From Armatimonadota bacterium (lineage in GTDB: Bacteria; Armatimonadota; UBA5829; DTJY01): a stretch of 42,442 nt of DNA. The notes beneath the pieces are model-generated. The model made no database searches, had not been told where the DNA came from, and saw only the letters and a list, made by a program, of their open reading frames with translations. Shown in pieces: positions 1 through 42,442 of this stretch. The stretch lies in NCBI GenBank assembly GCA_025358205.1, contig JANYKG010000072.1, forward strand, positions 1 through 42,442. The letters are read 5' to 3'. How positions within the stretch are numbered: position 1 is the first letter of the stretch; each line of letters starts with the position of its first letter. Position numbers and translations under genes: made by a program.

Positions 1-140
1 TGACCCGCAAGTGGACGATGCGGGTGCCCAACTGGGGGCAGATACTGGCGCAACTGGCGGTGTTCTTCCCGGACCGGGTCAAACACGTCGTTGCCTGACA
101 CGACCGGTGAGGGCAGAAGCACAGTTTACTTGACACACCC
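1..140 (+). mobile_element. IS256-family insertion sequence, 3' end
   Basis: Positions 3-98 encode the last 31 residues of a transposase ending in TGA at 96-98. The W-T-M-R-V-P-N-W-G-Q-I-L-A-Q-L pattern followed by F-F-P-D-R matches the C-terminal end of IS256-type DDE transposases (family knowledge). Twenty-two bases after the stop comes CAGTTTACTTGACACACCC (about 122-140), which looks like an IS256-type terminal inverted repeat ending in TTGACAC. The element therefore appears to end near 140, and the rest lies outside the window. Whether the upstream part is intact cannot be seen. The identification rests on a short stretch, so confidence is moderate. Confidence 0.7.
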
Positions 141-319
141 ATCAGTGAAGGGCGGTATGGAGTAGTTCGCGAGCATATCACTGGTCGTAGCGCATCGTTT
201 GCGTCATTTATGTGAACATCAGCATTGATTTCCGTCGCTTAACAATCTCTTTGCTGCTGTTGATCGAACTGCACCATGTCTCTGTGTTCTCCTTGTTGAA
301 CACCTTGTGTCACACAAGT

Positions 320-349
320 TTGCTTCCGGCAGGGTGTTTCAGGTATAAT
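320..349 (+). promoter_or_regulatory. Predicted sigma-70 promoter for miaB-mutS-mutL
   Basis: TTGCTT at 320-325, an 18-nt spacer and a perfect TATAAT at 344-349. Transcription would start near 356, about 15 nt before the miaB start. The stretch from 141 to 319 shows no other coding or structural signal. Confidence 0.65.
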
Positions 350-371
350 AGGATATCCTGAGACGAAGCTG

Positions 372-1763
372 ATGGAAAGACCTCACCTCCTAATGAGTAC
401 TGCGGGACTCGCTTATAAAATCCTCACCTGGGGCTGTCAGATGAACGAAGACGACTCCATCCAAATGGCCAACCTGCTGGAGCAGATGGGTTGCGTGGAG
501 GCCGCGGAGGAGTGTGACGCGGATATCATCCTGCTGAACACATGCAGTGTGAGGGAAAAGCCTGAGCAGAAGGTAAGGAGCAAGATAGGTGAGTTTCGAG
601 CGCTAAAAGAAGCCAAGCCCGGCCTGATAGTGGGTGTCTGCGGGTGCATGGCCCAGCGTGAAGGCAAAGCGCTTCTGAAACACGGTGCGCCGGTTGATCT
701 TGTTATCGGCACCGCATGTATTCATGAGTTGCCCAAGCTGATAGAAGGCGCATTGAAAAGCAAGCGGCGCGTGGTAGCCGATAGGATGCCTGAGGCGTGG
801 GAAAACAACGGCGGCGCGGAATCTGCCAGAGTGGTGTGCAAGACCGGCAAGGTGGGCATCAAAGCTTTTGTGCCGGTGATGTATGGCTGCAACAACCACT
901 GCACTTACTGCGTAGTCCCATCCGCCCGAGGCCCGGAGCGCAGTCGCCCCGTGAGCGACGTGATGGCTGAGATCAAGCAACTGGTGGCGGCGGGTTGCAG
1001 ACAGGTGACGCTGGTCGGACAGAACGTGAACAGCTATGCCGGCTCGTGCGGTAAGGCGGCTGATGATACGGCAACTTTCGCCGAACTGCTGACGATGGTC
1101 AATGACGTAAAAAGCCTGCTGCGCATTCGCTTTACCACTTCTCACCCCAAGGATATGAGCGAGAACCTGATCCGAGCGTTGGAAGAACTGCCGAAGGTTT
1201 GCGAACACCTCCACCTGCCGATCCAATCCGGCGACGATGAAATACTTGACCGCATGGGTAGGGGATATACCGCTGCGCATTACCTGGATTTGCTTGAGCG
1301 GCTACGAACGCGAATGCCGGAAGTCGCAGTGACCACGGATATTATGGTAGGCTTCCCCGGCGAGACTCATGAGCAGTTCCTCAATACTCTGGAACTCATG
1401 AACGAGGTTAAGTACGATGCGGCCTTCATGTTTGCATTCAACCCCAGGCCGGGTACTCCCGCCGCGAAGATGGATTGCCAGGTGGAGCAGAAGGTTAAGA
1501 CACTAAGGCTTATAGAACTCATCGCCGTCCAGAACGAGATCACCCTGCAGAAGAACAAAGAAGAGCTTGGCACGGTTTTTGAGGTACTCGTGGAAGGTCC
1601 GAGTGAGAAAGACCCTGACATGCTGACCGGCTATACACGCACGAACAAGACCGTGAACTTCCCAGGCAAGCGGTCTATGATAGGTAAGTTGGCGCAGGTA
1701 ACAGCGGTGAAAGCGCATCCGTGGGGATTCACCGGCGAGTTGGCTGAAGGCATGAGCGACTAA
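372..1763 (+). CDS. miaB: tRNA-2-methylthio-N6-dimethylallyladenosine synthase MiaB
   Basis: Radical SAM methylthiotransferase that adds the ms2 group to i6A37 of tRNAs reading UNN codons. The 463-residue length is normal. The N-terminal UPF0004 domain carries its three cluster cysteines at C22 (WGCQMN), C58 (NTCSVRE) and C92 (GCMAQ). The radical SAM CxxxCxxC motif is C173/C177/C180 in YGCNNHCTYC. The C-terminal part from about residue 395 fits a TRAM RNA-binding domain. QMNEDDS and the NTCSVRE sequence favour MiaB over MtaB or RimO. The ATG at 372 has only a weak Shine-Dalgarno (GACGAAG). An ATG at 393 is an alternative with no better site. mutS follows after 27 nt, an arrangement common where miaB heads a mismatch-repair cluster. 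Confidence 0.95.
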   Translation: MERPHLLMSTAGLAYKILTWGCQMNEDDSIQMANLLEQMGCVEAAEECDADIILLNTCSVREKPEQKVRSKIGEFRALKEAKPGLIVGVCGCMAQREGKALLKHGAPVDLVIGTACIHELPKLIEGALKSKRRVVADRMPEAWENNGGAESARVVCKTGKVGIKAFVPVMYGCNNHCTYCVVPSARGPERSRPVSDVMAEIKQLVAAGCRQVTLVGQNVNSYAGSCGKAADDTATFAELLTMVNDVKSLLRIRFTTSHPKDMSENLIRALEELPKVCEHLHLPIQSGDDEILDRMGRGYTAAHYLDLLERLRTRMPEVAVTTDIMVGFPGETHEQFLNTLELMNEVKYDAAFMFAFNPRPGTPAAKMDCQVEQKVKTLRLIELIAVQNEITLQKNKEELGTVFEVLVEGPSEKDPDMLTGYTRTNKTVNFPGKRSMIGKLAQVTAVKAHPWGFTGELAEGMSD

Positions 1764-1790
1764 AAGCGAGTAGATCGCGGTGGTGGAAAC

Positions 1791-4391
1791 ATGAGTGCCG
1801 ACAAACTCACCCCTATGCTGCGACAGTACACAGAGATCAAGCAGGAACACCCCGACGTTATCCTCATGTTTCGCCTCGGTGACTTCTACGAGATGTTTGG
1901 CGACGATGCTAAGACTGCCGCCAGAGAATTGGAAATCACGCTCACATCCCGCGACGCTGGCAAGGCCGGTAAAATGCCGATGTGCGGTGTGCCGTTTCAT
2001 GCAGTAGACCGGTATATGGCGCGCCTCATCAACAAGGGCTATCGCGTGGCGGTGTGTGACCAGGTGGAAGACGCGAAGTTGGCGAAGGGACTGGTCAAGC
2101 GTCAGGTCACCCGCGTAGTGACTCCGGGAACCGTCCTAGAAGATTCCATGCTTCAGCCGGGCAGCAACAACTACCTCGCAGCACCCGGTTACCACGATGG
2201 GACATCCGCGCTGGCTGTGGTAGACATCTCCACTGGTGAGTTCCTGATCACGGAAATCAAGGGCGAGACTGCACAGCATCGGCTGATTGATGAGATCGGG
2301 CGGCTCCTGCCTGCGGAGATACTGATACCGGAGGAGGCGGACGAGTTCACCGCTCGACTGCGAGAATCCTCAGAGGCTTTGTTCACCCCGTTTTCGCGCA
2401 ACAGCTTCATACTATCGCGTGATGTGCTGCTCAAACATTTCGGAACGGCGTCCCTGAGGGGATTCGGATGCGAGGATTTCACGGTCGGGCTTGACGCGGC
2501 GGCGGCGCTCGTCAAGTATCTTGAAGCCACACAGCCGGCAGCGCTTCAGCACATCCACACGATTTCCGCATACTCCACTGAGAGTTTCATGATGCTGGAT
2601 GCACCGGCACGCCGGAACCTAGAACTGACGCAATCTCTCTACGATGGTGTTCGCAGCAAGAGCCTGCTGAGCATCCTCGACCACACGGTGACCCCGCTAG
2701 GTGCGCGGCTTCTGCGTAAATGGCTGGATCAACCGCTGCTGGACGTGTCGGCGATTGTGTCGCGGCTGGATGCAGTGGCTGAGTTCCACCAGAACCTCCT
2801 GATTCGGTCGAAAGTGCGAGAGACCTTGGGCTGCATCTATGACTTGGAACGGTTGACGTCTCGCACGGTGACTGGGACCGCGAATCCGCGCGATCTGATT
2901 GCACTGCGCAACTCGATACGCGCGCTGCCAGCCCTGCAGAATGCGCTCGGCGTCCTGGAGAACGAGATGATTCGGGCCTTGGCCGAGCCGATGGGGTCGT
3001 TGGACCATGTCGCGGAACTGGTAGAGCTATCCATAAACGACGAACCGCCGATTCATCTTCGCGAGGGCGGATTCATCAAGACCGGTTTCAACGAGGAACT
3101 GGATGTACTTCGCGCGGCGGGCAAGAACGGCAAACAGTGGATCGCGCAGATAGAGACAAAGGAGCGCGAACGGACGGGCATTCGGACGCTGAAGGTTGGA
3201 TACAACTCCGTATTCGGCTATTACCTTGAGGTAAGCAAATCCAATCTGCCGAACGTGCCGGATGACTACATACGAAAGCAGACCACCGTCAACGGCGAGC
3301 GGTTCATCACCCCGGAGCTTAAGGAATACGAAGCGGTTGTGCTGGGCGCGGAGGAGAAATCCACACAGCTCGAGGCCGAGATATTCGTGCAGATAAGGGA
3401 GAAGATAGCGGGGGACGCGGAGAGGCTGACGGCGGCGGCGCGGGCAGTGGCGAATGTGGACGTGCTTTGCTCGCTGGCGGAGGTGGCGGCGGCGAACCGG
3501 TACACGCGCCCGGACGTGAACGCGGAAACCGAGATCGTCATCAAGAACGGTCGGCATCCCGTGGTTGAGCGGCTGCAGACGGGCGAGCTGTTTGTACCCA
3601 ACGACAGCCTGCTGGATTGCGTGGACAACCAGCTGCTTATCATCACTGGGCCGAACATGGCGGGTAAGTCTACATACTTGCGGCAGGTGGCGCTTATCGT
3701 GCTGATGGCTCAGATAGGCAGCTACGTCCCCGCTGAGTCAGCGAAGATCGGCATAGTGGACCGTATCTTCACGCGAGTGGGTGCGCATGACGAACTGTCG
3801 TCAGGGCAGAGTACCTTCATGGTGGAGATGAACGAAACCGCGAATATACTGAACAACGCGACTGATCGGAGTCTCATCATCCTTGACGAGATCGGACGAG
3901 GCACGAGTACATTCGACGGTCTGGCAATCGCGTGGGCCGTGGCGGAGTACATAAAGCAGATCGGCGCGAAGACGCTTTTCGCCACCCATTATCACCAGTT
4001 GAATGACCTGGCAGGGATGTTCCCTGGTATCCGCAACTATCGAATCGCAGTGAAGGAAGAGGGCGATCACGTGATCTGGCTGAGGAAGATCATGCCGGGC
4101 GGCACCGACCGCAGCTACGGTATCCACGTCGCCAAGCTGGCAGGATTGCCTTCCGAGGTCGTGGAAAGAGCTAAGGAAGTCCTCTGGCAGTTGGAGAGCA
4201 ACGGGGCTGCGAAGGGGATGGCCGGGAAACAAACGAAGGTGCAGGCGAGGACCGAGAAGCTGCAGTTGACTATGTTCGAGTTTGAGCCGCATCCCGTGCT
4301 TGGGGAACTGGAGCACATGGACGTCAGCACCATGACGCCCATCGAGGCGCTTACCAAGCTGTACGAGCTTCAGTTGAAGGTAAAGCAGTGA
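1791..4391 (+). CDS. mutS: DNA mismatch repair protein MutS
   Basis: Mismatch-recognition ATPase of methyl-independent mismatch repair. At 866 residues it is full length. The mismatch-reading Phe-x-Glu is F32-Y-E34 in the DFYEMFGDDA block. Connector, lever and clamp regions follow. The ABC-type ATPase has Walker A G620-PNMAGKS, Walker B and signature around D699-E700 (LDEIGRGTSTFDG), and the ATHYHQL switch histidine. The C-terminal ELQLKVKQ end is short, without the long E. coli-type tetramerisation tail. It overlaps mutL by 4 nt (GTGA), so the two are probably translationally coupled. The sequence shows every key residue of MutS1, and nothing suggests MutS2 (no Smr domain). Confidence 0.98.
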   Translation: MSADKLTPMLRQYTEIKQEHPDVILMFRLGDFYEMFGDDAKTAARELEITLTSRDAGKAGKMPMCGVPFHAVDRYMARLINKGYRVAVCDQVEDAKLAKGLVKRQVTRVVTPGTVLEDSMLQPGSNNYLAAPGYHDGTSALAVVDISTGEFLITEIKGETAQHRLIDEIGRLLPAEILIPEEADEFTARLRESSEALFTPFSRNSFILSRDVLLKHFGTASLRGFGCEDFTVGLDAAAALVKYLEATQPAALQHIHTISAYSTESFMMLDAPARRNLELTQSLYDGVRSKSLLSILDHTVTPLGARLLRKWLDQPLLDVSAIVSRLDAVAEFHQNLLIRSKVRETLGCIYDLERLTSRTVTGTANPRDLIALRNSIRALPALQNALGVLENEMIRALAEPMGSLDHVAELVELSINDEPPIHLREGGFIKTGFNEELDVLRAAGKNGKQWIAQIETKERERTGIRTLKVGYNSVFGYYLEVSKSNLPNVPDDYIRKQTTVNGERFITPELKEYEAVVLGAEEKSTQLEAEIFVQIREKIAGDAERLTAAARAVANVDVLCSLAEVAAANRYTRPDVNAETEIVIKNGRHPVVERLQTGELFVPNDSLLDCVDNQLLIITGPNMAGKSTYLRQVALIVLMAQIGSYVPAESAKIGIVDRIFTRVGAHDELSSGQSTFMVEMNETANILNNATDRSLIILDEIGRGTSTFDGLAIAWAVAEYIKQIGAKTLFATHYHQLNDLAGMFPGIRNYRIAVKEEGDHVIWLRKIMPGGTDRSYGIHVAKLAGLPSEVVERAKEVLWQLESNGAAKGMAGKQTKVQARTEKLQLTMFEFEPHPVLGELEHMDVSTMTPIEALTKLYELQLKVKQ

Positions 4392-6202
4392 ACACCACCC
4401 AGCCGGACAATATAATCAGCATACTGGACATGGACACCGCGAACAAGATCGCAGCCGGGGAGGTCGTGGAACGTCCAGCGTCGGTGATAAAGGAACTCGT
4501 CGAGAACTCTATAGACGCTCAGGCGACCGAGATCACCATAGAGATTGCGGACGGTGGGAAACAACTGATTCGCGTGACGGACAACGGCATTGGGATGTCC
4601 AGGGATGACGCGGTGATCTGCCTTCAGAGACATGCAACCTCCAAGATAAGATCGGCTGAAGATTTGTTTGCGATACACACGCTCGGCTTTCGGGGTGAGG
4701 CGCTTCCAAGCATCGCGTCGGTGGCTCGTTTCGCCATTATTACTCGACGTGAGGGTGTGGATGTCGGCACGATGGTCAACTGCGACGGCGGAGAAGTGGC
4801 GGACATTTCCGACAAGGGCACGCCGGTCGGCACGTCCATCAGCGTGAGTGAATTGTTTTACAACGTGCCCGCAAGGCAGAAGTTCCTGAAGACCGCGCAG
4901 ACCGAACTCGGCCACATCGTGGAGCTTCTCAACCGGTTTATCGTCTCGCACCCCTGTGTGGACTTCACGCTGCTGCACAACGACCGGCAGATACTGCGGT
5001 CATCCGGGTCCGGCAAGCTGGAGGACGCTCTTCTGACCGTGTTCGGCAGGGACGCGGCAGAGGCGGTGATACCCATTACCGGGACATACGGCCCATATAC
5101 GGTTCGCGGATTTGTCTCGCGGCCTTCCTACTCCAAGCCGAACCGCGCCGGGCAGCTATTCTACGTGAATCAGCGTTACGTGAGAAACAGAAACATGATC
5201 CACGCACTTGACGATGCGTATCGAGGGATACTCCCGCAAGGGCGTTTCCCGCTGCTTGTCGCGTTCATTGAGGTTGCTCCTGATCTGGTTGACGTGAACG
5301 TCCATCCAACCAAGATTGAAGTGAAGTTCGTGAAGGAGTGGGAGGTCCACAGCCTGCTTTCCACTTCGATTAGGGAGGCGCTCTCGTCGTCTGCGGTTGC
5401 TCCGACGGGTGATGACTTCCTGCCGCCTGCTCAGCATCAGATACAGAGGCCGGAGTTTGCGTACCGTCCCCAGCCAAGTGGAGTAACGCATACTAGTGGG
5501 GATCTTACTGCATTTCGTGAGGCTCTGGCTGCCAGGATTCAGACATCCGGCGACGTGCCGGTGACACTGCCCGACGACGGTGTTACTAATTTAGCATCGA
5601 GCGAGGTTGCGCCAGTGGTCGGGGATATGCTGCGCGATGTAACTGTACTGGCTCAGGCGAGAAACATGTACATAGTTGCACAGAATCAGCACGGAATACT
5701 AATTATTGACCAGCATGTGGCTCATGAACGAATACTGTATGACCGATTATACAAACAGGGGAACGAGCTACATGTGCAACGCCTGATGATGCCGCTAACG
5801 CTGAATCTCAGTCACAGAGAGGCGATGGTCGTTGAGAACAAGCTGTCGGACCTTCAGTCCCTGGGTTTCGAGATCGAGCCGTTCGGAAAAGATGCTTTCG
5901 TAGTTCGAGGAGTCCCTGCGCTTGTTGCCGAAAGAAACTATGAACAGGTCATCCGTGATACTATTGAGGAACTCACGGACCTGACTCTGGCAAAGAGGCT
6001 GGTTGTGCAGAGGGATTCGATAATCACGACAACAGCGTGCAAAATGGCGGTCAAGGCAGGTGACAGACTGTCACTGGATGAGATGTCGCGGTTGGTATCG
6101 GACCTGCGAAAGACGAGCAATCCGTATCTTTGCCCGCATGGAAGACCTATAGTTGTCTCGCTGTCCAATCGCGAGCTTGACAAGATGTTTGGAAGGATTT
6201 GA
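4388..6202 (+). CDS. mutL: DNA mismatch repair protein MutL, endonuclease type
   Basis: GHKL ATPase that links MutS recognition to strand incision. The start is GTG in the mutS stop overlap. The N-terminal ATPase shows NKIAAGEVVERP, the E-N-S-I-D-A Bergerat motif, DNGIGM, RHATSKI and TLGFRGEALPSI. A proline-rich linker spans about residues 335-420. The C-terminal domain carries the metal-site set of nicking MutL proteins: D441-QHVAHE (usual DQHAxxE), C551-KMAVK and C582-PHGRP. Nicking activity is therefore expected, unlike E. coli MutL. Two positions depart from the usual DQHA(x)2E(x)4E: Ala is replaced by Val, and the last Glu by Asp (D452). Whether this weakens metal binding is unknown. Total length of 604 is typical. 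Confidence 0.97.
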   Translation: MNTTQPDNIISILDMDTANKIAAGEVVERPASVIKELVENSIDAQATEITIEIADGGKQLIRVTDNGIGMSRDDAVICLQRHATSKIRSAEDLFAIHTLGFRGEALPSIASVARFAIITRREGVDVGTMVNCDGGEVADISDKGTPVGTSISVSELFYNVPARQKFLKTAQTELGHIVELLNRFIVSHPCVDFTLLHNDRQILRSSGSGKLEDALLTVFGRDAAEAVIPITGTYGPYTVRGFVSRPSYSKPNRAGQLFYVNQRYVRNRNMIHALDDAYRGILPQGRFPLLVAFIEVAPDLVDVNVHPTKIEVKFVKEWEVHSLLSTSIREALSSSAVAPTGDDFLPPAQHQIQRPEFAYRPQPSGVTHTSGDLTAFREALAARIQTSGDVPVTLPDDGVTNLASSEVAPVVGDMLRDVTVLAQARNMYIVAQNQHGILIIDQHVAHERILYDRLYKQGNELHVQRLMMPLTLNLSHREAMVVENKLSDLQSLGFEIEPFGKDAFVVRGVPALVAERNYEQVIRDTIEELTDLTLAKRLVVQRDSIITTTACKMAVKAGDRLSLDEMSRLVSDLRKTSNPYLCPHGRPIVVSLSNRELDKMFGRI

Positions 6203-6210
6203 TCCGCACG

Positions 6211-8067
6211 ATGCTATTCAATAAGACTTCACTGAAATTTGTGTTGCTGTTGTTGTTGACAGTTGGGGCGGCGAACTCGGCATTTGCGCCGAAGCTTCTG
6301 GTCCGCGCAGAGAAGGATGGCAGCGCTTACCTTTGCATAAACGGCGGTGATGCAGCACATTTCATAACCGCGAATGCAGGGCTGCAACCGAGTGACAGAG
6401 CAAAGAAGACTCTTGAGCGCCTCTCTTCTCTCGTGCAAAAGGGGCTAGATCCGACAAAGATCCGCACCAAGCCATCCGGCCGCAACAGTCGGATTCTTAT
6501 GGGCGAAACACTGATCGCTATCGTCACGACTGCGGAGGCTAAGGCTCACAGCACCACGGCGCCTCTGCTCTCGGAAGTATGGGCGGCGAACATCAGGAAA
6601 CTGCTGACACTTCCTCCGCTGTCCGCCAAACCCACTGTTCTTACCGTGCCTTATGGCGAAACTCGAAATGTAGAGGTGTTATCCTTGCTCCCACAGAGCG
6701 TGGTTGTGGAGAGCAAAGACCCGACGATTGCCGCCGTTGATGTGATGAAGAAACCCGGATTCATCGTGGTGACCGGGTGCGGAGTCGGTGACACCGATAT
6801 CAAGCTCCAATCCGGTGAGTATGCGACTATGGTCACAGTAAGCGTGCGGAAGTACGCCGCAGCCCTTGTGCCGAGCGAACGCACGGTTGTGGTGACAGGC
6901 CTGGTATGCCCTTCATCGCTTGTTGCACGGGCCGCACGGGATAACGCAGTTCAGGCGATTGTCGTGGAGCCTGCAGGCACAATTCAACAGGTTTCGGTTC
7001 CTCAGTCTCTCACCGCGCTGGGTTCAGGACAGCGAGTTCAGGTGCCTGTGATTGTAGAGGCATCAGGTCCGGGGCTTCTCCCTGTACATCTGGCCATACC
7101 AGTTGTCGTGCAGAATCAGGCGATGAATCGCGCGCCCACGACTTGGATAATGTACAGCAACAACCCAGAGGCTTTGCAGAAATTCCAGTCTTTATTCTCG
7201 GGAAGACTCGAGGCGAGCGGACAGGCGACGAGGCTGCTCTATCACCATCAGAACATGATGGATCGCAAGATCGGCTTCGTGATAGATGTAGTCAATCCGT
7301 CCGCAACTCCCGCGAAACTTCACGTTATGGAAGGCGTATCGAGTCCCATGCTTGATACCGTGATAGTGGGATACATCGCGGGCTTGGAGTTCATGGAGAA
7401 CCAACGCGGATTTGTGGGGAGAGTATTCGACATACCGGCCTTTTCAAGACAGATACTTGTTTCGCAGGGACTAGGCCATGCGTATACAGCAAGTGGAATC
7501 ATGGAGTTGTTTCAGGTTTCCGGCAACCCATTGCTGCTCAGAGTGACAGCGGAACCTGAAGAACAGCGACTATCCGATAGTGTGTCCGACATACCCATAC
7601 CCGCGCCCGGTGTGGACATGATGACAACAGCTCTTTCAGATCAAATCTACCCTGATCCTCTGCAGAAAACCGATGTCACCTACACTGCGGGCAAGCAGTG
7701 GGTGTTCTTCAGGCTCGGCAAGGACCATCTCAAGCACGCCACTGAGGATCTAAAGCTCTATGGAAACTATGGTGTTACCTATGATATCAAGGCAAACATC
7801 GAGAATCCCACAGGCAGTTCGCTGAATGCCGAGGTAGCATTTGAGGCAACCGCCGGACCAACAAGCGGACTCTTCTACATTGATGGTGATGTGGTAAAAG
7901 TCAAGTATCTAACCAGTCTGGCGGAGGCAAGTCTATACCGAGTCACGGTTCCACCCGGCAAGACGAAGACGGTTTCCATAAGGACGATACCGCTATCCGG
8001 TTCGGCCTATCCGGCTACCCTGGTGATCAGGCCCATAGGTACAACAGCGGGAATGGGTGGCAAGTAG
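6211..8067 (+). CDS. Secreted protein of unknown function with Ig-like segment
   Basis: I do not recognise this family. The protein begins with a clear Sec signal peptide: MLFNKTSLK, a run of hydrophobic residues FVLLLLLTVGAA, and a likely cleavage after N-S-A-F-A. About residues 135-215 resemble a bacterial Ig-like (BIG2-type) domain: a beta-rich stretch containing the pattern VVVESKDPTIAAVD, then V-T-G-x-G-V-G-D-T-D-I. The rest is beta-rich, without catalytic motifs, cysteines in pairs or a membrane anchor, so an exported wall or matrix protein is plausible. A TTG at 6199 overlaps the mutL stop and would add four residues. GGAAGG at 6191-6196 sits badly for either start. It lies in one strand block with mutL and two further genes of which one is also secreted. 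Confidence 0.75.
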   Translation: MLFNKTSLKFVLLLLLTVGAANSAFAPKLLVRAEKDGSAYLCINGGDAAHFITANAGLQPSDRAKKTLERLSSLVQKGLDPTKIRTKPSGRNSRILMGETLIAIVTTAEAKAHSTTAPLLSEVWAANIRKLLTLPPLSAKPTVLTVPYGETRNVEVLSLLPQSVVVESKDPTIAAVDVMKKPGFIVVTGCGVGDTDIKLQSGEYATMVTVSVRKYAAALVPSERTVVVTGLVCPSSLVARAARDNAVQAIVVEPAGTIQQVSVPQSLTALGSGQRVQVPVIVEASGPGLLPVHLAIPVVVQNQAMNRAPTTWIMYSNNPEALQKFQSLFSGRLEASGQATRLLYHHQNMMDRKIGFVIDVVNPSATPAKLHVMEGVSSPMLDTVIVGYIAGLEFMENQRGFVGRVFDIPAFSRQILVSQGLGHAYTASGIMELFQVSGNPLLLRVTAEPEEQRLSDSVSDIPIPAPGVDMMTTALSDQIYPDPLQKTDVTYTAGKQWVFFRLGKDHLKHATEDLKLYGNYGVTYDIKANIENPTGSSLNAEVAFEATAGPTSGLFYIDGDVVKVKYLTSLAEASLYRVTVPPGKTKTVSIRTIPLSGSAYPATLVIRPIGTTAGMGGK

Positions 8068-8089
8068 ACTCACGAAGGCGGAGAAATAG

Positions 8090-9586
8090 ATGACTGAGGA
8101 TAACCTACAAGGACGGCTGCTTTGGTGTGATGCAGAGGCAAACTGCTCGCGCATGGCCGACAGCGCAGGAGTAGCGGATATAGCGGCAAAGGCGGCCAAA
8201 GCAAACGTGAACACGCTCATCGTGGACGTAAAGCCGTTGGGCGGAGAGGCGCTGTACAAGAGTGATCTTGCCCCGAGACTTGGTGAAGTCGAGGGATTCA
8301 TCTACCCCAAAGAGTTCGATCTGCTCAAAGCGATGGTAGAAGAATGCCATTCGCGAGGGCTGAAGGTTCACGCTGCCATCAATGTCTTTGCTGAAGGACA
8401 TCGGCAGTGGGGCAGGGGACCGGCATACCAGCATCCCGAATGGCAGGCGACGATGTGCGAGGGTACATGGGATATAAAGTTTTCGGGCGGAGCATGCATC
8501 ACTGCGGAGTATCTTGATCCCTGGGACCCGGTTGATGAGCCGACTATTTACACCATGAAGTCCGGTGCGAGGCGCCATTGCGATGCAGGCAATGTTTGCG
8601 TTGTCATTCAAGAGGGACGTGTTGTTCAAGTTGTACACGAGCAGACTGTGGAGATTTCCGTCCCCGCGGATGGCTGCGTCCTCTCTCTGCCGTCGGATAG
8701 CGCTGTCATTGCACCGGATGAGACAGTGGCATTCCGCTGCAATCCGGTGTTCAGACTCGCACAGGATTCCAAGGTATCCACATTCGGCATTTTCGTCAAT
8801 CCTATCGGACCGGCGCGAGAGTATGAACTGAAGATCATTGAGGAGATCGTATCCAAGTATGATGTGGATGCGATTACTTTTGATCGGATGCGCTATCCCA
8901 ATTTATACGCGGACTTCAGCGAACTCAGCCGCACCGCATTCGAGGAGTGGCTGGGGCAAGGCGCTCTGAATTGGCCCACGGACATATTTGTGATGAACGA
9001 CCACCCTTGGAAACCGCCAACACCCGGAAAACACTACAAGAAATGGCTTGAGTGGCGAGCCTGGCAGATTCACGACTTCGCGGATGAGGCAGTCGCTCTC
9101 GTTCGACGGATAAAGCCTGCAACCAAGGTCGGGGTGTACGTGGGATCGTGGTACGAGTCATACTACGACGTTGGCGTGAACTGGGCAAGACCTTCGTTTC
9201 GGCCAGGGTATGACTGGATGACCCCTGAGTACCACCGCACAGGCTACGCGGAGATGTTCGACTACATATGTACCGGTTGCTACTACCCACACGCAACCAG
9301 AGCGGACGCACGGTCGGCTGGTAGATCTGAAGGCGCTTCGGTTGAAGCAGCATGCGGTATGTCCATTAAGGCCGTAGATGGCGCCACTCCTATCTATGCC
9401 AGCCTGTATCTAAGAGATTATGCAGATAAACTTGACGCATTCCGCAAGGCGGTTCAGGTCGCGCTCCTGGAAACCAATGGCGTCATGCTGTTTGATCTGG
9501 TCTATCTGGAAAAATACGGCTGGTGGGACGCACTCAAAGAGGAGATGCCGGGAGCCGCAATGTCCCCACATAATGTGGCGCCATGA
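8090..9586 (+). CDS. Glycosyl hydrolase-like 10 (GHL10/DUF187) family protein
   Basis: The pattern AKANVNTLIVDVKPLGGEAL, then a helix ending in SRGLKVHAAINVF, then W...GPAYQHPEW, and later the DVDAITFDRMRYP block is characteristic of the GHL10 (YddW-like, DUF187) TIM barrel. Members are putative glycosidases or lactonases acting on cell-wall or extracellular polysaccharides; few have known substrates. About residues 140-235 form a beta-rich insertion (rich in V-V-I-Q, V-E-I-S-V-P, V-A-F-R), splitting the barrel. The ATG has GGCGGAG 8 nt upstream. The N-terminus (MTEDNLQGRLLWCDAEANC) is not a signal peptide, which is odd since family members are usually exported and both flanking genes encode secreted proteins. 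It overlaps the next gene by 4 nt (ATGATG), which implies co-translation. Confidence 0.8.
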   Translation: MTEDNLQGRLLWCDAEANCSRMADSAGVADIAAKAAKANVNTLIVDVKPLGGEALYKSDLAPRLGEVEGFIYPKEFDLLKAMVEECHSRGLKVHAAINVFAEGHRQWGRGPAYQHPEWQATMCEGTWDIKFSGGACITAEYLDPWDPVDEPTIYTMKSGARRHCDAGNVCVVIQEGRVVQVVHEQTVEISVPADGCVLSLPSDSAVIAPDETVAFRCNPVFRLAQDSKVSTFGIFVNPIGPAREYELKIIEEIVSKYDVDAITFDRMRYPNLYADFSELSRTAFEEWLGQGALNWPTDIFVMNDHPWKPPTPGKHYKKWLEWRAWQIHDFADEAVALVRRIKPATKVGVYVGSWYESYYDVGVNWARPSFRPGYDWMTPEYHRTGYAEMFDYICTGCYYPHATRADARSAGRSEGASVEAACGMSIKAVDGATPIYASLYLRDYADKLDAFRKAVQVALLETNGVMLFDLVYLEKYGWWDALKEEMPGAAMSPHNVAP

Positions 9587-11001
9587 TGTTCAGAATGATT
9601 ACTGCACTAACGCTGGGGATTCTGTGCCTGGCTTCAAGCGCTTTCACGGAACAGACTGAACGGGAACTGTATCGCCTTCGGATAATGAATCGCACGGGTG
9701 GCGCAGTCGAAGTGAGCAACGATGGCGGTGGCTCATACCATCGAGTAGGCAAGGTATTACGCGGGGCCACAACTACCAGCAGAGGTTTCGCCGCCAGCGT
9801 ATACGGTGAGCCTGGCAAGGTAGTCGCCACCGCTGTTCACGGCATTCGCATCAAAACCGGCGGACAACGCGATTGCGAAGTCGAAGCCTCTCAGACTCTT
9901 AGTATCATCCCCACTGAGTTTACGCACGCTCCGAACGGGTTCGGTGGTTTCACGGCAGGGACATCAGGCATATACACTGACATCCCTACAGGGGTTTCCA
10001 TCTTTCGGAATCTCGCCCCGTTTGTTGGCAATCGCGTCTACAGACAATCAGGCCCCACACTATCTCCAATGCTGGACGGCTATTATCCCGGTGATGGTGA
10101 TATTCTTGTGGTGTTGTGTTCCATACCCACGCGCTACCCCAGAGAAATTACCGTTGAGAACAAAGCAGGCGGTGCGGTTAAGATGGTTTACAGTGATGCG
10201 AGGGAAGTCGTTGCCGAGGTGGAACGGCCGGTTCGCGGCACCGGCAGATTCGACGCCACCGGGTATACCGGTGTAGGCCGGATTAACACGAATCACACAG
10301 GAGTGCTGACCATATCAACCGCGTCGGTTCACGATGGCGGCAAGGACGGATCGTCACAAGAGACGCGCGGAGGATTCATGATTCAGCCGTCACGCCACGC
10401 GAAAAGCGCACCTGAGATCAATCAGGTCATGGTCGTTCGCCCTGTGACGACGGGCGGCCCGTGGCTGGAAGGTATGCCGCCGCTCTTCTCCGGATTCCTT
10501 GGGTTGGCCTATGATCCACATGACGAGAGCAATTCGTTTCGCGTTGATCTCAAAACTGCCAAATCGGTAGACTGGATTCCCATGCCGGAGATAATCGGCG
10601 CGCATGAAGACTCGCTTATTCACCTGCCGAACAACGTCGGCGCGGTGACTGATATTCGCATTAAGTTCCCGCTTTTCACACCAGACTGGACTAGCCGAAC
10701 TATTCAATCGGAAGCTGATACATACATGACAATGGCAAGGGCGCGGGCCGTTAAGAACCATATTACCATTATTTCGGACGAAAAGCTGACGCTAAATGTG
10801 GACGCAAGTAAGCTGAACGAAGTGGGTTTTGTCACACTGTTCATTGACGGGCGCTTGAGATCATCAACCAACGCACCGCCTTATTCCTTCACGCTGAGCA
10901 CAAAGGACCTTGAACCAGGAGATCACACAGCCCTTATCCGCGCTATGAGCAAAGGTGGATCGCTGCAAAAGGAAGTTACTCGGCAGTTTTTCGTGAATTG
11001 A
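9583..11001 (+). CDS. Secreted protein with internal duplication and C-terminal Ig-like domain
   Basis: No known family is recognised for the whole protein. A signal peptide is visible (MMFRMITALTLGILCLASSAF, probable cleavage near residue 23). A module starting near residue 30 (LRIMNRTGGAVEVS) recurs near residue 187 (ITVENKAGGAVKMV). Each is followed by V-R/L-R-G and a Gly-rich beta segment ending in I-x-T, which suggests an old tandem duplication. The last 70 residues (LNVDASKLNEVGFVTLFIDG... through the APPYSFTLST and LEPGDHTALIRA patterns) look like a bacterial Ig-like fold of the kind found at the C-terminus of exported carbohydrate-active proteins. It is the last gene of the block. A promoter for the next gene overlaps its stop codon. 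Confidence 0.75.
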   Translation: MMFRMITALTLGILCLASSAFTEQTERELYRLRIMNRTGGAVEVSNDGGGSYHRVGKVLRGATTTSRGFAASVYGEPGKVVATAVHGIRIKTGGQRDCEVEASQTLSIIPTEFTHAPNGFGGFTAGTSGIYTDIPTGVSIFRNLAPFVGNRVYRQSGPTLSPMLDGYYPGDGDILVVLCSIPTRYPREITVENKAGGAVKMVYSDAREVVAEVERPVRGTGRFDATGYTGVGRINTNHTGVLTISTASVHDGGKDGSSQETRGGFMIQPSRHAKSAPEINQVMVVRPVTTGGPWLEGMPPLFSGFLGLAYDPHDESNSFRVDLKTAKSVDWIPMPEIIGAHEDSLIHLPNNVGAVTDIRIKFPLFTPDWTSRTIQSEADTYMTMARARAVKNHITIISDEKLTLNVDASKLNEVGFVTLFIDGRLRSSTNAPPYSFTLSTKDLEPGDHTALIRAMSKGGSLQKEVTRQFFVN

Positions 11002-11026
11002 CTGCAGTTGCTCCTCGGTTTATAAT
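10998..11026 (+). promoter_or_regulatory. Predicted sigma-70 promoter for the TPR/zinc-ribbon membrane protein
   Basis: TTGACT at 10998-11003, spacer of exactly 17 nt, TATAAT at 11021-11026. The -35 overlaps the stop codon of the preceding gene. It gives a leader of roughly 55 nt before the start at 11089. Confidence 0.75.
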
Positions 11027-11088
11027 GCGCTTGGTTCACTACCGCAAAGTGTTGGAAAATGATCTGCTGGAAAAAGGTGGAGCGTATC

Positions 11089-11859
11089 ATGGACATCGCA
11101 GGGGTAGTTGGTAGCGTGATAGTAGGCGTCTGCGCCTTTGCGTTTGCAGCCATAATAGCCGGACTCATTCTGCACAAGCTGATAGGCATGTACTTGCTGA
11201 ATGAGTTAAGCCCGATGATGAGCGTGATCGTCATCGGCATATACGTTTGGCTCATCATCTGTCTTGTCACGCTGAAGATTGCACTCGCGATAGGGTTGCT
11301 GGTTCCGCTGATCGCAATACTGGCGCTTCCGGGCGTTGCGAACCGCAGATCAGACCGACTGCTGGATGAAGAGAAGATGGAGCAGTTTCGCGCTGCAATC
11401 GAGAGTGATCCCGGTAATCTGGCGGCGAGGAACAAACTTGCTAACACTTTGTACAAAGTTGGAAATCTTGATGAAGCGATAGAGCAGCTAACAGAAGTCG
11501 TCCGTCTCATGCCGTCAAGTATGGAAGATGCACATCGGCTGCGTCAATACACTGAGGAGCGGGAACAGCAATCTCGTTCAGGGTTGGCATGCCCGGCATG
11601 CGGAAAGCAGAACCCTTTCGGCAGGACGCGCTGCTACTCATGCGAGGCACCGCTCAGCCTCAGCTCCGGTATGGCGGTCTGGCTGCAGTCAACAGCGAAA
11701 TGGCAGATTGTTGCGATATCCCTGGTGACTGTGGCCGGAGCCGCAGCGGTTATGACTTCTCTAACAGCCTTACCTCCAGCCTTGCGCGTGCTTGTGGTAA
11801 TAGTTATGCTCTCCACGGTTGCGGGAATAGGTATCCACCGAGTAAGCCGAATCAAATAA
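11089..11859 (+). CDS. Membrane protein with TPR and zinc-ribbon motifs
   Basis: Unrecognised multi-part membrane protein of 256 residues. I start it at ATG 11089, because GGTGGAG lies 6 nt upstream; an ATG at 11059 would add ten polar residues and has no ribosome site. Two or three N-terminal membrane helices cover about residues 3-85 (AGVVGSVIVGVCAFAFAA; MMSVIVIGIYVWLIIC; LAIGLLVPLIAILALP). A TPR-like repeat pair follows (F-R-A-A-I-E-S-D-P-G-N-L-A-A-R-N-K-L-A-N-T-L-Y, then NLDEAIEQL). Next comes a CPAC...CYSC zinc ribbon near residues 174-192, and two C-terminal helices. TPR and zinc ribbon should lie in the cytoplasm between the helix pairs. The function is likely scaffolding or assembly; no enzymatic motif is seen. 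Confidence 0.75.
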   Translation: MDIAGVVGSVIVGVCAFAFAAIIAGLILHKLIGMYLLNELSPMMSVIVIGIYVWLIICLVTLKIALAIGLLVPLIAILALPGVANRRSDRLLDEEKMEQFRAAIESDPGNLAARNKLANTLYKVGNLDEAIEQLTEVVRLMPSSMEDAHRLRQYTEEREQQSRSGLACPACGKQNPFGRTRCYSCEAPLSLSSGMAVWLQSTAKWQIVAISLVTVAGAAAVMTSLTALPPALRVLVVIVMLSTVAGIGIHRVSRIK

Positions 11860-12022
11860 TCGTGCATTCACATTGGACGAAAGCCGAGCCGACAACGTGT
11901 GTCACGATGACAAAGTTGGCATGAAAAACTGACGCCCACCGGCAAATATTCTGCTGATAACCTGCTGTACAGTCTCCAATTAGCCGATAATCATAGCAAC
12001 ATTAGGCCAAAGGGGATGACAC

Positions 12023-12700
12023 ATGTTAGATAAGCATGAATCTAGCAAGACCTCACCAGCGTCACAGGCAACGGAAATTCGTTCTGAGACCAGGGCTTTG
12101 ACGGAGATGCTTAACCTCCGTGCGTCCAGTACCGGCGCTCCTGACGGGCATAGTGAACGGGTGGCTGTGTATGCGGTGGCCATAGGCGCGCAGCTTGATC
12201 TGTCCGAGAAATCTCTTGCAGATTTGCGGTCGGCAGCCATTCTCCACGATGTTGGCAAGGTCGGCATTTCGCGTCAGATAGTTGACAAGCTTGGCCGCCT
12301 TACTGACCGCGAGTTTGAGATAATGAGGCTGCATTCCACAATCGCCATTCGCATGCTTGAACGCGTAGAAGGCCTCACCGATGCACTCCCTATGATAAAA
12401 CACCACCACGAACGATTTGACGGAAAAGGCTATCCCGATGGTATTCCCGGACATGATATCCCGATGGGCGCCAGGATAATAGCTGTGGCCGAGACCTTCG
12501 ACATGCTCGTGACCACACTGCCGTGGAGAGATGCCATGAGTCTGGATTGTGCGGTGGAAGAACTCCAGCGTTGCTCCGGAACTCAGTTCGATCCGATGAT
12601 AGTGGACGCATTTCTCAGCATTCTGAAGAGTCAGAAAGTTGATCTACCCGACGACGTAAAGGTCCAGGTTCGCAGGCCAAAGTCGAACAGCGCCAACTAG
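12023..12700 (+). CDS. HD-GYP domain phosphodiesterase (c-di-GMP or related)
   Basis: Compact HD-GYP protein, 225 residues, with no receiver or sensor domain ahead of the catalytic part. The HD pair is H75-D76 (ILHDVGKVGI). The second metal and GYP block is H127-HHE...DGKGYPDG with G136-Y137-P138, and the downstream AVAETFDML helix is standard. These residues predict hydrolysis of cyclic di-GMP, though some HD-GYP proteins act on other cyclic dinucleotides. The N-terminal 35 residues are polar and poorly conserved. AGGGG lies about 8 nt before the ATG. It sits between a membrane protein and a convergent RAM-domain gene. pilT is 1.3 kb downstream, a possible link through surface motility, but this is inference. 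Confidence 0.88.
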   Translation: MLDKHESSKTSPASQATEIRSETRALTEMLNLRASSTGAPDGHSERVAVYAVAIGAQLDLSEKSLADLRSAAILHDVGKVGISRQIVDKLGRLTDREFEIMRLHSTIAIRMLERVEGLTDALPMIKHHHERFDGKGYPDGIPGHDIPMGARIIAVAETFDMLVTTLPWRDAMSLDCAVEELQRCSGTQFDPMIVDAFLSILKSQKVDLPDDVKVQVRRPKSNSAN

Positions 12701-12740
12701 TCGGCCAGGACGGAGTCATACTCACACTGAACGAATCGGC

Positions 12741-13022
12741 CTAATCATTTCCGCCGATGTCGAAGATATGATCCAGATCATGCTTGGAGTAGGTGCGAAA
12801 GGCCATATGTGTTCGTGTTCCGGTTATGTTTGGCATTTTCGATAACTTCTCTGTGACCAGCGTGGCGAGTTGTTCGTATTCCTGAACCCGCACAATCGCT
12901 ATTATGTCGAACTCCCCGGAAACCGAGTAGACCTCAGCTATACCGTCTATCTCGGCCAGTTCTTGAGCGGTTTCAGGTATTTTCATCCTATCAGCGCTAA
13001 TCAGGACTATGGATGTAACCAT
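12741..13022 (-). CDS. Stand-alone Lrp/AsnC-type ligand-binding (RAM) domain protein
   Basis: A 93-residue protein consisting almost only of the alpha-beta RAM domain of the Lrp/AsnC family. Typical features are V-T-S-I-V-L-I-S at the start, then the PETAQELAEIDGIAEVYSVSG helix-strand, EFDIIAIVRV, and a final TGTRTHMAFRTY strand. There is no N-terminal helix-turn-helix. Such single-domain forms bind amino acids and pair in oligomers; some modulate full-length Lrp proteins (family knowledge). AAGGAG sits 8 nt before the ATG at 13022. The promoter on the same strand carries an inverted repeat over the -10. It is divergent from tRNA-Ala. Confidence 0.88.
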   Translation of the reverse strand: MVTSIVLISADRMKIPETAQELAEIDGIAEVYSVSGEFDIIAIVRVQEYEQLATLVTEKLSKMPNITGTRTHMAFRTYSKHDLDHIFDIGGND

Positions 13023-13054
13023 GCATGCAACTCCTTTTCTCAGAATGTGATTGG

Positions 13055-13077
13055 ATGTCGTTTTGATTGTACGACAT
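13055..13077 (-). promoter_or_regulatory. Inverted repeat over the -10 of the RAM-domain gene
   Basis: ATGTCGT at 13055-13061, nine bases, then ACGACAT at 13071-13077: a perfect 7-bp inverted repeat with a 9-nt spacer covering the predicted -10 (13066-13071). Its centre-to-centre spacing (16 bp) suits a dimeric DNA-binding regulator. The binding protein is unknown. Confidence 0.45.
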
Positions 13078-13095
13078 AGTCAACTAACAGTGCAA
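13066..13095 (-). promoter_or_regulatory. Predicted sigma-70 promoter for the RAM-domain gene
   Basis: Read on the minus strand: TTGCAC at 13095-13090, an 18-nt spacer, TACAAT at 13071-13066. It gives a leader of roughly 35 nt to the start at 13022. Confidence 0.55.
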
Positions 13096-13116
13096 GAAAT
13101 ATCGTGGCCGATAGTG

Positions 13117-13145
13117 TTGCATGGTGCGGAGTTTTGTTGTATAAT
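13117..13145 (+). promoter_or_regulatory. Predicted sigma-70 promoter for tRNA-Ala
   Basis: TTGCAT at 13117-13122, 17-nt spacer, TATAAT at 13140-13145. The tRNA 5' end lies 14 nt downstream of the -10, so the primary transcript has only a short 5' leader. Confidence 0.75.
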
Positions 13146-13159
13146 AACGCCGATGACGT

Positions 13160-13235
13160 GGGGGTTTAGCTCAGCTGGGAGAGCGTCACGCTGGCAGCGT
13201 GAATGTCAGGGGTTCGAATCCCCTAACCTCCACCA
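13160..13235 (+). tRNA. tRNA-Ala (anticodon GGC)
   Basis: A 76-nt cloverleaf with encoded CCA at 13233-13235. The acceptor GGGGGTT pairs with AACCTCC and includes the G3-U70 wobble pair that is the identity element for alanyl-tRNA synthetase. The D-arm has the usual AGCTCAGCTGGGAGAGC. The anticodon stem TCACG/CGTGA holds the loop CTGGCAG with GGC at positions 34-36. The T-arm is AGGGG-TTCGAAT-CCCCT. It reads GCC and GCU codons. Confidence 0.98.
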
Positions 13236-13241
13236 CTTCTT

Positions 13242-13275
13242 TGCCGATGCGATCAGGTTACCTGGCGCATCGGCA
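13242..13275 (+). terminator. Hairpin just after tRNA-Ala
   Basis: TGCCGATGCG at 13242-13251 pairs perfectly with CGCATCGGCA at 13266-13275; the 14-nt loop has a further CAGGT/ACCTG pairing. No T-run follows, so it may be a weak terminator or a processing and stability structure rather than a strong intrinsic terminator. The next gene starts 23 nt later. Confidence 0.5.
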
Positions 13276-13298
13276 TTAGCATAAGGGGACCTCCCACA

Positions 13299-14009
13299 GT
13301 GAAATCCTCAAGGCGATTTCTCACAGAAATGCGGTTGCTTATAGTGGCTGTCGCGCTTCTAGTGCGGTTAGCCTTACCATCATGCGCAGTTCCAACCAAG
13401 CCTGACACAAAACTCCAGACGATGCCGGATGTACTTGTCTGGATAGATGCCCGGAATCCACACTCGGCTTTTGTAGGAATCATCTACCCCAAGCTAGTAT
13501 CCCGCACAGAGGCTGAGACCGCTGTGGCGGCGCTATTACGCGAAACCGGGTGGGTTGCACAGAACATCAACGTATCAGACGGCAGCGCAACCAATCCCGG
13601 TGAAAAGCCGATGACAGCCGTTGATTTCAACACCACAGCGGGGCTGGAATTGGCCAGTGGTTATCTTCCCATCGAGCCAATCATCAAAGCGTTCCGAAAC
13701 ACGAATCTGATGGAGATACAGTACGTGCTTCCACAGCAGTTTTTTTTCAGGGGACTCGGTGATTACAAGAACAAGTACGTGCAGATCAAGCTTGTAGCCG
13801 GCAGCAACGCGTACAGGTATTCAATACGAGTTACTGACGCGAGCTTTACCAATCTGAACCTGCCCGGACCGAGCACATCAAGTGCGCAAACCCCGGCGTC
13901 ACCGAATAGCGGATACACTGTAAAGGTTCTCATTGTCCTGCTTGCCATCATCACTGCAGTAATTGTATTTATGATTGCCAGGCGTGCCACCAGTGCGCGC
14001 GAGAAGTAA
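13299..14009 (+). CDS. Membrane-anchored exported protein upstream of pilT
   Basis: Unrecognised protein of 236 residues. The N-terminus is a signal sequence (basic MKSSRRFLTEMR, then LLIVAVALLVRLALPSC), possibly with a non-standard lipobox ending at that Cys. The middle 150 residues would be extracytoplasmic. A Ser/Pro-rich stretch (GPSTSSAQTPASPNSG) leads to a C-terminal membrane helix, VLIVLLAIITAVIVFMIA, and the basic tail RRATSAREK. GTG at 13299 has AAGGGG 10 nt upstream; ATG at 13329 would shorten the n-region but keep the signal. The stop is 12 nt before pilT, so co-transcription with pilT is likely and a role at the cell surface or in pilus function is possible. Confidence 0.7.
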   Translation: MKSSRRFLTEMRLLIVAVALLVRLALPSCAVPTKPDTKLQTMPDVLVWIDARNPHSAFVGIIYPKLVSRTEAETAVAALLRETGWVAQNINVSDGSATNPGEKPMTAVDFNTTAGLELASGYLPIEPIIKAFRNTNLMEIQYVLPQQFFFRGLGDYKNKYVQIKLVAGSNAYRYSIRVTDASFTNLNLPGPSTSSAQTPASPNSGYTVKVLIVLLAIITAVIVFMIARRATSAREK

Positions 14010-14021
14010 GGAGTCATTAGG

Positions 14022-15077
14022 ATGAAAATCGAGGAGCTATCCGCACTCTCAGCCGAGCAGAATGCGTCCGACCTTTTTCTCAAGGAAGGCGCACCGCCGA
14101 CTTTGCGCGTGAACGGCAAGATCGTGCAGCTAGACCTGCCGCCCCTTACATCGGATGAGGTTCGTGACCTGGCATATGCCACTATGGCCCCGGATCAGAT
14201 AGCGCGATTCGAACGACGGCATGAGCTTGACCTCGCTTTTACCATTCCAGGAGTCTCCAGATTCCGCGCGAACATTTACCAGCAACGCGGCAGCATGGGT
14301 ATGGTGCTCAGGCTGATACCTCTTTCCATCTACACGCTGGACGATCTGGGAATGCCGCCCGGACTCAAAGACCTTGCCATTCATCGCCAGGGGCTTATAC
14401 TGGTTACTGGTCCCACCGGATGCGGAAAGTCTACCACACTGGCAGCCATCATTGACCTGATCAACAGCACCAGGCACTGCAATATAGTCACTGTTGAGGA
14501 TCCGATTGAATTCCTACATCAGGACAAACTTGCGATCGTCAGCCAGCGCGAGGTCGGCATTGACACGGAGTCGTTCACCGAGGCGCTCAAGTACGTTGTG
14601 CGTCAGAGTCCAGATGTGATTCTGATTGGCGAGATGCGCGACATAGAAACCATGCATGTAGCCCTCGCCGCCTCCGAGACCGGCCACCTTGTGCTATCCA
14701 CGGTGCATACGACCAGCGCTGCAGAGACTCTGGACCGCATCATCAATATGTTTCCTCCGCATGAGAAACAGCAGATATCTCTCCGTATGGCAAACTGTCT
14801 TAGAGGTATAGTTTCCCAGAAGTTGCTTCCCACGGCTACGGGAGCAGGGCGGATTGCCGCTGTAGAAGTTATGGCAGCCACACCTACCATCAGCAAACTG
14901 ATAGAGGAAGGCAGATCAGGGCAAATCTACTCGGCGATCAGTGAAGGCGCATTCTGGGGTATGCAGACGATGAACCAGTGCCTCGTCAAACACTTCAAGG
15001 CCGGGCTGATAAACGAGGAAGAAGCGTTCTTCAACGCTGGAAACCTTACCGAATTGAAGCAGATGATGCGCCGTTAG
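14022..15077 (+). CDS. pilT: Twitching motility ATPase PilT
   Basis: Hexameric AAA-like ATPase that drives type IV pilus retraction. At 351 residues it is normal length. The N-terminal PAS-like domain (ASDLFLKEGAPPTLRVNG) is followed by the core: Walker A G130-PTGCGKST with K136, the Asp box VEDPIEF, the Walker B LIGEMRD, and the His box HLVLSTVHTTSAAETLDRII. PilT proteins usually carry AIRNLIRE near the C-terminus; here the end is FWGMQTMNQCLVKHFKAG, consistent with the PilT/PilU group. AAGGAG lies 7-8 nt before the ATG. The stop overlaps that of the convergent phosphorylase by 4 nt. No other pilus genes are in the window. Confidence 0.93.
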   Translation: MKIEELSALSAEQNASDLFLKEGAPPTLRVNGKIVQLDLPPLTSDEVRDLAYATMAPDQIARFERRHELDLAFTIPGVSRFRANIYQQRGSMGMVLRLIPLSIYTLDDLGMPPGLKDLAIHRQGLILVTGPTGCGKSTTLAAIIDLINSTRHCNIVTVEDPIEFLHQDKLAIVSQREVGIDTESFTEALKYVVRQSPDVILIGEMRDIETMHVALAASETGHLVLSTVHTTSAAETLDRIINMFPPHEKQQISLRMANCLRGIVSQKLLPTATGAGRIAAVEVMAATPTISKLIEEGRSGQIYSAISEGAFWGMQTMNQCLVKHFKAGLINEEEAFFNAGNLTELKQMMRR

Positions 15078-15829
15078 TCCAGCGAATATGCATTGCCCGT
15101 TTCAGATAGTTGAGCGATGGTAGACTCTAGTATGACCTGTATATCCTGATGACGGGCGGCAACGGTGTGAACCACCTCGTCATGGCTTATCGCGCTCTTG
15201 GAGATTCCGGCTGCGTAGTTTGTCACTATGGCCAGCGATGCGTAGCATATGTCCAGTTCTCTGGCCAGGACAACCTCAGGCACGCCGGTCATCCCTACCA
15301 CGTCGGCGCCCCACTGAGCAAACATCCGAATCTCTGCCGGTGTCTCATATCGCGGGCCGTTTACGCACAGATACACAACCTGGCGAGCAAGCGAGATACC
15401 GGCGTTGGCGGCTGATTGCTCGATTGACGCTGATAGGGCAGGGCAGTATGCCGATGTGACATCGGTATGCACCACCCGATCTCCGGGACTTACGTATATG
15501 GTGGCATCGTTGCGATGGGTGAAGTCAATGAAATCGGCAAGCACAGCCAGGTCGCCGGGCACAAGGTCCTCTCTCAGCGAGCCAACAGCGGCCGTTGCGA
15601 GTATCTTTGTCACCCCTGCCTGGTGCATAGCCCACATGTTCGCCCTGCAGTTCACCAGGTGAGCCGGCACATTACATCCAGGCCCGTGGCGCTGTACGAG
15701 TAGAACATCCATACCGCCGATGGTAACTGTGGCGATAGAAGCAGTCCCGAATGGAGTTGTGACCTGGCTCCACTCTCGATCAGGTGTGAGATGATCCATA
15801 CCCGTGCCGGCCATTAACCCTATCTTCAT
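15074..15829 (-). CDS. Purine nucleoside phosphorylase of the MTAP/PNP family, probably 6-oxopurine specific
   Basis: Trimeric phosphorylase that cleaves purine nucleosides with phosphate in salvage. Family signatures are K-I-G-L-M-A-G-T-G-M at the start, the QRHGPGCNVPAHLVN substrate loop, ATAAVGSL, and NGPRYETPAEIRMF with VGMTGVPE. Adenine-specific MTAPs carry an Asp-containing D-x-D base-recognition motif. Here that place reads N-Y-A-A-G-I-S-K, which suggests a 6-oxopurine substrate such as inosine, guanosine or methylthioinosine. The start is ATG at 15829 because GGAGG lies 9 nt upstream; the reading frame stays open to 15904 but that region holds the promoter. The length is 251 residues. 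Confidence 0.88.
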   Translation of the reverse strand: MKIGLMAGTGMDHLTPDREWSQVTTPFGTASIATVTIGGMDVLLVQRHGPGCNVPAHLVNCRANMWAMHQAGVTKILATAAVGSLREDLVPGDLAVLADFIDFTHRNDATIYVSPGDRVVHTDVTSAYCPALSASIEQSAANAGISLARQVVYLCVNGPRYETPAEIRMFAQWGADVVGMTGVPEVVLARELDICYASLAIVTNYAAGISKSAISHDEVVHTVAARHQDIQVILESTIAQLSETGNAYSLD

Positions 15830-16166
15830 GAACTGTGTCCTCCAATAGCGCTCATTCCGGTAACATTGTAGGACAACCGACGCTTGCATGCAATACCTGT
15901 TCAAGCATTGCGCTTAGAATTTACGAGTTGCTGGGTATAAAGGTTACACGCAATGCCGCTCATGCCTTTTCTGCAGACACGCCCATGGAGGAAATATTAC
16001 ACATGGTGTTGAATGGTTACCTTACCGGCTATTGTCTATCAGAATAGCATATCTCAGGGAATCCCGGACGCGGCAAAGCGTCTTTCCAGCTAGTCACTCA
16101 TCGTAAATGTAATCCGAGCAGTTAAGGCATACTCTTACTGTCAGTAGCTCGAAGGGAAGGCAGCTA
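15830..16166. other. Divergent intergenic region between phosphorylase and STAS gene
   Basis: The stretch holds the phosphorylase promoter (15865-15893, minus) on its left. The plus-strand reading from 15835 to 16047 is open for 70 codons but has no ribosome site or family signature, so I do not call a gene. GGAGG at 15988-15992 lies 11 nt before a 14-codon reading (16003-16047), too little to support a peptide. I cannot find a convincing promoter for the STAS gene here. Confidence 0.5.
15865..15893 (-). promoter_or_regulatory. Predicted sigma-70 promoter for the purine nucleoside phosphorylase
   Basis: On the minus strand: TTGCAT at 15893-15888, 17-nt spacer, TACAAT at 15870-15865. The start codon at 15829 follows after about 30 nt of leader. 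Confidence 0.7.
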
Positions 16167-16550
16167 ATGGACACTGATCTGAATCTTGCCATCAACCGTA
16201 CATCCGATATCCCCGTGCTTGACGTTAGCGGCGACGTGGATGAGTTCACTTGCGCGAAGCTCAGAGAAGCGCTTAGATCGTTTATTCGTGAGGGCGAGTT
16301 TCGAATTGTAGTGAATGTCAGCGGAGTAAAGTTCATGGATAGCTCCGGGCTTGGCACACTAGTAGGTGGACTGAGGCGTATGATGGAAAATAACGGTGGT
16401 CTAGCTCTGTCTGGAACGAACAGTCAGGTGGAGCGCATTTTGACAGTCACTGGACTAGACCGAATACTCAAACTGCATAATGATGACTACACAGCCGCAT
16501 GCAGTCTCAGAACACAGGAAGAAGAAAGAAAAACCGCAGTAACGCAGTAA
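16167..16550 (+). CDS. STAS-domain anti-sigma factor antagonist
   Basis: SpoIIAA/RsbV-type protein of 127 residues that would free a sigma factor by binding its anti-sigma kinase when dephosphorylated. The domain runs from residue 5 to about 108. The phosphorylated Ser lies in M-D58-S-S-G-L-G-T-L, and the GDVDEFTCAKLREAL helix is typical. No cognate anti-sigma kinase (RsbW/SpoIIAB) or sigma factor is in the window. The last 15 residues (TQEEERKTAVTQ) are charged. AAGGGAAGG lies about 6 nt before the ATG. It is followed within 25 nt by a glycosyltransferase on the same strand, so the two are probably co-transcribed. Confidence 0.93.
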   Translation: MDTDLNLAINRTSDIPVLDVSGDVDEFTCAKLREALRSFIREGEFRIVVNVSGVKFMDSSGLGTLVGGLRRMMENNGGLALSGTNSQVERILTVTGLDRILKLHNDDYTAACSLRTQEEERKTAVTQ

Positions 16551-16573
16551 CTGAAAAAGCGAGGACCAGTATA

Positions 16574-17905
16574 TTGGCAGCCGAAAAGAAAACACCTGAA
16601 GAACTTGAGGATATGCTCATATCAGCTCCTGGAGCATCGGCAGGAGACGGATGGAAACCCGAAGATTTGCGCATGTTCACCTTTCTGCAGGGCATACTGA
16701 ACCGCATTGACATAGCATATGTTGCCACGTATCCACCCCAGCAGTGCGGAATAGCTACATTCACAAGAGACCTTTCAGGCGCAATTTCGAAGTATGTGCC
16801 ATTCTCCGACAGAGTGATCATCGCAATGGCGGAGGAGCTTACGATTGAACAATACCCGAAAAACGTCAAGTGTTGCATTCGCAAAGGTGACAAACAGTCC
16901 TATTTGGATGCAGCGGATTTTGTGAACGACTCCTCGATCGCCGCGGTCAGCTTGCAGCATGAATACGGCATCTTTGGTGGCCCTGACGGAGAGTATATTC
17001 TCGACTTCCTGGAGCGACTCAAAAAGCCGATCATCACGACGCTCCATACAGTGCTTTTCTCGCCAGGCCAAAATCAGAAGAGGATTGTTCAGCGGATAGG
17101 TGAACTCGCGTCGGCGATGGTGGTCATGGTTCAGATGGGCAAGGACATGCTGATTAACAACTATGGCATACCGGCGCATAAGGTAGTCATGATACCCCAT
17201 GGTGTGCCAAACGTCCACCGGGTGAACGCTGAAACCGTGAAAAAGCAACTGGGGATCGAGGGAAGGACAATACTGTCCTCCTTTGGGCTACTCAGCCGTG
17301 GAAAGGGCATAGAGTACGCCATACGAGCAATGCCCGCCATAGTGGAGAAGTTTCCGGATGCGATGTACCTGGTTTTGGGCGAGACGCATCCCGGAGTGCG
17401 AAATTATGAGGGTGAGAGCTATCGGCAGGAGTTGCTGCAGATAGTATCCGATCTCGGCCTCCAAAACAATGTTCGTTTCAATAACAGATACCTGACTCTT
17501 GAGGAACTCGTCAACTACCTGTGCGCTACTGATGTGTACGTCACGCCGTACATAAACCGCGATCAGATCACGAGCGGCACGCTCGCGTATGCGCTTGGCT
17601 GCGGGAAGGCAATCATCTCGACTGACTACCTGTATGCGCAGGAAGTGCTGTCTGAGGGTCGTGGCATGCTGGTGGATGTTCTAGACTCCGAGCAGATAGG
17701 TGCGGCGGCTATTAAGATTCTCTCAGACCCGGTCGCGAAGGAGGAGATGGAGACTCGCGCGTACAAATACGGACGGCGCGCAGCCTGGTTCAATGTGGCG
17801 ATAGACTATCTGAACCTTTTTCACAAACTTTGTGCAAGCTGTCGTGGACCCGAAGCCGCCGTAACCGGAACAACGTCCATTCTAGATCAAGGGAAGTCGA
17901 ACTGA
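16574..17905 (+). CDS. Family 4 glycosyltransferase (GT-B fold)
   Basis: Retaining GT4-type transferase. The N-terminal Rossmann domain starts with IAYVATYPPQQCGIATFTRDL. The donor-binding domain includes VVMIPHGVPNV, ILSSFGLLSRGKGIEYAI, and the nucleotide-sugar loop YINRDQITSGTLAYALGCGKAIISTD with the acidic residue in AQEVL. I place the start at TTG 16574, which has GAGGA 8 nt upstream and avoids overlap. ATG 16499 would overlap the STAS gene by 52 nt and has no ribosome site. The first 40 residues are polar and may be disordered. The stop TGA overlaps the ATG of the next gene by one nucleotide. The sugar and acceptor cannot be told from the sequence. Confidence 0.88.
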   Translation: MAAEKKTPEELEDMLISAPGASAGDGWKPEDLRMFTFLQGILNRIDIAYVATYPPQQCGIATFTRDLSGAISKYVPFSDRVIIAMAEELTIEQYPKNVKCCIRKGDKQSYLDAADFVNDSSIAAVSLQHEYGIFGGPDGEYILDFLERLKKPIITTLHTVLFSPGQNQKRIVQRIGELASAMVVMVQMGKDMLINNYGIPAHKVVMIPHGVPNVHRVNAETVKKQLGIEGRTILSSFGLLSRGKGIEYAIRAMPAIVEKFPDAMYLVLGETHPGVRNYEGESYRQELLQIVSDLGLQNNVRFNNRYLTLEELVNYLCATDVYVTPYINRDQITSGTLAYALGCGKAIISTDYLYAQEVLSEGRGMLVDVLDSEQIGAAAIKILSDPVAKEEMETRAYKYGRRAAWFNVAIDYLNLFHKLCASCRGPEAAVTGTTSILDQGKSN

Positions 17906-18936
17906 TGGGATACCCACCTATCAGTCTCGATTACCTGCGTACGATGACCGACAGCACCGGGCTTATTCAGCATGCCGCTCACGGAATTCCGAATCGCAAG
18001 ACCGGCTATACAACGGATGATAACTCCCGATCCCTGATAGTAGCTGTTCGGCAGTATGAGCGCACCGGCACCAGAGAAGACCTTGACCTTGTAATACGCT
18101 ACACGAGCTTCCTGCACTATGCCTGCACGCCCGCCAGGAAGTTCAAGGACTTCATGACGTACCAAAGGGTGTTCCTGGACGACGACGGCACTGAGGACTG
18201 CCTGGGGCGCGCGTTGTGGGCCTGTGGGACCGCCGCGTCTGCCGCACTGCCTGACAATGTGCGGATAGTCCCGCGAAAGATGTTTGAGGACTGCTGTGTA
18301 TGGGTCGGCGATTTGACGAGTCCTCGGGCACGGGCCTACAGTATGATAGGGTTGGCAGAATATCTGAAGTGTTCGGACCGCCGGATTGACGCAGAAGGAA
18401 AGATAGACGCGTTGGCGGATTCACTTCTGGAATTACTTCGTCACTGCACCACGAAGGATTGGGCGTGGTACGAGACGTATCTTACATATGGAAATGCAAT
18501 TCTGGCGCTTGGGATGCTGGTGGCCGCTCAGATCACCGGCAAGAAGAAGTATATGGATGCGGCGCTTCAATCCATTGATTTCCTGACCGAAACGCTGATA
18601 ATCAATGATCGGCTGGAAATCATTGGCAATAACGGTTGGTATTTCCGCGGCGACGAGCGCGCGTGGTACGACCAGCAGACCATAGACGCAGGATACACGG
18701 TCCACATGTACGCTGAGGCCTTCAAGTTGCTGAACGATAAGGCCTATTCGGATCTCGCCAAGATTGCCTACGGGTGGTTCTTCGGCAACAACCGATCAGA
18801 AGTCTGTGTATACGATGCTGAGACAGGCGGCTGCTGTGATGCGATAACGCCGTGGGGCCTGAATCTCAACCAGGGCGCCGAATCGTGCGTGTCGTTCATA
18901 TTGGCGCAGTTGTCTATGGAACCTTTGAACGACTAG
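17905..18936 (+). CDS. Alpha-helical barrel protein, partner of the GT4 transferase
   Basis: A 343-residue protein rich in paired helices with conserved aromatic and acidic residues (YTTDDNSR, DWAWYETYLTYGNAILAL, DAGYTVHMYAEAF, CCDAITPWGLNLNQGAES). The pattern resembles an (alpha/alpha)6-barrel as in glycosidase and phosphorylase-like families, and comparable proteins occur next to or fused with GT4 transferases (recollection, not searched). It starts at ATG 17905, one base overlapping the transferase stop, with AGGGAAG about 8 nt upstream. An upstream in-frame extension to 17830 is not used. Signal peptide and membrane helices are absent, so it works in the cytoplasm. Possible roles are remodelling or trimming the product of the adjacent transferase. 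Confidence 0.72.
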   Translation: MGYPPISLDYLRTMTDSTGLIQHAAHGIPNRKTGYTTDDNSRSLIVAVRQYERTGTREDLDLVIRYTSFLHYACTPARKFKDFMTYQRVFLDDDGTEDCLGRALWACGTAASAALPDNVRIVPRKMFEDCCVWVGDLTSPRARAYSMIGLAEYLKCSDRRIDAEGKIDALADSLLELLRHCTTKDWAWYETYLTYGNAILALGMLVAAQITGKKKYMDAALQSIDFLTETLIINDRLEIIGNNGWYFRGDERAWYDQQTIDAGYTVHMYAEAFKLLNDKAYSDLAKIAYGWFFGNNRSEVCVYDAETGGCCDAITPWGLNLNQGAESCVSFILAQLSMEPLND

Positions 18937-18967
18937 CGCGGATTAAGCATGTCCCGCCTAATCCGCG
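18937..18967 (+). repeat. Hairpin CGCGGATTA / TAATCCGCG
   Basis: A perfect 9-bp inverted repeat, 18937-18945 with 18959-18967, starting right after the stop codon of the helical-barrel gene. The loop is 13 nt. No T-run follows. CCTAATCCGC is echoed nearby as CCAATCCGCC (19009-19018). It may act as a transcript end structure. Confidence 0.6.
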
Positions 18968-18976
18968 GCCTTCTGA

Positions 18977-19005
18977 GCATTATTCATGCTGTTCATGAAT
19001 AATGC
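18977..19005 (+). repeat. Palindromic ATTATTCA hairpin, copy 1
   Basis: GCATTATTCATG (18977-18988), loop CTGTT, CATGAATAATGC (18994-19005): a perfect 12-bp stem with 5-nt loop. Two close relatives occur at 41636 and 41674, so this is a dispersed element rather than a single terminator. It is flanked by GGCC on the left and GGGCC on the right. Confidence 0.75.
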
Positions 19006-19054
19006 GGGCCAATCCGCCTAACCCGTTTCTCATGTATTAACAAGGGGGTTCTCC

Positions 19055-19924
19055 ATGTCTGGTCAAGACCTTATACTACTTGCCGCGAGCGAAATCATCA
19101 TTGCGGATGGCGCGATGGGCACAATGCTGCAGGCTCACGGCATGACGGCAGGCGTGTGCCCGGAGCTTTGGAACGTTGAACATGCAGACGCGGTTGGATC
19201 GGTGTACGCGGCATACATAGCTGCCGGGTCCAGGATGATAGGCACAAACACCTTCGGCGGAAACCGTATAAAGCTGGATGCCTACGGACTCAGCGACCGT
19301 GTTGCGGAACTCAATCATGCCGGGGTGGCACTTGCTCGTGCAGCCGCGGGGCCGGACAACTTTGTTGCTGCGTCAATCGGCCCGACCGGCAAATTTCTAG
19401 AGCCGCTTGGTGACATGACATTTGAAGAGGCAGAAGACGTTTTTGAAGAACAGGCGCGCGCCCAAGTGGATGCTGGCGCTGATGTTATCATCATGGAAAC
19501 ATTCTCCGACTTGCCAGAGATCAAAGCCGCTCTGAAGGGCGCTCTCAAAACCGGCATGCCTTGCTTCTGCACAATGGCATTCGATACGGGCGGACGCACG
19601 ATGATGGGTATTGATCCTGTGACCGCAGCTTTGGAACTGACCGATCACGGCGCTTCGGGCGTGGGTGCAAACTGTGGACTTGGCCCGGACGGGATGCTGG
19701 ACATCGTGGCAAAGATGAGGGAGATCACATGTGGAATTGTGATCGCTCAGCCAAACGCCGGGCTTCCTGAGATCGTGAATGGACAGACCGTCTACAACAG
19801 TTCAGCCGAGGAAATGGCCGCCTATGCAATACGGTTTGCCCAGATGGGCATCAATATCATAGGAGGCTGCTGCGGCACTACTCCTGAACACATTCGGGCG
19901 ATAGCGAAAGCTGTTCGGATGTGA
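19055..19924 (+). CDS. Homocysteine S-methyltransferase domain protein
   Basis: TIM-barrel methyltransferase of the Hcy_trans family, 289 residues, equal to the N-terminal module of MetH alone. The zinc ligands are C207 in GANCGLGP and C272/C273 in GGCCGTTPEHI. ADGAMGTML and IGTNTFGGNR are typical of the homocysteine-binding half. There is no folate, cobalamin or reactivation domain, so it either uses another methyl donor (S-methylmethionine or betaine-like) or works with separate MetH modules encoded elsewhere. AAGGGGG lies upstream of the ATG. It leads into the gcv genes after 31 nt; a shared transcript links homocysteine methylation to one-carbon supply from glycine. Confidence 0.9.
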   Translation: MSGQDLILLAASEIIIADGAMGTMLQAHGMTAGVCPELWNVEHADAVGSVYAAYIAAGSRMIGTNTFGGNRIKLDAYGLSDRVAELNHAGVALARAAAGPDNFVAASIGPTGKFLEPLGDMTFEEAEDVFEEQARAQVDAGADVIIMETFSDLPEIKAALKGALKTGMPCFCTMAFDTGGRTMMGIDPVTAALELTDHGASGVGANCGLGPDGMLDIVAKMREITCGIVIAQPNAGLPEIVNGQTVYNSSAEEMAAYAIRFAQMGINIIGGCCGTTPEHIRAIAKAVRM

Positions 19925-19955
19925 CTCCGCAAAATAGAAATGGAAACCGGACTCA

Positions 19956-21065
19956 ATGAAGAGAACCACTCTCTATGACACGCACGTCCGCCTTACCGCC
20001 AAAATAGTCTCGTTTGCCGGCTGGGATATGCCGCTCTACTACACCGGAATAGTTCATGAAGTTGAAGCTGTTCGGACGGCTGCGGGCATCTTTGATGTAT
20101 CACATATGGGTGAACTGTTTGTCAGTGGGACTGAGGCTTTGGCTTTGGTCCAAGGCCTGACCACCAATGATTCTTCATGCATGGAAATCGGCGAGGCTCA
20201 GTACACCTTGCTCTGCGACGATAATGGCGGCGTCATTGACGACCTGATAGTCTATCGAACCGACGAGACCGAGTACATGCTGGTGGTCAACGCCTCTAAC
20301 GTGGACGCGGATTACGAGTGGTTACAGCAACACAACCAGACATCCGCCGTCTGTGATAACCGCACCGAGGCAATGGCAATTATTGCAGTTCAGGGTCCCA
20401 AGTCGCAGGAAATACTTCAGCAGACGGCTAATACGAACATTGGCGATCTCCGGCGCATGAGAAGTGTGATTGCCCGGATAGGCGATGCGTCCTGCAGGGT
20501 TGCCCGAAGCGGTTACACAGGAGAAGACGGGTTCGAGCTTTTCTGCCGCGCGGAAGATTCGGTCAGAATATGGGACCGCATCATGATGGCGGGAGAATCA
20601 TCAGGCATCACGCCGTGTGGTCTGGGCGCACGAGACGTGCTTCGGCTGGAAGTGGGATACCCACTCCATGGCAACGAGATCACCCGCGAGACCACGCCTG
20701 TGGACGCCCATCTGATGTGGGTGGTGAAGCCGGATAAAGGTGATTTCATCGGACGAGAGGCCATACTGAACGCAAAGGCCAGTGGCCCCAAACACGCGCT
20801 GGTAGGACTGTCAACTAATGAGCGGGCGATACCTCGGCATGGGCAGACGGTTATTGTTGCAGGTCGCGCGATAGGCAGTGTCACCAGCGGCACGTTCTCT
20901 CCCACGCTTGGTCGAGCAATAGCGCTTGCCTACGTGGAACCGCCTTATGCGGAGATCGGCTCTAAGGTTGATGTTGACATTCGCGGCAGGAGTTGCGCTT
21001 GCGAAGTAGTAAAGACACCATTCTACAGACCTGGTATTCCCACCCAGGCTATTGCCAACAAATGA
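19956..21065 (+). CDS. gcvT: Glycine cleavage system T protein (aminomethyltransferase)
   Basis: Transfers the methylene of the H-protein-bound aminomethyl group to tetrahydrofolate and releases ammonia. At 369 residues it is full length. The start ([26 protein letters not shown]) is the standard GcvT opening. Conserved folate-site elements include [25 protein letters not shown], and [21 protein letters not shown], with KGDFIGREA in the C-terminal domain. These distinguish it from sarcosine oxidase and YgfZ. The ATG follows GGAAA. gcvH starts 13 nt after its stop. Confidence 0.97.
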
Positions 21066-21078
21066 GAGGAGTTTCACA

Positions 21079-21459
21079 GTGATTCCAGAAGATCTCAGGT
21101 ACACTTCAACGCATGAATGGCTTCGTGTGGACGACGATCTCGCCACCATAGGCATCACTGACCACGCACAAGAAGAACTTGGCGATATTGTCTATCTGGA
21201 ACTCCCAGAGGTAGGATCAACTGTTACAGCGGGACATGTCTTTGGCAGTGTGGAATCCGTAAAGACCGTTTCTGATCTCACCGCTCCAGTCAGCGGCGAG
21301 GTTCTAGAGGTAAACGAAGAGCTTACTGATTCTCCCGACCTGGTGAATGAAGAATCCTATGGCGGCGGATGGATGATTATAGTGAAGATGGAGATTCCAT
21401 CGGAGGTGGAGGAACTGCTTACCCCAGAGCAGTATGAGAAATTCGTTGAGGAGCAGTAA
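21079..21459 (+). CDS. gcvH: Glycine cleavage system H protein
   Basis: Lipoyl carrier of the glycine cleavage complex, 126 residues. The lipoylated Lys is K62 in VESVKTVSDL, with the hairpin fold completed by G-E-V-L-E-V-N-E-E-L. It opens with IPEDLRYTSTHEWLRV, the usual H-protein start. The initiation codon is GTG at 21079, with AGAGGAG about 8 nt upstream and directly after the gcvT stop; an ATG at 21052 would overlap gcvT and add nine residues unlike the family. It is followed by gcvPA after 2 nt. Confidence 0.97.
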   Translation: MIPEDLRYTSTHEWLRVDDDLATIGITDHAQEELGDIVYLELPEVGSTVTAGHVFGSVESVKTVSDLTAPVSGEVLEVNEELTDSPDLVNEESYGGGWMIIVKMEIPSEVEELLTPEQYEKFVEEQ

Positions 21460-21461
21460 GC

Positions 21462-22796
21462 GTGACCTACGTTCCGAATACCGACAACGACCGCGCCGCA
21501 ATGCTCTCAGCGATGGGACTGAACGACCTATCGCAACTATTCGATCAGGTTCCAGATAACCTCAAACTACAGCGTGACCTTAAAATTCCAGGGCCGCTCG
21601 GTGAGATGCATGTTCGGTCATACGCGGCGGAATTGGCTGCACAGAATGCGAATCTAGACGGATATGCCAGTTTCATGGGCGGCGGCATTTACGACCACTA
21701 TGTACCATCAACGGTTGCCGCTATCACCGGGCGATCCGAGTTCTACACTGCGTACACACCATATCAGCCGGAGATCAGCCAAGGCACCCTGCAAACGATC
21801 TTTGAGTTTCAGACCATGGTCACTAGATTGATGGGCATGGAAGTAGCAAACGCATCTATGTATGATGCGGCATCAGCCCTCGCCGAAGCAGCAATCATGG
21901 CGTCCGGTGTCACTGGCAGGCATCAGTGGCTGGTCTCCGAGTGCGTCAATCCCGCTTACCGCGCAGTAATGCGAACATACGCGTGGGCATCGGGATACGA
22001 GATGGTCGAAGCCGGCAGAGATGGCATTCAGACCTGCGCTGAGAGCCTGGCTCAGATGATTTCAGACAAGACTGCCTGTGTGGTGGTGCAGAATCCCAAC
22101 TTCATGGGTGCTCTGGAATCCGTCACTGAGTTGGGAGAGGCGGCTCACGCTCATGGAGCGCTTTACGTCGTGTGTTGTGATCCCATTTCTCTCGGTTTGC
22201 TCAAACCGCCCGGAGAATACGGCGCCGACATCTGCGTAGCGGAAGGTCAGTCACTGGGCATCCACCCATCTTACGGTGGGCCTCTGCTAGGACTGTTTGC
22301 GTGCCGAAAGCAGCTTGTGCGGCAGATGCCAGGCAGGTTGGTCGGCGCAACGACAGACTATGAAGGAAGACGCGGATATACGCTAACCCTGCAAACACGC
22401 GAGCAGCACATTCGTCGCGCGAAAGCCTCGTCTAATATCTGCACCAATCAGGCGCTCTGCGCTTTGGCTGCGACGGTCTACCTGGCAACACTTGGTAAAG
22501 CCGGACTGCGACACGTAGCTACCGAGTGTGCAAGACGGGCACATCACTCCGCCGATCTCATTTCCAGGCTCGCAGGGTATCGGATAGAATCGCACATGAA
22601 GTTCTTCAAGGAGTTTGTGGTGAAATGTCCAGTCTCGGTGGCCGAAATCAACCGCAAGCTGTTCGCGAACGGCATTATCGGAGGAATTGATCTGGGTGCG
22701 CACTATCCCGATTTGGCGGGCCATATGCTCTTGTGTGTCACTGAAACACGGACTACCGACCAGATCGGCGCTCTTGTTGAGGGGTTGAGATCATGA
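21462..22796 (+). CDS. gcvPA: Glycine dehydrogenase (decarboxylating) subunit 1
   Basis: Alpha subunit of the split P protein, 444 residues, as in Firmicutes, Thermotogae and other deep branches, rather than the single long GcvP of Proteobacteria. It shows the family patterns YIPNTDNDRAAML-like start, FMGGGIYDHYVPSTVAAI, AYTPYQPEISQGTLQTIFEFQ and EGQSLGIHPSYGGPLLGLF. It lacks the PLP lysine, which lies in the partner subunit. The start is GTG two nucleotides after gcvH. It overlaps gcvPB by 4 nt (ATGA), typical of subunits made in equal amounts. Confidence 0.97.
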   Translation: MTYVPNTDNDRAAMLSAMGLNDLSQLFDQVPDNLKLQRDLKIPGPLGEMHVRSYAAELAAQNANLDGYASFMGGGIYDHYVPSTVAAITGRSEFYTAYTPYQPEISQGTLQTIFEFQTMVTRLMGMEVANASMYDAASALAEAAIMASGVTGRHQWLVSECVNPAYRAVMRTYAWASGYEMVEAGRDGIQTCAESLAQMISDKTACVVVQNPNFMGALESVTELGEAAHAHGALYVVCCDPISLGLLKPPGEYGADICVAEGQSLGIHPSYGGPLLGLFACRKQLVRQMPGRLVGATTDYEGRRGYTLTLQTREQHIRRAKASSNICTNQALCALAATVYLATLGKAGLRHVATECARRAHHSADLISRLAGYRIESHMKFFKEFVVKCPVSVAEINRKLFANGIIGGIDLGAHYPDLAGHMLLCVTETRTTDQIGALVEGLRS

Positions 22797-24241
22797 ACGA
22801 ACCAACCATATTTGAGCGAAGCGTTTCCGGCAGAACGGGAGTCTATTTCCAGGAAAGCGGGCTGGATTCGACAATGACTCAGATCCTTGGGGAAGAGAAT
22901 CTTCGCCATGATCTGCCTCTGCCAGAGGTTAGCCAAGTAGATGTCATTCGGCACTACACCCGCTTGTCCGCCATGAACTACGGTGTGGACTCCGGGTTCT
23001 ACCCTTTGGGTTCATGCACCATGAAATACAACCCGAAGATTCATGAAGAGATCGCTGCAATGCCGGGCTTTTCCAGGCTGCATCCCAATCAGCAAGCGGA
23101 ATCATGCCAGGGCATATTGCGGATGTTATTCGAAATGCAGTGTTTTGTCCAGGAAATCACCGGTATGGATGCGGTGACATTGCAACCGGCTGCCGGCGCA
23201 CACGGCGAACTGACCGCGCTCATGGTCTTCAAGCGGCATTTCGAGAGGGTGGGGGAGAGGCACAGGCGCATAGTGATTGTCCCGGACTCCTCGCACGGCA
23301 CGAATCCCGCCACTGCAGCCAGGTGCGGCTATGAGGTAATACAGATCACATCCGGGACTGACGGCAGGGTGGACATCGCGAGACTTCGAGAGCAGTTGTC
23401 CGACGAAACCGCAGCCGTGATGCTGACAAATCCGAATACGCTTGGTCTTTTTGAGACGCAAATCGCTGAGATCGCTGACCTGGTGCATAAGGCCGGCGCG
23501 CTGCTCTACTGCGATGGCGCGAACATGAATGCCATAATGGGCATCCACCGGCCCGGCGATGCAGGGTTTGACGCCATGCACCTGAACCTGCACAAGACGT
23601 TTTCTACACCTCATGGCGGCGGCGGACCCGGATCAGGGCCTATCGCGGTAAAGGATTTCCTTGCTTCATATCTGCCCGTGCCGGTCGTTGCGCAGAACGA
23701 GGACGGCTATTACCTGAACTATGATCTGCCTGATTCCATAGGCGCAGTTCATTCATTCTATGGAAACATCGGGATGATAGTGCGGGCATTTGCGTACATC
23801 ATAAGCCTGGGCGCAAACGGGCTGCGCGAGGTCAGCGAAAACGCTGTGCTTAATGCTAACTACCTGCTATCCAAAGTATCGGATTCATACGAGGTTCCTT
23901 ACGGGACGAAGTGCATGCATGAGTTCGTGGCCTCTGCAGTTCGCCAGAAACCCCGTGGTGTGAAGGCTCTGGACATTGCAAAAAGGCTGATAGACTTCGG
24001 ATTTCATCCGCCAACGATCTATTTTCCGCTCATAGTCCCCGAAGCGTTGATGGTAGAACCAACCGAGACGGAGAGCATAGAATCGCTGAATGCTTTTGCC
24101 GATGCGCTGAATGCCATCGCGAAAGAAGCTGAAGTCAGCCCGGAGATGGTGACTTCGGCGCCGCATCACACCCCAGTAGGCAGGCTGAACGAGGCTGCGG
24201 CCGCACGAAACATGGAGTTGACGTGGACCGTTGGAGATTAA
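22793..24241 (+). CDS. gcvPB: Glycine dehydrogenase (decarboxylating) subunit 2
   Basis: PLP-bearing beta subunit of the split P protein, 482 residues. The Schiff-base lysine is K268 in HLNLHKTFSTPHGGGGPG. Other signatures are YPLGSCTMKYNPK near residue 70 and DGANMNAI. It joins GcvPA to decarboxylate glycine and load aminomethyl onto GcvH. The ATG overlaps the gcvPA stop. The final 19 nt overlap the start of the lipoate gene, suggesting tight coupling of apo-complex synthesis to lipoylation. Confidence 0.97.
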   Translation: MNEPTIFERSVSGRTGVYFQESGLDSTMTQILGEENLRHDLPLPEVSQVDVIRHYTRLSAMNYGVDSGFYPLGSCTMKYNPKIHEEIAAMPGFSRLHPNQQAESCQGILRMLFEMQCFVQEITGMDAVTLQPAAGAHGELTALMVFKRHFERVGERHRRIVIVPDSSHGTNPATAARCGYEVIQITSGTDGRVDIARLREQLSDETAAVMLTNPNTLGLFETQIAEIADLVHKAGALLYCDGANMNAIMGIHRPGDAGFDAMHLNLHKTFSTPHGGGGPGSGPIAVKDFLASYLPVPVVAQNEDGYYLNYDLPDSIGAVHSFYGNIGMIVRAFAYIISLGANGLREVSENAVLNANYLLSKVSDSYEVPYGTKCMHEFVASAVRQKPRGVKALDIAKRLIDFGFHPPTIYFPLIVPEALMVEPTETESIESLNAFADALNAIAKEAEVSPEMVTSAPHHTPVGRLNEAAAARNMELTWTVGD

Positions 24242-25011
24242 TCCTGCACACAAGGCGACCGGCAGCCTATAATATGGCTGTAGACGAAGCGATTTTCGCC
24301 GCATGTGCGAGAGGTGATGCACCGCCTACGCTGAGACTCTATGAATGGTCTGGCCCGTCTGTCTCATTGGGATATTTTCAAGATTTGGCGAAGTCGAGCA
24401 TAGACCTGGATTACTGCCGTAGAGCAGGCATTGAACTTGTTAGACGCCCTACGGGAGGTAAAGCTGTGCTGCACGGTCATGATCTGACCTTCAGCATATG
24501 CGTAGGCACAAAGGTTGTTCCCGAAGAGTTCGCCGGTGTGCTTGGAAGCCACTTATGGTTGATGCGGGGCGTGACGGCAGGTCTGTCCAGTTTGGGAATT
24601 GTCGCCGAGATTGGGGATAATCCGCGCGGCAAATCCAGAGATTCCAAAGCAACGGCATGCTTTGAGCATGTAGCTGAGTGTGACATAAGATCGCCAGGCG
24701 GAGAGAAACTTGCCGGCGCGGCTCAAATGCGGAAATCCGGCGCGCTTATGGAACAAGTCTCCATGCCCGTTGAACGGAACTCAGTATCCTATGTTGACGT
24801 ATTTCGAGGCAGTAGCAGGTCCGACACGTCGGGTATAGCGGGCATCGCAATGGAAGACACCAAATCTGCTCTGATAAATGGTTTTGCTGTTGCACTCAAT
24901 GTGATGTTTGATGTTTGTGATCTTTCGGAAAGAGAAAAGATCGAGGCTGATAATCTAGTGCGCAGCAAATACGAATCGGCGGATTGGACCGCCGGGAAAA
25001 TCGCACATTGA
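24223..25011 (+). CDS. lipM: Lipoate/octanoate transferase, LipM-like
   Basis: BPL/LplA/LipB-fold acyltransferase, 262 residues. It shows ARRPTGGKAVLHGHDLTFS-type binding loop (RRPTGGKAVLHG), C146 in TACFEHV at the place of the LipM catalytic cysteine, and K162 in the GGEKLAGAAQMR loop. The cysteine favours octanoyl-ACP:protein octanoyltransferase (LipM) over ATP-dependent LplA. It begins at GTG 24223 inside gcvPB. Position directly behind the gcv genes implies that GcvH is the target. The later step, sulfur insertion by LipA, is not encoded here. LplA or the amidotransferase LipL cannot be fully excluded without a tree. Confidence 0.82.
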   Translation: MDRWRLILHTRRPAAYNMAVDEAIFAACARGDAPPTLRLYEWSGPSVSLGYFQDLAKSSIDLDYCRRAGIELVRRPTGGKAVLHGHDLTFSICVGTKVVPEEFAGVLGSHLWLMRGVTAGLSSLGIVAEIGDNPRGKSRDSKATACFEHVAECDIRSPGGEKLAGAAQMRKSGALMEQVSMPVERNSVSYVDVFRGSSRSDTSGIAGIAMEDTKSALINGFAVALNVMFDVCDLSEREKIEADNLVRSKYESADWTAGKIAH

Positions 25012-25036
25012 CAATGTTATGTTCAGTTGCTATACT
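25008..25036 (+). promoter_or_regulatory. Consensus sigma-70 promoter with overlapping palindrome
   Basis: TTGACA at 25008-25013, 17-nt spacer, TATACT at 25031-25036. The -35 overlaps the stop codon of the lipoate gene. TTCAGT (25022-25027) and ACTGAA (25034-25039) form a perfect 6-6-6 inverted repeat over the -10, a possible operator for control of the response regulator. Confidence 0.75.
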
Positions 25037-25067
25037 GAAATGGCACGTCTGAGAGGAGTACGCGATC

Positions 25068-25490
25068 ATGCCGAGGAAAATTCTGGCCGTTGATGATGAA
25101 AAAAATATCGTGACGGTGGTTAAGTCGAACCTGGAGCGGCACGGCTTTCAGGTCATTACGGCCTACGATGGCAAAGAAGCTCTCCAGAAGATTCAGGACG
25201 AGAATCCGGATCTAGTCATACTGGATGTTATGATGCCGCATATGGACGGGTTCGAGGTCCTGCAGCACATGCGCAGAAACGCGGCGACACGAGATATACC
25301 GGTTATTATGTTAACTGCTAAGACACAGGATACCGATGTGTTCCGAGGGTGGCAGTCCGGGGTGGACCTCTACCTGACAAAGCCGTTCAACCCTGTGGAA
25401 CTGGTATCCTTTGTACGGCGCATTCTCAAGACCGATAGCGGCGCGCCTGATAAACGGTCCGGCCAATCAAAAGTGTACGACGTATCTTGA
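25068..25490 (+). CDS. Single-domain response regulator (CheY/PilH-like)
   Basis: Receiver domain of 140 residues with no output domain. It has the acidic pair D9/D10, the phospho-acceptor D53 (ILDVMMPHMDGF), T83 and K105 (TKPFNP). The C-terminal 17 residues (GAPDKRSGQSKVYDVS) are a polar tail. Such regulators act by protein-protein contact, as in chemotaxis or pilus control; no histidine kinase gene is nearby. AGAGGAG is about 10 nt upstream of the ATG. A strong promoter with a palindrome lies just before it. Confidence 0.92.
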   Translation: MPRKILAVDDEKNIVTVVKSNLERHGFQVITAYDGKEALQKIQDENPDLVILDVMMPHMDGFEVLQHMRRNAATRDIPVIMLTAKTQDTDVFRGWQSGVDLYLTKPFNPVELVSFVRRILKTDSGAPDKRSGQSKVYDVS

Positions 25491-25524
25491 TTTTCTCTAC
25501 AAATACTGACGGAGGACGCGATCC

Positions 25525-25734
25525 GTGGAAGATAACAGAACAAGCTGGCCGTTGATAGTTGGAATAACTGCTGGAGTGCTGGGAGCGCTAGCGGCTGCCG
25601 CCATAATCTACGCGTTGCGCGAAGAAGAACCGGAAATGAAACTGCGCGATGCGAAGGATATCATCGCCCAGTGCCAGGATCAGATCAGAGAAATTGAGTC
25701 TGGAATCCAACGTTTGCGCGAAACAGCCGCCTGA
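25525..25734 (+). CDS. Small single-pass membrane protein with coiled-coil tail
   Basis: A 69-residue protein. One membrane helix covers residues 9-29 (LIVGITAGVLGALAAAAIIYAL), followed by an acidic and then heptad-like segment (AKDIIAQCQDQIREIESGIQRLRE). It resembles YtxH-type small proteins only in architecture. The start is GTG 25525 with GGAGG about 9 nt upstream. It lies 34 nt after the response regulator and is probably in the same transcript; a hairpin follows at 25764. Confidence 0.7.
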   Translation: MEDNRTSWPLIVGITAGVLGALAAAAIIYALREEEPEMKLRDAKDIIAQCQDQIREIESGIQRLRETAA

Positions 25735-25763
25735 GAACACATCCCCTTATAGATCACTCAAAT

Positions 25764-25786
25764 TCGGACAGGAAGAGACAGTCCGA
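25764..25786 (+). terminator. Possible terminator hairpin of the response regulator operon
   Basis: TCGGAC (25764-25769) pairs with GTCCGA (25781-25786) with an 11-nt loop, followed by an AT-rich stretch (TAATATATGTTATGTT). The stem is short and the tail is not a pure T-run. Confidence 0.4.
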
Positions 25787-25819
25787 TAATATATGTTATG
25801 TTACATTCCAGTTTCCCAA

Positions 25820-25868
25820 AAACCCCCCTATGCTCAGTCCTTGGTTTTCCATAGCCATCCGGGGGTTT
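25820..25868. terminator. Bidirectional terminator-like hairpin between convergent genes
   Basis: AAACCCCC (25820-25827) pairs with GGGGGTTT (25861-25868). An inner CTATG/CATAG stem (25828-25832, 25850-25854) continues the helix with a bulge. On the minus strand it is followed by T5 (GTTTTTGGG), on the plus by GTATTT. It separates the small membrane protein (+) from the nuclease-family gene (-). Confidence 0.5.
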
Positions 25869-25949
25869 GTATTTGCAGTATGAGAATTGCTCTGCGCGGA
25901 CGCTTCTGGGCAGCGTTACAAATTAAGTCTACTTACTACGAGACTGTCT

Positions 25950-26528
25950 TCATTCAGGACCATCAGGTATATCTTCGCTGATTGACGCCTGCTCCAACAC
26001 GTACTCTGCCATGAATATCGGGGCTTTCGCTCTTAGTCCAAGCGCAATGGCATCGCTCGGCCTTGCATCTATCTGCACTGTTTTGTCGCCCAGATTCAGA
26101 GTGATTTTGGCATAGTACGTCTCCTGCCATATATCATCTATCAGTATGCGGTCAATCGTGACGCCGAGGTGGTCAATGATGTTCTTCATGAGGTCATGCG
26201 TAAGAGGCCGATCCACGGATTTTTCTTCAAGTGCGAGCGATATCGCGAATGCCTCTGCTCTACCAATGAAAATCAGAACCTGTCTGCTGTCCTTGTCGCG
26301 GAGTAACACAAAGGCCGGCGGTGAGAACCCAGGGGTTTGCCCCTGTTCCTGGTGTTCGTAAACACCCACGACCTGGACTTCGATCTCTACTATTTGTCGC
26401 GGCTGCCTGTTTTCGAGTTCCGATGTGAAACCCTCGTTCAGTGGGTCAGACGGATTTCCCGAACCCTCACCATTATCAGGCTTATCCTCGCCAAAACCAG
26501 GGCCGATTTGTTCGTCATCCGCGCTCAC
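25950..26528 (-). CDS. Bifunctional nuclease domain (DUF151) protein
   Basis: The 130-residue core from about residue 50 to 180 matches the BFN/DUF151 family: V-E-I-E-V-Q-V-V-G-V-Y, then LRDKDSRQVLIFIGRAEAFAI, DRPLTHDLMKNIIDHLG, and QIDARPSDAIALGLRAKAPI. Some family members have been described as nucleases, but most remain unproven. The N-terminal 45 residues are polar and acidic (GFGEDKPDNGEGSGNPSD) and likely disordered. The start is GTG at 26528, with GGAGG 9 nt upstream. rho lies 65 nt upstream on the same strand, so it probably shares that transcript. Confidence 0.88.
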   Translation of the reverse strand: MSADDEQIGPGFGEDKPDNGEGSGNPSDPLNEGFTSELENRQPRQIVEIEVQVVGVYEHQEQGQTPGFSPPAFVLLRDKDSRQVLIFIGRAEAFAISLALEEKSVDRPLTHDLMKNIIDHLGVTIDRILIDDIWQETYYAKITLNLGDKTVQIDARPSDAIALGLRAKAPIFMAEYVLEQASISEDIPDGPE

Positions 26529-26593
26529 AGCACTATGCCTCCGTGTTCCACACTAGTATTATGGCCCCAAACGGCCAAAACCTCACTCATTGC

Positions 26594-27877
26594 TTACTGA
26601 CCGTTGCTCTTGACGCTCTTGTCCATGGTCTTCTCCACTATCTTGAAGAAGTCCACGTTCGCCTTGGTGTGCCGCAGTCGGTCTATCAGTAGTTCCGTCG
26701 CCTGCACGGAATCCAGCGCCGCCAAGAGTTTGTGAAGCTGCCATATCCGGCTCAGAGTTTCCTCATCAAAGAGCAGTTCATCATGCCTGGTGCCTGACCT
26801 CTTTACGTCAATTGCCGGGTACAGCCTTCTCTCCGCAAGCGATCTGTCCAAAACCAGCTCAGTATTGCCGGTAGCCTTGAACTCCTCGAAAATGGCGTCA
26901 TCCATGCGGCTGCCGGTTTCCACTAGGCATGTGGCCAAAATCGTGAGACTTCCGCCGCCCTCGATGTTTCTTGCCGCACCGAAGAACCGCTTCGGTCTAT
27001 ACAATGCGGACGGGTCTAGACCGCCTGAGAGAGTCCTGCCGCTCGGGTTAACCGTGAGGTTGGACGCCCTGGCAAGTCTGGTCAGGCTGTCCAGCAAAAC
27101 TACCACGTCCTTGCCCGATTCCACCAACCGTTTGGCTTTTTCCAACACCATATCGGTCACGCGCATGTGGTTTTCGGGCGTTTCGTCGAAGGTGGAGCTG
27201 ACCACATCGCCCTTAACCGACCGCCGAATATCCGTAACTTCCTCGGGTCGCTCGTCAATCAGCAGAACCATGAGAACAATCTCAGGATGGTTGGCCGTCA
27301 CGCTATTGGCGATAGTTTTTAGCAGAGTCGTTTTGCCCGCTTTCGGCGGCGCGACGATCAGGCCGCGCTGACCTTTGCCGATAGGGGCGATCAGGTCAAT
27401 GAACCGCGCCGATATGTTTTCCGCAGTGGTCTCTAGGACTATCCGTTCGTTTGGGTATATCGGGATCAGGTCATCAAAGTTCACGCGTTTGCGGGCGACC
27501 TCAGGGTCCAATCCGTTCACTGCCTCAACGCGAAGCAGTCCATAATACTTCTCCGTGTCCTTTGGCGGCCTTACCTGTCCGGAGACCGTATCACCCGTTT
27601 TCAACCCAAATCTCTTGATCTGCGACTGTGAGACGTATATATCGGTGGGATCAGGTGTGATATTCGTGCTCTTTCGCAGGAACCCCCACCCATCCGGCAA
27701 TATCTCCAATGCACCCTGACCGAACATGAGTCCGCTCTGTTCCGTCTGGGCTTGCAGAATCTTGAACACGAGATCCTGTCTTGGGGAGTCCGGCGCATCA
27801 ATGCCCATCTCCTTTGCTATTTCCTGGATCTCTTCCTGCGTTTTGTTGTCCAGTTCCGCTAATTCGATTCCGTCCAT
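26594..27877 (-). CDS. rho: Transcription termination factor Rho
   Basis: Hexameric RNA-dependent ATPase that ends transcription. At 427 residues it is of the compact form without a long N-terminal insertion. Seen in order: Rho-N helices (about residues 5-45), the cold-shock-like RNA-binding fold starting with the pattern GALEILPDGWGFLR, Walker A PPKAGKTTLLK, Walker B VVVLLDSLTRLARA, the Q-loop and R-loop region, and the arginine-finger block with GTRHDELLF. AGAGGAG lies 8 nt before the ATG. A promoter 200 nt upstream gives a structured leader. Confidence 0.98.
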   Translation of the reverse strand: MDGIELAELDNKTQEEIQEIAKEMGIDAPDSPRQDLVFKILQAQTEQSGLMFGQGALEILPDGWGFLRKSTNITPDPTDIYVSQSQIKRFGLKTGDTVSGQVRPPKDTEKYYGLLRVEAVNGLDPEVARKRVNFDDLIPIYPNERIVLETTAENISARFIDLIAPIGKGQRGLIVAPPKAGKTTLLKTIANSVTANHPEIVLMVLLIDERPEEVTDIRRSVKGDVVSSTFDETPENHMRVTDMVLEKAKRLVESGKDVVVLLDSLTRLARASNLTVNPSGRTLSGGLDPSALYRPKRFFGAARNIEGGGSLTILATCLVETGSRMDDAIFEEFKATGNTELVLDRSLAERRLYPAIDVKRSGTRHDELLFDEETLSRIWQLHKLLAALDSVQATELLIDRLRHTKANVDFFKIVEKTMDKSVKSNGQ

Positions 27878-28074
27878 GAGGGATACTCCTCTTCCTAAAG
27901 ATTACGTTGGATATTATGAATGAGTCGCAGGAACCCTGAAAGGCTCACAAACTGCGACATAATGGGATGACCAGGGATGATTGAGCTTGAAAGGAGCGCT
28001 TGCTGGTGTTGAGATTTGGTGAGGATTTCGCTTTGCCGAAGTTGGCTTAATCGAAATCCTTCCTCTCACTGGTA
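27878..28074 (-). promoter_or_regulatory. Long structured leader of rho
   Basis: About 200 nt lie between the predicted promoter and the rho start. Two inverted repeats are visible: AGGATTTCG (28022-28030) with CGAAATCCT (28052-28060), and GTCGCAG (27924-27930) with CTGCGAC (27952-27958). Rho often controls its own expression through the leader, but whether this one does is inference. No other gene is seen in the stretch. Confidence 0.5.
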
Positions 28075-28103
28075 ATTATACCACATTTCCTTGATACTGT
28101 CCA
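28075..28103 (-). promoter_or_regulatory. Predicted sigma-70 promoter for rho
   Basis: Minus-strand TGGACA at 28103-28098, 17-nt spacer, TATAAT at 28080-28075. It reads into the structured leader of rho. Confidence 0.7.
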
Positions 28104-28118
28104 CAGAAATATTACTAC

Positions 28119-28658
28119 CTAGTCCTCCTGATACTCACAGTTCAGCACGCCGATGTAAGGCAGGTTGCGGTACAGCCCGTCGAAATCCAGCCCATAGCCC
28201 ACCACAAACTCATTCGGTGCTTCAAAACCTACGTAGTCCAAGTGTACGTCCACTTTGCGCCGACACGGCTTGTCCAAGAGTGTGCAGACTCGCACGCTCG
28301 CCGCACCGCCGGCCTGCAGATTCTCCGCCAGGCAGCTCATCTTCAGCGTCCAGCCGGTGTCCACTATATCCTCAACTATCAAAACGTGTTTGCCTTCAAC
28401 ATCCACGTCCGGGTCTTTCGTCACCCGCACGATGCCGGATGAACAAGTCGAGGAGCCATAACTGGACATGGAAACGAAGTCTACAATCACCGGCGCCGTA
28501 ATCTCGCGAACCAGATCGGCCAGAAAGATGAACGATCCCTTCAGCACCCCGATCACAACCAAGCCGGTCTCGCTGTAGTCAGCGGATATCTCAGCGCCCA
28601 GTTCACGCACACGCCGCGCTATCCGGTCGGCATCGAGCAGAACCTCAGGTACGTCCAC
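28119..28658 (-). CDS. hpt: Hypoxanthine phosphoribosyltransferase
   Basis: Purine salvage enzyme converting hypoxanthine or guanine with PRPP to IMP or GMP. At 179 residues the length is normal. The PRPP loop is VLIVEDIVDTGWTL; it usually reads VEDIVDTGLTL, so the W is a small deviation. GVLKGSFIFLADL and the FVVGYGLDFDGLYRNLPYI C-terminal block fit the Hpt group. It starts at GTG 28658, 9 nt after the guaA stop with GGGTGGGGGA ahead, so it is co-transcribed with guaA and both feed the GMP pool. It may also act on tRNA-Ile lysidine-linked partners in other species; no tilS is present here. Confidence 0.95.
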   Translation of the reverse strand: MDVPEVLLDADRIARRVRELGAEISADYSETGLVVIGVLKGSFIFLADLVREITAPVIVDFVSMSSYGSSTCSSGIVRVTKDPDVDVEGKHVLIVEDIVDTGWTLKMSCLAENLQAGGAASVRVCTLLDKPCRRKVDVHLDYVGFEAPNEFVVGYGLDFDGLYRNLPYIGVLNCEYQED

Positions 28659-28667
28659 TCCCCCACC

Positions 28668-30215
28668 CTACTCCCACTCAATCGTTGAAGGCGGCTTGGA
28701 ACTGATATCATAAAGCAAGCGGTTCACGCCCTTGACCTCGTTTATCACCCTGCTGCTGATGCGCTCCAACACCTCGTAAGGCAGTTTCGCCCAGTCCGCA
28801 GTCATCGCGTCTTCACTGGTCACTGCCCGCAGAACAATCGGGTGCGCGTAGGTTCGCTGGTCGCCCATCACACCCACGCTCCGCACCGGCAGCAGCACGC
28901 CGAATACCTGCCATAGCTCGTTGTACAGCCCAGCCGCGCGAATCTCCTCGATGATGATCGCATCCGCTTCGCGCAGAATGTCCAGCCGCTCTTTGGTGAT
29001 CTCGCCCACGCACCTCACCGCCAGGCCGGGACCGGGGAATGGATGACGCCATGCAATCTCGTCGGGCAGCCCAAGTTCCTTGCAGACCAGTCGAACCTCG
29101 TCCTTGAAAAGCTGTCTTAGCGGTTCAACCAGTTCCATCGTCATGTCGTCCGGCAGTCCGCCCACGTTGTGGTGGCTCTTGATGGTCGCGGCGACGCTGG
29201 TCCCGCTTTCGATCACGTCCGGGTATATTGTACCCTGAGCCAGAAACTTTGCATCGCCAAACTTAGCGGCTTCTTCCTCAAATATTCGGACGAATTCGCG
29301 GCCTATGATGTTCCGCTTCTTCTCCGGGTCACTCACACCCGCCAGCTTGTCAAGGAAACGGTCCTCGGCATCCACGTAGTCCAGCTTGATCTTGAAAGTG
29401 TCGCGGAAGGTCTGCTGAACCATGTCAGCCTCGCCTTTCCGCAGCACGCCGTTGTTCACGAAGATGCACGTTAGTTGGTCGCCGATCGCGTTGTGCAGCA
29501 GCACGGCCACTGCGGAGGAATCCACGCCCCCGCTCAGCCCGCAGATCACGTTCCCCTGCCCCACCTGCTTGCGTATTCGCTCGGTGGCTTCGGCAATGAA
29601 CCCCTGCATCGTCCACAGCCCCTTGCACCCGCACGCGCCGTACAGGAAGTTCTCCAGTATCTGCTTGCCCTTGGGTGTGTGAACCACCTCGGGGTGAAAC
29701 TGCACGCCGTACATCTTGCCGTCGGCGTTGGCCATTGCCGCGTTCTTTGTGTTCGCGCTGCACGCCAGTGAACGGAAGCCCTCGGGTACTTCGAGCACGG
29801 AGTCCCCATGGCTCATCCACGCGATGATCTCGCTGTCAAGGCCGCTGAGCAGGTCCGATGTGTCGTGTACCTGCACCTCGGTCTTGCCGTACTCGCGCTT
29901 GCTCCCAGGGCCGACCTTGCCTTTCAGGGTGTGTCCCATCAACTGCATGCCGTAGCATATACCAAGCATGGGGATTCCGAGGTCGAAGACCTTTGGGTCC
30001 AAGTGAGGTGCGCCTTCTTCGTATACGCTGGACGGGCCGCCAGAGAGGATAATACCCGTCGGCTTCCGCGCCGCCAGTTGCTCCGCTGTGGTCGTGAAGG
30101 GCAGAATTTCGCAGTAAACCTTGCATTCCCTCACCCTGCGGGCGATAAGCTGGCTGTACTGCGCGCCGAAATCAATGACTACTACATGTTCTTGAAGATA
30201 ATCGAGGTTGCTCAT
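28668..30215 (-). CDS. guaA: GMP synthase (glutamine-hydrolysing)
   Basis: Makes GMP from XMP using glutamine. The 515 residues contain the class I glutamine amidotransferase domain ([20 protein letters not shown], the nucleophile in [12 protein letters not shown], and FHPEVVHT), then the ATP pyrophosphatase domain with [10 protein letters not shown], and the dimerisation end (KPPSTIEWE). The frame is open upstream to 30497, but the promoter and a non-coding leader lie there. ATG 30215 gives the normal N-terminus. No clear Shine-Dalgarno precedes it, so the start is the least certain point. hpt follows after 9 nt. Confidence 0.96.
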
Positions 30216-30360
30216 GAATATACCAGGCGCCGATCTGAAGTGTGAAGTTTGGGATGACAGTAATACCGTCCGCCGCCACGACGGACGAGCAAAATGGTTG
30301 GCGGGAAGTGTGAGTCTGCGCTGAGGACGGAAGCAGATCACGGCTCCCTGTACACGGCTA

Positions 30361-30389
30361 ATTCTAGCAGACCGCTCTCCGCGTGTCAA
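30361..30389 (-). promoter_or_regulatory. Consensus sigma-70 promoter for guaA-hpt
   Basis: Minus-strand TTGACA at 30389-30384, spacer of exactly 17 nt, TAGAAT at 30366-30361. Confidence 0.8.
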
Positions 30390-30490
30390 GGCAACTTGCA
30401 GGTAATTCGACAATCTTTTTCGCGTGCCTGCTCCGCCTCGCAATTCCGTGGAGCAATACCACCGTTCCTTGGCCGCAGTCAACCCGAAGT

Positions 30491-30519
30491 TTGACACCCG
30501 CCGAGCAATTGACTAAAAT
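30491..30519 (+). promoter_or_regulatory. Consensus sigma-70 promoter for the restriction-modification genes
   Basis: TTGACA at 30491-30496, 17-nt spacer, TAAAAT at 30514-30519. It gives a leader of about 45 nt before hsdR. Confidence 0.75.
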
Positions 30520-30572
30520 GGGACGATAGCTTCCTGAACTGCAAGGCAAACGCCGCGTGGAGATACCGACGA

Positions 30573-33113
30573 ATGGCAAACAAAGAAGCCACATCTCGTA
30601 TCAAGATCAACAAGCTGCTCGAAGACGCAGCTTGGCGTTTCTTCGCGGAAGGAAGCTCACCCGCCAACATTAGGCTTGAACCGAGCGTCACTATCAAGTC
30701 CGCCGACCTTGACGCCCTGGGCGAAGACTTCGAAAAGACCACCAAAGGCGCGATTGACTTCCTTCTGCTTGATACCAAAAGCTTTCCGTTCATCGTACTT
30801 GAGGCCAAATCAGAGGACAAGAACCCGCTCGTTGGCAAGGAGCAGGCTCGCAAGTACGCCAAATCCCAAAACTGCCGGTTTGTCATTCTCTCAAACGGCA
30901 ATCTGCACTACTTCTGGGATCTGGAGCGCGGCAATCCCTACATGATCACGTCCTTCCCTACCCCTGATTCGGTCATTGGCTATCAACAGGTCACGCCTCA
31001 TCCGCAACGGCTCATAGATGACGAGGTCGGCGATGACTACATCGTCCTTACCCTGCGCCCCAACTACCAGTCCGAGGCCGCGTGGCGTAATGAGGCAGAA
31101 CGGCCCACCTTCGTCAGGGATAACAAACTACGCTTCCTTCGTCCATATCAGTTGAAGGCTATCCACGCGCTTCAGCGGGCTGCCAACGAAGGCAAGGACC
31201 GCTTCCTGTTCGAGATGGCTACGGGCACCGGCAAAACGCTCACCGCCGCCGCCGTCATCAAGCTCTTCCTCCGTTCCGGCAACGCCCGGCGCGTGCTGTT
31301 CCTGGTAGACCGCCTGGAGTTGGAGGATCAAGCCAAGAAGGCGTTCAAGGCGCTGCTCTCCGCCGACTTCCAGACCGTCATCTACAAGGAGAACCGGGAC
31401 GACTGGCAGCATGCGGAGATCGTCGTCACCACAGTCCAGTCGCTGCTCTTCAACAACAAGTATCAGCGCCTCTTCTCGCCGACCGATTTTGACTTGGTCA
31501 TTTCAGATGAAGCACACCGGTCTATCGGCGGCAATGCCCGCGCGGTGTTTGACTACTTCATCGGCTACAAGCTTGGACTTACCGCCACGCCGAAGGACTA
31601 TCTCAAGCGGTTCGATCACAGCAACCCAACCACCCGCGACCCGCGCGAGGCCGAGCGCCGCCTGCTCCTGGATACCTACCGCACATTCGGCTGCGAGAGC
31701 AGCGAGCCAACCTTCCGCTATTCCCTGCTTGACGGTGTTGACGCAGGCTATCTCATCAATCCCACGGTTGTGGATGCCCGCACGGACATCACCACGCAGT
31801 TGCTCTCGGATAAGGGCTACATTGCGTCATTCACTGACGAGACCGGGGAAGACACCACCGAGGTATTCCAGCAGCGCGAATACGAGAAGCGGTTCTTCGC
31901 TGATGCGACCAACCAGTTATTCTGCAAGACCTTCCTGGAAAATGCCCTGCGCGATCCCGTCAGCGGTGAAGTCGGCAAGTCCATCGTCTTCGCGGTCAGC
32001 CAGAACCACGCGGCCAAGATAGCGCAGATCCTTAATCAGATGGCAGATCGCATGTTTCCTGGCAAGTATCATTCTGACTTCGCCGTTCAGGTCACTTCGC
32101 AGATTCCCGACGCCCAGCAGTTCACCATTAACTTCGCCAATAACAACCTGCTTGGTTCGGCGAACTTCCTGCCTGCCTACAAGACCAGCAATGCGCGTAT
32201 CTGCGTCACCGTCGGCATGATGACCACCGGGTACGATTGCACGGACATACTGAATCTCGGCCTTTTCCGCCCGGTATTCTCGCCCACCGACTTTATCCAG
32301 ATCAAGGGTCGCGGCACACGTAAGCATGATTTCCTGGAGCAACTCTTCGACGATACTATTAGGGACGGCGTGCTCCAGCCGCAGAAGACCGCCTTCAAGC
32401 TCTTCGACTTCTTCGCGACCTGCGAGTTCTTCGAAGAAAAGTTCATATACGACGAAGTAATAAAACTCCCTCAACCTCGTGATAAGCGCACCGACCCCGG
32501 CCCGTATCCGCCGCCACCACCGCCCGGAGGAATGTACGAGCACAAGGGCGACGATCTCATCGCCTCGATCAGCGAAGAGGTCATCGGGCGCGAGGGGATG
32601 AAGATTGACCGCATGTTCTTCCAGAAGTTCGAAGATGTCGTGCGTGAGAACAAGATGATCGCTACGGCCGTGGAAGCCGGACAGTGGGACAAGGTCATTG
32701 ACTACGTAAACCGCGAGGTGCTCGACAAACCCGAGGAATACTACACACTTGAAAAGCTGCGCAAAGCCGCCGCCGTGGATCGCCGGCTGACGCTCCGCGA
32801 GATTCTGGAGAAGGTCTTCGGCCTCATCCCCAGCTTCAAGTCCAAAGACGAATTGCTGGAAGAGGAGTTCGCCAAGTTCGTCGCGGATTACAAACCAGGG
32901 GAAGCGCGGGACATCCCGGCCATCAAGACCTACTTCAAGGCCTACGTCACAAACGACATGGTGCGCCACATCATCGAAACCGGCAGCTTCACCGATCTCG
33001 CCACTAACGCATCCTTTACCACCCGCGATTACCGCGCTGTGCCGGAGAAGTACCGAACCCTCATACCGAACTACGTCAAGGACTATGTGCAGTTAAACCA
33101 GTTTGTCTCATGA
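30573..33113 (+). CDS. hsdR: Type I restriction enzyme subunit R (HsdR)
   Basis: Motor and nuclease subunit, 846 residues. The N-terminal HSDR_N nuclease has D62 (AIDFLL) and E77-A-K79 (VLEAKSE), a PD-(D/E)xK site. The helicase follows: Walker A TGTGKT with K221, DEAH box D312-E-A-H, GLTATPK, and motif VI QIKGRGTRK. A proline-rich stretch (PGPYPPPPPPGG) near residue 645 separates a C-terminal assembly domain. GTGGAG about 10 nt upstream suits the ATG. It is intact. Its partners downstream on the same strand are a four-helix-bundle gene and a damaged modification/specificity gene, so restriction without matching specificity may be silent. Confidence 0.95.
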   Translation: MANKEATSRIKINKLLEDAAWRFFAEGSSPANIRLEPSVTIKSADLDALGEDFEKTTKGAIDFLLLDTKSFPFIVLEAKSEDKNPLVGKEQARKYAKSQNCRFVILSNGNLHYFWDLERGNPYMITSFPTPDSVIGYQQVTPHPQRLIDDEVGDDYIVLTLRPNYQSEAAWRNEAERPTFVRDNKLRFLRPYQLKAIHALQRAANEGKDRFLFEMATGTGKTLTAAAVIKLFLRSGNARRVLFLVDRLELEDQAKKAFKALLSADFQTVIYKENRDDWQHAEIVVTTVQSLLFNNKYQRLFSPTDFDLVISDEAHRSIGGNARAVFDYFIGYKLGLTATPKDYLKRFDHSNPTTRDPREAERRLLLDTYRTFGCESSEPTFRYSLLDGVDAGYLINPTVVDARTDITTQLLSDKGYIASFTDETGEDTTEVFQQREYEKRFFADATNQLFCKTFLENALRDPVSGEVGKSIVFAVSQNHAAKIAQILNQMADRMFPGKYHSDFAVQVTSQIPDAQQFTINFANNNLLGSANFLPAYKTSNARICVTVGMMTTGYDCTDILNLGLFRPVFSPTDFIQIKGRGTRKHDFLEQLFDDTIRDGVLQPQKTAFKLFDFFATCEFFEEKFIYDEVIKLPQPRDKRTDPGPYPPPPPPGGMYEHKGDDLIASISEEVIGREGMKIDRMFFQKFEDVVRENKMIATAVEAGQWDKVIDYVNREVLDKPEEYYTLEKLRKAAAVDRRLTLREILEKVFGLIPSFKSKDELLEEEFAKFVADYKPGEARDIPAIKTYFKAYVTNDMVRHIIETGSFTDLATNASFTTRDYRAVPEKYRTLIPNYVKDYVQLNQFVS

Positions 33114-33125
33114 AGGAACGAAGAA

Positions 33126-33758
33126 ATGACAGCCGGCGAACCGCTGATACCGAAACACGGTGGATACCGCAAGCTGAAGAGCTTTCAGTTGGCGCAACTG
33201 GTCTATGACATGACCGTCCGCTTCTGCGACAGTTACGTGGAAAAACGCAGCCGAACTCATGATCAAATGGTGCAGGCGGCGCGGTCCGGCGTGCAGAACA
33301 TAGCAGAAGGAAGTCAGGCCTCGGGAACCTCCAGGAAGATGGAGATCAAGCTCACCAACGTGGCGAGGGCTAGTCTCGAAGAACTTCGGCTTGACTACGA
33401 GGATTTTCTGCGACAGCGCGGACTCCCGCTCTGGGATCGGGATGATATCCGCAGGCAAAGACTTATAGACCGCAGGTGCGCTACCATGGAGGAAGTTGCT
33501 CAGTGGGTGCGCGAAGAACATGGACAGAGTAGACCAAGTGGACCGGGTGGACAGGCCACGTTCCCGGAGATTGCCGCCAATGCCGCGCTGGCGCTGCTTA
33601 ACGTAGCGTGCAGTCTGCTGGACAGACAGATAGCCACCCAGGCCAAGGCCTTCGAGACGGAAGGCGGTTTCACCGAGCGCCTCTACCGCATCCGCTCGGA
33701 GAACCGCGCGTTTCGCTCCACTCAGTCCAAACCGTCCACCAAGTCCACCGAAGAATAG
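33126..33758 (+). CDS. Four-helix-bundle protein (S23/IVP type) inside the restriction operon
   Basis: A 210-residue protein. Residues about 18-115 match the four-helix-bundle family first seen as intervening-sequence proteins of 23S rRNA: SFQLAQLVYDMTVRFCD, then VQNIAEGS and the KMEIKLTNVARASLEEL helix. A second helical part (about 140-190, AANAALALLNVACSLLDRQIATQA) is a suffix domain. The two are joined by a short linker made of 9-bp DNA repeats. It starts 12 nt after hsdR (AAGGA upstream) and ends 9 nt before the modification gene, so it is part of that transcript. Relatives also accompany diversity-generating retroelements, but no reverse transcriptase is present. The function in this setting is unknown. 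Confidence 0.85.
   Translation: MTAGEPLIPKHGGYRKLKSFQLAQLVYDMTVRFCDSYVEKRSRTHDQMVQAARSGVQNIAEGSQASGTSRKMEIKLTNVARASLEELRLDYEDFLRQRGLPLWDRDDIRRQRLIDRRCATMEEVAQWVREEHGQSRPSGPGGQATFPEIAANAALALLNVACSLLDRQIATQAKAFETEGGFTERLYRIRSENRAFRSTQSKPSTKSTEE
33521..33556 (+). repeat. 9-bp tandem repeat TGGACNNNG, four units
   Basis: Units TGGACAGAG, TAGACCAAG, TGGACCGGG and TGGACAGGC stand head to tail. They encode a flexible linker (GQS-RPS-GPG-GQA) between the two helical parts of the four-helix-bundle protein. Confidence 0.75.
33721..33747 (+). repeat. 9-bp tandem repeat NNNNGTCCA, three units
   Basis: Units CTCAGTCCA, AACCGTCCA and CCAAGTCCA, the reverse complement of the repeat at 33521. They encode the C-terminal tail STQSKPSTKSTEE of the four-helix-bundle protein. 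Confidence 0.7.
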
Positions 33759-33767
33759 GAAGTTGCA

Positions 33768-35510
33768 TTGCTGAACACTGACACCAGACGCCGCATAGAT
33801 ACCGCCAGGGATATCCTTGTCGGCAAAGTGCCCGATCCCAAGAGCCAGGTGGAGCAGATCACCATCGCCCTGATCTACAAGTTTATGGACGATATGGACG
33901 CGGAGAGCGAGGAGTTGGGCGGCAAGCGTAAGTTCTTCGCGGGTGAGTTCCAGCGCTACGGCTGGGCAAAGCTCATGCGGTCAGGTCTGGGCGGCCATGA
34001 AACGCTGAACCTCTATGCAGAGGCCATCGCCAAGATGCCGGAGAACCCCGGCATTCCCCTGCTCTTCCGCAACATCTTCAAGAATGCCTTTCTACCCTAC
34101 CGCGATCCCGAAACGCTGAAGATGTTTCTCAAGGTCATTGACGAGTTCAACTACGATCACAGCGAGAAGCTGGGCGATGCCTTCGAATATCTGCTCTCTG
34201 TACTGGGCAGCCAGGGCGATGCCGGGCAGTTCCGCACTCCTCGGCACATCATTGATTTCATGGTAGAGGTTATTGACCCCAAGAAGACGGAGTCCGTGCT
34301 TGACCCGGCCTGCGGGACTGCCGGATTCCTCATCTCTGCCTACAAGCATATCCTGAAGACAAACACCGCTGAGTCCGTCTCCACTCTCACCCCTGATGAG
34401 CGGGGCCGTCTGGCAAAGAACTTCCACGGCTACGATATCTCGCCGGACATGGTGCGCCTCTCTCTGGTGAATATGTATCTCCACGGATTTGCTGACCCGC
34501 ATATCTATGAGTACGACACTCTTTCCAGTCAGGACCGATGGAACGATTACGCGGATGTCATCCTCGCCAATCCGCCGTTTATGTCGCCGAAGGGGGGCAT
34601 CGTGCCCCACAAGCGCTTCTCGGTCCAGAGCAAGCGGAGCGAGGTGCTCTTTGTGGACTACATGGCGGAGCATCTTAAGCCGAACGGACGAGCTGCGATC
34701 ATTGTGCCGGAGGGGATCATCTTCCAAAGCCAGACCGCATACAAACAACTGCGGAAGATGCTGGTGGAGGAGTATCTGGTGGCGGTTGTCTCGCTGCCTG
34801 CGGGTGTGTTCAATCCTTACTCAGGTGTGAAGACTTCTATTCTGATTCTGGACAAGTCTCTGGCGAAGAGGACCGACTCGATAGCGTTCTACAAGGTGGA
34901 GAATGACGGCTTTGGCCTGGGCGCGCAGAGGCGGGAGATAGACAAGAACGACCTCCCCGCCGCCACCGCATTCCTAAAGTCGTATATGATCTCCCTCCCG
35001 TCCACCCTGTCCACAGAGACTCCCTCAGCCCTGATTGTCCCAAAGACCAAGCTCGCCGCAAACGGCGACTACAACCTAAGCGGAGAACGCTACCGGGAGA
35101 ATGGGCAGCGATCATCTCAGTACCCGCATGTACTTCTAGGTGAAGTGGTGGAGATTCTCGATTCATTGCGACGACCTATCACAAAGCACGACAGAAACTC
35201 TGGCCCTTATCCATATTACGGGGCAACGGGAATTTTGGATCATGTAGAAGGTTACCTATTCGATGAACCACTTGTTCTCGTTGGCGAAGATGGAGCAAAA
35301 TGGCAGGCAAGTGATAAGACTGCATTCTCTGTGGAAGGAAAAGTCTGGGTTAACAACCATGCCCATGTGTTAAGGCCCAAACGCACCAGGCTTTTGGATC
35401 GCTATTTAATCGAAATCCTCAACGAGGCCGATGGAGGTGCAGAAGGAAATCGTCGGGGAGATCGAGGGCTATCAGAAAGTCATAGACGGCGCCCGCACCG
35501 TGGTGGATAA
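33768..35510 (+). CDS. hsdM: HsdM-HsdS fusion, specificity half truncated by frameshift
   Basis: Residues 1-447 form a complete N6-adenine methyltransferase of the HsdM kind: motif I D179-PACGTAGF, the catalytic N268-PPF (ILANPPFMS), and the N-terminal helical domain. A type I specificity domain starts at about 452 (YPHVLLGEVVEIL, then YPYYGATGI, LVGEDGA and KVWVNNHAHVLRP), so modification and specificity are fused. After LIEILNEAD (D555) the frame changes and the last 25 residues are nonsense-like. The missing specificity sequence continues at 35431 in another frame. The start is TTG 33768 with AGGA 7 nt upstream. The methylase core looks intact; target recognition does not. Confidence 0.88.
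   Translation: MLNTDTRRRIDTARDILVGKVPDPKSQVEQITIALIYKFMDDMDAESEELGGKRKFFAGEFQRYGWAKLMRSGLGGHETLNLYAEAIAKMPENPGIPLLFRNIFKNAFLPYRDPETLKMFLKVIDEFNYDHSEKLGDAFEYLLSVLGSQGDAGQFRTPRHIIDFMVEVIDPKKTESVLDPACGTAGFLISAYKHILKTNTAESVSTLTPDERGRLAKNFHGYDISPDMVRLSLVNMYLHGFADPHIYEYDTLSSQDRWNDYADVILANPPFMSPKGGIVPHKRFSVQSKRSEVLFVDYMAEHLKPNGRAAIIVPEGIIFQSQTAYKQLRKMLVEEYLVAVVSLPAGVFNPYSGVKTSILILDKSLAKRTDSIAFYKVENDGFGLGAQRREIDKNDLPAATAFLKSYMISLPSTLSTETPSALIVPKTKLAANGDYNLSGERYRENGQRSSQYPHVLLGEVVEILDSLRRPITKHDRNSGPYPYYGATGILDHVEGYLFDEPLVLVGEDGAKWQASDKTAFSVEGKVWVNNHAHVLRPKRTRLLDRYLIEILNEADGGAEGNRRGDRGLSESHRRRPHRGG
34996..35013 (+). repeat. 9-bp repeat NNNNGTCCA, two units
   Basis: TCCCGTCCA and CCCTGTCCA inside the HsdM coding region, matching the repeats in the neighbouring four-helix-bundle gene. 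They encode part of the linker SLPSTLSTET ahead of the C-terminal methylase/specificity junction. Confidence 0.55.
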
Positions 35511-36138
35511 CTACCGTCCCCACATCTCCATTGACCCCTCCTGGCCGATGGTAGAGCTGGGAGAGATATGCCTGTTCAAACGCGGACCATTCGGGGGTAG
35601 CCTAAAAAAGGAAGTATTCGTGAAGAAAGGTTATGCTGTTTATGAGCAGGGCCACGCAATCTCAAATGACTTCGGCTCTTTCCGATACTTCATTGATGGG
35701 GATAAGTACAAAGAGATGAGGGGGTTTGCGGCCCTGCCGGGAGATATCATCATGTCTTGCTCAGGAACGATGGGGCGTACCGCCATCCTTCCTGAAGACG
35801 CGCCGCAAGGTGTCATCAACCAAGCATTGCTGAGACTCAGAGTTACTGAGCAGCTACTGGTCCAATTCCTCAAGCTGTGGATGGACAGCGTGAGCTTTCT
35901 GGATGCCATTGAGAGTGTGGCGTTCGGTGCGGCAATAAGAAACGTTGCTTCGGTGGACATACTCAAAAGACTGCAGTTACCCCTTCCACCACTCTCCACA
36001 CAGCAATCCATCGTCGCGGAGATCGAGGCTGAGCAGGCGCTGGTGAATGCCAACCGCGAACTGATATCCCGAATGGAAAAGAAGATTCAGGCAACCCTCG
36101 CCCGCGTCTGGGGAGACAACCAGCCGGCGGAGACCTGA
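35431..36138 (+). CDS. hsdS: HsdS C-terminal fragment (second target recognition domain)
   Basis: The reading continues the specificity half of the broken fusion. It begins with the coiled-coil spacer EVQKEIVGEIEGYQKVIDGA, then the second target recognition domain (WPMVELGEICLFKRGPFGGS, GDIIMSCSGTMGRTAI, NQALLRLRV) and the second spacer LPLPPLSTQQSIVAEIEAEQ. Within HsdS, the conserved block before PPL-x-x-Q-K spans about 34 residues in this half; the equivalent in the first half is missing. GAGG sits only 3 nt before the ATG, so independent translation would be poor. A separate half-subunit able to dimerise with the fused part remains possible. The stop is at 36138. Confidence 0.8.
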   Translation: MEVQKEIVGEIEGYQKVIDGARTVVDNYRPHISIDPSWPMVELGEICLFKRGPFGGSLKKEVFVKKGYAVYEQGHAISNDFGSFRYFIDGDKYKEMRGFAALPGDIIMSCSGTMGRTAILPEDAPQGVINQALLRLRVTEQLLVQFLKLWMDSVSFLDAIESVAFGAAIRNVASVDILKRLQLPLPPLSTQQSIVAEIEAEQALVNANRELISRMEKKIQATLARVWGDNQPAET

Positions 36139-36227
36139 CCGTGGAGTCGTCTTTCCGGCCCCTCACCCCAGTCGTGAGAAAAGGGACCCTTCTGCTACAG
36201 GTCAAGGTGGGGAGTAGAAAGTCAAAA

Positions 36228-36251
36228 GGGAGCCTGGTTTCCCAGACTCCC
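36228..36251 (-). terminator. Intrinsic terminator of groES-groEL
   Basis: On the minus strand GGGAGTCTGG, a GAAA loop, CCAGGCTCCC (one mismatch), then TTTT. It lies about 75 nt past the groEL stop. It could also stop the restriction operon from the other side. Confidence 0.7.
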
Positions 36252-36270
36252 CCTCTGTTTCTGTTCCTTT

Positions 36271-36312
36271 GTTGGAAGTTGGGAGTTGAACGTTGGACGT
36301 TCGACGTTCGTT
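36271..36312. repeat. 7-bp tandem repeat GTTNNAN, six units
   Basis: GTTGGAA, GTTGGGA, GTTGAAC, GTTGGAC, GTTCGAC and GTTCGTT in tandem, between the groEL terminator and the groEL stop codon. It forms the C-R-V-E-R-W-T-F-D-V-R-S type of translated pattern often met in uncultured bacterial genomes. Confidence 0.7.
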
Positions 36313-36323
36313 CCCGCCGCCTT

Positions 36324-37994
<1,671 letters not shown>

Positions 37995-38279
37995 TTACTC
38001 GGAGATCGCCAGCACGTCGTCCTGACGCAGAATCACGTACTCATCTGAGCCGATCTTGACCTCGGTACCGCCGTACCTGGAGTACATGACCTTGTCGCCC
38101 AGCTTGACTTCCATGGGAACCTTGACGCCGGTATCCAGAACCTTACCGGGACCAACCGCCAGAACCTCACCCTCGCGGGGCTTCTCTTTTGCGGAATCCG
38201 GCAGCACGATGCCGCCCTTGGTCATTTCTTCAGCCGCTGTCGGCTTGATAACAATCCGATCACCTAGTGGTTTAAGCAA
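37995..38279 (-). CDS. groES: Co-chaperonin GroES
   Basis: Lid of the chaperonin, 94 residues. It begins LKPLGDRIVIKPTAAEEM, the normal opening, and has the mobile loop with KGGIVLPDSAKEKP. TTG at 38279 is the likely start, with GGAGGTG 9 nt upstream. ATG at 38324 is in frame and would add 15 residues (MPNLSTNVWNGGALA), but it lies inside the CIRCE element. A TTG start for GroES is unusual. Confidence 0.95.
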   Translation of the reverse strand: MLKPLGDRIVIKPTAAEEMTKGGIVLPDSAKEKPREGEVLAVGPGKVLDTGVKVPMEVKLGDKVMYSRYGGTEVKIGSDEYVILRQDDVLAISE

Positions 38280-38317
38280 TGCTAATGCACCTCCATTCCA
38301 GACATTCGTACTCAAAT

Positions 38318-38344
38318 TTGGCACTCAGAGTTGGAGAGTGCCAA
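38318..38344 (-). promoter_or_regulatory. CIRCE operator (HrcA binding site)
   Basis: TTGGCACTC, nine bases, GAGTGCCAA: a near-perfect match to the CIRCE consensus TTAGCACTC-N9-GAGTGCTAA, with both half-sites changed together (A to G, T to C) so symmetry is kept. It lies between the groES promoter and start. HrcA would repress here until heat shock. hrcA itself is not in the window. Confidence 0.95.
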
Positions 38345-38352
38345 ACTCATAG

Positions 38353-38382
38353 ATAATACTACATACTGACGGTTTCACGCAA
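38353..38382 (-). promoter_or_regulatory. Predicted promoter for groES-groEL
   Basis: Minus-strand TTGCGT at 38382-38377, 18-nt spacer, TATTAT at 38358-38353. The -35 lies inside the hairpin at 38375-38416 that follows tpiA. Confidence 0.6.
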
Positions 38383-38416
38383 GGCGAACAGAACTGATTC
38401 TGCCCACCTTGCGTGA
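38375..38416 (-). terminator. Strong hairpin after tpiA, overlapping the groES -35
   Basis: TCACGCAAGG (38375-38384) pairs perfectly with CCTTGCGTGA (38407-38416). Inside is a second stem CAGAA/TTCTG with the loop CTGA, separated by an unpaired CGAA/CCCA. It lies 32 nt past the tpiA stop and has no T-run. Confidence 0.55.
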
Positions 38417-38447
38417 CTTATTGCGATATTCTTCGGGCCTAGTCGTT

Positions 38448-39239
38448 TCAGATGGCCTTGATTATGCCAACGAAGTCGGGAACCTTCAGGCTCGCTCCGC
38501 CGACCAGCGCGCCGTCAATGTCCGGCTGGCTGAGCAGTTCCTTCGCATTGTCAGGCTTCACGCTTCCGCCGTACTGGATGCGGACTGACTCGGCAGCGAC
38601 GTCGCCGAACAGCTTGGCGATCTTCGCGCGGATCATGGCACAGACTCGCTGAGCTTCAGGAGTGCTGCAGACTTCGCCGGTACCGATGGCCCACACGGGT
38701 TCGTAGGCGACGACCATGCCGCCAACCTGCTCGGCGGTGAGGTCGGCAAGACCGTTCTTCACCTGCCCCTTGATAACAGAGTCGGTGTTTCCAGCCTGGC
38801 GCTCGTTGTAGGTCTCTCCGCAGCACATGATCGGCTTCAGTCCGGCGGCCAGCGCAACCTTGATCTTGCAGTTGACGGTCTCGTCGCTCTCCGCGAAGAA
38901 GGCGAACTGACCCTCCGTCATGTCTTCCTTACCAAAGCGGCCTCTCGTCTCGGAGTGGCCGATGAGCGTGAACTCAGCGCCTGCATCCAGAAGCATCTTG
39001 GCGGACACCTGGCTGGTGTATGCGCCGGACTCTTTCCAGAACACGTCCTGACCTGCGACGGCGATGTTCGTACCCTGGCACCGCTGCGCCACTTCGTGGA
39101 CTGCAAGGTATGGCGGGCATAGGAGGATCTCCACGTCCTTTACTGATGCCACTTCCACGCGGAAAGCCTCGACGAAATCCTTGGCCTCGCCGATTGTTTT
39201 GTTCATCTTCCAGTTTCCGGCAATAATTGGTTTACGCAT
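38448..39239 (-). CDS. tpiA: Triosephosphate isomerase
   Basis: Interconverts dihydroxyacetone phosphate and glyceraldehyde-3-phosphate. At 263 residues it is slightly longer than the usual 250. NWKMNK carries the active Lys, LIGHSETR the active His, and VVAYEPVWAIGTG the active Glu. The phosphate loop YGGSVKPDNAKEL is intact. The extra length lies in a short loop in TEGQFAFFAESDETVNCK. AAAGGG is about 9 nt ahead of the ATG. It is 17 nt after pgk on the same strand, so it is the last gene of the gap-pgk-tpiA unit. Confidence 0.97.
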   Translation of the reverse strand: MRKPIIAGNWKMNKTIGEAKDFVEAFRVEVASVKDVEILLCPPYLAVHEVAQRCQGTNIAVAGQDVFWKESGAYTSQVSAKMLLDAGAEFTLIGHSETRGRFGKEDMTEGQFAFFAESDETVNCKIKVALAAGLKPIMCCGETYNERQAGNTDSVIKGQVKNGLADLTAEQVGGMVVAYEPVWAIGTGEVCSTPEAQRVCAMIRAKIAKLFGDVAAESVRIQYGGSVKPDNAKELLSQPDIDGALVGGASLKVPDFVGIIKAI

Positions 39240-39256
39240 TGAAACACTATCCCTTT

Positions 39257-40441
39257 CTACTTGTCATTCAAAGCAACGAGACCGGGGAGCGCCTTGCCTT
39301 CAAGGAACTCTAGCGACGCGCCGCCGCCGGTGGAGACGTGCGACATCTTGTCCGCAAACCCCATCTGCTCGACTGCCGCCGCAGAGTCGCCGCCGCCTAC
39401 TATGGTAACGCCGTTTGAGTCCGCCATGGCCTGAGCGATGGCTCTGGTTCCCTTTGCGAACGGCTCCATCTCGAAGACGCCCATGGGACCGTTCCAGACA
39501 ACCGTGCCGGCCTCGGCGACGAATTTCGCGAACTTCTTCATGGATTCCGGGCCGATGTCCACGCCCATCATATCAGCGGGGATACCTTCTGCGGAGACGA
39601 TTTTGGTCTGCGCGTTGGGGGAAAGCTCAGTAGCTGCCAGTATGTCAACCGGAAGCTCAAAGTTGACACCCTTGGCAGCGGCCTTAGCCATTAGGTCCTT
39701 GCAGAGATCGAAGCTTCCCTCATCCAGCAGGGACTTACCGATCTCGAAACCCTTGGCCTTGAGGAAAGTGTATGCCATGCCGCCGCCGATGAGCAGCGTA
39801 TCTACCTTCTCGATGAGGCACTCGATGACGGGAATTTTGTCCTTGACCTTGGCGCCGCCGAGAATGGCAACGAAAGGCCGCTTCGGGTTGCTGACTGCGT
39901 TCCCGAGGTAGTCAATCTCTTTCTGCATCAGGAACCCGGCTACGGCTGACTTGACCAGATGCGCAACTCCCTCAGTAGATGCGTGTGCGCGGTGCGCGGT
40001 TCCGAATGCGTCGTTCACGTAGATGTCAGCCAATGCCGCCAACTTCTTGGCAAAATCAGGATCGTTCGCTTCCTCTTCCTTGTAGAAGCGGACGTTCTCC
40101 AACAGCATAACGTCGCCTGATTTCATTGCATTGACCGCCGCCTCAACGTCTGGGCCGATGCAGTCATCCATCTTCTTCACGGGTTTGCCCAGAAGCTCCG
40201 ACAAGCGATCTGCGATGGGGTTCATGCGCAGGCTTTCCGTTACACCTTTCGGACGCCCCAGGTGCGAAACCAGGACCACTTTGGCTCCGTGGTCAATCAG
40301 GTACTGGATGGTAGGCAGTGCGGCTGTGATGCGGTTGTCGTCTGTGATCTTTCCGGTCTCATCCTGCGGCACGTTGAAATCCACTCGAACGAGTACGCGT
40401 TTACCGTTTACCTCTACATCCTTCACGGTCTTCTTATTCAT
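39257..40441 (-). CDS. pgk: Phosphoglycerate kinase
   Basis: ATP-forming glycolytic kinase, 394 residues. It has [11 protein letters not shown], the substrate histidine/arginine block [11 protein letters not shown], the [13 protein letters not shown] hinge and the nucleotide site near [13 protein letters not shown] and [13 protein letters not shown] 40441 is chosen, since GAGGGGG lies about 9 nt upstream; a longer reading from 40516 would run into the hairpin between gap and pgk. The order gap-pgk-tpiA is common in Gram-positive and related bacteria. Confidence 0.97.
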
Positions 40442-40468
40442 TTTCTCAAAGCCCCCTCTTACGGTATT

Positions 40469-40512
40469 GAGGGTCAGGGAATACTGTGCATTGCACGCAA
40501 ACCCTGACCCTC
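40469..40512 (-). repeat. Hairpin between gap and pgk
   Basis: GAGGGTCAGGG (40469-40479) pairs perfectly over 11 bp with CCCTGACCCTC (40502-40512). The 22-nt loop holds GTGC/GCAC. No T-run follows. It could be a partial terminator or an RNA stability or processing element that sets the gap to pgk ratio. Confidence 0.65.
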
Positions 40513-40552
40513 TCATACGCTAGATTACGGTCTCACCAAGTATGGCAGAGAC

Positions 40553-41566
40553 TTACAGACCCTTCTTCACCATGAAGTCAATGAGGTCGGCAACTCGGCA
40601 GGAGTAACCCCACTCATTGTCATACCAGGACAGGACCTTGACCATGTTGCCGCCAAGAACCATCGTGGACAGACCGTCTACGATGGATGAGAGCGGATTC
40701 TGCTTGAAGTCAACTGATACCAGCGGCTCTTCGCATACGCCGAGGTAACCCTTCATGCGGCCGTTCGCGGCAGCCTTGAGGGCATCGTTGATCTGCTGAG
40801 CTGTGACTTCCTTATCTGTGATGACGACCAGGTCTACCAGTGAGACTGTGGGGGTCGGCACGCGCAGTGCGAGTCCGTCCATTTTGCCTTTCAGCTCAGG
40901 GATAACCAGCGAAACTGCCTTAGCCGCACCGGTAGTCGTCGGGATGATGCTCAGGGCGGCGGCACGCGCTCTGCGGAGGTCGCTGTGAGCCTGATCCTGG
41001 ACCTTCTGATCGTTCGTGTAAGCATGAACGGTGGTCATGAAAGCCTTCTGAATGCCAAAGTTGTCAAGGATAACCTTGGCAAACGGGGCAAGGCAGTTGG
41101 TGGTACATGACGCGTTGGAGACGATGTGATGGTTGGCGGCATCGTACTTCTCTTCGTTCACGCCGAGGACGATGGTGATATCCTCACCCTTCGCGGGTGC
41201 GCTGATGATGACCTTCTTGACCGAACCCTTCTTGTGTGCTCCGGCCTTCTCCGCTGATGTGAAGAAACCGGTGGACTCGATAACGATGTCAACGTTGTGG
41301 TCTGACCACGGGATATTCGCGGGATCTCTCTCTGAATATACGTTGATCTTCTTGCCGTTTACCACAATATCCTTCTCTTCGTAGGACACGTCGCCGGCGA
41401 ATACGCCGTAGTTCGAGTCATACTTGAAGAGTGCAGCGTTGGTCTTGGAGTCAACCAAATCGTTCAGCGCCACAACCTCGATCTCGTTCGGATACTTCTC
41501 GAGGATAGCGCGCAGGGTTAGTCGGCCGATGCGTCCAAAACCGTTGATTCCTACTTTGACAGCCAC
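40553..41566 (-). CDS. gap: Glyceraldehyde-3-phosphate dehydrogenase (type I)
   Basis: NAD-linked glycolytic enzyme, 337 residues. The Rossmann start [18 protein letters not shown], the catalytic Cys in [12 protein letters not shown] and the His in HAYTNDQ are all present. LNDLVDSKT after the second strand keeps Asp in place and suggests NAD rather than [24 protein letters not shown] and [10 protein letters not shown] are standard. It starts at GTG 41566, with AGGAGG 8 nt upstream. A long leader with three hairpins separates it from its promoter. Confidence 0.97.
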
Positions 41567-41635
41567 TGGGTGAACCTCCTTGTCAGGTGTGAAATTGCCG
41601 GAAGGGACTACCGTTCCGACTATGCGACTTAGCCC

Positions 41636-41664
41636 GCATTATTCACGAACAACGTGAATAATGC
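41636..41664 (-). repeat. Palindromic ATTATTCA hairpin, copy 2
   Basis: GCATTATTCACG (41636-41647), loop AACAA, CGTGAATAATGC (41653-41664): perfect 12-bp stem and 5-nt loop. It has the same size and outer seven or more bases as the element at 18977, 22 kb away. Confidence 0.75.
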
Positions 41665-41673
41665 TCCGAATGC

Positions 41674-41704
41674 CCTGGATTATTCAGTTCATGAATAATC
41701 CAGG
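41674..41704 (-). repeat. Palindromic ATTATTCA hairpin, copy 3
   Basis: CCTGGATTATTCA (41674-41686), loop GTTCA, TGAATAATCCAGG (41692-41704): perfect 13-bp stem. It shares GTTCATGAATAAT with the element at 18977. It is ten bases from copy 2, in the gap leader. Confidence 0.75.
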
Positions 41705-41717
41705 CTAGCAGCATGAC

Positions 41718-41735
41718 ATGACTGCTATCAGTCAT
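41718..41735 (-). repeat. Small hairpin in the gap leader
   Basis: ATGACTG, loop CTAT, CAGTCAT: perfect 7-bp stem, the third structure in the leader between the gap promoter and copy 3. Confidence 0.55.
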
Positions 41736-41760
41736 AGCGTTACCTGCCACGTACCAACGT

Positions 41761-41790
41761 ATTTTAACTTCCCACGCGCTCGTGTGTCAA
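41761..41790 (-). promoter_or_regulatory. Predicted sigma-70 promoter for gap-pgk-tpiA
   Basis: Minus-strand TTGACA at 41790-41785, 18-nt spacer, TAAAAT at 41766-41761. Transcription would start near 41754, giving a leader of about 190 nt to gap that contains the three hairpins. Confidence 0.7.
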
Positions 41791-41798
41791 GTTACGCG

Positions 41799-42442
41799 CT
41801 ATCTGGGGACGAAGGATTTTTCAAACACCAGCCTGAGTATCGCCTGCGCCAGTTCCTGCGGGTCGTGACGTACCACTTCCGTCTGGCTGATGAAGTTCCC
41901 CGTAATCGGTTTGTACCCCATTTCGCGGATCACATCTACATCAGGCGAAACTAATTCAGCGCCCAGGTGGTGGTATTTTTCGAGAAGTCGAAGCGAGGGG
42001 ACTTCTTTGTTGATCAGGACGTAAGAGAACAGCCTTTTCCCTGTATGCTCACGGATGGCTTTTATGTGATCGGACGCCAGGAAATGATCTGTCTCTCCCG
42101 GCTGTGTCATAACGTTGCAGACGTAGATCTTCACGGCAGGCGAATCGGTAATGGCGTCCACGATGCCGTTTACGAGGAGGTTCGGGATGATGCTGGTATA
42201 CACACTCCCCGGCCCTATGACAATAGCGTCTGCCAATCGTATCGCGTCCAGTGCTTCCTGAAGCGGTTTGACATCCTCAGGAACGAGACATATCCGTTTG
42301 ATCGGCTGGGGATATCTGACGATATCCGTCTCGCCGCACACGATGCTCCCATCCGCCATTTCGGCCTGCAGGGTGACATTCTGTACAGTTGAAGGGAACA
42401 CACGCCCGCGAATAGCAAGAACCTTGCTGGTTTCCTTGACTG
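41799..42442 (-). CDS. yvcK: YvcK/CofD-like gluconeogenesis factor, 3' part
   Basis: The window holds the C-terminal 213 or so residues; the gene runs off the right end. Seen are VLAIRGRVFPSTVQNVTLQAEMADG, then the phosphosugar-binding loop IVIGPGSVYTSIIPNLLV, CNVMTQPGETDHF and the LAQAILRL end. The family includes YvcK, needed for growth on gluconeogenic substrates and for cell-wall synthesis, and the related CofD. It is followed on the same strand by the gap promoter within its last codons' neighbourhood, about 30 nt before. Function in this organism is by homology only. Confidence 0.9.
   Translation of the reverse strand, partial: VKETSKVLAIRGRVFPSTVQNVTLQAEMADGSIVCGETDIVRYPQPIKRICLVPEDVKPLQEALDAIRLADAIVIGPGSVYTSIIPNLLVNGIVDAITDSPAVKIYVCNVMTQPGETDHFLASDHIKAIREHTGKRLFSYVLINKEVPSLRLLEKYHHLGAELVSPDVDVIREMGYKPITGNFISQTEVVRHDPQELAQAILRLVFEKSFVPR

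Follow-up and report, generated by a model that had tools for sequence, protein, structure and literature searches.

The fused HsdM-HsdS gene of a type I restriction-modification operon in an Armatimonadota bacterium is broken within its first recognition domain (TRD1). The explanation that we consider probable is a real and fairly recent deletion that spans the end of this domain, takes out about 83 bp and shifts the frame; it would have removed methylation and restriction together while leaving HsdR open. The DNA analysed, hereafter the window, is a stretch of 42,442 bases (C93:1-42442) from a 4.08 Mb draft assembly in 200 contigs. On its + strand, the genes follow each other in the order HsdR, four-helix-bundle gene and HsdM-HsdS fusion, with the following features:

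30573..33113, + strand: HsdR, 846 aa, a single open frame that aligns with its relatives over 1-845
33126..33758, + strand: four-helix-bundle protein with a suffix domain, between HsdR and HsdM-S (Pfam 23S_rRNA_IVP; NCBIfam TIGR02436, TIGR04258)
33768..35120, + strand: HsdM part (N6-adenine methyltransferase), open, with NPPF visible in the translation
35121..35432, + strand: TRD1, which stops short at residue 555 (GC 46% vs 57% in HsdM)
35428..35538, + strand: CR1, the central conserved (dimerisation) helix region
35430..35433, + strand: deletion junction, where the last codon of TRD1 shares bases with the ATG that opens the second frame
35431..36138, + strand: second open frame, 235 aa, CR1 helix - TRD2 - CR2 helix, with the predicted fold of a complete half-S
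35433..35510, + strand: out-of-frame tail of 25 codons and then a stop (35508-35510)
35542..36024, + strand: TRD2, a Pfam Methylase_S match above cut-off
35980..36123, + strand: CR2, the C-terminal conserved helix region

The operon is a type I restriction-modification system with a natural HsdM-HsdS fusion, in the 'Type IMS' architecture in which HsdR is separate and M is joined to two TRDs. The original prediction of such a fusion is supported, and its statement that the methylase core and HsdR are intact agrees with the two open frames. The identity of HsdM is given by PF02384 (1.8e-52) and PADLOC MTase_I (1.3e-104). In HsdR, the nuclease and helicase domains are both present (ResIII and HSDR_N_2, above cut-off in the profile search), and the translation shows MATGTGKT, DEAH and an E-x-K segment. 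The name 'Type IMS' belongs, in Roberts et al. 2012 (PMC3510504), to the engineered and intact EcoKI MSFusion, in which HsdM is likewise joined to a two-TRD HsdS and HsdR is separate. In contrast to that protein, the fusion of the window is natural and is broken at the end of TRD1; therefore, the locus does not count as an intact Type IMS system, M and S sharing a continuous frame only into TRD1. Similarly, no single chain carries two complete TRDs, as TRD1 is about 27 residues short and the frame changes.

Each of the two type I operons found in the genome carries a four-helix-bundle gene with the TIGR04258 suffix, one at 33126-33758 (order R-FH-MS, with FH the four-helix-bundle gene) and one at C58:7315-7923 (L144; order M-S-FH-R), and among the 83 relatives surveyed below, 11 have such a gene between R and MS. 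It was found at 20 places in 101 genomes, 6 of them beside type I genes and 14 not, where type I genes were recognised with profiles that derive from this single family and can miss other type I families, and where some of the contigs are short. Among the papers listed by literature searches, none was seen to name a link between this suffix gene and type I systems. It is possible that the gene is an accessory gene of these systems.

The M-S frame is open over 33768-35510 (580 codons, TTG start) and agrees with its relatives through residue 555 (base 35432), inside TRD1, where it ends in ...YLIEILNEAD. The partner frame (+1) is open over 35410-36138; its ATG at 35431, preceded by GAGG, reads MEVQKEIVGEIEGYQ, the start of the second frame at this position being MEVQKEIVGEIEGYQKVIDGAR. 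Pfam Methylase_S detects both halves; of its 168 profile positions, the match in TRD1 ends as early as position 102, and that in TRD2 at position 149. The GC content of TRD1 (35121-35420) is 46%, against 57% in HsdM and CR1, which fits an imported recognition domain.

The size of the loss was measured against relatives. Twenty of these align as far as the end of TRD1, and the start of CR1 could be placed in 18; L033, with one TRD, and L019, with an unfused S, were left out of the spacing measurement, and as L006 and L068 have identical sequences, 17 distinct relatives were counted. The spacing from TRD1 to CR1 is 27 residues in twelve of them, 28 in one, 30 in three and 32 in one, and it is 0 in the window. 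Several of the 17 have another TRD1 type, and the 27-residue group is therefore the closer comparison. In the S part of the intact relative L026, residues 5-111 match 35112-35432 and residues 137-191 match 35425-35586, so that 25 residues are unmatched and two further ones are matched only within the small overlap. Judged by these alignments, the loss amounts to about 83 bases plus the frame, relative to the measured relatives.

The original prediction, that the loss comprises some 30 codons together with a shift of frame and not a single base, is borne out by the 27-32 residues found in 17 of 17 relatives. It had estimated 34 residues from the second half of the gene; the gap itself stands, and the value is a little high. 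A similarly short junction in homologues, which had been set beforehand as evidence to the contrary, occurs in 0 of the 17 distinct measured relatives. Nor was a junction like that of the window found by the protein search of 101 genomes, by the DNA search of 291 genomes of the phylum (12 matched, and stretches of six were inspected) or in the best 80 loci of the genome-contig collection.

Predicted structures indicate what was lost. In the model of the L026 S part (mean pLDDT 84, pTM 0.73), read together with the alignment, the missing residues correspond to 108-134, which hold the ITGVTVPKLN loop, a helix (122-126), a strand (129-131) and the PLPP linker, with the CR1 helix (135-161) following directly. 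As the last small helix and the last strand are missing, TRD1 would be left unfinished. On the other hand, structure prediction gives the second half the fold of a complete helix-TRD-helix half-subunit. Its model (mean pLDDT 84, pTM 0.75) consists of a helix (2-27), the TRD and a second helix (188-228), and Foldseek matched it to PacII S (7vru_C), 1yf2 and the HsdS of T. tengcongensis (3okg), with E-values from 8e-12 to 7e-11. Against solved S subunits, the TM-scores by query length were 0.58-0.66, the best match having an E-value of 8.1e-12 and a TM-score of 0.66.

To place this break among related systems, we surveyed the best 80 loci from the genome-contig scan together with L006-L009 and L019 from the 101-genome protein search; the more distant L010-L018 and L020-L024 from the latter search were left out. 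L019 has no related M part and L006 duplicates L068; the survey thus covers the window and 83 distinct relatives that have an M part. This set is biased towards good matches, and decay is therefore understated in it. M, CR1 and CR2 lie in a single frame in 70 of the 83 relatives, which is not the case in the window. Six of the 83 are one-TRD M-S fusions in one frame (L033, L045, L049, L059, L101 and L102), four have a broken M-S (L008, L031, L062 and L097), L058 ends after CR1, and L046 and L093 run off their contigs. HsdR is intact in one frame in 65 of the 83, partial in eight, interrupted in five and not found in five. With HsdR interrupted in five and M-S broken in four of the 83, decay is a common fate of this operon.

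Several of these loci show further rearrangements. In L031 (7526-7732), another out-of-frame loss joins a TRD directly to the middle part of CR2, which lies in another frame. The single helix of L033, L049 and L101 resembles CR1 at its beginning and CR2 at its end when compared by eye, as would be expected if one TRD had been removed by recombination between these two regions. In L025, L045, L054, L057, L085 and L098, extra CR2-like fragments lie outside the M-S frame and are possible remnants of further S cassettes. Finally, a plasmid search listed 3072 records, 19 of which cover at least 80% of the query, with a best identity of 65.8% among the eight matches inspected.

Within the phylum, five of the fusions examined are intact (G095, G099, G017, G114 and G238), five are frame-broken and two are remnants; this count omits G239, a 58-base match, and G058, which is unfused. 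The frame-broken ones are the window, G116 (L154), G113 (L157, the same as L097), G199 (L158, broken near M residue 42) and G070 (L008). Of the remnants, G115 (L155) retains parts of S but no M within the 9.4 kb examined, and G087 (L136) holds only the first 35 M residues, on a 4.5 kb contig. In three of the loci with a broken M-S, namely the window, G116 and G199, HsdR is nevertheless a single open frame. The TRD1 of L154 (G116:C133:35000-44500) is of the same type as that of the window, with 75% identity over 104 residues; there, at 3384-3553, the full stretch is present and a separate small frame break lies between TRD1 and CR1, just before CR1. A hot spot at the boundary between TRD1 and CR1 was considered; of some ten fusions seen to be broken or reduced, two (the window and L154) break at this boundary, which we judged too few for such a claim. 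Breakage of the fusion is thus common in the phylum, either as a biological feature or as a trait of such drafts.

A deletion that inactivates the system is the explanation that best accounts for these observations. Its main product would be M followed by an unfinished TRD1 and a nonsense tail of 25 residues, which would be unable to hold two DNA half-sites. HsdR is inactive without the M-S core, and HsdR alone is harmless. Because HsdR cannot act without this core, methylation and restriction would vanish together, and because restriction would not outlive modification, such a one-step loss would be safe for the cell. Everything else in the operon is still open, which suggests that the loss is recent. 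Three observations count against this explanation: the second frame remains open and conserved and starts, by chance or not, with an ATG; no other damage is seen in the operon, where some would be expected in an old pseudogene; and the high share of broken fusions in drafts of the phylum also fits assembly trouble.

The last of these leads to the chief rival, an artefact of assembly or consensus at a hypervariable locus, in which the TRD1 variants of two strains were misjoined and the fusion is intact in the cell. The draft state of the assembly, in 200 contigs, is compatible with it, as are the frequent broken and remnant fusions among the drafts of the phylum and the position of the junction where a TRD of low GC content (46% vs 57%) ends, in the region in which strains differ most. 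However, in the sequence as it stands, no listed repeat of at least 14 nt that an assembler could have collapsed is common to both sides of the junction. In addition, the neighbouring frames are full-length (by eye, GroEL, GroES, TpiA, Pgk and Gap), and a loss of 83 bases would be unusual as a sequencing error. We regard an artefact as unlikely.

Another possibility is that the second frame is made separately as a half-S that dimerises and, with the truncated M chain, methylates and restricts a palindromic bipartite site of two TRD2 half-sites. The model of this frame, which is predicted to fold as helix-TRD-helix and matches S subunits, is in line with this, as is a stretch of 19 nt that recurs, with 95% identity, in both conserved regions (CR1 and CR2) of the broken gene. 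The one-TRD M-S fusions listed above show that such reduced forms occur naturally in the same family. NgoAV is a known example of a split S gene, and according to a 2013 review (PMC3874165) one-TRD halves, as in NgoAV and in the truncated S of EcoDXXI and EcoR124I, can dimerise, the EcoDXXI S with only the C-terminal TRD functioning as a homodimer. The S gene of the window is in pieces as in these systems; nevertheless, the first TRD of NgoAV is complete and used in that account, whereas the first TRD of the window is unfinished and only its second half is complete. Engineered M-half-S fusions are also active in PMC6158711, where SauSTORF499P illustrates that M-S chains with a single TRD can work in dimeric form; that fusion is engineered and in one frame, whereas the M chain of the window ends in an incomplete TRD.

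Several observations weigh against such a half-S. Its ATG lies about 80 nt upstream of the stop of the overlapping frame and, being inside a translated frame, would be crossed by ribosomes. The position of this ATG is a leucine in 16 of 16 aligned relatives, so that the start codon seems to have arisen from the join itself, and L154, the other relative broken at the same boundary, has no ATG there. The M product would be burdened by the unfinished TRD1, and in the 2013 review, homodimerising S halves are known only from type IC (PMC3874165). The original prediction had allowed for two half-subunits that re-form by dimerisation: this is conceivable for the second half, which is predicted to be complete, and fails for the first, which is without the terminal helix, the last strand and the dimerisation helix. 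A working half-S is improbable in our assessment. Less probable still is the fuller version in which the deletion made a two-gene system in one step, the start created by the junction yielding a self-pairing half-S that docks on the truncated M and shifts the specificity from asymmetric to palindromic.

The suggestion that the system is phase-variable found no support. No homopolymer of more than 4 bases occurs in 35380-35520, the longest being two runs of 4, and no tandem repeats lie within 33000-36270; three weak repeat arrays sit at 36271-36375. In the genome itself, Methylase_S matches twice at this locus and twice within a single further S gene, which lies on contig C58. The latter was considered as a spare cassette and rejected, as it is part of another operon (M-S-four-helix-R), the M of which has 31% identity. 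With profile, DNA and L026 S part queries, no second S copy or spare half-gene for this system was found in the draft assembly, nor a silent or inverted one, a copy in an assembly gap being conceivable. Phase variation is therefore not supported by the draft, which contains neither a repeat tract nor a second locus. A programmed or phase-variable frameshift connecting the two frames, both of which are open over 35410-35507 (about 100 nt), is hardly credible and was rejected, as the junction has no long slippery run and no tandem repeat, the joined product would still be 27 residues short of a full TRD1, and the 17 measured relatives do without any shift.

Taken together, our results show that the decay of such fusions is ordinary in the phylum and that the window presents nothing categorically new. 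If the inactivating deletion is the right reading, this locus is one more decayed restriction system, in which a fused M-S gene would have lost both activities safely in one event. If instead the second half is used, it would be a case of specificity changed by a single deletion in nature, within the M-S fusion family.
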